A DNA stretch of 64,000 bases from Lusitaniella coriacea LEGE 07157 (GCF_015207425.1 NZ_JADEWZ010000009.1:62001-126000); one strand, 5' to 3'; shown: positions 1 through 64,000, numbered from the stretch's first letter. The notes: generated from the sequence alone by a model not told the origin. Translations and numbers: made by a program.

Positions 1-267
1 CGATTGAGGAGATTGAGTCTCGACAAACTCAGAGCTAACCTCCGTTAATAGGTCATCAATTGGGGAATGGGTATCTTTAGATTGGGACATAGCGCAATCG
101 CGAAATTTTCCAGATAACTCCATATCCGATTGAGTGTTCTTTCCCTCGAAGGCAGTACTCACTTCCCTCAAAGATCGATCTAAATCGTCTGTTGGAGCGT
201 CAGAAGGAGTTGAATTTTGTGCGTACTCAGATTGTAGTTGAGTGAGTAGGTCGTCTATTGAAGCCAT
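1..267 (-). CDS. Salt-stress protein Slr1339-family-like, N-terminal part
   Basis: An open frame runs from ATG at 267 to the window edge with no stop, so only the first 89 codons are visible. The protein begins MASIDDLLTQLQSEY and repeats a similar 'PIDDLLTEVSSEF' segment about 70 residues later. It is acidic and polar, with no membrane segment. The MxSIDxLLxQ opening next to ndhN resembles the cyanobacterial 'salt stress protein, Slr1339 family', a family of unclear function. That assignment rests on recalled family features and context and is moderate. The gene lies 102 bases downstream of ndhN on the same strand and may be co-transcribed with it. Confidence 0.55.
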   Translation of the reverse strand, partial: MASIDDLLTQLQSEYAQNSTPSDAPTDDLDRSLREVSTAFEGKNTQSDMELSGKFRDCAMSQSKDTHSPIDDLLTEVSSEFVETQSPQS

Positions 268-369
268 GACATTCACCTGAATCGGGAAACGCCTTTCTTT
301 TATGATGGCATTAATTCAAAACTTCTGGTACTAGAGTCGATTGTCCGCGATCGCGCGATCTCTTCTAAT

Positions 370-846
370 CTAAGCGGCAACTAACGTTTCTTGCAACGGC
401 TGCCAGCGAAAATAACGCTCTCCTCCCATCTCCAACACCACTTTGATTCGAGGTTCGATTTGAGGCAAATTCGTTAAATACTCTCGCTCCTGGCGCGACA
501 AAACCGTTCCCTCAATAATCCACAACACCAACCCCTTAGACTGAGGGGGAAGCGTTTCCAAATGATATAGCGCGATCGGCGGAACGTAATATCTCAATCC
601 CACCATTGCATCCTGAGCGATGTTTTTCTTCCCCAAATGCGGCGGGCGAACCCCATGAACCCCTGTTAAATAAGCCGCCAAATCCCCCAATCCTCTCGCC
701 GTCAAACTGAGCGTAATATACCCTCTCGCCCGCAAACGACGCTGATAGCGCCCCTCAAAACCCCCTTCCAAGGGCATATAAGTTGCCAACGCGCCCGTAT
801 TTTCCAAATCCCGAATAAATCCTTTGCCCGTTGTCAGCAGTGCCAT
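370..846 (-). CDS. ndhN: NAD(P)H-quinone oxidoreductase subunit N
   Basis: Subunit N of the cyanobacterial NDH-1 complex, a thylakoid complex I-like enzyme that moves electrons from ferredoxin to plastoquinone in cyclic electron flow and respiration. The 158-residue product has the usual length and ends of the family: MALLTTGKGFIRDLENTGAL at the N-terminus and an ERYFRWQPLQETL tail. It has no membrane segment, which fits a peripheral-arm subunit. The gene is divergent from the ribosomal operon, a common cyanobacterial arrangement, and is followed by the Slr1339-like gene. Confidence 0.93.
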   Translation of the reverse strand: MALLTTGKGFIRDLENTGALATYMPLEGGFEGRYQRRLRARGYITLSLTARGLGDLAAYLTGVHGVRPPHLGKKNIAQDAMVGLRYYVPPIALYHLETLPPQSKGLVLWIIEGTVLSRQEREYLTNLPQIEPRIKVVLEMGGERYFRWQPLQETLVAA

Positions 847-927
847 ACTGTTTTAATTGATATTGAGCGATCTGTACCTGGTTATTATAGGTTGGAACCT
901 CATCGCTCAGTCAACTTCTCAAAATCC

Positions 928-956
928 TTGACTTAACTATAGCCAACAGCTACAAT
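928..956 (+). promoter_or_regulatory. Sigma70-type promoter of the ribosomal super-operon
   Basis: TTGACT at 928-933 and TACAAT at 951-956 are separated by exactly 17 bases, a near-consensus pair in the intergenic region upstream of rplC. The predicted start site is near 963, giving a leader of about 280 bases. It is the best promoter match seen in the first 12 kb and fits the start of the operon. The assignment is by motif only. Confidence 0.7.
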
Positions 957-962
957 GGGCGA

Positions 963-1243
963 TTGTGACGCAAAAAAGGCTGTCATAGCTTTATTGACAT
1001 TGGTTGCGTTCGCCTCGTTTTCGATACTGAGAGCTACAACTCTTAAGTCTTGAGCGATTACCCGGCGACCCACTTAGCCAAATTTTTTTTGCAAACGAGA
1101 GTTTGCAATTTAATAAAGCATAAAATCTCCAGGAAATGGAGGCTTATCAATATTGGAGAAAAAGACTCGTTCCAACTCTCCAAGTGTTTTTATGCCTCAA
1201 AGTCCAAACAGCGTTGTTTATAACACTAAAGAGAGGTGAACCC
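963..1243 (+). promoter_or_regulatory. Long untranslated leader of the ribosomal operon
   Basis: About 280 bases lie between the predicted start site and the GTG of rplC. No gene of its own is recognisable. The rplC frame stays open back to 1136 but with sequence unlike L3. The last 12 bases hold a GAGAGGTGA ribosome-binding site. A leader this long before a ribosomal protein operon is a plausible place for feedback control by a ribosomal protein (inference). No specific fold was established by eye. Confidence 0.45.
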
Positions 1244-1882
1244 GTGTCTCTCGGTATCCTCGGCACAAAATTGGGCATGACCCAAATCTTCGATCGAGAA
1301 ACAGGACTTTCCATTCCTGTCACCGTCATTCAAGCCGGACCTTGTTTCGTTGCACAAATCAAAACACAACAAACTGACGGCTATAACGCCATCCAAATTG
1401 GCTACAACGAAGTCAAAGAAAAAGCACTGAGCAAGCCCGAAATCGGACACTTGCAGAAAGCTGGCGCGCCTCCATTGCGCCATCTTAAAGAATATCGAGT
1501 GGACGATACCGCTCAATTTGAAGCCGGTCAGTCCATCAAACCCGACATCTTTAGCGACGGTCAGCTCGTGGATGTCACGGGAACCAGCATGGGAAGAGGG
1601 TTTTCCGGATATCAAAAACGGCACAACTTCCGGCGCGGTCCGATGTCCCACGGCTCCAAAAACCACAGAGAACCCGGTTCGACAGGTCCAGGAACCACTC
1701 CCGGACGTATCTTTCCTGGAAAAAAGATGGCAGGACGCTACGGCGGCACTCAAGTCACCACTCGCAAACTGACTGTCGTTCAAATCGACTCAGATCGAAA
1801 TCTGCTACTGATTAAAGGTGCTGTTCCGGGCAAACCCGGCTCTCTTTTGAGTATTGCGCCAACCCGAAAAGTAGGAAAATAA
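1244..1882 (+). CDS. rplC: Ribosomal protein L3
   Basis: Large-subunit protein that binds 23S rRNA early in assembly near the peptidyl-transferase centre. I chose GTG at 1244 because the protein then begins [17 protein letters not shown], the normal L3 start, and AGAGGTGA precedes it. The longer frame from 1136 adds 36 residues not found in L3. The product has 212 residues, the family length, and holds the conserved [12 protein letters not shown] loop. It is the first gene of the cluster; as in other cyanobacteria, rpsJ (S10) is not upstream. Confidence 0.97.
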
Positions 1883-1924
1883 CCATCGGTCATTGGTTGA
1901 AGGACACCAGACAAAGGATAAAAA

Positions 1925-2557
1925 ATGGCTACCTGTGAAGTAAAAAACTGGCAAGGAGAAAAGGTGGGAGAAGCCACCTTGGAACTCAAAATTGCCAAAG
2001 AAGAAAATGCAGCTCATATTGTCCATAGAGCTTTAGTCCGGCAGCTTGCCAACGCCCGCCAAGGAACCGCTTCTACTAAAACGCGATCGGAAGTACGAGG
2101 TGGCGGTCGCAAACCCTGGCGGCAAAAAGGAACCGGGCGCGCTCGTGCGGGTTCCATTCGTTCTCCCCTCTGGCGTGGTGGTGGCGTAATCTTTGGACCC
2201 AAACCCAGAGACTACAGCAAAAAAATGAATCGGCAAGAGCGGCGACTTGCCCTCAGAACCGCGTTTCAAAGTCGGACAGAAGACTTGATTGTGGTTGAGG
2301 AATTTGCAGAACAGTTTTCCCAGCCCAAAACTAAAGACTTAATTGCGGCGCTCACCCGTTGGGGAATCGATCCCGACAAAAAAGCACTGCTAATTCTTCC
2401 TGAGAAAGCAGACAGCGTTTATCTGTCCGGTCGGAATATTGCCAATCTAAAAATGATTCTGGCAACCCACTTAAATGTTTATGACGTGTTGGTCGCCGAT
2501 AAAATTGTGACAACCAACCTGGCACTCAAAACAATCCAGGAGGTTTACAGTGACTGA
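1925..2557 (+). CDS. rplD: Ribosomal protein L4
   Basis: Large-subunit protein lining the nascent-peptide tunnel; in enterobacteria it also represses its own operon. The 210-residue product has the extended basic tunnel loop ([19 protein letters not shown]) at about residues 75-95 and the globular RNA-binding body. AAGGA precedes the ATG. Its end overlaps rplW by 8 bases, so the two are probably translationally coupled. Confidence 0.97.
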
Positions 2558-2852
2558 ATATAATCCTCGCGATTTAGCAGACTTGGTTCTCAAGCCCATT
2601 GTCACCGAAAAAGCAACGCTGCTCATGGAGCAAAATAAATACGTCTTTGATGTGGCACTCAAAGCAACCAAGCCGGAAATCAAAGCGGCGATTGAAACTT
2701 TGTTCAATGTCAAAGTAACGAAAGTCAACACCATTCGCCCGCCGCGCAAGAAGCGTCGCATCGGGAAATTTATTGGCTATAAGGCGCTGTACAAGCGAGC
2801 AATTGTAACCCTATCCCAAGAAGACTCTATTACACTCTTCCCAGATGTGTAG
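2550..2852 (+). CDS. rplW: Ribosomal protein L23
   Basis: Large-subunit protein at the tunnel exit, where trigger factor and the signal recognition particle dock. The start is GTG at 2550, inside the end of rplD, and is set by a perfect AGGAGG at 2538-2543. The 100-residue product has the typical [12 protein letters not shown] start and the [12 protein letters not shown] basic loop. Confidence 0.96.
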
Positions 2853-2890
2853 TTTGTCGAATACTGAATTATTAAAGCCAGAGAATTGAC

Positions 2891-3727
2891 ATGGGTATCC
2901 GCTCCTATCGACCAATGACCCCTGGGACTCGTCAAGCGAGTGTCTCGGATTTTTCTGAGATCACTAAAAGCACTCCAGAGAAGTCCCTCACCAAATATAA
3001 GCACCGCAAAAAAGGACGCAATAACCGAGGCGTAATTACCAGTCGTCGTCGAGGCGGCGGTCACAAACGCCTCTATCGTCAAATTGACTTTCGTCGCGAT
3101 AAACGCGATATTCCTGCAAAAGTTGCCGCGATTGAATACGATCCCAATCGCAACGCAAGAATTGCCTTGCTCTATTATCAAGATGGTGAAAAGCGCTATA
3201 TTCTAGCTCCTGCTGGATTAGAAGTAGGGACGACTGTCCTTGCTGGTTCTGAAGCACCTTTTGAAGATGGAAATGCCCTTCCCCTAGCCAAGATCCCCTT
3301 GGGTACAGAAGTGCATAATGTCGAACTTACCCCAGGACGCGGAGGACAAATCGTTCGTGCGGCTGGAGGATCGGCCCAAGTCGTCGCAAAAGAAGGGAAT
3401 TACGTCACCCTTAGACTCCCTTCCAAAGAAGTTCGCATGGTACGCAGAGAATGCTATGCAACCATCGGTAAAGTGGGAAATGCCGATGTGAGAAACCTCA
3501 GCTTGGGTAAAGCGGGTCGCTCTCGCCGCCTAGGTCGCAGACCCCAAGTTAGAGGCAGTGCCATGAACCCTGTCGATCACCCTCACGGTGGTGGAGAAGG
3601 ACGCGCTCCAATTGGTAGAAGCGGTCCGGTAACCCCTTGGGGTAAACCTGCATTGGGAGCCAAAACTCGCAAGCGGAAGAAACTCAGTAATGCTTTAATC
3701 ATCCGGCGGCGGAATGCAGGTAACTAA
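2891..3727 (+). CDS. rplB: Ribosomal protein L2
   Basis: The most conserved large-subunit protein, needed for subunit association and peptidyl-transferase activity. The 278 residues match the family length. The conserved [17 protein letters not shown] segment, with the functionally important histidine, lies at about residues 220-236. The product is strongly basic. It is followed by a 99-base spacer with overlapping inverted repeats before rpsS. Confidence 0.98.
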
Positions 3728-3739
3728 AGCTTTCCCCTT

Positions 3740-3787
3740 ACGAGCTAGCAAAGTTTAGTTCGCTGCTAGCGTCTCTGTGAAGCTCGT
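3740..3787 (+). promoter_or_regulatory. Overlapping inverted repeats between rplB and rpsS
   Basis: ACGAGCT (3740-3746) pairs with AGCTCGT (3781-3787), and GCTAGCA (3744-3750) pairs with TGCTAGC (3764-3770). The two 7-bp stems share bases 3744-3746, so they compete or stack. There is no following T-run, so this is not a classical terminator. An mRNA processing or attenuation site is possible (inference). Confidence 0.4.
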
Positions 3788-3826
3788 TATCTCTCAATTC
3801 AAACAAGAAAATCCAGCACTATAACT

Positions 3827-4108
3827 ATGGGTCGTTCTTTAAAAAAAGGTCCGTTTATCGCCGATAGTCTTCTATCCAAGATTGAAAGGCTCAATGCTAA
3901 AGGTGAAAAGAAAGTCATCAAAACTTGGTCGCGAGCCTCAACAATTTTGCCTCAGATGGTCGGTCACACCATTGCCGTTCACAATGGTCGTCAGCACGTT
4001 CCCATTTTCGTTACCGAGCAGATGGTGGGACATAAATTGGGTGAATTCGCTCCAACACGAACCTTCCGAGGACACGCGAAAGGCGATAAGAAAGCAGGGA
4101 GAAGATAA
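3827..4108 (+). CDS. rpsS: Ribosomal protein S19
   Basis: Small-subunit head protein that works with S13 near the A-site tRNA. The product has 93 residues and begins [12 protein letters not shown]. The internal [23 protein letters not shown] segment is diagnostic. It sits in the normal order L2-S19-L22-S3. Confidence 0.97.
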
Positions 4109-4159
4109 AGAGAGATTGTTGCACCTGCATTTTCCATTATTCAATCTCCACTAAAGATT

Positions 4160-4519
4160 ATGGCAGTAGATACTAGAGCAGAAGTTAAAGCGATCGCGCG
4201 CTACATTCGGATGTCCCCCCATAAAGTTCGGCGGGTACTCGATCAAATTCGCGGTCGTTCCTATCGAGAGGCATTGATTATTCTAGAATTCATGCCCTAC
4301 CGAGCGTGCGGGCCGATCCTCAAAGTACTGCGTTCGGCAGTTGCCAACGCCGAACACAACAACGGCTACGATCCCGCAAGTTTAATCGTCAGCACCGCCT
4401 ATGCGGATCAAGGACCGCGATTAAGACGCTATCGAGCTAGAGCGCAAGGTCGAGCCTATCAAATTCATAAGCCAACCTGCCACATCACCGTAGCCGTCGC
4501 TCCCGAAATAGAGGAATAA
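4160..4519 (+). CDS. rplV: Ribosomal protein L22
   Basis: Large-subunit protein whose beta hairpin lines the exit tunnel. The 119 residues include the [19 protein letters not shown] start region and the C-terminal hairpin [20 protein letters not shown]1-type GCGATCGC falls inside the coding sequence near its start. It lies 11 bases before rpsC. Confidence 0.97.
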
Positions 4520-4530
4520 GAGGTAACACC

Positions 4531-5280
4531 GTGGGACAAAAAATCCATCCAACTGGCTTTCGCCTAGGCATCACCAAAGATCACCGCTCTCGTTGGTATG
4601 CCGACACTAAGCGCTATCCAGAACTCCTTTACGAAGATCACAAAATCCGAGAATACGTTGAGAAAACCCTCAACAACAAAAACCCCAGCAACAAAAACCA
4701 AACCTACGCTGGAATCTCAGATGTGCGTATCGAGCGCAAAGCCGACCAAATTGACCTAGAGATCCACACCGCTCGTCCCGGTGTCGTCGTCGGTCGAGGC
4801 GGAAGCGGCATTGAATCCCTGCGCGCGGGACTGCAAGAATTTCTCGGCGGCAATCGCCAAATTAGAGTCAACGTCATTGAAGTCGCTCGCGTTGATGCCG
4901 ATGCAGCCCTAATTGCAGAATATATCGCCCAGCAGCTCGAACGGCGCGTCTCTTTCCGCAGAGTCGTCCGGCAAGCCATTCAACGAGCGCAACGCGCCGA
5001 AGTTCAGGGAATCAAAATTCAAGTGAGCGGTCGCCTCAATGGAGCAGAAATCGCTCGAACCGAATGGATTCGTGAAGGGCGGGTTCCCCTGCACACCCTG
5101 AGAGCGGATATCGACTACGCCTATCGCACCGCAAAAACAATCTACGGCATCCTTGGCATTAAAGTGTGGGTGTTCAAAGGAGAGATCATCCCCGGACAAG
5201 AAGAAATTCCTGCCCCAACTCCCTCCACAACCCCTCGCCGCCAGCGCCGCCGCCAGCAATTTGAAGATCGCTCGGAATAG
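4531..5280 (+). CDS. rpsC: Ribosomal protein S3
   Basis: Small-subunit protein at the mRNA entry channel. It starts with GTG at 4531, preceded by AGAGGTAA. The 249 residues comprise an N-terminal KH domain with the [11 protein letters not shown] loop at about residues 88-98 and the C-terminal S3 domain ([13 protein letters not shown]). An extra basic, proline-rich tail of about 35 residues makes it slightly longer than most S3 proteins. Confidence 0.97.
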
Positions 5281-5344
5281 TCCGCTCTCCCGGCTGACTC
5301 CATTTCTCGACAGCGAACCCTTGGCAATCCCATAGAACTAAACC

Positions 5345-5764
5345 ATGTTAAGTCCCAAACGTACAAAATTCCGCAAACAGCAGCGCGGACGGATGAAAGG
5401 TCTGGCGCACCGAGGTAACACCCTCAACTTTGGCGATTTCGGTCTGCAAGCCACCGAACCTTGCTGGATCACCGCCCGTCAAATTGAAGCGGCGCGTCGT
5501 GCCATGACTCGCTACGTCCGACGAGGTGGGAAAATTTGGATTCGGATTTTTCCTGACAAACCCGTCACCATGCGAGCCGCAGAAACTCGAATGGGTTCGG
5601 GAAAAGGCTCGCCAGAATTTTGGGTTGCAGTCGTTAAACCCGGACGAATCATGTTTGAAATGGCTGGCGTTCCCGAAGATGTTGCGCGGGAAGCCATGCG
5701 TTTAGCCATGCAAAAACTTCCGATCAAAACGAAGTTTATTACCCGCGACGAGGAGTACACCTAA
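5345..5764 (+). CDS. rplP: Ribosomal protein L16
   Basis: Large-subunit protein that positions the A-site tRNA elbow. The 139 residues begin [19 protein letters not shown] and include [19 protein letters not shown] and [17 protein letters not shown], all L16 signatures. It is followed after 3 bases by rpmC. Confidence 0.97.
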
Positions 5765-5767
5765 ATT

Positions 5768-6037
5768 ATGGCTTTACCCAAGATTGAAGAAGCTCGAAAT
5801 TTAAGCGACGAAGCATTAGCAGACGCGATCGTTGCAGCTAAACGTCAATTGTTTGAACTCCGCTTGCAAAAAGCAACGCGCCAAATGGAAAAAACTCATG
5901 AGTTTAAACATACCCGACACAAAATTGCTCAATTACTAACCGTAGAACGGGAGCGCCAAAGGGCAGCAGAACAGTCTGAAGTCACGACCGCCGCACAACC
6001 CGAAATCGCGGATACACCTGTAGCGGAAGAGGAGTAA
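5768..6037 (+). CDS. rpmC: Ribosomal protein L29
   Basis: Small two-helix protein near the tunnel exit next to L23. The first 65 residues carry the family core (LFELRLQKATRQ and the KHTRHKIAQLLTVERER helix). The last 20 or so form an acidic, alanine-rich extension, making it longer (89 residues) than typical bacterial L29. It lies between rplP and rpsQ with gaps of 3 and 6 bases. Confidence 0.95.
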   Translation: MALPKIEEARNLSDEALADAIVAAKRQLFELRLQKATRQMEKTHEFKHTRHKIAQLLTVERERQRAAEQSEVTTAAQPEIADTPVAEEE

Positions 6038-6043
6038 GCGTTA

Positions 6044-6292
6044 ATGGCAGTTAAAGAACGAGTGGGAACAGTTGTCAGCGACAAAATGCAAAAAACCGTT
6101 GTTGTCGCCGTAGAAAATCGCTCTCCCCATCCCAAATACGGCAAAATTGTTGTCAGAACCAAACGCTACAAAGTCCACGACGAAGAAAATCAATGCAAAG
6201 AGGGCGATCGCGTCCGCATTCGGGAAACTCGACCGTTAAGTCGTACAAAGCGTTGGATGGTCGCTGAAATTCTCAATTCCAGTCACGATTAG
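6044..6292 (+). CDS. rpsQ: Ribosomal protein S17
   Basis: Primary 16S-binding OB-fold protein of the small-subunit body. The 82 residues include [17 protein letters not shown] and the [22 protein letters not shown] segment typical of S17. It closes the L16-L29-S17 block; a 73-base spacer precedes rplN. Confidence 0.97.
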
Positions 6293-6365
6293 GGGTTAGG
6301 AGTCAATCATTACAGAGCCACTCTATAAAAATCATTAACCCAAACCTCCAACAACCCATCGACCT

Positions 6366-6734
6366 ATGATTCAACAACAAACCTATCTAAATGTGGCGGA
6401 CAATAGCGGAGCGCGCAAGCTGATGTGCCTTCGCGTCCTCGGCAAAGGGAACTGCCGTTACGGCGGAATTGGCGATGAAATCGTCGCTGTTGTTAAAGAT
6501 GCCATTCCCAACATGGCCGTCAAAAAATCCGACGTTGTACGGGCAGTAATTGTCAGAACGCGACAATCGCTTCGCCGCGAAAGTGGCATGAGTATTCGCT
6601 TCGATGATAATGCCGCCGTTATCATCAACCCCGACGGGAATCCGAGAGGAACGCGCGTATTCGGTCCGGTCGCGCGGGAACTGCGGGACAAAAACTTTAC
6701 CAAAATTGTCTCTCTAGCACCGGAGGTTATCTGA
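6366..6734 (+). CDS. rplN: Ribosomal protein L14
   Basis: Large-subunit protein at the subunit interface; in other bacteria it is the binding site of the silencing factor RsfS. It has 122 residues, exactly the family length, and starts [20 protein letters not shown]. The stop and the rplX start overlap by one base (TGATG), a translational coupling arrangement. Confidence 0.98.
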
Positions 6735-7093
6735 TGGCAAAGAAAAAGAAATCCACTCAACAATCGCCAACACGCTACAAAATGCACGTCAAAAAGGGCG
6801 ACACCGTACAAGTGATCTCCGGTCGCGATAAAGGCAAAATCGGTGAAGTGTTGCAAAGCTTGCCCAAGTCAAGCAAAGTTGTCGTTAAAGGGGTCAACAT
6901 CAAAACCAAACACGTCAAACCCCAACAAGAAGGAGAATCGGGACGCATCGAAACTGTTGAAGCCCCCATTCATAGCTCGAATATCATGCTCTATTCGTCC
7001 AAAGAAAAAGTGGCTAGCCGCATTTGCTATAGCTTTACAGAAGACGGTCGAAAAGTGCGAATGCTCAAAAAAACTGGGGAAATTATTGACTAG
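6734..7093 (+). CDS. rplX: Ribosomal protein L24
   Basis: Assembly-initiator protein of the large subunit. A KOW motif ([19 protein letters not shown]) spans about residues 21-39. The N-terminal extension of about 15 lysine-rich residues is longer than in enterobacterial L24 but common in cyanobacteria. It starts inside the rplN stop codon. Confidence 0.96.
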
Positions 7094-7198
7094 GGGGAAG
7101 GGGCTGCAACTTTTAAGGTTAAATCTCCGTAGCTCGTTAACCCAGCAAAGCAATTAACCCCACCGCAAACTGCCCATCGTCAAGTCCCATCATTAATT

Positions 7199-7744
7199 AT
7201 GACCCAACGACTAAAAACAACCTATCAAACAACAATTGTTCCTAAATTGAAGGAGCAATTTGGGTATACCAACATTCATCAAGTTCCCAAACCGATCAAA
7301 GTCACCATTAATCGAGGACTCGGAGACGCACATCAAAACTCCAAAGCCCTAGAATCTTCCCTCAGCGAATTGTCAACAATCGCCGCACAAAAACCGGTTG
7401 TTACCCGTGCGAAACAAGCGATCGCGGGCTTTAAAATTCGTGAAGGAATGCCCGTTGGAGTCATGGTTACCCTGCGTTCTGAGCGAATGTACGCTTTTTT
7501 AGATCGCTTGATTAACCTAGCACTGCCTCGAATTCGCGACTTTCGCGGTGTCAGTCCCAAAAGCTTCGACGGACACGGAAACTACAGCCTTGGGGTTAGA
7601 GAACAGCTCATCTTCCCAGAAATTGACTACGACAGTATCGATCAAATCCGGGGGATGGATATAGCCATTATTACAACCGCCAACACCGATGAGGAAGGTC
7701 GCGCCTTACTCAAAGAAATGGGAATGCCCTTCCGGAGTAACTAA
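7199..7744 (+). CDS. rplE: Ribosomal protein L5
   Basis: Binds 5S rRNA with L18 and contacts P-site tRNA. The 181 residues carry the [17 protein letters not shown] and [17 protein letters not shown] segments. A 105-base spacer separates it from rplX. rpsN (S14), which follows rplE in many bacteria, is absent, as is usual in cyanobacteria. Confidence 0.97.
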
Positions 7745-7778
7745 ACCCGAATTATTTTAAGGAGGAAACAAAGGGAAT

Positions 7779-8180
7779 ATGGCGGCAAACGACACCATTT
7801 CAGATATGCTAACCCGCATTCGTAATGCCGGTGCGGTCAGGCACGCAACGACCAATATCCCAGCTACCAAAATGACCCGCAATATCGCCAGAGTTCTCAA
7901 ACAAGAAGGCTTTATTGCAGATTATGAAGAAGTGGGAGAAGGCGTGAAAAAGCAACTAACAGTTTCCCTCAAGTACACCGGTAAAAATCGCCAACCGCTC
8001 ATTCGCAAACTCAAACGAGTCAGCAAACCAGGGTTGCGCGTTTACAAAAATAGCAAAGAACTTCCTCGCGTTTTAGGTGGGATTGGCGTTGCCATCATTT
8101 CCACATCCAGCGGTATCATGACCGACCGCGAAGCCCGCCAAAGAGGAATTGGCGGTGAAGTCCTCTGCTACGTCTGGTAA
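7779..8180 (+). CDS. rpsH: Ribosomal protein S8
   Basis: Primary 16S-binding protein of the platform; a translational repressor of the spc operon in E. coli. The 133 residues begin [17 protein letters not shown] and end with [19 protein letters not shown], diagnostic of S8. A strong AAGGAGG at 7759-7765 precedes the ATG. Confidence 0.97.
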
Positions 8181-8263
8181 TTTCACCCCAAACGTTGGTC
8201 GTTCATTACCAGACCCCCGAAGATTACGGCTAACCTGTAACAAGACAAAAGGAGCAACCCAGT

Positions 8264-8812
8264 ATGTCTCGTATCGGCAAGCGCCCAATTGCCATCCCCG
8301 ATAAAGTCTCTGTAAAAATTGAAGGGCAACACGTTGCCATCAAGGGGCCAAAAGGTCAACTCGCTCGAACTCTCCCCCCTCAAGTCAGTATCGAACAAGA
8401 AGAAAAAAACATCAACGTTCTTCGCCAAGACGACTCTCGCATCGCTCGCCAGCGTCATGGTTTGTCCCGCACCCTCGTTGCCAATATGGTCGAAGGCGTT
8501 TCTGCGGGATATCAAAAGCAACTAGAAATTCAGGGAGTGGGCTATCGAGCGCAAATGCAAGGCAAAACCTTAGTCTTGAATGTTGGCTACAGCCATCCCG
8601 TCGAAATTGCCCCCCCTGAAGACATTCAAATTGAAGTCCCCAAAGAAGGCAAAGGACTGCAAATCACCATTAACGGAATCGACAAGGAAATTGTCGGCAA
8701 CCTAGCGGCTCAAATTCGTGCCGTTCGTCCCCCAGAAGTCTACAAAGGCAAGGGAATTCGTTACAAAGGAGAACTTATCCGACGCAAAGCGGGTAAAGCA
8801 GGGAAAAAATAG
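8264..8812 (+). CDS. rplF: Ribosomal protein L6
   Basis: Large-subunit protein near the elongation-factor binding site. The 182 residues form two tandem L6 domains, starting [17 protein letters not shown] and ending with the signature [22 protein letters not shown] precedes the ATG. rplR follows after 3 bases. Confidence 0.97.
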
Positions 8813-8815
8813 ATT

Positions 8816-9178
8816 ATGAAACCAACTCGTCGATACTTAGTCAAACGCCGTCACAAGCGACTGCGAAAAAAAGTAAGCGGAACCTCAAACCGTCCCAGGT
8901 TAGCCGTTTTTCGCTCCAGCCAACATATCTATGCCCAGGCTATTGACGATACCCAAAGTCACACCCTGGCAGCCGCATCAACCCTTGATGGAGAATTAAA
9001 AACTCAACTCTCATCCTGTTCGACCTGCGAAGCCTCAGCCGCCGTTGGCAAGCTGGTTGCAGAGCGATTGATTGCCAAAGGAATTCAGCAAGTCATTTTT
9101 GACCGAGGGGGAAACCTGTATCACGGTCGCGTTCGCGCCTTGGCAGAAGCTGCCCGCGAAGCAGGTCTAGACTTCTAA
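8816..9178 (+). CDS. rplR: Ribosomal protein L18
   Basis: Binds 5S rRNA and helps dock it on the large subunit. The 120 residues have the basic N-terminus ([20 protein letters not shown]), [10 protein letters not shown] and the C-terminal [22 protein letters not shown] signature. Gene order is L6-L18-S5. Confidence 0.97.
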
Positions 9179-9210
9179 TTATTCAACCTTAAGGATTAAT
9201 ACTGAACGTT

Positions 9211-9735
9211 ATGGCAAAACAGCGCAAAAAAAGTCGCCCTAAAGAAAAAGAATCCAACTTTCAAGAGCGAGTCATTCAAATCCGCCGCGTTAGCAAAGTC
9301 GTCAAAGGCGGTAAAAAACTCAGCTTTCGCGCCATTGTCGTTGTTGGCAACGAAAAAGGACAAGTGGGTGTCGGAGTCGGCAAAGCCGGAGATGTCATTG
9401 GAGCCGTGCGTAAAGGCGTTGCAGACGGCAAAAAGCAACTCATTGAAGTGTCCCTCACCCAATCCAACTCAATCACCCATCCCGCTAACGGAACGGCTGG
9501 CGGCGCAAAAGTCATGATGCGACCTGCGGCTCCAGGAACTGGGGTTATTGCCGGAGGAGCCGTTCGCACGGTTTTAGAACTAGCTGGCGTTAAAAATATT
9601 CTCGCCAAACAGCTTGGCTCCAATAATCCGCTCAACAATGCTAGAGCTGCGGTTAATGCTCTAGAAGCCTTACGCTCGTTCTCAGAAGTCGCCAAGGAAC
9701 GAGGCGTTCCCATCGAAAATCTCTATGCCAAGTGA
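9211..9735 (+). CDS. rpsE: Ribosomal protein S5
   Basis: Small-subunit protein at the mRNA entry site, involved in decoding fidelity. The 174 residues contain the double-stranded-RNA-binding-like domain with [20 protein letters not shown] and a C-terminal S5 domain. rpmD (L30), which follows in many bacteria, is absent; instead 159 bases of spacer lead to rplO. That spacer has a 6-bp hairpin (GTGTAG/CTACAC) near 9760. Confidence 0.97.
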
Positions 9736-9894
9736 TCTTTGCAAGACATGGGGGGTGAAGTGTAGGTAAAACTACACCGACAGGGGAAATGAGAAACTTG
9801 TATTTGTAGTACACATAGACTATTTGCGTGAAGTTTCTGAAGAGTCATTAGGATGGTTAACAGCAACCCGCAATATACATAAAGGACAACGATT

Positions 9895-10365
9895 GTGAGA
9901 TTAAACGACGCAATTCCCAAAAAAGGTTCGAGAAAACGCCGCCGCCGTGTTGGTCGAGGTATTGCTGCCGGACAAGGTGCGAGTTGCGGCTTTGGAATGC
10001 GAGGACAGAAATCTCGCTCTGGGACGGGAACAAAACCCGGTTTTGAAGGGGGACAAATGCCGCTCTATCGGCGCGTTCCAAAATTAAAACACTTTACGGT
10101 GATTAATCGCCGTCATTACACTACGATTAATGTAAGTAAGCTTGCATCGCTTCCCGCTAATACAGAAGTGACCCTTTCCTCTCTTATGGAAAATGGAATC
10201 GCCACCAGCAATAATGGTCCCCTTAAAATTCTTGGCGATGGCGAACTCAACGTTCCTCTTCAAGTGAAAGCGGCTGCATTCACGGCGGGCGCGCGTAGCA
10301 AAATTGAAGCGGCGGGTGGTAGTTGTGAAGTGATGAATGAAGCTCAAAAGGAAACTGAAGATTAA
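9895..10365 (+). CDS. rplO: Ribosomal protein L15
   Basis: Late-assembly large-subunit protein. It starts with GTG at 9895, set by a nearby AAAGGACAA. The 156 residues open [20 protein letters not shown] and include the glycine-rich [20 protein letters not shown]. It lies directly before secY, as in most bacteria. Confidence 0.96.
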
Positions 10366-10439
10366 ATGTAGCAGTTCCCCATCTATCGACAGCAGCCCAA
10401 AGCCGCTAACCCGTTAACGCTCTAGAGGTAGTTCCTTAC

Positions 10440-11777
10440 ATGGTCGTCAGTCGCGATAAAACCCCCACTGCTCAAGAAACATTTATGCAAATGGCGCAAG
10501 CTGCCGGTCTGAGAAGCCGGATTCTTGTGACTGTTGGTTTGCTTATTTTAGTCCGCTTCGGCGTTCAAATCCCTGTTCCTGGAATTGACCGAGCTGCTTT
10601 TGCCAATGTCATTCAAAATAATCCCGTTATCGGGTTTTTAGACATTTTTTCTGGAGGCGGTCTTTCCGCACTAGGTATCTTCGCGTTGGGCATTTTGCCT
10701 TTTATTAACGCTTCGATTATCATGCAGCTTTTGACTGCGGCGATTCCTTCCCTAGAAAACCTGCAAAAAAATGAAGGGGAAGCAGGACGGAGGAAAATTT
10801 CGCAAATTACCCGCTATGTAGCCCTTGGGTGGTGTATTGCGCAAAGTGCGGGAATCGCTTTTTGGCTTCAGAATAGCGGAGTTGCGAGAAACCCCGGACT
10901 CTTTTTCGTTGCGGAAACGGCTCTGGCGATTACCGCAGGGTCGATGTTTGTGATGTGGGTTTCGGAAATTATCACCGAGCGAGGCATCGGAAATGGTGCT
11001 TCGTTGCTGATTTTTGTCAATATTGTTGCTGTTCTTCCTAAAACCTTGGGAAATACGGTTGCCTTTGCCCAAGAAAATGGACGAGAAGCTGTTGCGCAGG
11101 TTGTCGCTTTGCTTCTGGTTTTCCTGGTGATGATTGTGATGATTGTCTTTGTTCAAGAAGGAACTCGTCGCATTCCGATTATTTCAGCTCGCCGCCAAGT
11201 GGGTAAGCGTTTATATCGGGAACGGAAAAATTATTTGCCCTTGCGCCTGAACCAAGGGGGTGTAATGCCGATCATTTTTGCTTCTGCTGTTTTAATTGTT
11301 CCTTATTCCTTGGCTCAATTTACAGCTAACTCAGAGCAAACTGGGATTTTGGGTCAGGTGAGTCGAGTGTTAGGGGCTATTTCAACTGCGCTGCAACCCG
11401 GTCAATGGCAATATATTGTTTTCTACTTAACATTGATTGTTTTCTTTAGCTATTTCTATGCATCCTTGATTGTCAATCCAGTGGATATGTCCCAAAACCT
11501 GAAGAAAATGGGAGCGAGCATTCCGGGAATTCGTCCGGGGAAAGCCACGAGCGAATATTTGGAAGGCGTTTTAAATCGCTTAACGTTCCTTGGGGCGATC
11601 TTTCTAGGGATTGTGGCAACGGTTCCGACTGCGGTTGAGAGCGCAACTGGGGTCGCAACTTTTCGAGGATTTGGAGCGACTTCACTCTTGATTTTGGTTG
11701 GGGTTGCAATTGATACGGCAAAACAAATTCAAACCTATGTTATTTCCCAACGCTATGAGGGCATGGTGAAGAAATAA
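10440..11777 (+). CDS. secY: Preprotein translocase subunit SecY
   Basis: Channel subunit of the Sec translocon; in cyanobacteria it serves both plasma and thylakoid membranes. The 445 residues have about ten hydrophobic segments, the GIDRAAFANV first-loop region, the plug/TM2 segment GLSALGIFALGILPFINASIIMQ and the cytosolic GIGNGASLLIF loop. The tail ISQRYEGMVKK is typical. TCTAGAGGTAG lies upstream of the ATG. Confidence 0.98.
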   Translation: MVVSRDKTPTAQETFMQMAQAAGLRSRILVTVGLLILVRFGVQIPVPGIDRAAFANVIQNNPVIGFLDIFSGGGLSALGIFALGILPFINASIIMQLLTAAIPSLENLQKNEGEAGRRKISQITRYVALGWCIAQSAGIAFWLQNSGVARNPGLFFVAETALAITAGSMFVMWVSEIITERGIGNGASLLIFVNIVAVLPKTLGNTVAFAQENGREAVAQVVALLLVFLVMIVMIVFVQEGTRRIPIISARRQVGKRLYRERKNYLPLRLNQGGVMPIIFASAVLIVPYSLAQFTANSEQTGILGQVSRVLGAISTALQPGQWQYIVFYLTLIVFFSYFYASLIVNPVDMSQNLKKMGASIPGIRPGKATSEYLEGVLNRLTFLGAIFLGIVATVPTAVESATGVATFRGFGATSLLILVGVAIDTAKQIQTYVISQRYEGMVKK

Positions 11778-11911
11778 CAGTTTGGAGTGAAGGACTGGGG
11801 ATGGGAAAAGCACCAATCAAAAATTTTGAGAAGAAATTATTTTGGGATTAGCGAGTGCAGTCCTCTCGATAACTCAAGGCGAACACCTAGCACATCGAAG
11901 GACGACTTTAA

Positions 11912-12478
11912 ATGACGAAACGATTGATTTTCCTTGGACCTCCTGGCGCGGGGAAAGGGACACAAGCCCAAAAGTTGGCAAAAATGCTTGGGGTTCCCCA
12001 TATTTCTACAGGGGCTATTTTGCGTGAGGCGACGAAAGCGGGAACTCCCCTTGGAAAAAAGGCACAAAATTATATGAATCGAGGGGAATTGGTTCCCGAT
12101 GCGTTGATGCTGGATTTGATTCGGGAGCGCTTGCAGCAGACGGATGTACAGAAAGGTTGGATTTTGGATGGTTTTCCCCGGAACGTTCAGCAGGCAACTT
12201 TTTTGGAGGCGCTGCTAGCAGAACTCAATCAGTCACCCGATTGCGTTCTCGATTTGGATGTTCCAGATGAGGTTATTGTTACTCGCCTGTTGGCACGGGG
12301 ACGAAAGGATGATAACGAAGAGACGATTCGCCGGCGTTTGGAGGTGTATCGGGAACAAACAGCTCCTGTTAGTAATTTCTACCGCGATCGCGCGTGCTTA
12401 CAATTGGTGGATGGAAACCAGTTACCCGAAGCAGTGGCTCTAGCATTACAGCAAATCGTGGGTCAGTCTCACGAGTGA
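11912..12478 (+). CDS. adk: Adenylate kinase
   Basis: Interconverts ATP plus AMP with two ADP. The P-loop [10 protein letters not shown] lies at residues 8-17, followed by the AMP-binding region ([11 protein letters not shown]) and the DGFPRN motif. At 188 residues it is the short form, without the zinc-type LID insertion. It sits between secY and infA. The map gene often found here in other phyla is missing. Confidence 0.97.
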
Positions 12479-12608
12479 AGTTGTTAATTTTTGATAAAAT
12501 ATATTAAACATCACAGACAAGTTAAAGCATCCCGATCTTCAGGGTAAAAAAACTGAAGGTATGGGGATTGCTCGCATTTTGTAACCATCAATTGAGGCTA
12601 TTAGTAAA

Positions 12609-12833
12609 TTGTCTAAACAAGATTTGATAGAAATGGAGGGTACAGTCACTGAATCCCTTCCCAACGCCATGTTCAGAGTCGATCTCGACAACGGATATAA
12701 CGTTCTCGCTCACATCTCTGGTAAGATTCGCCGGAACTATATTAAAATCCTGCCGGGCGATCGCGTCAAGGTGGAATTAACCCCCTACGACTTGACAAAA
12801 GGTCGTATTACCTACCGCCTGCGTAAGAAATAA
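12609..12833 (+). CDS. infA: Translation initiation factor IF-1
   Basis: OB-fold factor that occupies the ribosomal A site during initiation. It has 74 residues beginning (TTG) [22 protein letters not shown] and ending [14 protein letters not shown], the standard IF-1 ends. The TTG start is unusual but the protein ends leave no alternative. A CTTCAG/CTGAAG hairpin (12537-12558) lies in the 130-base spacer upstream. Confidence 0.97.
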
Positions 12834-12879
12834 GAGGGGTCGATCCCTCAGCAGATTTCTTTAAGAAAAACCTTATTTT

Positions 12880-12909
12880 TTGCTAAAATCAGTATAAATT
12901 AGGTATAAT
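12880..12909 (+). promoter_or_regulatory. Possible internal promoter before rpmJ
   Basis: A perfect TATAAT at 12904-12909 follows a weak -35 (TTGCTA, 12880-12885) at an 18-base spacing in the A/T-rich gap between infA and rpmJ. It could give extra transcription of the rpmJ-rpsM-rpsK-rpoA segment. Motif evidence only. Confidence 0.45.
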
Positions 12910-12939
12910 AAAAAGCTTGCAGTGTTGCCAAAATTAGGC

Positions 12940-13053
12940 ATGAAAGTTAGAGCATCAGTCAAAAAAATTTGTGAGAAATGCCGCGTCATCCGTCGTCGCG
13001 GTCGAGTAATGGTGATCTGTCCTAATCCCAAGCACAAACAGCGTCAGGGTTAG
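12940..13053 (+). CDS. rpmJ: Ribosomal protein L36
   Basis: The 37-residue zinc-ribbon protein of the large subunit. It reads [14 protein letters not shown] and ends NPKHKQRQG; Cys11, Cys14, Cys27 and His32 are the zinc ligands of the C+ form. It is short enough to be missed by gene callers. It sits in its normal place between infA and rpsM. Confidence 0.95.
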
Positions 13054-13144
13054 ATTCAGATTACTTCCTTTGTCATAAGACCACGAGAAACAATCATTCT
13101 CAAATTATGTAGCCCAGAAAACGCAGAACTTAGGGAGAAAAAGC

Positions 13145-13528
13145 GTGGCACGGATAGCTGGAATAGATCTTCCGCGCGAAAAGCGCGTTGAGATCGCCCT
13201 GACCTATATCTATGGTATTGGTTTGTCGCGATCGCATCAGATCTTAGGAAAAACGGGAGTCAACCCCGATACTCGCGTTAGAGACTTGACCGACGAGCAA
13301 GTAACCGCTCTACGCTCCTTCATTGAAGCTAATTATCAAATTGAAGGAGATCTGAGGCGCTGGGAATCCATGAATATCAAGCGATTAGCTGATATCGGAA
13401 CCTATCGCGGTCGCCGTCATCGTCAAGGGTTGCCCGTTCGGGGACAGCGAACCCGAACCAACGCGCGTACCCGCCGGGGTAGAAGACTCACCGTCGCAGG
13501 CAAGAAAAAAGCCAGTGCTAAGAAATAA
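13145..13528 (+). CDS. rpsM: Ribosomal protein S13
   Basis: Head protein of the small subunit contacting tRNA and forming an intersubunit bridge. The start is GTG at 13145 after TAGGGAGAAA. The 127 residues begin [22 protein letters not shown] and carry the [18 protein letters not shown] signature. Confidence 0.97.
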
Positions 13529-13575
13529 TTCACCCTGTGAATTAATCCAGACCTTACGAACATCAAACAAGCAAG

Positions 13576-13968
13576 ATGGCGCGACCAACAAAAAAAAGCG
13601 GTACCAAAAAGCACAAACGCAATGTTCCCAATGGAGTAGCCCATATTCGCTCCACCTTCAACAACACCATTGTTACCATTTCAGATTCGAGAGGAGATGT
13701 GATTTCCTGGGCATCTTCAGGCTCTAGCGGCTTCAAAGGTGCAAAAAAAGGAACTCCCTTTGCCGCTCAAACAGCAGCAGACAATGCAGCAAAGCGCGCA
13801 ATCGAGCAAGGAATGCGTCAGCTAGAAGTGATGGTTAGCGGGCCGGGAGCGGGGCGAGAAACAGCCATTCGAGCGCTTCAAGCCGCCGGACTTGAAATTA
13901 CGCTGATTCGGGATGTAACGCCGATTCCCCATAATGGCTGCCGACCTCCTAAACGCCGTCGAGTTTAG
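13576..13968 (+). CDS. rpsK: Ribosomal protein S11
   Basis: Platform protein at the E site. The 130 residues include [20 protein letters not shown] and end in the S11 signature [16 protein letters not shown]. The order S13-S11-RpoA-L17 is the bacterial alpha operon without rpsD. Confidence 0.97.
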
Positions 13969-14061
13969 TCATTGCTCGGTCATTCGCCCAACTGGCGTAT
14001 TGACACTACAGCGATACAAATAACCGACAACGAACAACGGATAAACAAGGGAGGTCGCTCC

Positions 14062-15006
14062 GTGGCGCAGTTTCAAATTGAGTGTGTAGAATCTAAAACT
14101 AACAAAAACCAAAGTCAATATAGCCGATTTGTCATCGAACCTCTAGAGCGAGGTCAAGGTACGACTGTCGGTAACGCCCTTCGGCGCGTTCTCTTGGCAA
14201 ACTTAGAAGGCGCGGCAGTGACCGCCGTGCGAATCGCTGGGGTGAGCCACGAATTTGCCACCATTCCGGGGGTACGCGAGGACGTTCTTGAAATTCTGCT
14301 CAACATGAAAGAACTGGTTTTTCAAAGCTTTGCCTCCGGGCCCCAGATTGGTCGCCTAACCGCAACCGGTCCTGCCACAATTACGGCGGGCGATTTCGAT
14401 CTCCCTTCAGAAGTGGCAATTGTTGACAAAAACCAGTATGTTGCCATCTTGGCTGAGGGAGCAAAACTGGAGATGGAATTTCGGATCGAACGGGGCAAAG
14501 GCTACCAAGCTGTCGAGCGAAGACGAGATGAGCCAACCTCATTGGACTTTCTGCAAATCGATGCAGTATTTATGCCAGTGAGCAAGGTGAATTACCGGGT
14601 TGAGGATGCGCTGGTCGAAGGAGCCATTTCTAAAGATCGCCTGATTTTAGATATTTGGACGAACGGCAGCATTAAACCCGAAGAAGCCCTCTCGCAAGCG
14701 GCCGATATTGTGGTCGATTTGTTTAATCCGCTAAAAGATTTAACCCTAGAAGCGATCCAAGAAGACCAGCCTGCCGACGAGGATCCGACCAGTCAAATTC
14801 CCATCGAAGAGTTGCAACTCTCAGTTCGAGCCTATAACTGTCTCAAACGGGCGCAAATCAATTCTGTTGCTGACCTACTCGACTATAGCCAAGAAGACCT
14901 TTTGGAAATCAAAAACTTCGGTCAAAAGTCAGCAGAGGAAGTGATCGAAGCCTTACAGCAGCGATTAGGAATCACTTTACCCCAGGAAAAATCCGGTAAA
15001 GGTTAA
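14062..15006 (+). CDS. rpoA: RNA polymerase alpha subunit
   Basis: Assembly and regulatory subunit of RNA polymerase. I chose GTG at 14062 because GGGAGG at 14049-14054 precedes it and the protein then starts VAQFQIECVES, the usual cyanobacterial beginning. A longer frame to 13972 adds 30 unlike residues. The 314 residues comprise the N-terminal dimerisation domain (LERGQGTTVGNALRRVLL) and the C-terminal helix-hairpin-helix domain (LKRAQINSVADLLDYS). Confidence 0.97.
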   Translation: MAQFQIECVESKTNKNQSQYSRFVIEPLERGQGTTVGNALRRVLLANLEGAAVTAVRIAGVSHEFATIPGVREDVLEILLNMKELVFQSFASGPQIGRLTATGPATITAGDFDLPSEVAIVDKNQYVAILAEGAKLEMEFRIERGKGYQAVERRRDEPTSLDFLQIDAVFMPVSKVNYRVEDALVEGAISKDRLILDIWTNGSIKPEEALSQAADIVVDLFNPLKDLTLEAIQEDQPADEDPTSQIPIEELQLSVRAYNCLKRAQINSVADLLDYSQEDLLEIKNFGQKSAEEVIEALQQRLGITLPQEKSGKG

Positions 15007-15042
15007 ACCCCCAAGGAGAAGTTTACAGAAGGATAAAGTCAA

Positions 15043-15393
15043 ATGCGTCATCGATGTCGTGTTCCCCGATTGGGATTACCCGCAGACCAACGTCGAGCCT
15101 TACTTCGGTCCCTGGCGACCGAAGTTATTCGTCACGGTCAGATTAAAACAACGAAAGCACGAGCTAAAGCCGTTCGTTCTGAAGTCGATCGAATGATTGC
15201 CCTTGCTAAAAATGGTTCTCTTGCCTCTCGCCGCCGAGCCTTGGGCTATCTCCATGATAAGCAATTGGTCCACGCGCTGTTTGCTGAAGCTCAGGAGCGT
15301 TACGGCAATCGTCAAGGGGGCTATACCCGCGTTATCCGAACGAAGCGTCGGCGGGGCGATAATGCTGAGATGGCAATTATCGAGCTTGTTTGA
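15043..15393 (+). CDS. rplQ: Ribosomal protein L17
   Basis: Large-subunit protein near the tunnel exit. The 116 residues start [20 protein letters not shown] and contain [16 protein letters not shown], both L17 signatures. It is followed after 33 bases by truA. Confidence 0.96.
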
Positions 15394-15426
15394 TTGTTTA
15401 TCGCGAGAATCAAACAATAACGACCC

Positions 15427-16236
15427 ATGACCCATCGTCAGCAGCGAGTTGCCTTAGTCGTCCAATACCTGGGAACTCGTTTTCAGGGTTGGCAGCGACA
15501 GCCAAGCCAACGAACCGTACAGGAAGAAATTGAGGGCGCGATCGCGTCCATAGTCGGACAACCTGTTACCTTATACGGTGCGGGTCGTACCGACTCAGGG
15601 GTACACGCGGCTGCTCAAGTCGCTCATTTTAATACGGACAGTCCAATCCCCGCCCATAAATGGGCAACGGTTTTAAACCACCGCCTGCCGCAAGATATCC
15701 TGATTCGGGCTTCTGCTGAAGTGCCTTCAACTTGGCACGCTCGCTTCTCCGCCCTTTGGCGACGATACCGCTATAACCTCTATACCGCTAAACAGCCCAA
15801 CTTGTTTGTTGACCCCTTTTGTTGGCATTATTATCATGCTCCTCTAGAGGAAAAGCTGATCCAATCCGCACTGACCCCTCTACTGGGACATCATCATCTC
15901 GCCGCATTTCGCCGTGCTGGTTCTAACAGAAAGCATTCTTGGGTCGAAATTCAAGCAGTTGAATGTACGAGAAATGAGTCTTTTATCCAACTTGAGATTC
16001 AAGCAAACGGTTTTTTATACGGCATGGTGCGGTTATTAGTGGGAATGCTAGTAGAAGTCGGTAGCGGGCGACGCTCCTTAGAAAGTTTTGCTGATATTTG
16101 GATTAACCAACGGCGAGAACAGGTCAAATATTCCGCACCTGCGAAAGGCTTATGCTTATTGAGAGTGGGATATCCAGAGTTCCCCTTTCCCCAAGAAGTA
16201 TGGTTCGATACTCAGCCCCAATTTGTCTTTGGTTAA
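15427..16236 (+). CDS. truA: tRNA pseudouridine(38-40) synthase
   Basis: Isomerises uridines 38-40 in the anticodon arm of tRNAs. The 269 residues have the catalytic-loop motif GAGRTDSGVHA, with the nucleophile Asp56, and the FRRAGSNRKHSW and FLYGMVRLLVG segments of the family. It lies inside the ribosomal operon between rplQ and rplM, a common cyanobacterial arrangement. Confidence 0.95.
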   Translation: MTHRQQRVALVVQYLGTRFQGWQRQPSQRTVQEEIEGAIASIVGQPVTLYGAGRTDSGVHAAAQVAHFNTDSPIPAHKWATVLNHRLPQDILIRASAEVPSTWHARFSALWRRYRYNLYTAKQPNLFVDPFCWHYYHAPLEEKLIQSALTPLLGHHHLAAFRRAGSNRKHSWVEIQAVECTRNESFIQLEIQANGFLYGMVRLLVGMLVEVGSGRRSLESFADIWINQRREQVKYSAPAKGLCLLRVGYPEFPFPQEVWFDTQPQFVFG

Positions 16237-16275
16237 TTCACTAGGAATTGCTATATTACCCAACCCACAAAGAAA

Positions 16276-16731
16276 ATGGAAAAGACACTCCTTCCAACCC
16301 CAGAAACTCTAGATAAAAAATGGTATGTTGTAAACGCAGCAGACCAGCGTCTCGGTCGCCTAGCCACCGAAATTGCCACAATCCTTAGAGGTAAGAACAA
16401 ACCCACATTTACGCCTCATATGGATACCGGAGACTTCGTAGTTGTGGTCAACGCAGAAAAAGTTATGGTGACAGGGAAAAAGCGCTCGCAAAAACTCTAT
16501 CATCGTCATTCCGGACGACCGGGCGGCATGAAAGTAGAGACGTTTGCCAAACTGCAAGATCGCATTCCAGAGCGAATTATCGAAAAAGCCGTTCGGGGAA
16601 TGCTGCCTAAAAATTCCTTGGGTCGCAAGCTCTTTACTAAGTTAAAAGTTTACGCAGGTCCAGAGCATCCTCACCAAGCTCAACAGCCTGAAGAATTAAC
16701 CATCAATACAATTCCAACTGGAGAGAACTAA
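16276..16731 (+). CDS. rplM: Ribosomal protein L13
   Basis: Early-assembly large-subunit protein. The 151 residues carry [31 protein letters not shown] and [19 protein letters not shown]. It overlaps rpsI by one base (TAATG), so the pair is coupled. Confidence 0.97.
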
Positions 16732-17144
16732 TGCAAGCAACTGATGTAAACGATAGAGTGGTGTATTGGGGAACGGGTCGTCGTAAAAGTTCGGTTGCTC
16801 GCGTTCGCCTAGTGCCTGGTAACGGTGAACTCGTTGTCAATGGCAAGCCTGGGAATATTTATTTCAACCAAAATCCCGGCTATTTAGCAATTACCAAGGC
16901 TCCTTTAGAAACCTTGGGCTTAGAAAATGAGTATGACATCCTTGTCAAAGCTCATGGTGGCGGACTGACTGGACAATCAGATGCAGTTCGATTGGGCGTG
17001 GCGAGAGCCTTATGTCAACTCGATCCTGAAAATAGGAAACCCTTGAAGACAGAGGGGTATCTGACTCGCGACCCCCGTTCTAAAGAGCGGAAAAAATATG
17101 GTTTGAAAAAAGCTCGTAAAGCACCGCAATACTCCAAGCGTTAA
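16731..17144 (+). CDS. rpsI: Ribosomal protein S9
   Basis: Head protein of the small subunit whose basic C-terminal tail reaches P-site tRNA. The 137 residues have [34 protein letters not shown] and the tail [17 protein letters not shown]. Confidence 0.97.
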
Positions 17145-17270
17145 TTGGAGAGTTAGCAATGGGAGGCGGAGAAAGGCTATAATTATTAGTCAGTATTTTT
17201 AGTTATCGATCTGCCTCTTCAACTATTTTCAAACCTTAAATCATAAATCTTTAAGAAAGGGTAAAAAGTT

Positions 17271-17534
17271 ATGCCTAAACCTGATATTCATCCAAAGTGG
17301 TATCCCGATGCAAAAGTGATTTGCAACGGCGAAGTTGTGATGCACGTCGGTTCCACACAGCCAGAAATCAACGTGGAAATCTGGTCTGGGAATCATCCGT
17401 TTTATACAGGAACTCAAAAAATCATCGATACGGAAGGGAGAGTCGAACGTTTCATGCGTAAGTATGGAATGCTCTCTGATACAGACGCGACCCAAGACTC
17501 TGAGACAGATTCTACAGATTCTCAAGAGAAATAG
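17271..17534 (+). CDS. rpmE: Ribosomal protein L31, zinc-free type
   Basis: Bridge protein between the subunits. The 87 residues start MPKPDIHPKWYPDAKVICNG and include VEIWSGNHPFYTGTQK. Zinc-type L31 has CxxC-like cysteines; here the position before SGNHPF is Trp, the second is Asn, and only one Cys remains, so this is the C-minus form seen in cyanobacteria. The tail is acidic and Ser/Thr-rich. A strong hairpin follows it and probably ends the operon. Confidence 0.95.
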   Translation: MPKPDIHPKWYPDAKVICNGEVVMHVGSTQPEINVEIWSGNHPFYTGTQKIIDTEGRVERFMRKYGMLSDTDATQDSETDSTDSQEK

Positions 17535-17553
17535 CGCAAATACAGCCTTTGTT

Positions 17554-17578
17554 AACCCAGCAGAATCTCTGCTGGGTT
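17554..17578 (+). terminator. Terminator hairpin after rpmE
   Basis: AACCCAGCAGA (17554-17564) and TCTGCTGGGTT (17568-17578) form a perfect 11-bp stem with a 3-base loop, 20 bases after the rpmE stop. Only a weak T-rich stretch follows. Its position at the end of the ribosomal cluster and before prfA supports a transcription end. Confidence 0.75.
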
Positions 17579-17683
17579 AATTGCGTTTATAACGACAAGA
17601 AATTTTTCCGATCTGGGTGGAAATAGAGGTTTTTTTAATAACTGAGTTTCCTCTTGTTTATTTCCCATTACCTAAAATTTGTC

Positions 17684-18787
17684 ATGGCTGAATCTTACGT
17701 ATTAGATAAACTGAAATCCGTCGAGCAAACCTTTGAAGAATTAACGCGCCGTTTAGCCGATCCGGATGTGATTAGTAACTCGAATGAATTGCAGCGCGTT
17801 GCAAAGGCACGTTCCTCTTTAGAAGAAACGGTGAACGTTTACGAAGAATGGAAAGCGGCTCAAGAAGAGTTAACCGGAGCAAGAGAGGTTCTTAAGGAAT
17901 CCGCTCAAGATTCGGAGTTACAGGAAATGGCGATCGCGGAAGTGAAAGAATTAGAAGAGAAACTGGAAACTTTAGAAGCCCAGTTAAAAGTTCTCTTACT
18001 CCCGCGCGATCCCAACGATGATAAAAATACCATGCTCGAAATTCGTGCGGGGACGGGGGGAGACGAGGCGAGTATTTGGGCGGGAGATTTGGTGCGAATG
18101 TATTCCCGTTACGGAGAGTCGCAAAATTGGAAAGTGTCTTTGGTCAGCGAGTCTTTGGCGGATATGGGCGGTTTTAAGGAAGCGGTTTTGGAAATCCAAG
18201 GCGATCGCGTCTATAGCAAGCTGAAGTTTGAAGCGGGGGTACATCGGGTTCAGCGCGTCCCTGTCACCGAGGGAGGCGGGCGCGTTCACACATCTACTGC
18301 GACAGTTGCAGTGATGCCAGAAGTGAATGAGGTTGAGGTGCAAATCGATCCCAAAGAGATTGATATTAGCACCGCGCGATCGGGGGGTGCAGGGGGACAA
18401 AACGTGAACAAAGTGGAAACAGCAGTCGATTTATTCCACAAACCCACGGGAATCCGCGTTTTTTGTACGGAGGAGCGCTCGCAATTGCAAAACCGCGAAA
18501 GGGCGATGCAAATTTTACGGGCAAAACTTTACGAAATGAAATTGCGCGAACAGCAAGAAGCCGTAACCGATCTGCGGCGCTCTCAAGTGGGGACGGGAGC
18601 GCGTTCTGAGAAAATTCGCACCTACAACTATAAAGATAATCGGGTAACCGACCACCGATTGGGGCAAAATTTTGATTTGGCAAGCGCACTCGAAGGGAAT
18701 ATCGACACGATGATTCAATCCTGTATTTCTCAGGATCAACAGCAGCAATTGGAGCAGCTCGCTACATCTTCTAGCTCTGTCAATTAA
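17684..18787 (+). CDS. prfA: Peptide chain release factor 1
   Basis: Releases finished proteins at UAA and UAG codons. ATG at 17684 gives [20 protein letters not shown], the normal start; a TTG 30 bases upstream would add unlike residues. The 367 residues carry the catalytic GGQ at 237-239 within [16 protein letters not shown] and the [12 protein letters not shown] region. The protein is full length. Confidence 0.97.
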
Positions 18788-18906
18788 TTGTGTGCCAGGA
18801 GACGCAAGGAATTGAGCGCAACTCACCGTCATTAATGCGGAAATCCGACCTTCCTCTCTGGCGACCCTTTTATTACAATTTATTAAAAAGCTGAGAGGAA
18901 GCAAAG

Positions 18907-19587
18907 ATGAAAATCGATTTAGCGCAAATTTCAAGTCAGTTGGATAGTTCCAACTCTCGCGATCGAATGCTGGCTCTCGCTTATTTGCGGGAGTTTTCCC
19001 CAGAAGAAGCGGTTCCTTTAATCAAAAAGGTGCTATACGATGAGATGCTTCCGGTGCGTTCGATGGCGATTTTTGCCTTGGGCGTTAAACCCACAGAGGA
19101 ATGCTATCCCATTTTGGTGAAACTGCTCGAAACCGACCCCGATTATGGCATTCGCGCGGATGCAGCAGGAGCATTGGGGTATTTAGAGGATAAGCGGGCG
19201 TTTGAACCTCTTGTGCGAGCGTTTTATGAAGATACCGAGTGGTTGGTGCGTTTTAGTGCGGCGGTTTCTTTGGGTAATTTGAAAGATCCACGGGCGCAAA
19301 CAGTATTGCTGAAAGCCCTTAAAAGCGAGGAAGTTTTGCTGCAACAAGCGGCGATTTCTGCCCTGGGGGAAATTGAGGCGGTGGAAACGATTAGCGAACT
19401 CCTGAGTTTTGCCTCTTCAGAGGATTGGTTGGTTCGGTTGCGCTTGGCTTACGCCTTGGGTCATTTACCAGGGGAGAAAAGTCTCTCTGCGCTCAAGTTC
19501 CTGGCAAAAGACAGTCATCCCCAAGTCAGTCAAGCAGCAACAACGGTGTTGGAACGTCTTGATGCGAAGGAATTGGAGGAGAGTTGA
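18907..19587 (+). CDS. HEAT-repeat protein, NblB/bilin-lyase-like
   Basis: The 226-residue soluble protein is built almost wholly of about six HEAT-type helical repeats (for example VRSMAIFALGVKP, IRADAAGALGYLED, VRFSAAVSLGNLKD). PBS-lyase-type HEAT proteins in cyanobacteria include CpcE/F-like bilin lyases and NblB, which acts in phycobilisome degradation. Size and repeat style fit that group, but no residue seen here proves a bilin-related role. A scaffold protein is equally possible. AGAGGAAGC precedes the ATG. Confidence 0.7.
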   Translation: MKIDLAQISSQLDSSNSRDRMLALAYLREFSPEEAVPLIKKVLYDEMLPVRSMAIFALGVKPTEECYPILVKLLETDPDYGIRADAAGALGYLEDKRAFEPLVRAFYEDTEWLVRFSAAVSLGNLKDPRAQTVLLKALKSEEVLLQQAAISALGEIEAVETISELLSFASSEDWLVRLRLAYALGHLPGEKSLSALKFLAKDSHPQVSQAATTVLERLDAKELEES

Positions 19588-19634
19588 AATTACCAATTAC
19601 GCCTGATGAGGTGATAGATAACTGAGATAGCTGT

Positions 19635-19662
19635 TGTCCTAACTGTTCTGGCGACTGCTATA
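19635..19662 (-). repeat. Dispersed repeat, copy 1
   Basis: On the minus strand this reads TATAGCAGTCGCCA, then two variable bases, then ACAGTTAGGACA. It matches the repeats starting at 57247 and 58337 with few differences. Confidence 0.7.
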
Positions 19663-19783
19663 ACTTTTGTTGAGAGGTCGTTCTTTTGTGAGCTACGATT
19701 TGATGGTTTTCGTTCCTAAAATATCATTGCTAGACCGAAACAGCTTTATGGACTGGTATTGGCAGCAAATGGAGTGGGCGGGG

Positions 19784-19810
19784 GATGGCGACGATGGCGA
19801 CGATGGCGAT
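19784..19810 (+). repeat. 9-bp tandem repeat, 3 units
   Basis: GATGGCGAC GATGGCGAC GATGGCGAT, in a region with no supported gene. Confidence 0.75.
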
Positions 19811-20004
19811 CTTGAAGTTTGTGAGTCCCCCGGACTTCGTTTCCTAAAATCTTGATATTGCAGTTTAAATGCCGGAAAGCTTAAACTATCCCCTATGAGC
19901 TTTTCAGAGATAAGCTCTACTCCAGTGAGTTCAAAGCCCGAAGACGCGAGGTTTTCACTAGAACTTCCCTCTCGACTGTAACCTCCGAAACCCTAGAAGA
20001 ACCC

Positions 20005-22458
20005 ATGACTGATTCACCCAACTGGGAACGGTTGCAGAAAGCCCTATCTGTTGAAGCAGACCGGGGTTTTGGAGATTTAATGGGGAAGCAGTATCGCTTC
20101 AGCGAGTTTATGGTGCTGAGTTTTGGGGAATCTCTTAATATGGGAACCATTGCCCAAAGAGGTTGCTGGCAAGCTTTAGCGGAAGAATTTCTGCAATATT
20201 CTCATTTAAGCCCAGAACAGCGAAAAACCTTACTTGATAAAGCGCGGAGTTTGCTGAATGAGCTACAGGGGGGGACAAAAGCGCCTGTTGCCAGAGAACT
20301 GCTAAAAACTAAACCGATTGCGGCTCAAGTTTCCCAAAGTTACGGGACGATTCCCCAACTCAAACAATCCCTCGCAACTTTACCAGAAATTCGACGGCGG
20401 CGCAGCGCGAAAGCCTTGGAGCGCTTGGGGTTGCATACCGTGCAGGACGTATTGACCTATTATCCCCGCGATTATCTCGATTACGCCCGACAGGTGAGTA
20501 TTTCTCAATTGGTTCCGGGGGAGACGGTAACGTTGGTGGGAACGGTAAAGCGGTGTAATTGCTTTACCAGCCCGAAAAATAAGAAATTGAGTATTTTTGA
20601 ATTGATTATCCGCGATCGCGCGGGACAAATAAAACTCAATCGATTCTACGCGGGCGCGCACTTCGCCAATCGCGGTTGGCAAGAAAAGCTCAAACGACAG
20701 TATCCCGTGGGTTCCATTGTCGCCGCCGCCGGGTTGGTTAAAAAAAATAAGTATGGGATAACCTTAGATAATCCGGAAATTGAAGTTCTCGATAGTTCGG
20801 GATCGAGTATCGAATCGATTAATATCGGTCGCGTCCTGCCCGTTTATCCCCTCACAGAAGGCGTTACCGCAGATGTAGTGCGACAGGCAGTGGTGGCGGC
20901 ATTACCGGCAGTTCAACGCATTCAAGACCCCTTACCCCCGGCGCTGCGCGACTCATACAGCTTAATTGAATTACCCGACGCGATCGCGCACGTTCACTTT
21001 CCCCCCGACCCAGACACCCTCACCCATGCCCGTCGCCGCCTCATCTTCGATGAATTCTTCTACCTACAACTTGGCTTCCTCCAACGTCGCGCCCAACAAA
21101 AAGCCCTCGAAAAAAGCGCCGTCCTCTCCCCCACCGGACAACTCAGCGAACGCTTCCAAGAACTCCTCCCCTTCAAACTTACCAACGCCCAACAGCGCGT
21201 CGTTGGCGATATCTTAGAAGACTTAAACTCCGAAACCCCCATGAACCGCCTCGTTCAGGGAGATGTGGGTTCGGGAAAAACCGTCGTCGCCGTCTTCGCA
21301 ATCCTCGCCGCTATTCAATCTGGCTATCAAGCTGCTTTAATGACTCCCACCGAAGTCCTCGCCGAACAGCACTACCACAAACTTGTAAGCTGGTTTAATC
21401 TCCTTCATTTACCCGTCGAACTGCTCACCGGTTCCACCAAAACCGTAAAGCGGCGAGAAATTCACTCCCAACTGGAAACCGGAGAACTCCCCCTCCTCGT
21501 CGGAACCCACGCCCTCATCCAAGATAAAGTCAACTTCCGCAAACTCGGCTTAGTCGTCATTGACGAACAACACCGCTTCGGCGTAGAACAGCGCGCCCGT
21601 CTCCTCGATAAAGGGAAATCGCCCCACGTCCTCACTATGACCGCAACCCCCATCCCGCGCACCCTCACCCTCACCCTTCACGGCGATCTCGACGTGTCCC
21701 AAATCGACGAACTCCCCCCCGGACGACAGCCGATTCAAACCACCTGCGTTACCGGAAGACAGCGCACAAAAACCTACGATCTCATTCGTCGCGAAGTCGT
21801 TCAAGGGCGACAAGCTTATATCATCCTTTCCACTATTGAAGAATCCGAAAAGCTCAACCTCCGTGCTGCGGTTGAAGAACACAAACGCTTGCAAGAAGAG
21901 ATTTTTCCCGAATTTCAAATCGGACTGCTACACGGACGCATGAGTTCTGCCGATAAAGAGAAAGCCCTCACTCAATTTCGCAACAACGAAACGCAAATCA
22001 TCGTCTCCACCACCGTAATTGAAGTCGGGGTAGACGTTCCCAATGCAACAGTGATGTTAATTGAGAACGCCGAACGGTTTGGATTGTCCCAATTGCACCA
22101 ATTGCGGGGTCGCGTCGGACGCGGTTCCCACAAATCCCACTGCTTGCTGATGAGCGGAACCAACAATCCCGATGCCAAACAGCGCCTCAGCGTTCTCGAA
22201 CAGTCCCAAGACGGCTTTTTTATCTCCGAAATGGATTTGCGCTTCCGGGGTCCCGGAGAGGTGTTAGGACGGCGACAATCGGGGCTAGCGGATTTTGCCC
22301 TCGCCAGCTTAGTCGAAGATCGAGATGTGTTAAATTTGGCGCGAGAGGCGGCGGAAAAACTGATTATGGCAGATAATTCCCTACAAGATTTCCCCACCCT
22401 GCAACAGGAGTTGGAGCGCCGCTATCAGAAGTTGATTGGGGGAGCGATTTTGACGTAA
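20005..22458 (+). CDS. recG: ATP-dependent DNA helicase RecG
   Basis: Remodels stalled forks and branched DNA. The 817 residues hold a cyanobacterial N-terminal extension of about 130 residues, the wedge OB domain (LVPGETVTLVGTVKR), the Walker A GDVGSGKT at 419-426, the DEQH box (VVIDEQHRFGV), the TATPIPRT motif and the helicase C domain ending with RGRVGRG. Length and order are normal for cyanobacterial RecG. Confidence 0.96.
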   Translation: MTDSPNWERLQKALSVEADRGFGDLMGKQYRFSEFMVLSFGESLNMGTIAQRGCWQALAEEFLQYSHLSPEQRKTLLDKARSLLNELQGGTKAPVARELLKTKPIAAQVSQSYGTIPQLKQSLATLPEIRRRRSAKALERLGLHTVQDVLTYYPRDYLDYARQVSISQLVPGETVTLVGTVKRCNCFTSPKNKKLSIFELIIRDRAGQIKLNRFYAGAHFANRGWQEKLKRQYPVGSIVAAAGLVKKNKYGITLDNPEIEVLDSSGSSIESINIGRVLPVYPLTEGVTADVVRQAVVAALPAVQRIQDPLPPALRDSYSLIELPDAIAHVHFPPDPDTLTHARRRLIFDEFFYLQLGFLQRRAQQKALEKSAVLSPTGQLSERFQELLPFKLTNAQQRVVGDILEDLNSETPMNRLVQGDVGSGKTVVAVFAILAAIQSGYQAALMTPTEVLAEQHYHKLVSWFNLLHLPVELLTGSTKTVKRREIHSQLETGELPLLVGTHALIQDKVNFRKLGLVVIDEQHRFGVEQRARLLDKGKSPHVLTMTATPIPRTLTLTLHGDLDVSQIDELPPGRQPIQTTCVTGRQRTKTYDLIRREVVQGRQAYIILSTIEESEKLNLRAAVEEHKRLQEEIFPEFQIGLLHGRMSSADKEKALTQFRNNETQIIVSTTVIEVGVDVPNATVMLIENAERFGLSQLHQLRGRVGRGSHKSHCLLMSGTNNPDAKQRLSVLEQSQDGFFISEMDLRFRGPGEVLGRRQSGLADFALASLVEDRDVLNLAREAAEKLIMADNSLQDFPTLQQELERRYQKLIGGAILT

Positions 22459-22508
22459 AGATATCTGTCTAAAGTTGGGATTAGAACCCGCCGAACAGTT
22501 ATCAAAAT

Positions 22509-23276
22509 ATGCAACCATTAGAATCGAAAATTGCACTGTTGATTGACGCAGATAACGCTCCTGCATCTAAAATTGAGGCGATTATCTCTGAAATTGCAAA
22601 ATACGGCGTTACCAACATTAGAAAAGCTTACGGAAACTGGAAAAATTCTTCGCTCAAAGGCTGGGAAGATAATTTGCATGAATTTGCGATTCGCCCGGTT
22701 CAGCAGTTTGAATACACTAAGGGGAAAAATGCAACAGATGCAGCATTAATTATTGATGCAATGGATTTATTATATACGCAAACTCTGGATGCTTTTGCCA
22801 TTGTATCGAGCGATTGCGACTTTACGCCCTTGGTGATGAGAATTTTAACCAGCGGGTTGAAGGTATATGGATTTGGGGAAAAGAAAACACCGCTTCCCTT
22901 TGTTTGTGCTTGCTCCAAATTCCTGTATTTAGAAACGTTAGGTCAAGACATCGATCCCGAAACATCTAAAGAGCGAGGAAGCACGCGAAAAACAAATAAA
23001 GAGTTAAAACAAGATACAAAATTAATCAATTTATTGAGACGTGCTATTGAAAGTACCAATGAAGAGGATGGATGGTCTACTTTATCTTCTATTGGCTCGC
23101 ACATTTCTAATCAAGCATCATTCGATCCGCGAAATTATGGCTATAAAAAGTTAAGTGCTTTATTTGAATCAATCGATTTATTTGAACTCAAACGAAAAAA
23201 TAATGTCATATATGTCAAGAGTAAAAAAAAGCCTAGAACCTCAGAAAAAAAGCAACGATGTAGCGAAAATCCATGA
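22509..23276 (+). CDS. NYN-domain nuclease-like protein with LOTUS-like tail
   Basis: An N-terminal NYN (PIN-like) domain of the LabA/DUF88 type spans about residues 1-150, with acidic residues in LLIDADNAP, KNATDAALIIDAMD and VSSDCDFTPLV where the metal-binding site of such RNases lies. Residues 165-235 look like an OST-HTH/LOTUS RNA-binding domain (LLRRAIEST, WSTLSSIGSHI, KKLSALFES, NNVIYVKSK). The tail is lysine-rich. RNA cleavage or binding is inferred from the family; the target is unknown. Confidence 0.85.
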   Translation: MQPLESKIALLIDADNAPASKIEAIISEIAKYGVTNIRKAYGNWKNSSLKGWEDNLHEFAIRPVQQFEYTKGKNATDAALIIDAMDLLYTQTLDAFAIVSSDCDFTPLVMRILTSGLKVYGFGEKKTPLPFVCACSKFLYLETLGQDIDPETSKERGSTRKTNKELKQDTKLINLLRRAIESTNEEDGWSTLSSIGSHISNQASFDPRNYGYKKLSALFESIDLFELKRKNNVIYVKSKKKPRTSEKKQRCSENP

Positions 23277-23496
23277 GTCATCAAACTTTCCTAAGCTCAA
23301 AAACATTCAAATTGGGTATCGAGCGTTCTGTATCAAAGCGGTCAATCTCTCAATCTCTCACCGTGTCATCCTAAGTCGCAATTTAAATTTATAACAGCTT
23401 AATCCACCTCTAAAATCACAGTTATACCTTCCTATGTCTGGTGGGAGGTTTTTTTCGTGAAAATTCACCGCACGCTGATTTGTCTTTACATTAATT

Positions 23497-23652
23497 TCAC
23501 GCTGTCACAACACTTCGAGACAATGAAGCCCAAAAATAATCTAAGCCTTCTTGACCGTCTCGCGCCACATCCACAGCATATTTAACCTCAGTCAGTCCCT
23601 GGGGAATAAACTGAGCAATTCCTGGTTCATCTTCTACCATCAACACGCGCAA
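23497..23652 (-). pseudogene. Response-regulator receiver domain remnant
   Basis: Read on the minus strand from TTG at 23652, the frame gives LRVLMVEDEPGIAQFI, then TEVKYAVDVARDGQEGLDY, then stops after about 50 codons. This is the opening of an OmpR-type receiver domain (VEDE acidic pair, VDVARDGxEG helix). The phosphorylation aspartate, the rest of the receiver domain and the DNA-binding domain are missing. It is read as a decayed gene. No matching kinase is nearby; the PAS kinase is 8.5 kb away. Confidence 0.75.
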
Positions 23653-23920
23653 GAGTTAATGGGATTTGCTTTTTTCTCCTTTTCAATTGTAGAACGAGAT
23701 ATTAGTCGCGAATCATCGGTCTAAGTTAACCAGATTTGGTATGACAAGACAAAAATATTACGAAATATATAATATTGCCTCATTACTCTGCATATTTTCT
23801 CTAAGTCTTCCCTATTAACTTAAATTAACCTGTCCGAAAATTTTGGAAGCTTCTGTGTAGTTATTCCGTAACATTACTTACAAAATAATTACCAGATCCC
23901 TCCAATTGACAATGAAAAAC

Positions 23921-23948
23921 TGGGGCAATGGTTGCAGCCGTTGCCCCA
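23921..23948 (+). promoter_or_regulatory. Hairpin in the peroxidase leader
   Basis: TGGGGCAATGG (23921-23931) pairs with CCGTTGCCCCA (23938-23948): an 11-bp stem with one wobble pair and a 6-base loop, ending 24 bases before the ATG. There is no T-run, so an mRNA leader element is as likely as a terminator. Confidence 0.55.
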
Positions 23949-23972
23949 AACAAAAATTAGGAATCTATAGTT

Positions 23973-25694
23973 ATGGTATCTTTCAATCCTTGCAAATTGA
24001 GTCTGGGGTTAGCCACTTTTGCAACCTTCAGCTTGGCAACCTTGGGAACCGCAGAAGCAGCAGACTTCCGTTCTATTGATGGTTCGGGCAACAATATTGC
24101 TAACCCAACTTGGGGAGCAACCGATACGCAACTCTTGCGACTGCTTCCCTCCGATTACGGCGATGGCATTTCAACCCCCTCCGGGACAACCCGTCCCAGC
24201 GCGCGCGCTGTTAGTAATGCGGTTTCCGCGCAATCTGGCTCAATCCCCAATTCTCTCCATGTCAGCGACTGGTTGTGGCAATGGGGACAGTTCATCGACC
24301 ACGATATTGACCTGACCGAACCCCACCATTCAACAGAACCCTTTAATATCAAAGTTCCGACGGGCGATCCTTTTTTCGATCCTTTCAATACTGGAACCCA
24401 AACGATTGGGTTAGAGCGTTCGAGTTATGACCCCACGACTGGAACGGGATTGGGCAATCCGCGCCAGCAGATCAACCAAATTTCTGCCTATTTCGATGGT
24501 TCGATGGTTTATGGTTCCGATGCAACGCGAGCCAATTTCCTGCGACGCAACGATGGAACGGGAAAACTCAAAACCAGTGCGAGTAACTTACTTCCCTTCA
24601 ATACCGCAGGCTTGCCCAATGCTGGCGGAACGAGTTCGACGTTGTTTATTGCGGGGGATGTCCGCGCGAACGAACAGAATGGCTTAACTACCGTTCACAC
24701 CCTATTTGTGCGGGAACACAACCGCTTAGCAGGGGAAATTGCTGCTGACCCCGATTTGTCGATTAAGGCAATGGTAGCGGGATTGACGGAAGGGGAATAT
24801 ATCTATCAAACGGCACGAAAAATTGTGGGCGCGCAAATCCAGGCAATTACCTACAATGAATTCCTGCCGCTTCTGTTGGGCGATGGTGCATTGAGTCCCT
24901 ACGCGGGTTACGACGAGACGGTTAATGCGGGGATTAGCAACGAATTCTCCACAGGAGCGTTCCGGGTGGGACATACAATGCTTTCGCCTCAACTGTTGCG
25001 CATTAATAATGATGGCTCATCTCCGGGCAATATTGCGCTGCGAGATGCGTTTTTCGATCCTGGTGAAATTATTGATGAGGGGATTGATTCTTTGCTGCTG
25101 GGTTTAGCGTCTCAAAAAGCGCAGGAGGTCGATCCTTTTGTAATCGATGATGTGCGTAATTTCTTGTTTGGCCCTCCGGGTTCTGGGGGATTTGATTTGG
25201 CTTCTTTGAATATCCAACGGGGACGCGACCACGGCGTTCCCAGTTACAATGATGCTCGCATTGGTTTAGGTTTGGGGGCTGTTGCCAGCTTTGCTGAGAT
25301 TACCTCCAACGTTGCCAGTCAGGATGCTCTGGCGAGTGTTTACAGCAGCGTTGATGAGATTGACTTTTGGATTGGAGGATTGGCGGAAGAACACATTAAT
25401 GGGGGTCTGGTTGGCGAACTGTTTAATCGGATTATTGCGGATCAATTTCTGCGACTGCGAGATGGGGATCGCTTTTTCTACCGTAACGATCCTCATTTGA
25501 TGGCTTTGGTTCCGGAGATTGGTAGCACTCAATTGTCGGATATTATTCGCCGCAATTCGAGCATCTCGAATATTCAAGATAATGTTTTTGTTGTGGCAAA
25601 AGATGTCCCAGAACCTTCTGCAATGACGGCAATCTTTATGTTAGGAGCGTTGGGCATTGTGGGAGAGCGTTTTGGGAAGAAACAATCTGGATAG
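23973..25694 (+). CDS. Secreted animal-type haem peroxidase with PEP-CTERM tail
   Basis: The 573 residues begin with a signal peptide (hydrophobic run, cleavage near GTAEAA-DF at about 29). They continue as an animal haem peroxidase: WLWQWGQFIDHDIDLTEPH with distal His110, the LFVREHNRLA helix, the FRVGHTMLSP proximal-histidine segment and the late LNIQRGRDHGVPSYNDAR motif. It ends VPEPSAM plus a hydrophobic helix and GKK, a PEP-CTERM sorting signal. Oxidation of halides or organic substrates outside the cell is inferred from the family. Confidence 0.92.
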   Translation: MVSFNPCKLSLGLATFATFSLATLGTAEAADFRSIDGSGNNIANPTWGATDTQLLRLLPSDYGDGISTPSGTTRPSARAVSNAVSAQSGSIPNSLHVSDWLWQWGQFIDHDIDLTEPHHSTEPFNIKVPTGDPFFDPFNTGTQTIGLERSSYDPTTGTGLGNPRQQINQISAYFDGSMVYGSDATRANFLRRNDGTGKLKTSASNLLPFNTAGLPNAGGTSSTLFIAGDVRANEQNGLTTVHTLFVREHNRLAGEIAADPDLSIKAMVAGLTEGEYIYQTARKIVGAQIQAITYNEFLPLLLGDGALSPYAGYDETVNAGISNEFSTGAFRVGHTMLSPQLLRINNDGSSPGNIALRDAFFDPGEIIDEGIDSLLLGLASQKAQEVDPFVIDDVRNFLFGPPGSGGFDLASLNIQRGRDHGVPSYNDARIGLGLGAVASFAEITSNVASQDALASVYSSVDEIDFWIGGLAEEHINGGLVGELFNRIIADQFLRLRDGDRFFYRNDPHLMALVPEIGSTQLSDIIRRNSSISNIQDNVFVVAKDVPEPSAMTAIFMLGALGIVGERFGKKQSG

Positions 25695-25731
25695 TTATTG
25701 GTAAGATTCATGAGAGATTAGGTGAAATTGA

Positions 25732-25752
25732 AGGGTGAGTAAAACTCGCCCT
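25732..25752. terminator. Inverted repeat after the peroxidase gene
   Basis: AGGGTGAGT (25732-25740), loop AAA, then ACTCGCCCT (25744-25752): 9 pairs with one T-G. No T-run follows. It may end transcription from the peroxidase gene. Confidence 0.45.
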
Positions 25753-25799
25753 AACAGAATCCTAGTCTCGAATAAACCGATAATCAAACGCCAAAAAAT

Positions 25800-26255
25800 A
25801 TGCGTCGTTCCTGGCAATTTATCTCCACTGTTTTAGGTATTATTTTTCGTCATCCCGTGACTGGGGTGACATTGATCCCCATTTTGCCTGACGGTAAAAT
25901 CGTTTTTGTGCGCCGTCACGATACGGGTCAGTGGAGTTTGCCGGGAGGAATGGTGGATTGGGGAGAAGATATTCCTACTACAGTCCGTCGGGAGTTGGAG
26001 GAAGAAACGGGATTAACTCTGGTGAAAATGGGTCGTTTGATTGGGGTTTACTCTGCTGCCGATCGCGATCCTCGCCTGCATTCGATTAGCGTGGCGATTG
26101 AGGTGTATGCTGAAGGCGTGACTGCCGCGCAAGATGCTTTAGAAATTGCAGAAGCAAAACCTTTCGACCTGTCAAGCATCCCCTACGGTCATCTCAGCCA
26201 CGATCACGATCGACAATTGCGGGATTATCTTGATGGCTTGACTCGCATTGCTTAA
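25800..26255 (+). CDS. Nudix hydrolase
   Basis: A 151-residue phosphohydrolase cleaving a nucleoside-diphosphate-linked substrate. The full Nudix box is present at about residues 49-71: GGMVDWGEDIPTTV then RRELEEETGL, with the metal-binding REx2EE core. The N-terminus (WQFISTVLGIIFRHPVTGVT) is mildly hydrophobic. The substrate cannot be told from sequence. It stands alone between a repeat-like hairpin and a terminator. Confidence 0.9.
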   Translation: MRRSWQFISTVLGIIFRHPVTGVTLIPILPDGKIVFVRRHDTGQWSLPGGMVDWGEDIPTTVRRELEEETGLTLVKMGRLIGVYSAADRDPRLHSISVAIEVYAEGVTAAQDALEIAEAKPFDLSSIPYGHLSHDHDRQLRDYLDGLTRIA

Positions 26256-26326
26256 GGACGGCGAGTCGCGATCGCGCAATTCAATTCGTTAAACGGTGAG
26301 TTATACTTTTTCGAGCAATCTCATAC

Positions 26327-26367
26327 AACGGGGTTGCGATTTTTGCCGGAATGCAACCCTTGTTTTT
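26327..26367 (+). terminator. Rho-independent terminator after the Nudix gene
   Basis: GGGTTGC (26332-26338) pairs with GCAACCC (26353-26359), extended by CAA/TTG across a bulge, and is followed by TTTTT (26363-26367). It lies 72 bases after the Nudix stop codon. Confidence 0.7.
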
Positions 26368-26475
26368 ATAGCACTACGCATTGACGTTGGGATGTCTCAC
26401 AAAGCTAAAACCTATAAATAGCCGGGTTTTGACCGCTCCCTGACTGCTTATTACTTACATTAACGCTCGTTAAAA

Positions 26476-27315
26476 ATGCCGCTTCTTTTTAGTAACTCTC
26501 GAATTCGATTGCCTCAAGGACAAATTTTCTGGCGCGAAATCGGTCAAGATACAGGTACGCCGCTCCTTTTTTTACACGGGTCTTACCAAGATAGCGGTCA
26601 ATGGATTCCGGTTATCGAACAGTTGCGCGATCGCTATCACTGTTTCGCGATCGATTTGCTGGGCTTTGGCGACTCCGAAGATCCCAACGTCCACTACTCG
26701 ATTCAATTGCAAGTCGAATGCCTCATCAAATACCTCGATGCTTTGCACCTGGAACGAGTTTGTTTAATCGGACATTCTTTGGGGGGATGGGTTGCAGCCA
26801 GTTTTGCCCTGCAATATCCCGAACGAGTCCAGCGTTTAGTTCTGGCATCTCCCCTTGGCGTGGAACTCGCTGCGGAACGCCCGAAAAAAACGTGGGAACG
26901 CCAGTTGGTTAGTCCCGTCCCCGTTGTATCTTGGCTTCTTAAAATAATTTTGCCATTGGCTCGCGCGATCGGTCGCCACAAAAAAATCGAACAACTGCTC
27001 GCCTATCGCCAACACCTCTTACAATCCCCCACCACTTGCCAACTCCTCTTTCGCCGCCGTCCCGCCGAAATTCAAGCCGAATACCTCAATCATCGCCTAG
27101 AATTGCTGCAAGTTCCCGCGCTTATCATTCAAGGGGGACAGGATACTTCCGCCAACTTTGCCCGAAGTCAAATGTATGCCAACCTCATTCCAGGATCCAA
27201 ATTTTGCCTCATTGAAAAAGGCAACAACGACCTCCCGGAAGTCTTATCCCAACGAGTTGCCACAGAACTCCAAGATTTTCTCACTCCTTCCAGTCCAAGG
27301 GAAATAACGCGGTAG
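26476..27315 (+). CDS. Alpha/beta hydrolase
   Basis: The 279 residues have the alpha/beta-hydrolase fold: the oxyanion region PLLFLHGSYQDSGQW, the nucleophile elbow GHSLGG with Ser101, and a late acid strand LIIQGGQDTS. The position where the catalytic histidine normally sits (GH-x-LP) reads KGNNDLPEV, so the usual histidine appears to be replaced by Asn. Activity and substrate are therefore uncertain. It is convergent with the ThDP enzyme gene, with a palindromic repeat between them. Confidence 0.85.
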   Translation: MPLLFSNSRIRLPQGQIFWREIGQDTGTPLLFLHGSYQDSGQWIPVIEQLRDRYHCFAIDLLGFGDSEDPNVHYSIQLQVECLIKYLDALHLERVCLIGHSLGGWVAASFALQYPERVQRLVLASPLGVELAAERPKKTWERQLVSPVPVVSWLLKIILPLARAIGRHKKIEQLLAYRQHLLQSPTTCQLLFRRRPAEIQAEYLNHRLELLQVPALIIQGGQDTSANFARSQMYANLIPGSKFCLIEKGNNDLPEVLSQRVATELQDFLTPSSPREITR

Positions 27316-27326
27316 CGTTGCCCAGT

Positions 27327-27346
27327 CTGGTGGTTCGTCAACCCTG
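27327..27346 (+). repeat. Left-end fragment of MITE-like element
   Basis: CTGGTGGTTCGTCAACCCTG differs at about two or three bases from the left ends of the elements at 39775 and 46636. No right end was seen nearby, so it is a relic or a chance match. Confidence 0.5.
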
Positions 27347-27369
27347 TGTAGCAAAACTATTCGATATTC

Positions 27370-27401
27370 GCTGGCGGGCATTGCCCGCCCTACGCAATGT
27401 C
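27370..27401. repeat. Palindromic repeat, copy A
   Basis: GGCGGGC (27373-27379), loop ATT, GCCCGCC (27383-27389), followed by CTACGCAATGTC. Copy B at 53040-53071 has the same layout with compensating changes in the stem. Here it lies between convergent genes and may act as a two-way terminator. Confidence 0.7.
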
Positions 27402-27425
27402 TGTAGCGCTGTACCTCGCGCAATC

Positions 27426-29624
27426 TCAACCTAATAACTCAACCGCCCGCTTTGCCAACGCCTTAGCCGTCAAGCCATTAAACGCCATCACCTCCCCCGC
27501 ACTCGATGCCGTTTCGCCGCGTTTCCAGGCAAAGGTATCGCGCTTGCAACTGCTGCGTAACATAATGGGTTCTAGCATCCCACTCGCGCCCCCCGTTACG
27601 CCAATCAACGCATCGCCACCTAGTAATTTTTCAAACCCTTCATCATCGAGGAAATGACCGTCTTTCTCCCTACAAGTCTCCCACGCCACATCATGGGGAC
27701 GGTAAAGGCGGCGAGGACTGATAACAGAAACAATCCGCACGCCAATTCCCTCCTTTTCCAATTGCGATGCTGCATCGAAGATTGGAATTAAAGTCATGTC
27801 GCCAATCGCTGCAAACACAACTTTTTTCTTCCCTTCGCTGTCATGCAAAACAATCCCCCCATCTTGCAATCCCTGACGGGTTTGTTCGAGAGTGGTGAGG
27901 ACGGGAAGAGGAGATTTACTTACTGTAATTGTAATTCCCTTATTCTTCTGACCCAATGCCCATTCATAACAAGCTTGGACGCTGTTGGCATCGCAGGGAA
28001 ATAGGGGAAAGACATTGCCATTGCGCATCATTGCAGCAAAATAGTTTTCAATTTCCGGGCGTTGGTGCGTCCAACCATTTCGCCCCTGTTCTAATGCCCC
28101 TGCGGTGAAGAGGGTAATTGTTGCGGGAGTAGTGCGGCGCAACTCTGCCATCGCTTGGATAACGGTTTGCCAGATGGGTAGGCCATTAACCGCAAAGGAT
28201 TCGTAGGAACACCATAGGCTTCGCGAGCCAAATAACGCCAAACCCGCAGCCAAACCCGCACAAGCATCTTCACTCAAGGGTTCGTACACTTGTCCCCCTG
28301 GCCCTTGGAAGTAGGTTTCATCCACAGTGGGGTGAGCGATTTTCAGTCCGATATTGACGTTATTAATCCCCGATGCCGCATTGCCATCAGCGTTGGAGAT
28401 AATAAAGTTCGGGTCTTTTTGACCCACATGAACGACCAGTTCGCCCATTGCTGTGGTTGCGACTTTCTTTTCGTCCTTAATGGGAAATTCTGTTAAGGGA
28501 AGCGTTCCCAAATCCGTCAGGGGCAATTCTTTTTCCGTCACGACGCAATGAGAAGCGGGTCCCCCGGCTGCCCGTTCAAAATTCGTCCGAACGAGTTGCC
28601 ATCCTTCCACAGACAAGGCTCTGGCTTTGAGGGCGCTGACGATATAATCTTTTTCAGTGGTGTCGCCAGCATAGAGATTGTGGGACTGTGCGCCCCGTTT
28701 GTGAACCCCTGCCCCTTTCAATTGTTTGACGATTAAAACGGTGAGTTTGCCGCCTAATGCGGATTTTGCAGCCTTATCTGTCGCTTCCAATACCCCTTGC
28801 ACGAATTCCAAACGCTTTTCAAAGGAAAAGTTCGTACTATCGACGTATTCGCCCGGTTGGTTGGCATCGTCGTAATCTTTGGCATTCACCAGGATGACTT
28901 CTTTGAAGCCGTGTCCTTCCCAATAGGCAATCATCTCTGCATTGGATTTGGTGGATACCATGCTGTGGTGTTCCTGGGAGTAGCCGTTCCAAACCAGGAT
29001 GGGGAGGAAGTTGGTAACGTTGGGATAGGAAGTGTTGAAGTGGGCAAAGCTGCTTGTGATATAGGGTTCGCCCAATCCGCCGTCGCCAATGGTGACGGGG
29101 AAAAGGGTGTTGGGATGGAGTTTTGCACCTGCCATTGCAAAGTGCTGTCCCTGTCCCAGGGGCCCTGCGGGGTTGAGGAGTCCGGGGATTTGTCCGGAGA
29201 GATGTCCGAGAAGTCCGTGCATTTCTCGATAGCGTTCTCGCATTTCTTGAACCGTTTTGATGCCCATGTCTTCGAGGGAACGGTCGAGAAACATATTGCT
29301 GTAAAATCCGGGGGCGTGATGCCCGACTTCGGTGATGATATTTTTATAGCCCAGCATGACGAGGGCTGCGATGCAATCTGCAATGGAGGCAAACCCACCA
29401 GGATGCCCGGAGGCTTTGGATGCGGTGACTTGTAGGGTCAGGTAGCGCAGGGCATCGGCGGCAAGGAGGGTTTGATAGACTGCAATTTTATCGGTGGGGG
29501 AGTTAATTGCAGTTTGTCCTTCTTGAATAACGGGTTTTTTTCCGTATTCTTCAAAGTTCGGTAAGGTTTCCGCGAAGTGCTGAATTCCTTGACAAAATGC
29601 CGGCATTGCAGTAGCAACTGTCAT
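27426..29624 (-). CDS. Transketolase/phosphoketolase-like ThDP enzyme
   Basis: The 732 residues form a full thiamine-diphosphate enzyme. The N-terminal pyrophosphate domain has ASKASGHPGGFAS and IGDGGLGEPYITSSFAHFN then LPILVWNGYSQEHHS (metal/ThDP binding, the latter close to phosphoketolase). The pyrimidine domain follows (EPLSEDACAGLAAGLAL, WCSYESFAVNG), then a transketolase-like C-terminal domain (GVTGGASGMLEPI). It is not the usual cyanobacterial transketolase. Donor and acceptor sugars cannot be assigned by eye. It lies 91 bases downstream of glyS on the same strand. Confidence 0.8.
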   Translation of the reverse strand: MTVATAMPAFCQGIQHFAETLPNFEEYGKKPVIQEGQTAINSPTDKIAVYQTLLAADALRYLTLQVTASKASGHPGGFASIADCIAALVMLGYKNIITEVGHHAPGFYSNMFLDRSLEDMGIKTVQEMRERYREMHGLLGHLSGQIPGLLNPAGPLGQGQHFAMAGAKLHPNTLFPVTIGDGGLGEPYITSSFAHFNTSYPNVTNFLPILVWNGYSQEHHSMVSTKSNAEMIAYWEGHGFKEVILVNAKDYDDANQPGEYVDSTNFSFEKRLEFVQGVLEATDKAAKSALGGKLTVLIVKQLKGAGVHKRGAQSHNLYAGDTTEKDYIVSALKARALSVEGWQLVRTNFERAAGGPASHCVVTEKELPLTDLGTLPLTEFPIKDEKKVATTAMGELVVHVGQKDPNFIISNADGNAASGINNVNIGLKIAHPTVDETYFQGPGGQVYEPLSEDACAGLAAGLALFGSRSLWCSYESFAVNGLPIWQTVIQAMAELRRTTPATITLFTAGALEQGRNGWTHQRPEIENYFAAMMRNGNVFPLFPCDANSVQACYEWALGQKNKGITITVSKSPLPVLTTLEQTRQGLQDGGIVLHDSEGKKKVVFAAIGDMTLIPIFDAASQLEKEGIGVRIVSVISPRRLYRPHDVAWETCREKDGHFLDDEGFEKLLGGDALIGVTGGASGMLEPIMLRSSCKRDTFAWKRGETASSAGEVMAFNGLTAKALAKRAVELLG

Positions 29625-29715
29625 GCTGTTCGAGTCCTCTACAAATATTTACAAGTATTAATATGGATTTTACAGTTTGCTCGGAGATGCGGCGCTAAAT
29701 TTACAACACTCTTAC

Positions 29716-31869
29716 TTATGAGACTGATTTAACGATCGCGCCAAAATCTGCTAAGGATCGCGCGTGGTTGCGCAATAACCCCAACAAATTAAGGCGGTTC
29801 TGTTTGATTTCGGGGTTTTCGTCCATGACTAAAACGCTGTCTTCCCCGTCAAAAAAGTCGCTGACTACGGGGGCAATTTTTGCCAATCCTTCGACTAAAA
29901 GTTGATAATTGCGTTCGGATTGTGCGGCTTGGGTGGTGGGAACCAATTCAACGAGGGCTTGGTAGAATCGTTGTTCGGAGGACTTTTCAAATAAATCGGG
30001 ACGCACGACGGCAGCCGGATCGAGTTCTTGGGTATTTAAATCCCCTTTGGCGGCGAGGCGCGTCGAACGGTTAACGGTTTCGTAGATTGTATCGAGGGTT
30101 CGATCGTTGCGGATGGTTTGGAGAAATTGCGCGCGATCGCGCGCGTCTAAAACATCCTTCAAAGCGCGTTGGGCGTACTCTCGATCCCCTTCTCCCAAAA
30201 CCGCCTTGACCAAATCGTAATCGATTTCCAACTCCTCCTGTAAAAGCGTCCGAATGCGTTGCAAGAAAAACTCTTGTAGTGCTGGATAAGGAGACTCTTT
30301 ATTCGTATGATTGCTGGCAAAATCGGCGGAAAATTGTTGCAGCAAATCGTCTAAATTAATCCCTAAATTGGCGTGCCAAATAATCTCAAGAATTGCATTT
30401 GCCGCGCGACGCAAAGCGAAGGGATCGGAAGAACCCGTTGGCAGCATTCCCAAACCAAAAATCCCCACCAAAGTATCCGCGCGATCGGCAATGCCAATGA
30501 CTTGTCCGGTGAGGGATTCGGGCATTACATCCTTTGCCCCTCTGGGTAAATAATGCTCGAAAATGGCGCGGGCAACTTCCGGAGATTCGCCACTTGCGAG
30601 GGCATATTTTTCCCCCATCACCCCCTGCAATTCGGGAAATTCGTAGACCATTTGCGACACCAAATCCACCTTACACAATAGCCCCGCCCGTTCGATGGCT
30701 TCGCGCTGTTGGGGGGTTAAGTCGAGTTGATTGGCAATTTCTTCGGCAATTTCCATCAATCGCTTCACTTTATCGTGCAGCGATCCCAAATCCTCCTGAA
30801 ACGTCACCGCATCCAATTGCGGCAGGTAAGTTTCCAGGGGTTCGTCACAATCTGCATCGTAGAAAAATTGCGCGTCTGCGAGGCGCGCGCGAATCACCCG
30901 TTCGTTCCCGGCTGCGATGATGGTGGATTTTGCGGGATCGCCGTTGGATACCGTAATGAAATAAGGAAGGAGTTTGCCGTTGCTATCCTGAGTTTCTCTG
31001 ACTGGAAAATAGCGCTGGTGGGCGATCATCACTGTGGTGATAACCTCTGGGGGCAAATTCAAAAACTGCGGGTCAAATTGACCGATCGCGGCGGTTGGCG
31101 ATTCCACCAGGTTAATCACTTCCTCCAGGAGATCTGAGGGAATCTCTGCATAGCCGCCAACAGTCCGCGCAATGGTACGAACGCCTTGGGCAATTCTTTG
31201 ACGGCGGATTGCCGGATCGACTTCGACGCAAGCAGAACGCAACTGTTCTACGTAATTCGTAGCTTGGGGGATCGAGAGGGGTTCGGGATGCAAAACGCGA
31301 TGCCCCCAGGACGCGCGATCGCTCTGAATGGTTTCTGACCCATTGACCCACTCCAAGGGCAACACAGCATCATCCCAGAGGGCAACCAGCCAACGAATGG
31401 GGCGGGGAAAGCGCAAATCGCCATCCGCCCAGCGCATGAATCGCCGTCCTTCCAAACGATCGACCCAGTGGCGCGATAGTTCGGACAAAATTTCCGTGGT
31501 TTTGCGTCCCGGCGTTGTTTTTTGCACGAACACGAATTCTCCCTTATCCGTTTCTCGTACTTCCAAGGCTTCTAGGTCAACCCCTTGCTTGCGCGCAAAT
31601 CCTTCTGCGGCTTTGGTGGGTTTGCCGTCTTTGAATGCGGCTTTGGCGGGGGGACCTTTGATTTCCTCTTCGCGATCGCGCTGCTGGGTGGGTAAGCCTT
31701 TAATCAACACCGCAAGGCGGCGCGGCGTTGCATAAATTTCAATCGAGTCTGAAGCTAAAAATTCTTGTTTTAAGCTTTCTGGGATCAGCTTTTGCCACTG
31801 TTGGAGGGCGCTATTGACAAAATCTGCGGGGAGTTCTTCTGTACCGACTTCTAATAAAAATGCAGGCAT
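29716..31869 (-). CDS. glyS: Glycine-tRNA ligase beta subunit
   Basis: Charges tRNA-Gly with the alpha subunit (glyQ, not in this window). ATG at 31869 gives [18 protein letters not shown], the normal start; the frame is open six codons further upstream. The 717 residues include the HD-like core ([29 protein letters not shown]) and the C-terminal anticodon-binding region ending [20 protein letters not shown]. Confidence 0.97.
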
Positions 31870-32101
31870 CGTTCGGGGAGGATACAAACAACTGGGCTAA
31901 ATCAGTTTATCGCACGGGACGGATCGCGCGATCGAAGCCAATCATTTCTGTAACAGACTACTCTTTATTCGCGATCGCGCTACGCGGAGTCTTTTAAAGT
32001 TTGCGTGTTATGCCACAAACTGTTTCTTTTCCTTGAAATGCGGGAATGTTAAGACCAAAGGTAGGGAAAAACTTGCCCATCAATCGGGTTACCATCGCGC
32101 T

Positions 32102-35100
32102 ATGACCGAGCCATTTGTCACGCTGGATCGAAACGTTTACCAATCTCTTCAAAGGGAATTGCAAGAACTGCGCCAGCAGGTTGCTGACCCTAAACAGCAA
32201 ACAGAAGCGGCACAAAGAGACTCCAAGCAAAGTCTAAGAACGATTCTGGATAGCGTTTACGATGCCATTTTTATTCACGACCTAAATGGAACGATCCTAG
32301 ACGTAAATCAGAAAATGTTGGAGATGTACGGGGTCAGTCGCGAAGAAGCAACGGGTTTATCGATTCAAACAGACTACTCCAGTCCGGATAATCCCCTCGA
32401 CCGATTACCTGCAATCTGGCAGCGCGTTTTAGATGGCGAATCGCAGTTGTTTGAATGGAAAGCAAAGCGACCGGGAGATGGTTCTCTGTTTGATGTGGAG
32501 GTGTTTTTACGATGCATTACCTTAGATGGACAGGACGTTATTTTAGCGAATGTTCGGGATCTGCGCGATCGCAAGCAGATCGAACGGCAATGGCAGGAAT
32601 CTCAACAGTTCCTGCGACTGGTGATTGATAATATTCCCCAGCTTATTTTCTGGAAGGATCGCAATTCTGTTTATCTGGGGTGCAATCAAAATTTTGCCGC
32701 AGTAGCAGGACTTGATAACTCTGAGACCATTTCGGGGAAAACAGACTACGATCTGCCGTGGACAACGGAAGAGGCAGATTGGTATCGCCAGTGCGATCGC
32801 GGCGTGATGGAATCGGGGGAATCCCAACTGCATATCATTGAAACCCAGCAACAAGCAGATGGAAAGCAGGGATGGCTGGATACCAATAAAATTCCCCTTT
32901 GCGATGCAGAGGGAAATGTGGTGGGCATTCTCGGCACGATTGAGGACATTACTGACCGCAAGAAAGTCGAAGAAACCCTCAAACAGCTCAATGAGGAATT
33001 AGAAGCGAGAGTAGAGGTGCGAACCGCCCAACTACGGGAGAATCAAGCGCAATTGCAGCGACTCTCAGAGAATATTCCGGGAATGATTTATACCTTTCGC
33101 CTTAATCCCGACGGAACGATGTCCTATCCCTATGTCTCGTCGGGAGTTCGCGCGGTATTTGGCTTAGAACCAGAGCAATTACACCAGGATGCAACTCTCG
33201 CTTTCGATCGCGTCCACCCGGAAGATATTGCCGATTTGCAGCGCGCGATCGCGCGTTCCGCCCAAACCTTAGAAGCCGTTGAGAACGAATTTCGCCTGCT
33301 TCTCCCCTCCGGCGAACAAAAGTGGGTGAGAGTCAATTCCCAACCTTACTCGCAACCGGATGGCGCGATCCTGTGGTATTGCAGTTTATTAGAAATTAGC
33401 GACCGCAAGGCAATTGAAGCCGCATTAATCGAAAGCGAAGCCAAGTACCGCCGCTTCGTCGAAAACGCCAACGATTTGATTTGGTCTTTCAATTTAGAAG
33501 GACAGTTGACCTATCTTTCTCCCCAATTCCAAACCTTATTTGGCTTCGAGCCTTCAGAATTTTTAGGAAAGCCCTTTATCCCTCTGGTTCACCCCGACGA
33601 TCTTCCCCGGTGCGAGGCAAACCTCAAGCAATGTCTCGTTACAGGAGAAAGGCAAGGCGATGTAGAATTTCGCCATAAATGTCAAGACGGGAGTTGGCGT
33701 TGGGTTAGCTCCAATGTATCGCCCCTCAAGGACGAGAACGGTAATGTTATTGGTTTTCACGGCATCTTGAAAGATATCCGCGATCGCAAACAAGCCGAAG
33801 AAGCACTCGCCCAAAGCGAAGCCAAGTTTCGCCGCTTTGTTGAAGATGCCAACGACCTTATTTATTCCGTTACCGCCGAGGGCATTTTTACCTATTTGTC
33901 GCCTCAAATCAAAGCAATCCTGGGCTACGAACCCTCCGAACTGCTCGGTCAGTCGATCGCACATTTCACCCATCCCGACGATTTGCCTACAGCCTTTGCG
34001 TTCAATCAGCGCGTTTTTGAAACCGTAGAAAAACAGGAAGGACTTGAAGTTCGAGTCAAACATAGCGATGGAAGTTGGCGCTGGATTTCCTGCAATAATT
34101 CGCCGATCGCAGATGCAGAGGGGAACTGCATTGCCATTCAAGGGATTGCACGAGATATCCGCGATCGCAAAGCCGCAGAGGCTCAATTGCGCGAGCAAGA
34201 ACAATTCCTCCGCAGTATTTATGATGGAGCCGCAAAAGCTATCTTTGTTATTGAAGCCACAAAAAATAAAAACTTTCGCTATCTCGGCTTTAATCCCGTT
34301 GCAGAAGAATTTACAGGTCGTGCTAATCAACAGGTGGAAGGAAAAACCCCAGAAGAAGCCTTTGGTCGAGAAATTGGTTCCGCACTGCGGCAAAACTACA
34401 CCCGATGCCTCGAAGCGGAAACAGCAATTACCTACGAAGATAATAACGTTTTTGAAAACGACGAGCTTTGGACGCTTACGACCCTCGCTCCCCTGTACGA
34501 CGAGCAAGGTAAAATCTATCGTCTCATTGGCACGGCTCAAGATACTACCGCTCGCAAAGCCGCAGAAACACAACTACAGCAAAAAACCCAACAACTCGAA
34601 CAAACCCTACGGGAACTGCAACGCACTCAAGCGCAAATGCTCCAAAACGAGAAAATGTCTTCCTTGGGACAAATGGTTGCAGGAGTTGCTCACGAAATTA
34701 ATAACCCAATTAACTTTATTCACGGCAACCTCACTCACGCAGGAGAATACATTCAAGACCTACTGGAATTATTAGACCTCTACCAACACTATTATCCCGA
34801 CCCCCCCGAAGAATTAAATTGCGCGATCGAATCTTTAGAGTTGGAATTTCTCAAAGAAGACCTCAACAAACTCCTCAAATCCATGCGCACCGGAACCGAT
34901 CGCATTCGCGAGATTGTCTTGGGATTGCGCAACTTCGCCCGCTTAGATGAAGCAGAATTTAAAGCAGTCAATATTCACGAAGGACTCGACAGTACCTTAA
35001 TGATCTTGCAAAATCGCTTCAGAGCCAGCGAAAACCGTCCCGGCATCGAAGTCGTCAAAGCCTATGGCAATCTCCCCCCCATTGAGTGCTATCCCGGACA

Positions 35101-35485
35101 ACTCAATCAAGTTTTCATGAATATTCTCCTCAATGCGATTGATGCCTTAGAGGAGCGCGACAAAAAACGAACCGATCGCGAAATTGAGGAAAATCCCAGC
35201 CAAATCCGCATTACAACCCAAGTCATCGTATCTCGACAAATGGCAAAGATAACCATTAGTGATAATGGACCGGGAATCCCTAAAAATCTCCAAAATCGCA
35301 TCTTTGACCCCTTTTTTACCACAAAAACCGTAGGTCAAGGTACGGGTTTGGGGTTGTCCATTAGCTATCAAACAGTTGCAGAAAAACACAATGGCTTGTT
35401 AACGTGTATCTCATCCCCCGGAAAAGGGGCGCAATTTACACTCCAAATCCCGATTAGCCAAAGAACGAGCTTAGTCATTGCTTAA
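32102..35485 (+). CDS. Six-PAS sensor histidine kinase
   Basis: ATG at 32102 gives 1127 residues. After a short coiled coil come about six PAS/PAC units (roughly 45-165, 165-290, 320-440, 445-570, 570-695, 700-830), most ending in a DIxDRK(x)AE linker; a second coiled coil precedes the kinase. The core has the phosphoacceptor box [20 protein letters not shown] and an HATPase with [17 protein letters not shown] and GTGLGLSI. There is no membrane segment or attached receiver domain, so it is a soluble multi-input sensor. The following REC-GGDEF-EAL gene is a plausible partner. Confidence 0.93.
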
Positions 35486-35732
35486 ATATTTGGCTTTAAG
35501 ATTGTTCTTGTTCCCCGATCCACTCCCGATAAACCCCGATTCTTTCACAGAAAATATCTGGGTTCATCAATTATTGTTTTTAGTTCTATAGTTTTACGCT
35601 AGTTTTGCGTTAGTTTTTTTTAAATTGCAGCAACTCTTGTGCTGTGTTGTCGCTGCGATCTCAAAAGTTCATCAACAATTGCCCTATTTTTTTAGTGAAG
35701 TGGGAACTGAATATAATAGCATCTGCCAAAGC

Positions 35733-37532
35733 ATGAAATCGACGCTCGATCGAATATGCCTCTACCCCGGATATCTCCTAATCGCGGATGATGCGTCAGA
35801 GCGCTTCGGCGCTTTATGTGATGTTCTTCGCCAACGAGGTCATCGCATCTGCACGGTGTCAAACACCCAAAAATTTCTAACCATTGCTCGGAAAACTCAT
35901 CCCGACCTCGTACTACTCGATATCGGACTCTCCAGCGTGAGCGGTTATGAAGTCTGCCAGTGTTTGAAAGCCGATTTATCTACCGCTCAAATTCCCGTTA
36001 TTTTCCTGGGAACGCCCAACCAAAGTGCCGAACAAGTCACAGCATTTAGTATGGGCGGACTCGATTATATCCCTCAACCCCTACCCCTTGAAGAACTCCT
36101 TTTCCGGATTGAGTATCACCTGGCAACCCTTGCCATGAACCGAAAAATACGTCAACTCAGCATCCAAGTTAATGAATGGATCCGAAGGCAAGATCGCCAA
36201 ATGCACGTTGCCAACGAACAAATGGTTGAAATCGCCCTTTATGATGCACTAACCGGATTGCCTAATCGCGCATTATTCATCAATCGCTTGACGCAGGTGT
36301 TGCATCTTTCCCAAAACCGTCACGACGCTCAATTTGCCGTACTACTCTTGGATTGCGCTCGTTTCAAAGTTGTCAATAACATTTTCGGTCACGATGCCGG
36401 CGATCGTTTTTTGCGGGAGATTATCCGCCGTTTGCAAGGGTGTTTGTCCCAAGTGAATGCCTTGGCGCGTCTCAATGGCGATGAGTTTGCAATTCTCCTG
36501 AGCGATGTCACAGATCTCCGTTGCGCGACTCAAGCTGCCGAGAAAATTCTGGAGGTGCTTCTAGCGCCATTTTGCGTGCAAGGACACGATGTATTTATCA
36601 ACGGAAGTATTGGTATTGTTTGGGGCGATCGCGATTACCGCGAACCAGAGCATCTACTGCGCGATGCAGACACCGCAGCCTATTGTGCAAAAAAACAGGG
36701 TAGCGCGGGTTACAGAGTTTTTGACCCAACGATGTCCAATCCCGCTTTTAAGGTATTTCAGATGGAAACCGACCTGCGTCGCTCCCTGCAACACCAAGAC
36801 TTTCAACTCTACTATCAACCGATCGTATCCCTCGATACCGGAAAAATTGTAGGATTTGAAGCGCTCGTTCGTTGGAAGCACCCTTTACGAGGGTTGATTT
36901 CTCCGGTGGAGTTTATTCCCGTTGCAGAAGAAACAGGACTGATTGTTCCTTTGGGTCAGTGGATTCTCTACGAGGCGTGCCGCCAACTTCGCTATTGGCA
37001 AACCCAGGGCGCGATCGCGCGCGACATTACCATGAGCGTCAATTTCTCCGCACGGCAGTTCTCTCAGCCGGATTTAATCGAGCAAATCGATCGGATTTTA
37101 GCAGAAACTCAGCTCAATCCTCAGAACTTAAAGCTAGAGATTACCGAAAGTTCCATTATGGAAAATACAGAAATTGCGGCGGCAATGCTCCATCAATTGA
37201 GGCAGCGTCATATTCAGTTGAGCATTGACGATTTTGGGACGGGTTATTCTTCTTTGAGTTATCTTCACGCCTTTCCCGTCAATACCCTCAAAATCGACCG
37301 TACATTCGTCCAGCGACTTAATGGCACGCCGGAAACCCTCGGCTTAATTCCAGCCATCTTGAGCATTGCAAAAACAATGGGTATGAGCGTCGTTGCAGAA
37401 GGGATTGAAACGCCGCAACAATTGGAACAACTCAGAGCCTTAAGCTGCGATTTCAGTCAGGGTTATTTTTTTTCCCATCCCTTAGCCGCTCAACAAATCG
37501 AAGAACTGATTATAACAGCACCGGAATGGTAA
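35733..37532 (+). CDS. REC-GGDEF-EAL c-di-GMP signalling protein
   Basis: ATG at 35733 gives 599 residues; the frame is open further upstream but unlike a domain. Receiver domain at about 15-135 with phosphoacceptor Asp63; the conserved Lys is Gln115 (DYIPQP). GGDEF domain at about 165-335 whose signature reads NGDEF (Asn248), so cyclase activity is doubtful. EAL domain at about 350-595 with EAL at 376-378 and DDFGTGYSSLSYL, which looks intact as a phosphodiesterase. A phosphorelay-controlled c-di-GMP phosphodiesterase is the likely role (inference). Confidence 0.92.
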   Translation: MKSTLDRICLYPGYLLIADDASERFGALCDVLRQRGHRICTVSNTQKFLTIARKTHPDLVLLDIGLSSVSGYEVCQCLKADLSTAQIPVIFLGTPNQSAEQVTAFSMGGLDYIPQPLPLEELLFRIEYHLATLAMNRKIRQLSIQVNEWIRRQDRQMHVANEQMVEIALYDALTGLPNRALFINRLTQVLHLSQNRHDAQFAVLLLDCARFKVVNNIFGHDAGDRFLREIIRRLQGCLSQVNALARLNGDEFAILLSDVTDLRCATQAAEKILEVLLAPFCVQGHDVFINGSIGIVWGDRDYREPEHLLRDADTAAYCAKKQGSAGYRVFDPTMSNPAFKVFQMETDLRRSLQHQDFQLYYQPIVSLDTGKIVGFEALVRWKHPLRGLISPVEFIPVAEETGLIVPLGQWILYEACRQLRYWQTQGAIARDITMSVNFSARQFSQPDLIEQIDRILAETQLNPQNLKLEITESSIMENTEIAAAMLHQLRQRHIQLSIDDFGTGYSSLSYLHAFPVNTLKIDRTFVQRLNGTPETLGLIPAILSIAKTMGMSVVAEGIETPQQLEQLRALSCDFSQGYFFSHPLAAQQIEELIITAPEW

Positions 37533-37569
37533 GCTTTTCGGCATTTCACTGACAACCGATCCCCGAAGG

Positions 37570-38523
37570 CTAATAAACAGAGAGAAGTAACTCATTAGAA
37601 TCATCCATCCACGGCGTTGTCTCTTGCCAAAGAGTTGAGGGGCAAAATTCATCGCGCTCTGGTAACTTTGGGAGCGAGGGTAACTCCGCTTCTAGCAATT
37701 CGTGTTCCACCAAGAAAACATTGGCATAGAGATTTGCCAAAATTTGTTGACCCCTTTGAGTGACGCTGAGGTAATTCAATCCCGGTTGAATGTAAGGAAT
37801 GACTTTCCAGAAAAAGTTAGGGAAATCCGCACGCAATTCCCCGGAATGGCAATATCCCAAGCTGCGATGCGCGCCGGTTTCTTCAAATTCATGGAACAGT
37901 GCCGGGAGTTTTTGGAGGTAGTGGGGGTCAGCGAGTTGACCGATTAAATCCGCAGCCCGAACTAACGCCGCATACCCTGTCGTGCTTTGATGTTGTCGAT
38001 CGGCAGGAACGGGAAAGCGAGTCAGTTCAATATTGTTCTCTAAGAGATCGGTGTTAATGAAAGGGCTATTGCCAAAACGTTTTTTGACGAAACGCTTGCC
38101 GCGATCGATATGGAAAGGCGTTAGGCTGGCATCGGTCGTACCTGGAGCCAGAGTAATCGTTTCCTCTGCAATTCCGGTCGCATAAACCCGTTCTTTGGGT
38201 CGATCTTCGCGGCAAATCCCTTTGAGATAGCCGATGTCGTGACACAACAAAGAGATAATCGAATGCAACCAATCTTCGCTCTTCACGCTCGCTTCCTGAA
38301 GATGTTTGCCTCTCAGAATTTCTTGTCCCACTAAGGTGACTAACGTCGTATGTTCGAGATTGTGATAGGGAGCATCGCTATTAGCAATATTTTCTAGGGC
38401 CATGTTCGCTGCCCAATTAATGGTGTCTGCATATTCGGGGTGAAGGTTGCCATAAATTTGGCGATAGGTTTCTTGAAGTGTCACCCCACAAGTTTCAATC
38501 GTTCTTTCTCTCAAATGAAACAT
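37570..38523 (-). CDS. HD-domain phosphohydrolase
   Basis: The 317-residue soluble protein has HD-superfamily metal ligands: DAPYHNLEHTTLV (first His pair), SLLCHDIGYLKG (HD) and a later ALVRAADLIGQLAD aspartate. The spacing resembles metal-dependent phosphohydrolases of the PDEase/HD type. Substrate unknown. It is convergent with the REC-GGDEF-EAL gene, so a link to cyclic-nucleotide signalling is only suggested by position. Confidence 0.85.
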   Translation of the reverse strand: MFHLRERTIETCGVTLQETYRQIYGNLHPEYADTINWAANMALENIANSDAPYHNLEHTTLVTLVGQEILRGKHLQEASVKSEDWLHSIISLLCHDIGYLKGICREDRPKERVYATGIAEETITLAPGTTDASLTPFHIDRGKRFVKKRFGNSPFINTDLLENNIELTRFPVPADRQHQSTTGYAALVRAADLIGQLADPHYLQKLPALFHEFEETGAHRSLGYCHSGELRADFPNFFWKVIPYIQPGLNYLSVTQRGQQILANLYANVFLVEHELLEAELPSLPKLPERDEFCPSTLWQETTPWMDDSNELLLSVY

Positions 38524-38845
38524 TACATTGTCCTCCCTGATGTCAAGATTTTGATGGAGTTATCGAGAATATATGTCTATTTTGGTGAACTTTTTCAAAA
38601 AATAGAACCAGGAAAGGTAATGAATTTAAGAGCAAATTAAGGTGCTGCGTGAGGTCAACGTTAAAATCCTTTCAAAGAAATATTCAGAATCTCATGAAAC
38701 CTCATAAAACCTCATAGGTGCGATTGTGCCTAATTATCTTGGAGGGCGCAGCAGCACGCGCGATCTCTTCTGAATTAGAGGCTGAAGCATCCTAAATTCC
38801 CTGTAGAGTAGAATAACGCCCCTAATTTTAAAGACGAAATCCAGC
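38524..38845 (+). other. Intergenic region between divergent genes
   Basis: 322 bases between the HD-domain gene and the deacetylase gene. It should hold both promoters. The one clear structure is a 10-base tandem repeat at 38691-38716. No gene or RNA recognised. Confidence 0.5.
38691..38716 (+). repeat. 10-bp tandem repeat
   Basis: CTCATGAAAC, CTCATAAAAC, CTCATA: 2.6 units, 130 bases upstream of the deacetylase start. Helical-turn spacing could suit a protein binding site (speculative). Confidence 0.6.
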
Positions 38846-39670
38846 ATGAAATATTGGTTGACACCCACAGTATTACTCTCTTTATTCATGGCAAGTTGGG
38901 GAGGAATTCGCCCCCATTCGACAACCGCTCACCCCATCCCAGAACCAACTCTCGAATATCCTGGAATCGAGCTACCGCCCTTGGGAACGTTTCCTCCCTA
39001 TCTTCCCCCCGTTCCCCCTCGCACCCTTGAAATTCCCGCTCAATTCCAGGGAATAACCATTCGTCAGGCAACGGTTCCCAACCAACGCAAAATTATTGCC
39101 TTAACCTTTGACGATGGTCCTTGGGGTGATAGTGCGAGAATTTTGGATATTTTGCAAGATTATCGGGTTAAAGCCACCTTTTTTGTCCTGGGGCGCAATG
39201 TCCAGCAGTATCCCGAACTGACGCGACGCATGGCAGAGGAGGGACACGCTTTGGGCAACCATACCTGGAACCACCACTATCACAATATGAGTGCGACAAC
39301 TGCCGCCGCAGAGATCGAGAATACAGCAGCTCGCATTTTCCAAGAAACGGGAATTACAACGACGCTGTTTCGCCCGCCAGGCGGTTTTCTGAATAATGGC
39401 GTTGCTGCTTATGCAAAGACGAAGGACTATGTGGTGGTGATGTGGTCGATCGATACGAAAGATTACGCGCGACCCAATGCCCATCTTCTTGCTCAACGGG
39501 TTCTCGGTCAGGCGCATCCCGGTGCCATTGTTTTGATGCACGATGGGGGAGGGAATCGCAGCCGGACGGTGGAGGCACTGCCGATGATTATTCGAGGACT
39601 TCAGGAGAAGGGGTATGAGATGGTAACGGTTCCGGAGATGCTGGCGATTCAAGCGGGGCAATTAGAGTAA
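38846..39670 (+). CDS. Secreted polysaccharide deacetylase (NodB family)
   Basis: The 274 residues begin with a signal-like hydrophobic segment (residues 1-20), then a proline-rich linker. The NodB catalytic domain has TFDDGPWGD (catalytic and metal Asp), GNHTWNHHYHNMS (metal His pair), FRPPGG and a late IVLMHDGGGNRSRTV. It probably removes acetyl groups from an extracellular glycan or peptidoglycan (family inference). Confidence 0.92.
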   Translation: MKYWLTPTVLLSLFMASWGGIRPHSTTAHPIPEPTLEYPGIELPPLGTFPPYLPPVPPRTLEIPAQFQGITIRQATVPNQRKIIALTFDDGPWGDSARILDILQDYRVKATFFVLGRNVQQYPELTRRMAEEGHALGNHTWNHHYHNMSATTAAAEIENTAARIFQETGITTTLFRPPGGFLNNGVAAYAKTKDYVVVMWSIDTKDYARPNAHLLAQRVLGQAHPGAIVLMHDGGGNRSRTVEALPMIIRGLQEKGYEMVTVPEMLAIQAGQLE

Positions 39671-39687
39671 AAAGCACGCGCAATCTT

Positions 39688-40019
39688 ATGTCTTACAGTC
39701 AATTCACCATTAACCAAGTCAAACAAGACTTTCACCTCACAACGGTTGAGGGCGTTCGCTTTTTTCCAGATGAGCTAGTGGTTCGTCAACCTCGGTTTTG
39801 TCTGTTGAGGCTGACACGGAGAGTGGGAGACACGGAGACACGGGGAAAGGATCTACCCACAAATTTGAAACTGACAGACCACTAGAACCGATCGCGCCCA
39901 GTCCAAGACTGCAAGGCATTTTAGAAGATTTACCCTGGGCGATCGCGGTCGATACGGAAAAAGCGCGTTCTGAGGTAATCCCTCGAACAAATTCTGAGCT
40001 TTTTGGTGTGGATAATTAA
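39688..40019 (+). pseudogene. Disrupted cyanobacterial conserved gene
   Basis: The frame starts MSYSQFTINQVKQDFHLTTVEG and runs to PDE, where a MITE-like insertion (39775-39885) interrupts it. The sequence resumes in another frame as EPIAPSPRLQGILEDLPWAI and VDTEKARSEV, then quickly ends. It resembles a common cyanobacterial protein of about 200 residues that opens with a similar MSYxxFTLxxVK segment and later has ...STEKARSE; the middle and end are deleted here. Function of the intact family is unknown to me. Confidence 0.75.
39775..39885. mobile_element. MITE-like element, copy 1
   Basis: 111 bases bounded by CTAGTGGTTCGTC on the left and GACAGACCACTAG on the right, imperfect terminal inverted repeats. 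The left 20 bases match the element at 46636 and both contain TGAGGCTGACACGG. Coding potential: none. It interrupts a conserved reading frame, which shows insertion rather than ancestral sequence. Confidence 0.75.
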
Positions 40020-40021
40020 AT

Positions 40022-42346
40022 TTAGGGTTTCAATTGGCGCAGATTGCGCGTCAAAGCGCGAAGTTGTTGTTGGAGATCGCTGATGTTGGGGTTTTGGTTG
40101 CCGTAACGCCAGCCTACGTAAGCTTTCGCAATTTCCTCAATGGTTGGAGCAGTGCTGGGGTGCTGCTCTTGGGCGGCGCGAGCGTATTCTAGGGGGGTTT
40201 GAGCAGGATGTTTGCGATATCCCCGCGCGGCAAGGGTATTGAGCATTTGGCGGTAGAGTCGTTCTGGGGGCGGCAGTTTGGCAAGTCGCGCGCGATCGCG
40301 CCAAGTCTTCCAATTGCTCCAAACCAACCAGAGTAAGAAGCTCGCACTAATGGTCAAAACTAAACCGATTAACGCGCCTACAACCCCGTTGGACACCAAT
40401 CGCCACAGCCAGCCAATAAGTAGCGCGATCGCGCCCGCCGATTTTTGCCAAAGATAACTGAAAAATCCGGCAACTGGCGGCGGAAGCCACCCCGCAACCC
40501 AATTCCAAAATTGTCGCAAAACCACAAAGGTTTGCGGTTCTTCAAAAGATTGGGGAATCAGTTCGTGTCCCGGTAGGGGATCGAAGGTAAACCAACCGTA
40601 ATCCGGGAAAAAGACTTCTGTTAGGGCGTGAGCATCGGTATTGCGCACCAAATAAAAGCCCGTGAAAGGGTTAAACTCCCCGGTATTGAAACCCACCGCC
40701 AAGCGTGCGGGAATGCCAATCGAGCGCAACATTACCGTTAGGACAGTGGCAAATTGATCGGGATACCCCCCTTCGTTGCGAAAGAGAAAGGCTTCAACCA
40801 AATCCTCATTCCTCTTCAAGGTGGGGAATTGCGTTGTACGGCTGTAATTTTGTTTGATTGCTTGGGCGAGATACAGCGCCTTTTCGTAGGGAGAGGTAAT
40901 GGGTTTGGGCGATCGCGCTAATAATTCTTCTGCAACCGCACTCACCTTCTTTTTCACCTCTGGCGGGAGTTGTAGATAGTACTGGCGGATGGGTTCGGAA
41001 TACTTTGCAGTGGCTGCTCGCAATTGGGCGCGATCGCGCTGAGGAACATCAGAAATCACCGTATAGGTCAATCCCTCCCGCAAACTCGCCGGAGAACGAA
41101 TCGAACCCTCCGCATCGAGCGCCACTTCAGGAGTTGGGAAATATAGCCATCGAGGATGGGTTAACGCCGGAAGTAAATTGGGTAAGGAGTTGACCACTGT
41201 GTAGGTTTGAACCACTTCTTGCGTTTTTCCCCGTCCGTAGGCGGAAGAGAGGAAAAAGCGATAAGACCAACTGGGACGTTCGACAGTAATGAGCTGTTCG
41301 TCGCGAGAAATGTCCCACCCCTTTCCCGTATAGCGATCGAAGGCAAGGACTCGCCAAAATCCCGGCGCTTGGGAACGCACTCGCAACACCACTTTGGGTT
41401 TGAGGGGTTTGTCCGCACCGCCACTCGTTGTTTGATCGATTTGGCTCTGGAAGCCGTAATATAAGCCCTCGCCGCCTTCTCCTTCTCTCTCGCCATCCTC
41501 GCCATTGTTGCCCGCATCTTCCCCTTCCGCACCCGATCGCACGCCGGGATTGAAGATACCGCGATTCTGAGCATTGAAGGTGGTATTTTCTAACTCTGCC
41601 GCACCCGTCACGGGAAAGGTAAATTGTTGATAGCCGGGGAAGCGAGGCATCAGGGCAAAAATGGTCAATCCCAAAGCGAGAATCACTGCCAGAAAAAGGC
41701 TCAATCGCTTGAGGGAGAGGGGAGAATAGTTCGCTTTTGCTTTTTGCTTTAAAGATTTTGTATTGCGCGATCGCGCCTCAAAAATCCCATCAACAAATCC
41801 CAGGCGCGATCGATAGTCCAACACCAAAACTGGCAGCGCGATCGCTAAAAAAAGCAACAATATCGGCGCAAATGCCAGAGTTTCGCTGAGAGTTGCCGCC
41901 ACGCCCAACAAAATCAAACCAATAACCATTGAATAGCCCAAATCCTTGCGTCGCGGCAGATCGAAACTGTGCAAGATTTGAAGCTGAATGAGTAGCTCTG
42001 CCAGCACCAGGCGCGTATCGTTCAAATTGGCGAGTAAATTGCCGAAAAAAGCAGCCATCGCCAAAAGCATTCCGATCGCGATCGCGAATTTTGCCGTAAT
42101 ATTGCGCCTGCGCCGTCGATACCAACTCCAAGTCGCACCGACAATACCTAAAGGAATCGCCCAGAGGCTCATCTGTGTCTCTGCTGCCACATCCGTCGCA
42201 ATAATTCCCACAATCACGAGAACCTGTACCAAAACCCGCAGCAGCAGCGATTCCTCCGTTTTTGGGGCGGGAATCGACTCTAGACGCTGCCACAATTGCT
42301 TCAACAGGGGTAGATGACGCGGGTTAAGCGTTTCCATTTCAGGCAA
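40022..42346 (-). CDS. Transglutaminase-like membrane protein (TgpA/DUF3488 type)
   Basis: The 774 residues have an N-terminal block of about six to seven membrane helices (residues 40-245), an external transglutaminase-like domain (about 440-600), another helix pair and a cytosolic DUF4129-like tail (ARGYRKHPAQTPLEYARAAQ). The transglutaminase core keeps RNTDAHALTEVF and FTFDPLPGHEL, but the catalytic cysteine position in GGYPDQFATVL is Pro529. It is therefore probably not a cysteine enzyme. It lies 59 bases downstream of the DUF29 gene and ends the hetZ-patU cluster. Confidence 0.88.
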   Translation of the reverse strand: MPEMETLNPRHLPLLKQLWQRLESIPAPKTEESLLLRVLVQVLVIVGIIATDVAAETQMSLWAIPLGIVGATWSWYRRRRRNITAKFAIAIGMLLAMAAFFGNLLANLNDTRLVLAELLIQLQILHSFDLPRRKDLGYSMVIGLILLGVAATLSETLAFAPILLLFLAIALPVLVLDYRSRLGFVDGIFEARSRNTKSLKQKAKANYSPLSLKRLSLFLAVILALGLTIFALMPRFPGYQQFTFPVTGAAELENTTFNAQNRGIFNPGVRSGAEGEDAGNNGEDGEREGEGGEGLYYGFQSQIDQTTSGGADKPLKPKVVLRVRSQAPGFWRVLAFDRYTGKGWDISRDEQLITVERPSWSYRFFLSSAYGRGKTQEVVQTYTVVNSLPNLLPALTHPRWLYFPTPEVALDAEGSIRSPASLREGLTYTVISDVPQRDRAQLRAATAKYSEPIRQYYLQLPPEVKKKVSAVAEELLARSPKPITSPYEKALYLAQAIKQNYSRTTQFPTLKRNEDLVEAFLFRNEGGYPDQFATVLTVMLRSIGIPARLAVGFNTGEFNPFTGFYLVRNTDAHALTEVFFPDYGWFTFDPLPGHELIPQSFEEPQTFVVLRQFWNWVAGWLPPPVAGFFSYLWQKSAGAIALLIGWLWRLVSNGVVGALIGLVLTISASFLLWLVWSNWKTWRDRARLAKLPPPERLYRQMLNTLAARGYRKHPAQTPLEYARAAQEQHPSTAPTIEEIAKAYVGWRYGNQNPNISDLQQQLRALTRNLRQLKP

Positions 42347-42405
42347 GGGGGTTAAACGGGTTTGAACAGTACCACCCTAGCAGAACAGCTCGATTGTTGA
42401 CTCTA

Positions 42406-42864
42406 TCAATCTACTAGATCGCTCGACTCGCCGGGATAAAAGCGATCGTCTAAAGTCTCCGTCAGAGTGTAGAGACAACGCGCAGGAAACGTTTGTTTTG
42501 GTAAATTCGTTTCCCCCATTGCCAAGTCCCTCGCATTCTCGTAAGCCTCTCGCAACGCATCCTCAAGATACGGTTTGAGGCTTGGGTTATCTTTGAGCAA
42601 TCGTGCGACATCGCGACGCTGTACGCGAAGTGTCGCCAACCAACTTCGACTTCGACGTTGAGGCTGATATTCCCATTTCAACAAATGTCCGAGGAGTACG
42701 CTTAAACGGTTACGGAGTTCCTGTCGTTGCTGCTTGCCCAACGATTCAATCTCCTCAATCAAATTTGGTAAGTCGATCTGACTCCACTGTTGGGCGTAAA
42801 GTAAGGTTACCTGTTTCTGCGTCCAAGCGTAGAAGTCAGTCTCATAAAGATTGGGTGTAACCAT
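42406..42864 (-). CDS. DUF29 family protein
   Basis: A 152-residue helical protein of the DUF29 family, very abundant in cyanobacteria and without an assigned function. Typical features: YETDFYAWTQKQVTLL near the start, LIEEIESLGKQQRQEL, and LLKWEYQPQRRSRSWLATL. It is 35 bases after patU on the same strand and may be co-transcribed. Confidence 0.92.
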   Translation of the reverse strand: MVTPNLYETDFYAWTQKQVTLLYAQQWSQIDLPNLIEEIESLGKQQRQELRNRLSVLLGHLLKWEYQPQRRSRSWLATLRVQRRDVARLLKDNPSLKPYLEDALREAYENARDLAMGETNLPKQTFPARCLYTLTETLDDRFYPGESSDLVD

Positions 42865-42899
42865 TGAAGTCTTCCCTCAGTGCGATACAAGCGCGTGGG

Positions 42900-44006
42900 T
42901 TACTGACAAACCACCGAAAAGGTCAAAGGCTTGCGTTCGGGTGTCGCCAAACACACTTCGACAGGATAACTTTGTCCCGGTTGCCAATCAAACAACTCCA
43001 CGCCCAAATAGCCGGGATACGTTCGTTCGGCTTGAACGGATTCTTGATTGGTTTGTACCTTCAAACTTCCCCCTTTCGGCAGCCTAACGCTAACGCGCAG
43101 GGGCGCAAGTTCTTCCCTAGGCTCGCGAGTTGCACCGAGGGGTTTATACTCCGCTCGCAATGCGACCAATCCAACAGTAGTTTGCCATTGGCGTTCTGCT
43201 GAGAGTTGTTGCGGCGACAGGGTTAGGGTCAAGTTGTTGATGATTTCATCGGCAACCATCAAAGAGAGTGCCATTTGCTGCTGCGGGGTCGCTGCGTTGT
43301 AGTCGTTGGCTAAGGTCGAACTTAAGGCTTGCCGTTCTTGGGTTGCTCCCGGAGAACGATAAGCAGTTCGCAAAACCAACTGCGCCATTTCATTCATAGA
43401 CTGGGCGCGATCGGGGAATAATGTACTCACCGCTCGTACTATTTTCGCCCCTTGGGGTCGCAGAGAACTGACCGCTTCGGTACAAGAATCGAGCAGAACG
43501 CAGAGAATATCATCGGGTAACCTTCCAGACAAAAGCGTTGTGAGTTGAGGCATCCACAATTGTCGGGAGGGAACCGATTGCGAACTCAGTTCATCTGAGT
43601 ATTCAGGTTGATAATCAGAAATTTTGGTTTCCCACGGAAATAGCGGGGGATTGTTAGCAATTTCTGCTTGGAATTTGCGCTTGAGTAGCGTCTGGAAATG
43701 TTTTTGCACGATTGGTATTTCTCCCATGTCTAAAGATTGAGATTTTTGGGCAGATCCACCAAACTGATATCTTATATCCAAATCGTCTTCCTCCCAATCG
43801 AGGGGATCGTCTTCAAGGTCAAAAAAGTCATCTTCTCTTGCTGAATCTTCAGAAAATTCAGTAGTGGTGTCTGACTCTGGTTCCTTATTTTGCTCTCCTT
43901 CTTGCTCCTTTTCCGGAAAGGAAAGTGGATTCGTTGATTTTTGCTGCAACCAGTTCAATAGCTGGTCATACAAAACATCTGGATTTTGCTCCATGTCACT
44001 ATTCAT
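42900..44006 (-). CDS. patU: PatU-like protein
   Basis: The 368 residues have a long acidic, low-complexity N-terminal region (about 30-85, rich in Glu and Asp), a linker, then a conserved C-terminal region (from about 170; LSGRLPDDILCVLLDSC and RVSVRLPKGGSL). It directly follows hetZ with a 16-base gap. In Anabaena hetZ is followed by patU genes that affect heterocyst pattern; in many filamentous cyanobacteria patU is a single longer gene like this one. The identification rests on order and remembered family features. Confidence 0.75.
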   Translation of the reverse strand: MNSDMEQNPDVLYDQLLNWLQQKSTNPLSFPEKEQEGEQNKEPESDTTTEFSEDSAREDDFFDLEDDPLDWEEDDLDIRYQFGGSAQKSQSLDMGEIPIVQKHFQTLLKRKFQAEIANNPPLFPWETKISDYQPEYSDELSSQSVPSRQLWMPQLTTLLSGRLPDDILCVLLDSCTEAVSSLRPQGAKIVRAVSTLFPDRAQSMNEMAQLVLRTAYRSPGATQERQALSSTLANDYNAATPQQQMALSLMVADEIINNLTLTLSPQQLSAERQWQTTVGLVALRAEYKPLGATREPREELAPLRVSVRLPKGGSLKVQTNQESVQAERTYPGYLGVELFDWQPGQSYPVEVCLATPERKPLTFSVVCQ

Positions 44007-44022
44007 CTCGAAATGCCCCCGA

Positions 44023-45141
44023 TCAGGATACGGAACGATTGCGAATATCCCAAGCTAACTCCAACAGCTTAAACCATTGCTTTTCTGCTTGCGTAATACT
44101 TAAGGACAGTTTTTGTGCGATTTCGGAATTGGCAACTTTTTGTTGCTTAAACGCCAAAATTTTTTTCTGTTGGGGATTGAGTTGATGGGTGAAGGACTGC
44201 CATTCTTGGGGGGTTAGACCGAGGTTGCGGTCGAGGTCGGCTTCTAACCACTGATGGACGAGTTCCCAGCGATGGGAAAGGGCAAAGCGAATGAGGTGAT
44301 ATTTAAAGCGCTGTTGCAGGTAGTCTCGCTGTCGCGGCGTGATTCCTAAGATGGCTTCGATTTCGTTGGTGGAGAGGTCTTGTAGGCGTAAGGTGAAGTA
44401 ATCAACGCATTCTTGTTGCTGGCGTTCTTTGAGATAGGTTTTTAACTCGTCGATGACTTTCTCTCGCATACTGACATCGGGCAGTAACCCTTCCTGTTCC
44501 CCCATGAGAGCGCGCAATTCGTGGAATGCAGAACTGCGATGTTCCCCTTGGGAATCGGAGGACGAACCTTCTGCTGCCATATCGATATCAACAGAGGTTT
44601 CGGGGGGCTGTTTTTGGGAGAAGGTTTGAGCGCGCAGGATGATCAGTTGTTGGGCGCGGCGACCGGGTAAGGGAATGCGACGCTTGGCGTAGCGCTCGCA
44701 AAATGCCATGTATTCTGCGAGTTCGAGGCGAAAGCGAGGGGTATAAGTTTTACTGAGTTCGGTTTCTCGTCGGAAGGCGTTGAGGGCTTCGGCGTAAAAT
44801 CCTTGGATGAAGTCTTCGATTAGGATTGCTCTTGCTTTGTAGCTAGTTCGCTCTCTGGAGGGGGAGATGTAGCGATAGACGATCGCGCTCAGGGTACTTT
44901 GCAACTCAACGCGACCGGGATTTGAGCCGAGTTTGTAGTAGCGCAGGCAGAGTTTGAGACGATGATTGGCTAGGGTTTTCGCCCAATCTTCAATTTCGCC
45001 AGATGCTTGGATGCGGCGACTTTCTTGGCAAATGCGAGTGACTTCATCGGCAATTCGAGCGGCAACTTCGCGGCAGGTTTGTTCGTTTGCCTTGGTAGAT
45101 TGCCGTAGTTGCTCGAATGCCAGCTTAAAAATAACCTCCAC
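44023..45141 (-). CDS. hetZ: HetZ-family transcription regulator
   Basis: The 372 residues match the HetZ family: VEVIFKLAFEQLRQSTKANEQ at the start, CLRYYKLGSNPGRVELQSTLSAIVYRYI, RYAKRRIPLPGRRAQQLIILRAQTFSQ, and a C-terminal sigma-like helix-turn-helix region (LQDLSTNEIEAILGITPRQRDYL). HetZ controls early heterocyst differentiation in Anabaena but is also found in filaments without heterocysts. The only usable start is GTG at 45141; upstream codons stay open to 45186 without another start. Confidence 0.85.
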   Translation of the reverse strand: MEVIFKLAFEQLRQSTKANEQTCREVAARIADEVTRICQESRRIQASGEIEDWAKTLANHRLKLCLRYYKLGSNPGRVELQSTLSAIVYRYISPSRERTSYKARAILIEDFIQGFYAEALNAFRRETELSKTYTPRFRLELAEYMAFCERYAKRRIPLPGRRAQQLIILRAQTFSQKQPPETSVDIDMAAEGSSSDSQGEHRSSAFHELRALMGEQEGLLPDVSMREKVIDELKTYLKERQQQECVDYFTLRLQDLSTNEIEAILGITPRQRDYLQQRFKYHLIRFALSHRWELVHQWLEADLDRNLGLTPQEWQSFTHQLNPQQKKILAFKQQKVANSEIAQKLSLSITQAEKQWFKLLELAWDIRNRSVS

Positions 45142-45295
45142 GATCTGGCAGATTTCCCTAAAAAAACTGAATATTTCAAAACGACCTTAACACATCCCTG
45201 ACTATCTACAGTTGATGGGTTTAGCCTCTACAATGATGCTCAGAGCGTTTTAGTAAATTGGTTAAGTTTTCTTTTCGATTGGGTCTAGTGAGCGA

Positions 45296-45784
45296 ATGGA
45301 TATCGACCAACAACTGCGGCTATTAATTGATAATGCACCCGATGGCGCGATCGCGGCGGTCATCCAACGAGGGGTTGCTCCGGTTTTGCGTTTGCTGGCG
45401 GGTAGAATGCAACATTTGGAGTATTTTGTTCTCCTGGGAAGCAGTGGTGCTTGGGTGACAACAGTTTTGAACAATCGCGATCGACCTGCGGTTGAAAAGA
45501 CGGTCATTTACGCTTTTTCTACGGTCGAGGATGCAGAAACTTCGCAACGGTTTTCCGATATGACGGTTGTGGTAGAGCCAATTCCCATTACTCATATTCT
45601 ATTCCAACTTTTTGCCCTCGATCGCGTCGATAGTATTATCTTCTTGGAAACTCCAGGAAATTTACTGACAGGACAAGAAATTCAACGCACCGAACTGCAA
45701 AAACTCATCAATAAACAACTTGAGGGCATTCGTCAAACGCTACCCAAAAATCCTTCCCAAAAAATCCCCCCCAATCTGGCGTAA
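45296..45784 (+). CDS. Conserved hypothetical protein
   Basis: The 162-residue soluble protein starts MDIDQQLRLLIDNAPDGAIA. I recognise no enzyme motif. It has an alternating alpha/beta pattern (YFVLLGSSGAWVTTVL, VIYAFSTVEDAE) and a polar C-terminal helix. It is divergent from hetZ, sharing about 150 bases of intergenic DNA, and is followed at once by the ASCH gene. Similar proteins occur in cyanobacteria, to my recollection, without assigned function. Confidence 0.7.
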   Translation: MDIDQQLRLLIDNAPDGAIAAVIQRGVAPVLRLLAGRMQHLEYFVLLGSSGAWVTTVLNNRDRPAVEKTVIYAFSTVEDAETSQRFSDMTVVVEPIPITHILFQLFALDRVDSIIFLETPGNLLTGQEIQRTELQKLINKQLEGIRQTLPKNPSQKIPPNLA

Positions 45785-45817
45785 TTGAGTGAGGTATCTC
45801 TCAACCAAGGAGCATCA

Positions 45818-46285
45818 ATGATTGCGACATCGATTGGGCAATATTGGCAAACCTATCAAAAAACTTTTCCAGCAAGAAGAGAAACCGATCGAATCTACCA
45901 CGTAGATGCATTTGGAGACACGCCCACGTTAGCGAATGAATTGGGTGAATTGGTGTTAGAGGGTATTAAAACCGCTTCCTGCTCGGCGCTGTGGGAATGG
46001 GAAGCAGAGCAAACTGCACTGCCTAAAGTCGGGATGAAAACTGTTGTCATCGATGGTGCTGAAAATCCCCTTTGCATTATTGAGACAACAGAAGTGGTCA
46101 TTCGACCTTTCAATGAAGTCGATGCTCGGTTTGCTCGCGACGAAGGAGAAGACGATCTCTCGCTGGAATGGTGGCGGCGAGAACACTGGAAATATTTTTC
46201 ACGGGTCTTACCTAAAATTGGCAAAGAACCCACTTTGGATATGTTGCTCGTCTGCGAGCGGTTCCGAGTCGTGTATCGGTCGTAG
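45818..46285 (+). CDS. ASCH-domain protein
   Basis: ATG at 45818 is chosen because AAGGAG at 45807-45812 precedes it; the open frame from 45785 adds 11 residues. The 155 residues fit the ASCH/DUF984 (YhfF-like) fold: GIKTASCSALWEWE, VVIDGAENPLCIIETTEV, the DEGEDDLSLEWWRREHW helix. ASCH domains bind RNA or modified nucleosides; the substrate here is unknown. Confidence 0.85.
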   Translation: MIATSIGQYWQTYQKTFPARRETDRIYHVDAFGDTPTLANELGELVLEGIKTASCSALWEWEAEQTALPKVGMKTVVIDGAENPLCIIETTEVVIRPFNEVDARFARDEGEDDLSLEWWRREHWKYFSRVLPKIGKEPTLDMLLVCERFRVVYRS

Positions 46286-46299
46286 CACAGAACAATGCG

Positions 46300-46623
46300 C
46301 TAATCAGGAATATAACCCGTTCCCGACCAAATTTCTTCTATTTCATCAGCTTGTTGTTGTGGGGAAAAGTTCTCCCAAAGAAGACCGTTGACATCTTTTT
46401 CGGAGGTAAATTCTTTTGCTTCTGGGTCTTCCCAACCAAGGTGACGCAGTTCCCCCGGCTGACAGGATGGGTCTTGGCGAACGGACAAGTTGAGCGACTC
46501 TGTACGCCATAGTGCGTATCGATCTGCGACGACGACACAGGGTTCGCAACCCAGGCGATGACTGTAGTCTTTAACGGTTGCTTCTATATCGTTTGTGGCA
46601 ATTGCCAAGTGAAACTTTTTCAT
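46300..46623 (-). CDS. VOC (glyoxalase-like) family protein
   Basis: A 107-residue single-domain protein with the VOC opening MKKFHLAIATNDIEATVKDYSHRLG and the paired beta segments ALWRTESLNLSV and LRHLGWED. Metal ligands of true glyoxalase are not clear, so function is open. A MITE-like element starts 13 bases upstream of its start codon and may have replaced its promoter. Confidence 0.8.
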   Translation of the reverse strand: MKKFHLAIATNDIEATVKDYSHRLGCEPCVVVADRYALWRTESLNLSVRQDPSCQPGELRHLGWEDPEAKEFTSEKDVNGLLWENFSPQQQADEIEEIWSGTGYIPD

Positions 46624-46635
46624 GTTTGGAGAAGG

Positions 46636-46764
46636 CTAGTGGTTCGTCAACCTCGATCTTGTGCGCTGAGGCTGACACGGTGACGCGGAGAAAGAATTGA
46701 CGGGTCAAGGGTAACTGTTGGCATTTTTGACCAATCCTTCAAAACTATCTTGACAGATTACTAG
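46636..46764. mobile_element. MITE-like element, copy 2
   Basis: 129 bases. Left end CTAGTGGTTCGTCAACCTCG is identical to copy 1; right end TTGACAGATTACTAG is its imperfect inverse. Shares TGAGGCTGACACGG with copy 1; the rest differs. It lies between the VOC gene start and the pilin-like gene, whose last codons and stop fall inside the right end. Confidence 0.75.
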
Positions 46765-47302
46765 AGCCGGGAGGACATTCAATGGTAGTTTCTATCGCCG
46801 TTGTGTTGAGAGTTGGCATTGCTGGGGGAATTGCGGTAGGGCTGTCGCTTTGGCAAACTCCAGCAAAGGTTAAAGATTCTCCCTCCTGTTTAACGATGAA
46901 AACGGCTCCGGTAAAGCTTTTGAGGGTTGGATCTTTGGGCGTAGCTGTTGCTTTCGCGCTTTGATTGTCCGGCTGAACTTCAATTTGGTAGCGATAATAG
47001 TCGCTTTCGGGAGGAATCCCAAGTCCTAACGGTTCGAGCGTCGAAGAGAAAGCATTTTCACCGATATGATGCGCTTGTTGAGCGCGATTGAGCGCGCCAA
47101 TATAATTTTTGGCTTCCGATTCTTTGGCTTTGGTAGCTTGGCTCAAAAAACTGGGTAGCGCGATCGCGGCAAGAATACCTAAGATCGTTATCAAGCCAAA
47201 ACAGCCACAGCCAACGCCACCAATTATCAACAGAATTTTGGGAATTGACGAGGAGGAAGAATTGGCAGGCGGTTCGGGTTGAAATTCGGGCGATTGAGTC
47301 AT
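46745..47302 (-). CDS. Type IV pilin-like (G/H) protein
   Basis: The 185 residues open with a polar proline/serine-rich segment, then a membrane helix around 22-50 ending LGILAAIALPSFLSQATKAKESEAKNY, the pilin-like N-terminal helix, and a soluble domain with RAQQAHHIGENAFSS. No prepilin peptidase site stands at the usual place before the helix, so export by the pilus pathway is uncertain. Its last six residues (SSNLSR) and stop are encoded largely by the MITE-like element, so the original end has been altered. Confidence 0.82.
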   Translation of the reverse strand: MTQSPEFQPEPPANSSSSSIPKILLIIGGVGCGCFGLITILGILAAIALPSFLSQATKAKESEAKNYIGALNRAQQAHHIGENAFSSTLEPLGLGIPPESDYYRYQIEVQPDNQSAKATATPKDPTLKSFTGAVFIVKQEGESLTFAGVCQSDSPTAIPPAMPTLNTTAIETTIECPPGSSNLSR

Positions 47303-47462
47303 AGCGATTGTTACTCCTGATGAGTTTGCTATTTGAAGACTACGAACCAGGGTTGAAGATTTTCGGATTTCGCTTCAAATTTGTCTGATGTAGTGCTACT
47401 TCGCAACGCGCTGCCGCGATCGCGTAAAATATACAATACTTAAATTTCCTATAAAGTTTCGA

Positions 47463-47480
47463 GCAAAATAGCTATTTTGC
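47463..47480. promoter_or_regulatory. Perfect 18-bp palindrome upstream of cphB
   Basis: GCAAAATAGCTATTTTGC, a perfect two-fold palindrome 87 bases before the cphB start. It could be an operator. It is not an NtcA-type GTA-N8-TAC site. Confidence 0.5.
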
Positions 47481-47566
47481 CCTTAGTGTGCGACTCCTTG
47501 CACTAAATTTACTATTTTGTGCCTTTTTTTTCAGGCATCTTCCCAAAAAACCTTTAAAGTTTTCTT

Positions 47567-48442
47567 ATGTTCAAAAGCAACGTTATGCTGCAACTAGAAT
47601 CTCAACTTTCTGCAACACAGATGCCTCAATCGACCAAAACAGCCATTTTAGCGATCGGCGGTGCTGAAGATAAAGTCCACGGGCGCGAAATCCTCCAAAC
47701 CTTTTGGGCGCGTTCTGGCGCGCAAACAGCCAAACTCGCAATTATTCCATCCGCCTCACGAGAACCCAGCATCATCGGAGATCGCTACGAAACGATTTTC
47801 AAAGATATGGGCGTAGAGCAACTTGAAGTATTAGATATCCGCGATCGCGACCAAGGACGCGATGCCTATTATCTCAAATACGTCGATGAATGCACCGGAG
47901 TCTTTCTCACCGGAGGCGATCAATTGCGCCTGTGCGGACTTCTCGCTGAAACCCCGGTCATGGAGAGAATCCGCGATCGCGCAATTCAAGGGGAAATCGC
48001 CCTTGCCGGAACCAGCGCTGGAGCCGCCGTTATGGGGCATCACATGATCGGAGGCGGGGGGAGTGGCGAATCTCCCAATCGCTCTTTGGTGGACATGACA
48101 ATGGGCTTAGGACTCGTTCCGGAAGTGATTGTCGATCAGCACTTCCACAACCGCAACCGCATGGCAAGACTTCTCAGCGCGATCGCCATGCACCCCGACC
48201 GCCTCGGCGTTGGTATTGACGAAGATACCTGCGCCCTCTTCGAGCAAGATGGAATCATTCAAGTTCTCGGCCGGGGAACCGTCAACATCATCGACGCGCG
48301 CGACCTCACCCACACCAACCAACCCCACATCGGCGCGAGAGATCCCATTTGCATGAACAATCTGCGCCTCCACATCCTGTGCCACGGCGACCGCTATCAC
48401 CTCTACGAACGCCGTCCCCTCAGTTCCAAATTCAACGAGTGA
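47567..48442 (+). CDS. cphB: Cyanophycinase
   Basis: Cytosolic serine exopeptidase that degrades cyanophycin to beta-Asp-Arg dipeptides. The 291 residues contain AILAIGGAEDKVHGREILQ, the nucleophile motif GTSAGA with Ser150, and VDQHFHNRNRMARLL. The start could also be one of two later ATGs (residues 7 or 19); the first 25 residues are outside the conserved core. It lies 263 bases upstream of cphA on the same strand. Confidence 0.96.
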   Translation: MFKSNVMLQLESQLSATQMPQSTKTAILAIGGAEDKVHGREILQTFWARSGAQTAKLAIIPSASREPSIIGDRYETIFKDMGVEQLEVLDIRDRDQGRDAYYLKYVDECTGVFLTGGDQLRLCGLLAETPVMERIRDRAIQGEIALAGTSAGAAVMGHHMIGGGGSGESPNRSLVDMTMGLGLVPEVIVDQHFHNRNRMARLLSAIAMHPDRLGVGIDEDTCALFEQDGIIQVLGRGTVNIIDARDLTHTNQPHIGARDPICMNNLRLHILCHGDRYHLYERRPLSSKFNE

Positions 48443-48475
48443 GCGCAAGCCTTGAAGATAAAAACCTCGTGTTTT

Positions 48476-48516
48476 GTGGATAGCGTTCGTCAAGTTGCAG
48501 GACAGACGCTATCCAC
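48476..48516 (+). promoter_or_regulatory. Hairpin between cphB and cphA
   Basis: GTGGATAGCGT (48476-48486) pairs perfectly with ACGCTATCCAC (48506-48516), an 11-bp stem with a 19-base loop, 33 bases after the cphB stop. No T-run follows. It may terminate or process the cphB message before cphA. Confidence 0.55.
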
Positions 48517-48705
48517 CCTCATTTCCAGTTCGACCCCGATCTCCCTAGAAAAAACTGTTCCCAGCAAACAGTTTCCGAGGTACAGCTTTCGCCAAGATAA
48601 CCAGCAGGAGAGAAATATATATTGGTATAGTCCGCCCTTCCAATTCGGTCACTCGCCTGAAACGCCCATTCTTGCTTTTGGATATTTTTTAAAGATTTTA
48701 AAGAT

Positions 48706-51378
48706 ATGCACATTCTCAAAACCCTAACCTTACGAGGTCCCAATTACTGGAGTATTCGACGCACAAAACTCATCGTCATGCGCCTCGACCTCGAAGACCT
48801 TACCGAAAAATATTCCAACACCCTTCCCGGCTTTTACGACGGACTCGTAAAAGTTCTCCCCAGCTTAATCGAACATTACTGCTCCCCCAGTCGTCGCGGC
48901 GGATTCCTAGAGCGCGTCAAAGAAGGAACCCTCATGGGGCATATCGTCGAACACGTTGCCCTCGAACTTCAGGAATTGGCAGGAATGCCCGTTGGCTTTG
49001 GGCGTACCCGCGAAACCGCAGAACCGGGCGTATTCAACGTTGTATTTGAGTACGCGGACGAACAAGCCGGACGCTACGCGGGTCGTGCCGCCGTACGGTT
49101 GTGCAACAGTATCGTGCAAACCGGAACTTATCCCCCCGAAGAAATCAAACAAGACTTGCAAGACCTGCGCGAACTTGCTGCCAATGCAGCCCTCGGACCG
49201 AGTACCGAATCGATTATCACAGAAGTAGAAGCGCGTAAAATTCCCTGGATGCCCTTAAGTGCAAGAGCAATGGTACAGCTCGGTCACGGCGCAAAACAAA
49301 AGCGCATTCAAGCAACCCTCACAGACTACTCCAGCATCCTCGGCGTAGAACTCGCTTGCGATAAAGAAGGAACAAAAACCGTTCTGCGGGATGCTGGCAT
49401 TCCCGTCCCGCGAGGAACCGTCATTCAATACCTTGACGAACTAGAAGAAGCCATTGAAGATGTCGGCGGCTATCCCATTGTGATTAAACCTTTGGATGGC
49501 AACCACGGGCGGGGCATTACCATCAACATTAACGATTGGGATAAAGCCAAAGAAGCCTACACCCTTGCCAGCGATGCTTCAAAAACCCGCAACACGATCG
49601 TCGAACGCTACTACAAAGGCAACGACCATCGGATTTTGGCGATTAATGGCAAAGTGGTGGCAGTCGCCGAACGGATTCCCGCTCACGTTGTGGGTAATGG
49701 CGAATCGACCATTAGCGAATTGATCGATCTCACCAATCGCGACCCCCATCGCGGTGAAGGACACGATAATATCCTCACCAAAATCGTCCTCGATAAAACC
49801 GCCACGGATATATTGCTCGCTCAAGGTTATACCTTAGACTCGGTTTTGGCAAAAGGCGATCGCGCCTACTTAAGAGCCACCGCAAACCTCAGTACCGGAG
49901 GCATCGCCATCGACCGCACCGATGACATTCACCCGGAAAATATTTGGATTGCCGAGCGCGTGGTCAAAACGATTGGTTTGGATATTGCCGGACTCGATGT
50001 GGTCACGCCGGACATCAGCAAACCCTTGCGGGAAACGAACGGAGTAATTGTTGAGGTCAACGCAGCACCGGGTTTTAGAATGCACGTTTGTCCCAGTCAA
50101 GGACTCCCGCGCAATGTGGGTGCTGCCGTTCTAGATATGCTCTTTCCTTCTGGCGAATCCCCTCGCATTCCCATCGTTGCGATTACGGGAACCAACGGCA
50201 AAACCACCACTACGCGCCTGACCGCCCACCTGTTCCGGCAAACGGATAAGGTTGTGGGATACACCACCACCGACGGCATTTATATCGGCGAATATTTGGT
50301 GGAGAAAGGAGATACCACCGGCCCTCAAAGCGCTCAAGTGATTCTTAAAGATCCGACCGTAGAAGTTGCCGTATTGGAAACCGCACGCGGCGGAATTTTG
50401 CGCTCCGGTTTGGCATTCGATACTTGCAATGTCGGGGTTGTTCTGAATATCGCTGCGGATCACCTCGGTCTTGGAGATATTAATACCATCGAGCAGATGG
50501 CGCAGGTGAAAAGTGTGGTTGCAGAAGTTGCCAGCGCGGGAGGATACGCCGTTCTCAATGCAGACGATCCTTTGGTGGCGGCAATGGCGGAGAAAGTGAA
50601 AGCGAAAGTGGCGTATTTTTCCATGAGTCCCGATAACCCCATTGTGCTAGAACACGCGCGTCGCGGCGGTTTAGCGGCGATTTACGAGCAGGGCTATCTC
50701 TCGCTGATGGAAGGGGATTGGAGATTGCGCGTTGAAGAGGCAAGGAAAATCCCGGTGACAATGGGGGGGATGGCTCCGTTTATGATTGCAAATGCCCTCG
50801 CTGCTTGTTTGACGGCGTTTGCCCAAGGGGTTGATATCGAGCAAATTCGCCAAGGATTGCGCACTTTTAGACCTTCGGCAGATCAAACCCCCGGTCGCAT
50901 GAATTTGTTCGATCTCGGTCGCACTCATGCGTTGATTGACTACGCCCACAATCCTGCGAGTTATGAAGCTTTGGGGGGTTTTGTGCGCAATTGGCAGGGA
51001 GAGCGTTTGGGGGTTGTTGGAGGCCCTGGAGATCGCAGAGATGAGGATTTGATCCTGTTGGGAGAATTATCGGCGAAGATGTTCGATCGCGCGATCGTGA
51101 AAGAGGACGAGGATCGTCGCGGGCGCGATCGCGGGGAAGTCGCCGATTTGATCCTCGAAGGCATGAAGCGCGTGGATACCAATTTTTCCTGTAAAACGAT
51201 TTTGGACGAGCGAGAGGCGATCCTTGCAGGGTTAGAATCGGTTTCTGAAGGAGGTTTAGTCGTGATTTTGCCCGAAAGTGTCAGTGGCGCGATCGCGCTG
51301 ATTCAAGAAAAACAAACCGCTCAAAATAATGGTCATCGCGAGGGGGTTATTTCCCAACGGGCGACTTCTGAGGTTTAG
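48706..51378 (+). CDS. cphA: Cyanophycin synthetase
   Basis: Builds the aspartate backbone and adds arginine side chains using ATP. The 890 residues start MHILKTLTLRGPNYWSIRR, typical of the family, then an N-terminal domain (to about 160), an ATP-grasp domain (about 210-480; VIKPLDGNHGRGITI) and a Mur-ligase-like domain (about 480-880) with P-loop AITGTNGKTTTTR and DYAHNPASYEALGG. Full length with all three active-site regions. Confidence 0.97.
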   Translation: MHILKTLTLRGPNYWSIRRTKLIVMRLDLEDLTEKYSNTLPGFYDGLVKVLPSLIEHYCSPSRRGGFLERVKEGTLMGHIVEHVALELQELAGMPVGFGRTRETAEPGVFNVVFEYADEQAGRYAGRAAVRLCNSIVQTGTYPPEEIKQDLQDLRELAANAALGPSTESIITEVEARKIPWMPLSARAMVQLGHGAKQKRIQATLTDYSSILGVELACDKEGTKTVLRDAGIPVPRGTVIQYLDELEEAIEDVGGYPIVIKPLDGNHGRGITININDWDKAKEAYTLASDASKTRNTIVERYYKGNDHRILAINGKVVAVAERIPAHVVGNGESTISELIDLTNRDPHRGEGHDNILTKIVLDKTATDILLAQGYTLDSVLAKGDRAYLRATANLSTGGIAIDRTDDIHPENIWIAERVVKTIGLDIAGLDVVTPDISKPLRETNGVIVEVNAAPGFRMHVCPSQGLPRNVGAAVLDMLFPSGESPRIPIVAITGTNGKTTTTRLTAHLFRQTDKVVGYTTTDGIYIGEYLVEKGDTTGPQSAQVILKDPTVEVAVLETARGGILRSGLAFDTCNVGVVLNIAADHLGLGDINTIEQMAQVKSVVAEVASAGGYAVLNADDPLVAAMAEKVKAKVAYFSMSPDNPIVLEHARRGGLAAIYEQGYLSLMEGDWRLRVEEARKIPVTMGGMAPFMIANALAACLTAFAQGVDIEQIRQGLRTFRPSADQTPGRMNLFDLGRTHALIDYAHNPASYEALGGFVRNWQGERLGVVGGPGDRRDEDLILLGELSAKMFDRAIVKEDEDRRGRDRGEVADLILEGMKRVDTNFSCKTILDEREAILAGLESVSEGGLVVILPESVSGAIALIQEKQTAQNNGHREGVISQRATSEV

Positions 51379-51411
51379 TTCTTGTCAATTCGCAATTCGC
51401 ATAACTGAACG

Positions 51412-52899
51412 ATGCGCATTCCCAAACTCACCTACAATCGCGGTACGCTTTTACTGCATCCTCCACCTAGGGGGAAAGGTTGGATTGAGTTTGCCACTTG
51501 GGACGATCGCGTGGAGAAATTTCGCGTTCCGGCGATTAAGTATCGTCCGTTGCTCGAAACCCTGCAAGCAGAGGGGATAGAGATTGAGGATGAGGCAAAG
51601 GGGTTTATTCCCCTCGAACTCAACTCCAGCGTCAAAATGGAACCCTATCCTCACCAAACCGAAGCCTTGCGTGCTTGGAAGCAATCGGGGCGACAAGGGG
51701 TGGTGGTGTTGCCCACGGCGGCGGGAAAAACCTATCTGGCGCAATTGGCGATGGAATCGACCAAACGCAGTACGTTGGTTCTGGTTCCGACGTTGGATTT
51801 GATGCACCAGTGGTACGCGCAATTGGAAGTGGCTTTTCCCGATATTGAGTTGGGATTGTTGGGCGGGGGATCGCGCGATCGCGCCCCTTTACTCGTCTCC
51901 ACTTATAATAGTGCCGCTATTAATGCAGAAAACTTAGGGAATCAATTTGCCCTGCTGGTTTTTGATGAGTGTCATCACTTGCCCACAGACTTTTTCCGCG
52001 TGATTGCAGAGTACGCGATCGCGCCCTACCGCCTCGGACTTTCCGCCACCCCGGAACGGGCAGATGGTTCCCATCGGGAACTCGAAGGATTAATCGGCGC
52101 GATCGTCTATCGCAAAACTCCTGAAGAACTGTCCGGCAGCGCCCTCGCCCAACACCGCGTTGTCCAAATTAAAGTTCAACTCTCCCCCAAAGAACGAGAA
52201 CAATACGATCGCGCGATGCAAACCCGCAACGATTTCTTGCGCCAATCGAGAATCTCCTTGGGCAGTCTGGATGGGTGGCAGCGTTTCGTGCAAGCCTCCG
52301 CCCGTTCTTCGGAGGGACGCAGGGCGATGTTAGCCCACAGAGAAGCGAAAGAAATTGCCCTCTGCACCGATGGAAAATTGCGCGTCCTCACCGAATCCAT
52401 CAGCCAACACTATCCCGAATCAATTCTGATTTTTACCAACGACAACGCCACGGTTTATCGCATCTCCCAAACCTTTCTCATTCCCGCAATTACCCATCAA
52501 ACTCCTGTCAAAGAACGTCACGACATTTTGACTCGCTTTCGCGAAGGAGACTACAAAGCCATCGTCGCCTCCCACGTTCTCAACGAAGGGGTAGATGTTC
52601 CCGAAGCCCGCATTGCCATTATTTTGTCTGGAACGGGTTCCACGCGGGAATACGTGCAGCGATTGGGGCGGGTTTTGCGCAAAGGATCGGGGGAAAATAA
52701 ACTGGCAATTCTCTACGAAGTCGTCACCGAAGATACCAGCGAAGAACGCACTTCCGAACGCCGACGGGGTTATAACGTTGTTGAAAAACCGAAAAAGCTT
52801 CGGAAAAATAAGCCGCAGCAACTTGAAATTTTGCCCCCTTCTCCCAAAGCAGCCGAACCGAAAAAGCCTTGGGGAAAACCAAAGGAGGACGAAAGTTGA
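51412..52899 (+). CDS. XPB-like superfamily 2 helicase
   Basis: The 495 residues have an N-terminal substrate domain, Walker A LPTAAGKTYLAQ, DECH box (LVFDECHHLP), LSATPERADG, an insert, then helicase C (ILIFTNDNATVY, VASHVLNEGVDVPEA, RLGRVLRKG). The arrangement fits the bacterial XPB/Rad25-type family. The last 50 residues are lysine- and proline-rich and probably disordered. A nuclease-like partner gene (DUF790/Bax1 type) that I recall next to such helicases is not adjacent; it is 34 bases after cphA. Confidence 0.9.
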   Translation: MRIPKLTYNRGTLLLHPPPRGKGWIEFATWDDRVEKFRVPAIKYRPLLETLQAEGIEIEDEAKGFIPLELNSSVKMEPYPHQTEALRAWKQSGRQGVVVLPTAAGKTYLAQLAMESTKRSTLVLVPTLDLMHQWYAQLEVAFPDIELGLLGGGSRDRAPLLVSTYNSAAINAENLGNQFALLVFDECHHLPTDFFRVIAEYAIAPYRLGLSATPERADGSHRELEGLIGAIVYRKTPEELSGSALAQHRVVQIKVQLSPKEREQYDRAMQTRNDFLRQSRISLGSLDGWQRFVQASARSSEGRRAMLAHREAKEIALCTDGKLRVLTESISQHYPESILIFTNDNATVYRISQTFLIPAITHQTPVKERHDILTRFREGDYKAIVASHVLNEGVDVPEARIAIILSGTGSTREYVQRLGRVLRKGSGENKLAILYEVVTEDTSEERTSERRRGYNVVEKPKKLRKNKPQQLEILPPSPKAAEPKKPWGKPKEDES

Positions 52900-53034
52900 A
52901 TCTAGATCGCACGTGCTGCTAAGGGGTTTGCAGTTAAATAATGTCCCAATCGTAGGATGTGTTAGGCGATAGCCGTAACGCATCGCTGGTATAGCGCTAC
53001 AAAGTTAAGAGTTCACAATTTCACAAGCAATAAC
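52900..53034. repeat. Repeat-like intergenic segment
   Basis: Contains GTAGGATGTGTTAGGCGATA near 52953 followed by CGTAACGC, the layout of a common cyanobacterial intergenic repeat. No frame. Confidence 0.4.
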
Positions 53035-53250
53035 CTATAGCTGGTGGGCGTTGCCCACCCTACGCGATGTCCTAACTCTTTGAAGTCTTGGTTCAGCACC
53101 GTATTTCCACCCGTGATATTCCTGTCGAATTTGTTCGAGAGTTGCTAGTCGAACTGAGTAGGGTTGCGATCTCCAGTAAGTCGCATCACTTGTTTGTTCT
53201 CCAAGAGAGACTTTCTGACAGAATTTTTTAATCGTCGGTGTTGTTTTCAT
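53035..53250 (-). CDS. Orphan antitoxin-like small protein with altered end
   Basis: A 71-residue protein with PTIKKFCQKVSLGEQTSDATYWRSQPY and RLATLEQIRQEYHGWKYG. This resembles a short cyanobacterial protein that I recall upstream of nucleotidyltransferase-type toxin genes. Those usually end soon after an RLQRV segment; here the last residues (TSRRVGNAHQL) are encoded by a palindromic repeat. No toxin gene follows: downstream is repeat DNA and the helicase gene. It is probably a relic or solitary gene. Confidence 0.6.
   Translation of the reverse strand: MKTTPTIKKFCQKVSLGEQTSDATYWRSQPYSVRLATLEQIRQEYHGWKYGAEPRLQRVRTSRRVGNAHQL
53040..53071. repeat. Palindromic repeat, copy B
   Basis: GGTGGGC (53043-53049), loop GTT, GCCCACC (53053-53059), then CTACGCGATGTC. 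Same layout as 27370-27401. It forms the 3' end of the orphan antitoxin-like frame. Confidence 0.75.
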
Positions 53251-53316
53251 GCAGTCCTCATTTTGTCAGCAAATTGGGATAAAAAACGCGATCGCGTCGC
53301 GATTTAATATTTAATA

Positions 53317-54048
53317 TTAAATAATATGTAATTCGAGCAGTCGCGCGATCGCGCAATCTGATTCTTTCAACACTCCTCCATCCCAACAAATACCAATTGC
53401 GCCGGCTGCACCTCCTCCTTGTGCCATTTGCATATCCAAACTAGAATCTCCAACCATCAACGTTTCTGCGGGTTCAACTCCCAACGCAGCACAAGCGTCT
53501 TGGAAAAGCTGAGGATCGGGTTTCATTAAACCATCGGGTTGGACTCCCATTGTCAATTGAAAGTAGGAGGAGAGGTGATGGCGTTCGATGAAATTTTTGA
53601 CTCCTTCTGTGGAATCTGACGATAAAATTCCTAACTTCAATCCCGCCGCAGAAAATTGTTGCAAAATCTCCAATCCTCCCGCACAGAGGGGAACGGTTTC
53701 TGGCGTGCGTTTCAAATGGCGATCTGCTTCAATCACAGCTTTACGCGCAATTTCGAGGGATTCCGACCAACTGCGTCCCGTTTCTGCAATATACGCCGCC
53801 ATTGCAATTTCATTTTCTCTGCGACTGCCAACCGCCATCAATCCTTTGGGGTCAAGGGTTGCATCCATCACGCCGAACGCCATCAAAAGGGGTTCGCCAA
53901 TTCCGGGAATTTGTGCGTCAACCAGGCGAGATCGTCGCTGTGCTAATTCTCGCAAGAAGCTATGAGAGTCTTCTAATGTACCGTCTTTATCAAAAATGAC
54001 CGCACGAATATTTTTGAATGTTTTATTGCTGCAAGTAATGGTAATCAT
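53317..54048 (-). CDS. HAD-superfamily phosphatase
   Basis: The 243 residues carry all HAD motifs: VIFDKDGTLEDS (nucleophile Asp), GILSSDST, LMKPDPQLF (Lys) and LMVGDSSLDMQMA. The cap is helical, as in phosphoglycolate-phosphatase-like enzymes. Substrate not determined. GGTAATCAT precedes it; it lies about 90 bases downstream of lhgO on the same strand. Confidence 0.88.
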   Translation of the reverse strand: MITITCSNKTFKNIRAVIFDKDGTLEDSHSFLRELAQRRSRLVDAQIPGIGEPLLMAFGVMDATLDPKGLMAVGSRRENEIAMAAYIAETGRSWSESLEIARKAVIEADRHLKRTPETVPLCAGGLEILQQFSAAGLKLGILSSDSTEGVKNFIERHHLSSYFQLTMGVQPDGLMKPDPQLFQDACAALGVEPAETLMVGDSSLDMQMAQGGGAAGAIGICWDGGVLKESDCAIARLLELHII

Positions 54049-54136
54049 AATGTAAGCATTCAGCCTTCAGCTTTTGAATAGAATTTGATTGAACAATACT
54101 ATCCTTTTTTGGGATAACTGACTCGCTTAACCTAGT

Positions 54137-55324
54137 TTAATTTGCGGAAATTTGAGCGACAATTGCTTTACCAATTTCTAGAGAAGAGGTTGCAGCAGGA
54201 GAGGGTGCATTGATAACATGAATAGCATTTTTATCGGGGACAATTAAAAAATCATCCACTAATTTTCCATCATTTTTCAATGCTTGCGCGCGAACTCCTG
54301 CATGGGTGGGAATGAGATCGTCTTCTTGAACTTCTGGAATGAGTTGTTGCAAACTTCGGGTAAAGGCGGCTTTACTGAAAGAACGGAGGATTTCTTTTAT
54401 CCCTTCATCGGCGTGTTTGGCGGCGAGTTTCCAAAATCCGGGATAAGTCATAACTTCAGAAAAGTCTCGCCAGTCAAAATCTGTTTTATTGTACCCTTCT
54501 CGCTTGAAACTGAGAACTGCGTTGGGCCCTGCGTGAACGCTACCGTCAATCATTTTGGTGAAGTGAACCCCAAGGAAAGGAAAAGAGGGGTTGGGAACGG
54601 GATAAATGAGGGTTTTGACAAGATAGCGTTTTTCGGGCTTGAGTTCGTAATATTCGCCACGAAAGGGAACGATTTTCGCCGGGGGATCGATATCATTCAA
54701 TTTTGCCACGCGATCGCTGTGTAGTCCCGCACAATTGATGATAAAGCGCGTTTCAATTTCACCTCGATTGGTTTCTAGGATTTGAGTTTCATTTGTTTTA
54801 TTGATTTTCTCGACTTTCGTATTTAAGCGAATTTCCCCTCCAGCATTCTGGAGCAGTTCGGCATATTTTTGGCAAACCTGTTTATAGTCTGCAATTCCGG
54901 TGGAACGAACGCGAATTCCTGCCAAACAACGAACGTGTGGTTCGATTTTTTTGACTTCTTCTGCTGTGATTTTTTCGATTTCAACGTTGTTGGCAATACC
55001 TCGGTCATACAAGTTTTCTAAGGCTTGGATTTGGTTCTCTTCTGTTGCGACAATTACCTTTCCACAAACTTCATGAGCAATGTCATATTTCTTGCAAAAT
55101 TCCACCATTGACTGGCAACCTTGCCGACAAAATTTTGCTTTAAAACTTCCGGGTTTGTAGTAAATTCCCGAATGAATAACGCCGCTATTATTCCCCGTTT
55201 GATGAAAGGCGAGTTGCGGTTCTTTTTCAATAACTAAAATCTTTTTATGGGGATAATTCTGACTTAAAGTCATTGCGGTGGAAAGTCCGATAATTCCGCC
55301 GCCAATAATTGTGAAATCGTACAT
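54137..55324 (-). CDS. lhgO: L-2-hydroxyglutarate oxidase
   Basis: FAD-dependent enzyme returning L-2-hydroxyglutarate to 2-oxoglutarate. ATG at 55324 gives MYDFTIIGGGIIGLSTAM with the FAD-binding GxGxxG-type fold at the start; an 18-codon longer frame runs into pyk. The 395 residues include HQTGNNSGVIHSGIYYKPGS, characteristic of this DadA-type family, and the C-terminal INAPSPAATSSLEIG. Start and pyk stop are 10 bases apart, so the two form an operon. Confidence 0.92.
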   Translation of the reverse strand: MYDFTIIGGGIIGLSTAMTLSQNYPHKKILVIEKEPQLAFHQTGNNSGVIHSGIYYKPGSFKAKFCRQGCQSMVEFCKKYDIAHEVCGKVIVATEENQIQALENLYDRGIANNVEIEKITAEEVKKIEPHVRCLAGIRVRSTGIADYKQVCQKYAELLQNAGGEIRLNTKVEKINKTNETQILETNRGEIETRFIINCAGLHSDRVAKLNDIDPPAKIVPFRGEYYELKPEKRYLVKTLIYPVPNPSFPFLGVHFTKMIDGSVHAGPNAVLSFKREGYNKTDFDWRDFSEVMTYPGFWKLAAKHADEGIKEILRSFSKAAFTRSLQQLIPEVQEDDLIPTHAGVRAQALKNDGKLVDDFLIVPDKNAIHVINAPSPAATSSLEIGKAIVAQISAN

Positions 55325-55334
55325 TAAAAATCCT

Positions 55335-56789
55335 TTAACGATCGCGCAAAGTGTGAATTTTGAGGAAATTGGTGCCACGGACTTGCTGTATGGGACTTCC
55401 TCCTAGGATCAGAATTTTATCGCCCGATCGCGCGATTTGTCGCTGACGTAAAATATTCTCGACTGCGGTGACGAGGGATTCCACAGAAGTTACGGGTTCT
55501 TCAATGAGAAGGGGAATCACCCCCCAAATGAGATTGAGGCGATGGTAGGTGAGGGGTTCTGGGGTAAAGGCAACGACGGGAACGCCGGGACGTTCTGCTG
55601 CGGCGAGTTTTGCAGTGTATCCCGTTGTGGTAAATGCGGCAATGCAGCACAGATTTATTATTTTGTCAATAACATTCAAAGCTTCGCTGAGGGCGTTGGT
55701 TTCGCTGAATTCTGTGGGAGGGAAGTTAACAAACTCCAATTCCGGTTCCATCGCCGATGCAATTCGCGCCATCATTGCCACAGCCGCAACGGGATGTTTG
55801 CCCACTGCCGATTCCCCCGAAAGCATTACCGCATCGGTTCCATCCGCGATCGCGTTTGCCACGTCGCTGGCTTCTGCGCGGGTGGGACGGGAGTTTTCGA
55901 TCATGCTCTCTAACATCTGCGTGGCAGTAATGACGGGGATTCCCGCCTGATTGCAGGCTCGAATAATTTTCTTTTGCAGGAGGGGAACTTTTTCCGGTTT
56001 CATTTCCACCCCCAAATCTCCTCGCGCCACCATCAATCCATCGCATTCTCGCACCAAATCGTCTAAATGCGCGATCGCCTGGGGTTTTTCGATCTTGGCA
56101 ATAACAGGGAGATTCGGCGCGCCGCGATCGCGCAAAAAGGTTTTGAGGGTGCGAATATCCTCCGCCGTGCGGACAAAGCTCAACGCAACCCAATCCACCC
56201 CTTGGACAATTCCAAATTCTAAATCCTGGCGATCTTTTTCCGTCAGAGAGGGCAAACGCAGGTTGAGGCTGGGGAAATTAACGCCTTTGCGACTTTTGAG
56301 CAAACCGCCACGAATCACCTTACAGGTCACCACAGGGGGCGCGATCGCGATCGCTTCGAGTTCGAGTTGTCCGTCATCGAGCAGGATACGCATTCCCAGT
56401 TCTGCCTCTTCTGCGAGGAAGGGATAATCGATGGGAATCGCATTAGGGCAATCGTCAGCGCGATCCTGGGGAACGAGATCGATGGGAGCTTCTTGAATTA
56501 GCGAGATCGCGCCAGCGCTCTGCCCTTGGAAGCCCGCGCGATCGGGTAATTGCGCCACGCGAACCTTGGGTCCCTGGAGGTCTTGCAAGAGCGTCACCGG
56601 ACAATCTAGCGCCTCAGAAGCCTCACGAATTCGTTGAATCGTTGTTGCATGATCCTCATAACTTCCGTGGGAAAAATTCAACCGCGCAACCGTCATTCCC
56701 GCTTCAATCAGTTGGCGAATTATTTCTGGGGAAGAACTTGCAGGGCCCAGAGTTGCAACAATTTTAGTTCGATGAGATAGGGGGAGCAT
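55335..56789 (-). CDS. pyk: Pyruvate kinase
   Basis: Final glycolytic enzyme making pyruvate and ATP. The 484 residues have [12 protein letters not shown] and [12 protein letters not shown] at the start, the substrate-site [22 protein letters not shown], and [20 protein letters not shown]. The C-terminal domain is complete. Adjacent lhgO suggests shared transcription with carbon metabolism. Confidence 0.97.
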
Positions 56790-56886
56790 AAGCTGTTATG
56801 CATTTAATTTGTCAATGAGGCTGACACAGGGGGACAATTACCAATTCGCAATTACCAATTAGGGGGACGGGGTAACGGTGGAGAGA

Positions 56887-56976
56887 GTGGGTTTGATATT
56901 TTAGCGAATCGTTTTAATCCACATTAGACGTAACTCTGAACTTACGCTTAATGCGGATTAGGAGTTTCAAACCCAC
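56887..56976. repeat. Imperfect foldback
   Basis: GTGGGTTTGA (56887-56896) pairs with TCAAACCCAC (56967-56976); inside, AATCCACATTA pairs with TAATGCGGATT with one mismatch. The whole could fold on itself, like a small non-autonomous element. Confidence 0.65.
56926..56944 (+). repeat. 19-base direct repeat, unit 1
   Basis: AGACGTAACTCTGAACTTA; identical unit at 57063-57081. Confidence 0.85.
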
Positions 56977-56995
56977 ATTCTACTGTATCTATTCT

Positions 56996-57021
56996 CCCCT
57001 CTCCCAAAGTTGGGAGAGGGG
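56996..57021. repeat. 12-bp stem hairpin
   Basis: CCCCTCTCCCAA (56996-57007), loop AG, TTGGGAGAGGGG (57010-57021), followed by CTGGGGGTGAGGG. A form widespread between genes in cyanobacteria, to my recollection. Confidence 0.75.
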
Positions 57022-57062
57022 CTGGGGGTGAGGGCTTTCAAGACTTCTGGGTAATATACATC

Positions 57063-57081
57063 AGACGTAACTCTGAACTTA
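57063..57081 (+). repeat. 19-base direct repeat, unit 2
   Basis: Identical to 56926-56944. Confidence 0.85.
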
Positions 57082-57246
57082 TGAATGCCAATGCGAAGCT
57101 ACCATATTTTTTAGACTTCTTGATGTTCGCCACTTCACAATCCCCCGGAAACAGAAAAGAGGCGATTCCGTCTACTAGGATAGATATAGCGATTGGCAGT
57201 CAGCCGTCAGGTGTCAGCAAAAAACTTGCTATTCCCTGAAAGCTTA

Positions 57247-57330
57247 TATAGCAGTCGCCATAATAGTTAGGACATCCAAAGTCACAGTTTCCCAACTTCC
57301 CCTGCTCCCCCTGCTTCCCCTGCTTCCCCT
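57247..57330 (+). repeat. Dispersed repeat, copy 2
   Basis: TATAGCAGTCGCCATAATAG and following bases, ending in a polypyrimidine run (CTTCCCCTGCTCCCC). Nearly identical to 58337-58412 for about 75 bases; the first 28 also match 19635-19662 inverted. Confidence 0.8.
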
Positions 57331-57434
57331 GCTCACCTTCACCAATGTCCTAGTACTCCTGGCTATTGCTATAAATGTTGTCCCCCATTCCGTCGAGAAA
57401 CGCTAATCTTGCTTATTTTTGCCTTAATTGAATA

Positions 57435-58310
57435 ATGCTAAATCGTTTTTTCTCCTCCTTTTGGTATTCCCACCGTCGCTGGCTATACGGACTTCTTGCC
57501 ACCGTTACAGCGTTGGGATTGTGTATCGGTACGCCTCAACCCACTCAAGCCGTTCCCTGGTGGCAACTCTTGTTGCGCGGCGTGCAAATCTTACAACTGT
57601 CCAATATCTCCAACGAACAAGAAGTACAACTCGGACAGCGAATTGATGGGCAATTGCAAAGCCAACTCGCTCGCAATCGAACCCCTATTTCTCGACATCG
57701 TGCGGCGAATGGATACTTGAATCAAATCGGTCAGCGTTTAGTCCAAGTCAGCGATCGCCGCGATATTCCTTATACCTTTAAAGTTGTCGAAGACCTGAAG
57801 GTTAATGCCTTTGCCACAATGGGCGGTTTTGTTTATATCAATGCGGGGTTAATGCTCAAAGCGGAAAATGAGGCAGAACTTGCCAGCGTTGTGGCGCACG
57901 AAATGGGACACATTCAAGGTCGCCACGCGATCGAACAAATGCGCCAACGCGCGATTCAAGCGGGTTTGCTCTCTGCTGCGGGATTGGATGAGAGTGCCGC
58001 CGTACAAATTGGGGTTCAACTTGCTCTCAATCTTCCCAACAGTCGCGAGGATGAATTAGAAGCCGATCAAATTGGATTGGAGACTTTGCGCCGCGCGCGA
58101 TACGCGCCTTCGGCAATGGTGACATTCATGCAAAAACTCCAAGAGAGCGGTCGGGGTTCTCCGCCTGCTATTTTAAGCACCCACCCAGCCGTTTCCGATC
58201 GCGTGCGTATTTTGTCACAGGCAATTCGAGCCAATCCCCCAACCGCAACTGAGGTCGATGGGTTGGATAGTACTGCATACCGCAACAAAATGCGTAGCTT
58301 TGCACCGTGA
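57435..58310 (+). CDS. Secreted M48-family zinc metalloprotease
   Basis: The 291 residues begin with a signal peptide (hydrophobic 14-33, cleavage near PTQA-VPWW). The catalytic site is VVAHEMGHIQGRHA, with the third ligand Glu in EDELEADQIGLETLRRA. Late STHPAVSDRVRIL is typical of periplasmic BepA/LoiP-like members that handle outer-membrane protein quality (role inferred). The gene is bracketed by a direct repeat of about 75 bases. Confidence 0.92.
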   Translation: MLNRFFSSFWYSHRRWLYGLLATVTALGLCIGTPQPTQAVPWWQLLLRGVQILQLSNISNEQEVQLGQRIDGQLQSQLARNRTPISRHRAANGYLNQIGQRLVQVSDRRDIPYTFKVVEDLKVNAFATMGGFVYINAGLMLKAENEAELASVVAHEMGHIQGRHAIEQMRQRAIQAGLLSAAGLDESAAVQIGVQLALNLPNSREDELEADQIGLETLRRARYAPSAMVTFMQKLQESGRGSPPAILSTHPAVSDRVRILSQAIRANPPTATEVDGLDSTAYRNKMRSFAP

Positions 58311-58336
58311 TGAATGGTATTGAGTACGGGGGTTTA

Positions 58337-58412
58337 TATAGCAGTCGCCATAACAGTTAGGACATCCAAAGTTACAGTTTCCCAACTCCCCCTGCTCCCC
58401 CAGCCTCCCCAG
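58337..58412 (+). repeat. Dispersed repeat, copy 3
   Basis: Direct partner of 57247-57330, 1.09 kb away; the M48 gene lies between them. Confidence 0.8.
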
Positions 58413-58423
58413 CTTCCCTACCT

Positions 58424-59230
58424 CTATTCGGATGTTGCTTCCGAAGAACAGAAATCGTGTCTTTCAATCCGTTCGATGGTGGCGAGCAATTCCTCAGAGG
58501 GATTTTCGACCGAATACAATTCCCTCAAGGCATCCGACCACAGTTCTCGGTCGGCAAAATATCCCGATCGCGCGATCGTGGTGTCCTCTGCTGTTAACCT
58601 CTCAATCGATGCCAATACCCTTCCCGATTCAATGACTGCCAACTCTACCGCAATCCAGTTGCGTTCATCTTCTCCCATCATCCGGAACGAAATCCAAGGT
58701 ATGTCTTGAAGTTGGGACGTTCCTGCGGGAACCAAACGCCATTCATAAGCGCGATCGGGTTGCAAAGATTTTCCTTCTTCCCCGTAAAGGATACTGCGTT
58801 GTTCGGGGTCAAGGGTTTGACTCCACATCACTTCACCACTACGCACGTCTATCACCTCGATTTGCGACCAAGAACCCTGCCAAAGGAAAAACGCGCGATC
58901 GCCCCAAACTTTAGACGTTGTAACCTCTCTATTATCTATATTTGCCAATCGACCGGGAGTAACCGTACAGGTTTTCTTTTCGTTGTTTTCTCCTCGCGAA
59001 CCACCAGGAACCTTGCGACGACGGAACCGATCCCAAATAAAGCTAGCACCGCCGGGACATTTGCGACGCAAACCTTGCCACACGCACCTCCGTTCTAGTT
59101 CTGAGGAATCACTCTGTTTATTTTGTTGTATGGTTATGGTTACAGCGTGTAGTGGAAAACTGGAACCAACGAAAATAATAGCTGAAAGGGTAAAAAATAC
59201 TGAATTTTTCGCTATTTTAATTTTATTCAT
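58424..59230 (-). CDS. Secreted DUF928 protein
   Basis: ATG at 59230 gives 268 residues starting MNKIKIAKNSVFFTLSAIIF, a signal peptide (cleavage near FPLHA). A basic cysteine-containing segment follows (RRCVWQGLRRKCPGG), then a beta-rich domain with DRAFFLWQGSWSQIEVIDVR and RAYEWRLVP, matching the DUF928 family of cyanobacteria, function unknown. The start overlaps the stop of the CHAT-CHASE2 gene by 4 bases (ATGA), so its translation is coupled. It is the last gene of the cassette. Confidence 0.85.
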   Translation of the reverse strand: MNKIKIAKNSVFFTLSAIIFVGSSFPLHAVTITIQQNKQSDSSELERRCVWQGLRRKCPGGASFIWDRFRRRKVPGGSRGENNEKKTCTVTPGRLANIDNREVTTSKVWGDRAFFLWQGSWSQIEVIDVRSGEVMWSQTLDPEQRSILYGEEGKSLQPDRAYEWRLVPAGTSQLQDIPWISFRMMGEDERNWIAVELAVIESGRVLASIERLTAEDTTIARSGYFADRELWSDALRELYSVENPSEELLATIERIERHDFCSSEATSE

Positions 59231-61572
59231 TGAAATTTCTCCGTATTTGATGAAAAGTGAATGTAAGTCCAGAAAACTGCAAGGGGAAAAACGCAAGGAA
59301 GCAGCACAGCGACGGAAATATAAGCTTGCAGTGCCATAACCATATAAACAGTCGTCGCACCATACAGCACCACAATCCATTGCTTTCTTTGATGAGGATT
59401 ACCAATTAGCATTAGCATTGCACCTTTCCCCAACAACGCCGCCAGCAAAACCATCCAAAAATTGGAAATTGGAACCACCAATCGCTGCGTTAATAAATGG
59501 TGCAACATATAAGCGTGATACTCGCCTCCCGTAAATTGCTTCACTCGAAAATTTAGGGCTAAAGGAATGGGAAAATTGTCGCTTCCCTCTTCGTATAATC
59601 CCGCCTCACCATAGCCTCCTGGTGCAATTAGAACCACTTGCTGACCAATTCTGGGGGGAATGTCGCCTTCCAATAACTTATGGGCGGAAATGCGCTCGTA
59701 GGATTGATTGGGAGGTAATGAAAAGTCTACGATGGGGCGTAACCACAGAGCAAAACTTGGGAAAATTGGCAGTCGCAAACGATGTAAAAATGCTGTTTTT
59801 TCATCTAAATTTTTGGCACTATTGAGATAGTTCGCGACCGAAGTCCGTAAAGATTGTTGTGCTTGGGATTGGAGATCGAAAGATTCTTGTTTGAGTTGGT
59901 GCGCGATCGCGAGCAAATAGGCAAAGGGACAAGTTTCAATACAATCTTTACCGTGGGGTAACAACTCAACATATCCCGGAAAGAAATAGATATCCCCTTG
60001 CATTGTTCGATTGAGATCGGCAATTTGAGGACTAACACCCGCATCTTTTCCGGTGAATTCATCAGCAGCAAAAACCAATAAAATGTCTTTGTTAACTGTA
60101 TTTTCAATAACTTTCCTGAGTTTATTTGTATTCTCAGTTTGTTCTTTTTCGCGATTTAAAACATAATCAATACCAATTGTTTTAGGCTCTAGTTTTGAAA
60201 GTTTATTTAGCAAATCTCCTAGATAGCTATAGTCGATGGGCGAAATTTCTCTTAGTCTCGGATCTTTGAGTCGAGAAGCTTCATCAATTTGCACCAAGAG
60301 GACAGGCGCGCGTTTTTGAAAACCGACTTGCTGAGTCGCGTAACGATAAGTAGCTTGAGTAGTGAGCCGAATTCCTAACAACCCATCTTGTAAGGGCGGT
60401 AAAATGCTTAATGCCAAGACAGAACCCAGGGCAACAATTTCCAAACGACTTGGTAACCAACGCTTCCATCCCTTCGGTTGCAAGCGAAATAATTCAGCTT
60501 CAGGGTGACGAAATAAGGAAGGAATTGAATAAGCGGAAGGATAGGTGAGTACTTTTTCCTGTTGCTTGAGAAACTGACAAGCATCCACCATTGACTCATT
60601 GACATCTTTGTATTGAGCGAGACTGCGAAAGAATTGTTTTGAGAATTCTTGGGCGACTTGATTATGAATAGGTTCGCGGAAAACAATAACTTGATTGAGT
60701 CCTAAATTAATCAAAGATTGAGCGATATCGATGCCACTACAGGAGTTGAAGATTGCAAATTGTAATCCTTTTTCTTTTGCTATTTCGAGTGCGGGTTCAA
60801 TTTCGCGAATAAAAATCGATGTGTTGGGCGCAATGCTTAATTCTCCTCCCAATCCTTCATTACTGTGTCCGGCAAAAAAGAGAATATCCCAGCCCTTTTC
60901 ATCGGCAATTTCTCGAACAATTTTATGTTTTAAATCGTCACAATTTTTGTCTCCTTGTTTCCATCCCACAAACGTGATGACATCTTTACCAAACAATGAT
61001 TCAAGCTCCTCTTTGTCTTTCTTGAGATCGAGTCCCGTGTCGTCACCAAAAATTGCCAGAATTCTAGGTTTGCGGCGAATAGGGTGTACGGATTCGTCGC
61101 TAATATTGGCAGGCGATCGCGCAATATAGATCTTGCCTTTTGTCCCCAAGTGTGTTCCAATTTCCCAGGTTTCCCAAGGCAAACGAGCTAATTCTTTGGA
61201 ATTGCAAGTAATAAAAATTTCTACGCGCTGGCAATCTTCGGCTAAACTAGCTTGAGCAATTTTACGAGTAATAGGATGCAATTCGTGACTGAGTAACCAA
61301 TAATGAAATTGGTCTAATAATTTTGCTTCCGCTTGAACTAAATCGCCACGCCAATCTATATTTTTGAGGCGAGCAACTCCACTTCCCTCAACTTTCCCTC
61401 GCAATCTTTGATAGTAACCGAGGTAGCTTTTGCGCCATTGTGCATACAATTGGGTAATAGCAGCAGGGTAATCCAGTTGAGTTGCAATGGTTAGTCCTCG
61501 TTCCCCGGATAATTTGAAATGGCACGTATTACCCAGTTGTATAATTTCCAGTTGAAAGGTTGTTTTAGTCAT
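59227..61572 (-). CDS. CHAT protease-CHASE2 membrane sensor protein
   Basis: The 781 residues combine an N-terminal CHAT (caspase-HetF-type) domain with catalytic His236 (FFAGHSNEG) and Cys278 (FNSCSGID), a membrane helix at about 385-405, a CHASE2 extracytoplasmic sensor domain (about 405-690; LLVQIDEASRLKDPRLREISPIDYSYL region) and three C-terminal helices. No kinase or cyclase follows CHASE2. The predicted picture is an external signal controlling a cytosolic cysteine protease (inference). It starts 10 bases after the DUF1822 stop. Confidence 0.88.
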   Translation of the reverse strand: MTKTTFQLEIIQLGNTCHFKLSGERGLTIATQLDYPAAITQLYAQWRKSYLGYYQRLRGKVEGSGVARLKNIDWRGDLVQAEAKLLDQFHYWLLSHELHPITRKIAQASLAEDCQRVEIFITCNSKELARLPWETWEIGTHLGTKGKIYIARSPANISDESVHPIRRKPRILAIFGDDTGLDLKKDKEELESLFGKDVITFVGWKQGDKNCDDLKHKIVREIADEKGWDILFFAGHSNEGLGGELSIAPNTSIFIREIEPALEIAKEKGLQFAIFNSCSGIDIAQSLINLGLNQVIVFREPIHNQVAQEFSKQFFRSLAQYKDVNESMVDACQFLKQQEKVLTYPSAYSIPSLFRHPEAELFRLQPKGWKRWLPSRLEIVALGSVLALSILPPLQDGLLGIRLTTQATYRYATQQVGFQKRAPVLLVQIDEASRLKDPRLREISPIDYSYLGDLLNKLSKLEPKTIGIDYVLNREKEQTENTNKLRKVIENTVNKDILLVFAADEFTGKDAGVSPQIADLNRTMQGDIYFFPGYVELLPHGKDCIETCPFAYLLAIAHQLKQESFDLQSQAQQSLRTSVANYLNSAKNLDEKTAFLHRLRLPIFPSFALWLRPIVDFSLPPNQSYERISAHKLLEGDIPPRIGQQVVLIAPGGYGEAGLYEEGSDNFPIPLALNFRVKQFTGGEYHAYMLHHLLTQRLVVPISNFWMVLLAALLGKGAMLMLIGNPHQRKQWIVVLYGATTVYMVMALQAYISVAVLLPCVFPLAVFWTYIHFSSNTEKFQ

Positions 61573-61582
61573 CGGTTGCTAA

Positions 61583-62953
61583 TTACGAATTACTAGAAAA
61601 TTCTAAGGGAGGTAGGGTTAATTCCTCTCCTGTTGCCGAGATGAGCGTCAATAAAAATTTCTCATCATAGGTTCCGATTAATTTAGCGAATAAATACTCG
61701 TTTTCATTCCCAAATTGGAGAGATTCCTCAATTAAAATTCCCGTTTGATCTGAAATTCTCCATTGCACTTGCGAAGGTAAAGTTTGATGGGGGATTGCGC
61801 CAAGAACGAGTAATAAACTCCAACTTTCTTCATCGGGAATTGACCAAGTAACGCCATACAGCCTGATTCCATTCTCGAAGGCTAAATCTTGATAAGCATA
61901 ACCTGCATCTGGAGGAATTTTCAGATTATGATTTTGTTGAATTTCAGAGAAGATGTCACTTGCTTCTTTTGTTTCTGTGACCGATCTTATTGGACTGGGA
62001 ACGGGAGGACTAAATATTTGCCAAGTCCATTCTTGTATCAATTCTTTCATTTGTGTAGCTGAACATAGCGGACTCGAAGCGGGTTGATTAATTATTTCCC
62101 AAGTCCATTCTTGTGCGAATTCTTGAATCCAGCGACTCGCATTTGTGGCTTGTTGAGTGATGATTTTCAGGAAATCGGAAATATGCTGGCTTGGCGAGAG
62201 AATTGTTCCTGTTTGAACACGATAAATCCAATCGAGTAATTCTGGATGAGTTAAGACTGCAACGCCTTGTTCCCAACTCAAAACTTGCCAAAGGGATTGA
62301 TTTTGGATTTGAGGAAGTAAGGATTCAAGCTGATTTTTAAGTTGAGTAAGATTGTTGGCGCGAATGGGATCGGGTAAAGGAATTGCTTCAACATCCAGAC
62401 ATTGTAGATAGAGCAATAGATCGTTAAAATCATTCTCAAATCGCGCAATATCTATTGAATAATTCCAATCTAATTGGGGTTGAGTTCGATCGCGTTCTTG
62501 AATCGCGCGATCGCGCGGCAAGAAACCTCGAATTGCAGCCATTTCTAACTCTTCATCAATACCAATGACAATATAGAAATGTGCGGCAAATTCAGGCAAA
62601 TCTAGAACTGCTCTGGGAATGGAAATTTCTGAATCGCTCAAAGACATTGTGGGAATGAGACACACCTTAAAATCACCCACTTGTAGCTTACAAATTGCAT
62701 CCAAGAAGTTGGCATGAATAAGATTGGATAGAGAGCAATTGTCAGTTTCCAGTTTTAAGTCTGGTTGTCGCTTTTTCACCCATTCTTCAAAACTCGATAG
62801 CGCGAGAGATTGAACGTATAACGACCACTGACGTTGAGAATTCTTCGCGGCTTGAGAAAACTGTAGCGCGCGATCGATCTGTTCGGTTTCGAGTTCTAGG
62901 GTTTCAGACGGTGTTGTGAATTCGAGAAATTCGTTCATCGTAATATTAGTCAT
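61583..62953 (-). CDS. DUF1822 family protein
   Basis: The 456 residues start MTNITMNEFLEFT (ATG at 62953); a second ATG five codons later is possible, and the frame is open 26 codons further up into the previous gene. It is soluble, acidic, and has a beta-rich C-terminal region (GIRLYGVTWSIPDEESWSLLLVLG, LTLISATGEELTLPPLEF) typical of DUF1822. A duplicated segment QEWTWEIINQP / QEWTWQIFSPP occurs in the middle. Function unknown. Confidence 0.82.
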   Translation of the reverse strand: MTNITMNEFLEFTTPSETLELETEQIDRALQFSQAAKNSQRQWSLYVQSLALSSFEEWVKKRQPDLKLETDNCSLSNLIHANFLDAICKLQVGDFKVCLIPTMSLSDSEISIPRAVLDLPEFAAHFYIVIGIDEELEMAAIRGFLPRDRAIQERDRTQPQLDWNYSIDIARFENDFNDLLLYLQCLDVEAIPLPDPIRANNLTQLKNQLESLLPQIQNQSLWQVLSWEQGVAVLTHPELLDWIYRVQTGTILSPSQHISDFLKIITQQATNASRWIQEFAQEWTWEIINQPASSPLCSATQMKELIQEWTWQIFSPPVPSPIRSVTETKEASDIFSEIQQNHNLKIPPDAGYAYQDLAFENGIRLYGVTWSIPDEESWSLLLVLGAIPHQTLPSQVQWRISDQTGILIEESLQFGNENEYLFAKLIGTYDEKFLLTLISATGEELTLPPLEFSSNS

Positions 62954-62957
62954 GGTT

Positions 62958-64000
62958 CTATTGTTGGGAATTGAGGTATTGACAAATGTTTTGAGCGAGT
63001 TGGCTGGTTGGGAAGTTGTGATGTACAGCATGAATTTCTTTTTTGTCTGTTTCCATCACTCTTGAAATTTCTTCACTCAGAAGGCTTTCAATTTGGGTTG
63101 CTAAATCTCGGAGTCGATCGGGATTTGCGTAGTCCTGAGCGATTTGAAAAATATGCTTTTTGAGGCAAGATAGAGTATTACGAGCAATGTCGCTGCGGAG
63201 ATTTTCGAGTTCGAGTAAGCGACTAACTCGCGGTTGATCTTTCAAACTAATGCGAGAGGCAATGTCTCCCATTGATAGACCTTGGCAATAGAATAAACGA
63301 AGTCCGGTAAGGAATTTTTCACTTTTTTCTATAGCTTGTTCTCTCCGTCTTGGCGTATTTCTTCCCTGTATAAAATAGGCGACTCTATTTTCTATTGTTG
63401 TTTGTACGGCTCGTTGCAAACAGGAATTAAACTGTTGGCGATACTCATTTAAGAAACCACTTTGTTCGTCTTCGGTTTCTGCTTGTTGATACACTCGATT
63501 TCTGGCTTTGGGAATGTCTAAAGATTCGTCTTCGGGAAGTGCTACGCCTTTTTGACGAAGGCGATCGCGCCGCAGGAGTTGTGAGAGGTTTTGCAGTTGG
63601 TGGAGGACTTGTTCGGGGGAAGGGGAAGGAGTCAGGCGTTGTGCGATGCGCTGGAGTTGGTCTGGAGTGGGTTTGGGATAGGCTTGGTGGCTTCCCGGTT
63701 TGCGATCTCTCAGGAATTCTGTGCGATAAATTTGGTGGAATTGTTCGAGGAGTTGGAGCGATCGCGCGATTTCTGCATCGGTGCGTTCAAAAGTAGTCAG
63801 AATGCGATGTAACCCCCCTGGTGTCACGCGAACCAGCAGCAACCAGTCACTAATGTGTTCGATCCCCCGTTCCAAAAGGAATCGTTTGATCGCGCGATCG
63901 CCTTTGACTAGGCGCACTGTCCAAGTTGAAAGGTTACTTCTCTCCGGGTCAAAAGTATCGAGAATGCGGGAAATCAAAGAGCGATCTTCACCCTCCACTA
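62958..64000 (-). CDS. Sigma-like HTH protein, partial
   Basis: The frame is open to the window edge; the visible 346 residues from GTG at 63998 are probably not the true start. It is basic and helical with motifs FDPERSNLSTWTVRLVK and ERGIEHISDWLLL, and a C-terminal HTH-like segment LRLFYCQGLSMGDIASRISLKDQPRVSRLLELE. This resembles sigma-70-like proteins I recall next to DUF1822/CHASE2 genes. A regulatory role is inferred. Stop is 4 bases from the DUF1822 start. Confidence 0.65.
   Translation of the reverse strand, partial: VEGEDRSLISRILDTFDPERSNLSTWTVRLVKGDRAIKRFLLERGIEHISDWLLLVRVTPGGLHRILTTFERTDAEIARSLQLLEQFHQIYRTEFLRDRKPGSHQAYPKPTPDQLQRIAQRLTPSPSPEQVLHQLQNLSQLLRRDRLRQKGVALPEDESLDIPKARNRVYQQAETEDEQSGFLNEYRQQFNSCLQRAVQTTIENRVAYFIQGRNTPRRREQAIEKSEKFLTGLRLFYCQGLSMGDIASRISLKDQPRVSRLLELENLRSDIARNTLSCLKKHIFQIAQDYANPDRLRDLATQIESLLSEEISRVMETDKKEIHAVHHNFPTSQLAQNICQYLNSQQ

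Follow-up and report, generated by a model that had tools for sequence, protein, structure and literature searches.

The minus strand of the window, the whole 64,000-nucleotide stretch of DNA analysed here (one part of a cyanobacterial host genome of 5.86 Mb), carries between positions 58424 and 64000 four tightly packed genes: a sigma-like gene, a DUF1822 gene, a gene for a CHAT-CHASE2 receptor and a gene for a secreted protein. The cassette is read, with roughly even confidence, as a trans-envelope proteolytic signalling operon of the EACC2 type, in which the signal would be passed on in four steps. The secreted DUF928/Ig-TPR-like protein would bind an extracytoplasmic signal or present it to CHASE2. 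A conformational change of CHASE2, transmitted through the membrane, would then activate the cytosolic CHAT protease. This protease would cleave DUF1822 or, as a second choice, itself or the sigma-like protein. The sigma-like factor, held until then by DUF1822, would be released and would direct RNA polymerase to its target promoters. We infer each of these functional steps, as well as the substrate and the signal. In favour of the scheme are the conserved gene order, the invariant dyad of the protease, the sigma-type fold, the association of DUF928 with CHASE2 (38/63) and the parallels with Csx29 and HetF. It is weakened by the fact that no conserved cleavage site is evident in the linkers of DUF1822 or the sigma-like protein, by Z-scores below 8 for the sigma-like protein and by loci that are without some of the partners.

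All four open reading frames are present (Table 1). The gaps of 4, 10 and −4 bases claimed by the sequence-only reading are borne out by these frames and their likely starts (62953 for DUF1822, 59230 for the secreted gene), the start of the secreted gene overlapping the CHAT-CHASE2 stop by 4 bases. The whole sigma-like gene occupies L009:6958-~8328 and runs ~330 bases beyond the window end. It encodes 456 amino acids from the likely ATG and up to 488 from the first TTG.

Table 1. Features of the four-gene cassette, in window coordinates
Feature	Position	Strand	Evidence
Sigma-like (HTH) gene, first of the operon	62958..64000, past the window end	−	ORF; AlphaFold model; VIA-align; 47/68 loci
DUF1822 protein	61583..62953 (likely ATG 62953; longer ORF from 63031)	−	PF08852; 48/68 loci
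EACC2-like N-terminal region + CHAT protease + CHASE2 membrane receptor, 781 aa	59227..61572	−	Pfam; alignment; hydrophobic segments
CHAT domain, residues 98-333	60574..61281	−	PF12770
His236 codon; Cys278 codon	60865-60867; 60739-60741	−	Invariant in alignment, 80/80
CHASE2 domain, residues 415-713, flanked by predicted membrane segments	59434..60330	−	PF05226
Secreted divergent DUF928 protein, 268 aa	58424..59230	−	Family-level PF06051; hhalign; model; Foldseek, VIA-align

Of 386 sampled genomes of the phylum, 24, among them the host genome, have a homologue of the secreted gene, and the CHAT-CHASE2 gene lies next door at nearly all loci of those 24. A further 80 loci from named cyanobacteria were obtained through an alignment-based scan of genome contigs for relatives of the core gene; a single-protein scan of genome contigs found no relatives. 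All 80 named relatives are cyanobacterial. Where the flank is long enough to be counted, the secreted gene lies immediately 3′ of CHAT-CHASE2 at 55/71 loci, DUF1822 within three genes upstream of CHAT-CHASE2 at 48/68, and the sigma-like gene within five genes, upstream of DUF1822/CHAT-CHASE2, at 47/68. All four occur together at 38 of 61 loci. Where CHAT-CHASE2 and the secreted gene overlap, they most often do so by 8 or 4 bases, the window having the latter. Some homologous loci are without DUF1822, the sigma-like gene or DUF928, and several are cut by contig ends. Co-occurrence in other genomes had been set beforehand as one of two refutation tests, and these counts show it to be strongly conserved. 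The same gene order recurs in many cyanobacterial genera, and the reading of the four genes as a single operon is supported. They very likely form one pathway, in which DUF1822 and the sigma-like protein could plausibly act downstream of the receptor.

The receptor is matched by Pfam in both of its parts, CHASE2 by PF05226 (E=1.3e-16) and CHAT by PF12770 (E=2.5e-6, 27.6 bits against a cut-off of 24). Its CHASE2 domain is divergent compared with the others of the host genome. An extracytoplasmic CHASE2 sensor fused to a cytosolic caspase-like CHAT domain, with both His236 and Cys278 present, had been read from the sequence, and this description agrees with the two matches and the intact dyad. 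The two residues sit at these positions and are kept in 80 of 80 aligned homologues. Active-site geometry, the other refutation test, was examined through residue conservation. CHAT is probably an active protease. Hydrophobic segments lie at residues 373, 697 and 739. As the CHAT part precedes the first membrane segment, it would face the cytosol provided that CHASE2 lies outside. This topology is supported by prediction and has already been proposed for caspase-CHASE2 proteins. The alignment also shows a conserved N-terminal region ahead of CHAT.

The sequence-only reading held the system to be undescribed, which does not stand. Kaur et al. (eLife 2021, PMC8195603) had already predicted the combination of sigma factor, DUF1822, EACC2-caspase and CHASE2; their EACC2 proteins consist of an alpha+beta domain, a caspase and a variable C-terminus, with CHASE2 named, and have an ECF sigma factor and DUF1822 as neighbours (PMC8195603). 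A membrane protein with caspase and CHASE2 parts and an identical topology had been noted in Trichodesmium in 2010-2012. Three of the four cassette parts appear to match the 2021 prediction: the receptor has an N-terminal region, a caspase-like domain with intact His and Cys and a CHASE2 C-terminus, DUF1822 is a neighbour, and a candidate for the sigma neighbour is the protein with a predicted sigma-type fold, for which a sequence-level sigma match was not found. The N-terminal region of the receptor is a candidate EACC2 domain. The cassette differs in its sigma-like protein, which at ~456 amino acids is longer than a typical ECF factor and is invisible to Pfam, and in the secreted DUF928 protein, a further regular member that the main text of Kaur et al. 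does not name.

The main rival to the four-step scheme comes from the same source, as Kaur et al. propose autoproteolysis and a transcriptional step for EACC2 systems (PMC8195603). The signal would cause CHAT to cut its own protein, the sigma factor, coupled to this, would be the transcriptional arm of a response that counters invaders or kills the cell, and DUF1822 would be an adaptor and not a substrate. This is a published proposal, and the presence of the system in many multicellular cyanobacteria speaks for it. However, the four proteins match none of the PADLOC 2023 defence models at E up to 1 (for the sigma-like protein, the 346 amino acids inside the window), for which reason a phage-defence label was dropped, and the constant sigma-like gene and secreted partner fit a signal-responsive transcription at least equally well. 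Autoproteolytic release is considered unlikely, at about half the weight of the four-step scheme.

Two known proteases offer parallels for cleavage of a separate regulator. In CRISPR type III-E, a sigma factor is set free when the CHAT protease Csx29 cleaves its inhibitor Csx30 (PMC10028731). The Csx29-Csx30-CASP-sigma system resembles the cassette in that a CHAT protease, a sigma factor and a third protein are encoded together. It differs in that its third protein does inhibit the sigma factor and is cut, while cleavage in the cassette is a proposal from the genes; the cassette is also without a CRISPR effector and has a membrane CHASE2 sensor in place of RNA sensing. The cassette would be a membrane-bound counterpart of the CRISPR Csx29-Csx30-sigma system, in which a caspase-like protease makes transcription respond to a signal from outside. 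The CHAT protease HetF of the cyanobacterium Anabaena cuts PatU3 and is likewise able to cut a regulator. Its similarity to the receptor in the CHAT part is weak (NCBIfam, E=0.0057; 15 bits, far below the equivalog cut-off of 1200 bits), and its C-terminus and neighbours are different.

The DUF1822 protein is matched by PF08852 at E=8.4e-49, and a sequence search of the PDB found no match for it; weak PDB sequence matches obtained elsewhere in the analysis, to alpha-hemoglobin stabilizing protein, RpoN and a rhamnosidase, were put down to chance. Its role as substrate or anti-sigma factor is a tentative assignment, put at somewhat under an even chance. No conserved cleavage site is evident in the linkers of DUF1822 or of the sigma-like protein; Craspase substrates likewise have none (PMC11106740).

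The secreted protein begins with a hydrophobic, signal-like segment. Its DUF928 label failed for the window protein alone, which has no Pfam match to PF06051, and proved right at the level of the family. PF06051 is matched by 30 of 39 aligned members at E up to 0.1 (best 3.2e-8), and hhalign of the family profile against DUF928 gives a probability of 96.9 over 145 columns, so that the protein is taken as a divergent DUF928. The model (mean pLDDT 77, higher in the folded part from ~residue 110) predicts an Ig/FN3-like sandwich (residues ~85-187) followed by helices (~187-257). Among solved structures, VIA-align ranks the MtxA C-terminal domain first (Z 7.2 over 149 residues, rmsd 4.9), a moderate score that may reflect a common arrangement alone. 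FN3 domains score Z 6.0 and below and mostly cover just the sandwich part.

The CHASE2 domain is common among receptors, and few of its signals are known. A secreted protein whose gene lies beside that of CHASE2, whatever the output, would be a concrete candidate for a ligand or co-sensor. The association was counted in 58 regions of other genomes, picked for their DUF928 genes. Of the 63 DUF928 genes there, 38 adjoin a CHASE2 gene (38 of 63), and 25 of 63 have TPR-CHAT no more than three genes away. Of 218 genes at a distance of more than four genes, 3 are of the CHASE2 kind and 1 of the TPR-CHAT kind, these rates being per gene and the former per DUF928 gene. DUF928 also accompanies CHASE2 proteins with a histidine kinase, cyclase or GGDEF output. 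Such pairs resemble the cassette in that the DUF928 gene adjoins the CHASE2 gene, and differ in these outputs and in the N-terminal position of their CHASE2. A DUF928-CHASE2 neighbourhood had earlier been noted in a single species (PMC5587647). Distances of CHASE2 and DUF928 are correlated (r 0.90 overall, 0.66-0.84 in subsets), which is not taken to prove contact, since genes that are linked pass on together. On balance, a partnership of DUF928 with CHASE2 is slightly favoured.

Secreted proteins are also encoded beside CHASE2 receptors elsewhere. MtxA has a signal peptide and a C-terminal domain of Ig-like and TPR parts, and the next gene after its own encodes a CHASE2-cyclase (PMC4439547). 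In Proteobacteria, a secreted LysM-FecR protein is encoded directly before CHASE2 kinase genes (PMC5192318). In both, the gene of the secreted protein directly precedes that of the receptor; unlike the cassette, the outputs are a cyclase or a kinase. No sequence homology to DUF928 was detected in the Eleftheria LysM-FecR protein, so the link between the two is one of fold type and gene position. It may be that secreted Ig-fold proteins (DUF928 in cyanobacteria, MtxA and LysM-FecR in Proteobacteria) are general partners of CHASE2. The cyanobacterial form of this input module, which a secreted TPR-CHAT protein often joins, would then be plugged into interchangeable outputs including a pathway from CHAT protease to sigma factor. 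This wider generalization is a speculative one, more doubtful than the pairing of DUF928 with CHASE2. Against the open-access literature covered, the DUF928 identity of the secreted gene, its predicted MtxA-like fold and its wide occurrence beside CHASE2 receptors are new here, as are the predicted sigma-factor fold of the 456-amino acid protein and the frequent flanking by secreted TPR-CHAT genes outside the window.

TPR-CHAT genes lie within five genes of the cassette at 36 of 61 loci. From the 35 CHAT matches of the host genome outside the EACC2 type (42 in all) and an assumed ~5,000 genes, ~7% would be expected. Among long TPR-CHAT proteins, 54 of 56 keep the Cys motif by motif count and 45 of 56 begin with a signal-like stretch by a crude hydrophobicity rule, which 59 of 184 other genes also satisfy. 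These counts, and the occurrence of TPR-CHAT alongside DUF928-CHASE2 pairs that have other outputs, would suit a relay of two proteases: the secreted TPR-CHAT would first act on the outside, on DUF928 for example, and CHASE2 would then pass this on to the cytosolic CHAT. Such a relay is improbable, as no TPR-CHAT gene adjoins the cassette of the window itself, the signal-peptide test is crude and TPR-CHAT genes are common in these genomes.

The AlphaFold model of the sigma-like protein has a mean pLDDT of 88 and a pTM of 0.53. Its VIA-align list consists of sigma factors (with RPSB and RPSD, in the titles of two entries, taken as sigma-B and sigma-D) with Z 6.7-7.8, all below 8 and within what such helical models can reach by chance. 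The coverage comprises residues 19-155 and up to 391, or 19-391 overall. Pfam lends the HTH/sigma label no support: the families that 39 homologues match most often include no sigma domain, and the matches, scattered over unrelated families, were set aside. The label finds good support in the predicted sigma-type fold, and the case for a sigma-factor fold missed by Pfam is good but not final. The protein probably acts at RNA polymerase. A structural role of the system, with CHAT as a regulated scaffold and no protease and the sigma-like protein as one that binds DNA or RNA but is no sigma factor, would suit the Pfam result and a plain Foldseek search, which gives only weak matches, one of them a DeoR HTH. 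The invariant His and Cys and the list of sigma factors make this a very improbable account.

Even less credible, and rejected by the gene-neighbourhood survey, is a chance clustering of neighbours without a shared pathway; some loci do lack one or more partners, but order and overlaps are conserved in many genera and paralogous cassettes occur in the host genome. This genome has seven CHAT genes of the EACC2 type, six of them with CHASE2, and ordinary DUF928 genes lie downstream in three other cassettes. A paralogous CHAT protein of 1593 amino acids at locus C2 is without CHASE2, and the C-termini of the EACC2 type vary. In the window, an M48 peptidase gene on the opposite strand adjoins the cassette.

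The genome of L. coriacea itself holds three trios consisting of a TPR-CHAT gene, a DUF928 gene and a CHASE2 receptor gene, in which the output of the receptor is either a histidine kinase or a GGDEF domain. On plasmid pB of Kovacikia minuta (locus L307, 3107-7152), a DUF928 gene is divergent from a gene annotated as encoding a TIR-domain protein, the C-terminal part of which contains a CHASE2 match. TIR is possibly another output for the DUF928-CHASE2 input module.

DUF1822 genes are also found without a CHAT neighbour in the L. coriacea genome. One (within contig C37, 4082-10612; L063) adjoins ORFs of 176 aa and 1345 aa, and another (within contig C33, 33022-35195; L066) adjoins a possible nucleotidyltransferase, based on a weak Pfam match.

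In Mastigocoleus testarum BC008, the order TPR-CHAT, CHAT-CHASE2, DUF928, TPR-CHAT is present on two contigs (L191 and L192) with equal spacing, perhaps reflecting a duplication or an assembly artefact.

Features of the L. coriacea genome (contigs C1, C3, C12) and of the window near the operon
Feature	Location	Strand	Basis
Paralogous cassette: DUF1822, CHAT-CHASE2, tandem DUF928 pair (L062)	C12:76157-81712		
TPR-CHAT/DUF928/CHASE2-receptor trio (L070)	C3:127181-134424		
TPR-CHAT/DUF928/CHASE2-receptor trio (L071)	C3:179430-185933		
TPR-CHAT/DUF928/CHASE2-receptor trio (L075)	C1:119548-124823		
M48 peptidase gene	window 57435-58310	+	Pfam, E=8.6e-34
Pyruvate-kinase-like ORF	window 55335-56789	-	sequence reading only
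Pyruvate-kinase-like ORF and next, FAD-oxidoreductase-like ORF	window 54137-56789	-	sequence reading only

Within the window, the M48 peptidase gene faces the end of the operon at a distance of ~110 bases. The pyruvate-kinase-like and FAD-oxidoreductase-like ORFs overlap by 44 bases if the GTG start of the latter is used.
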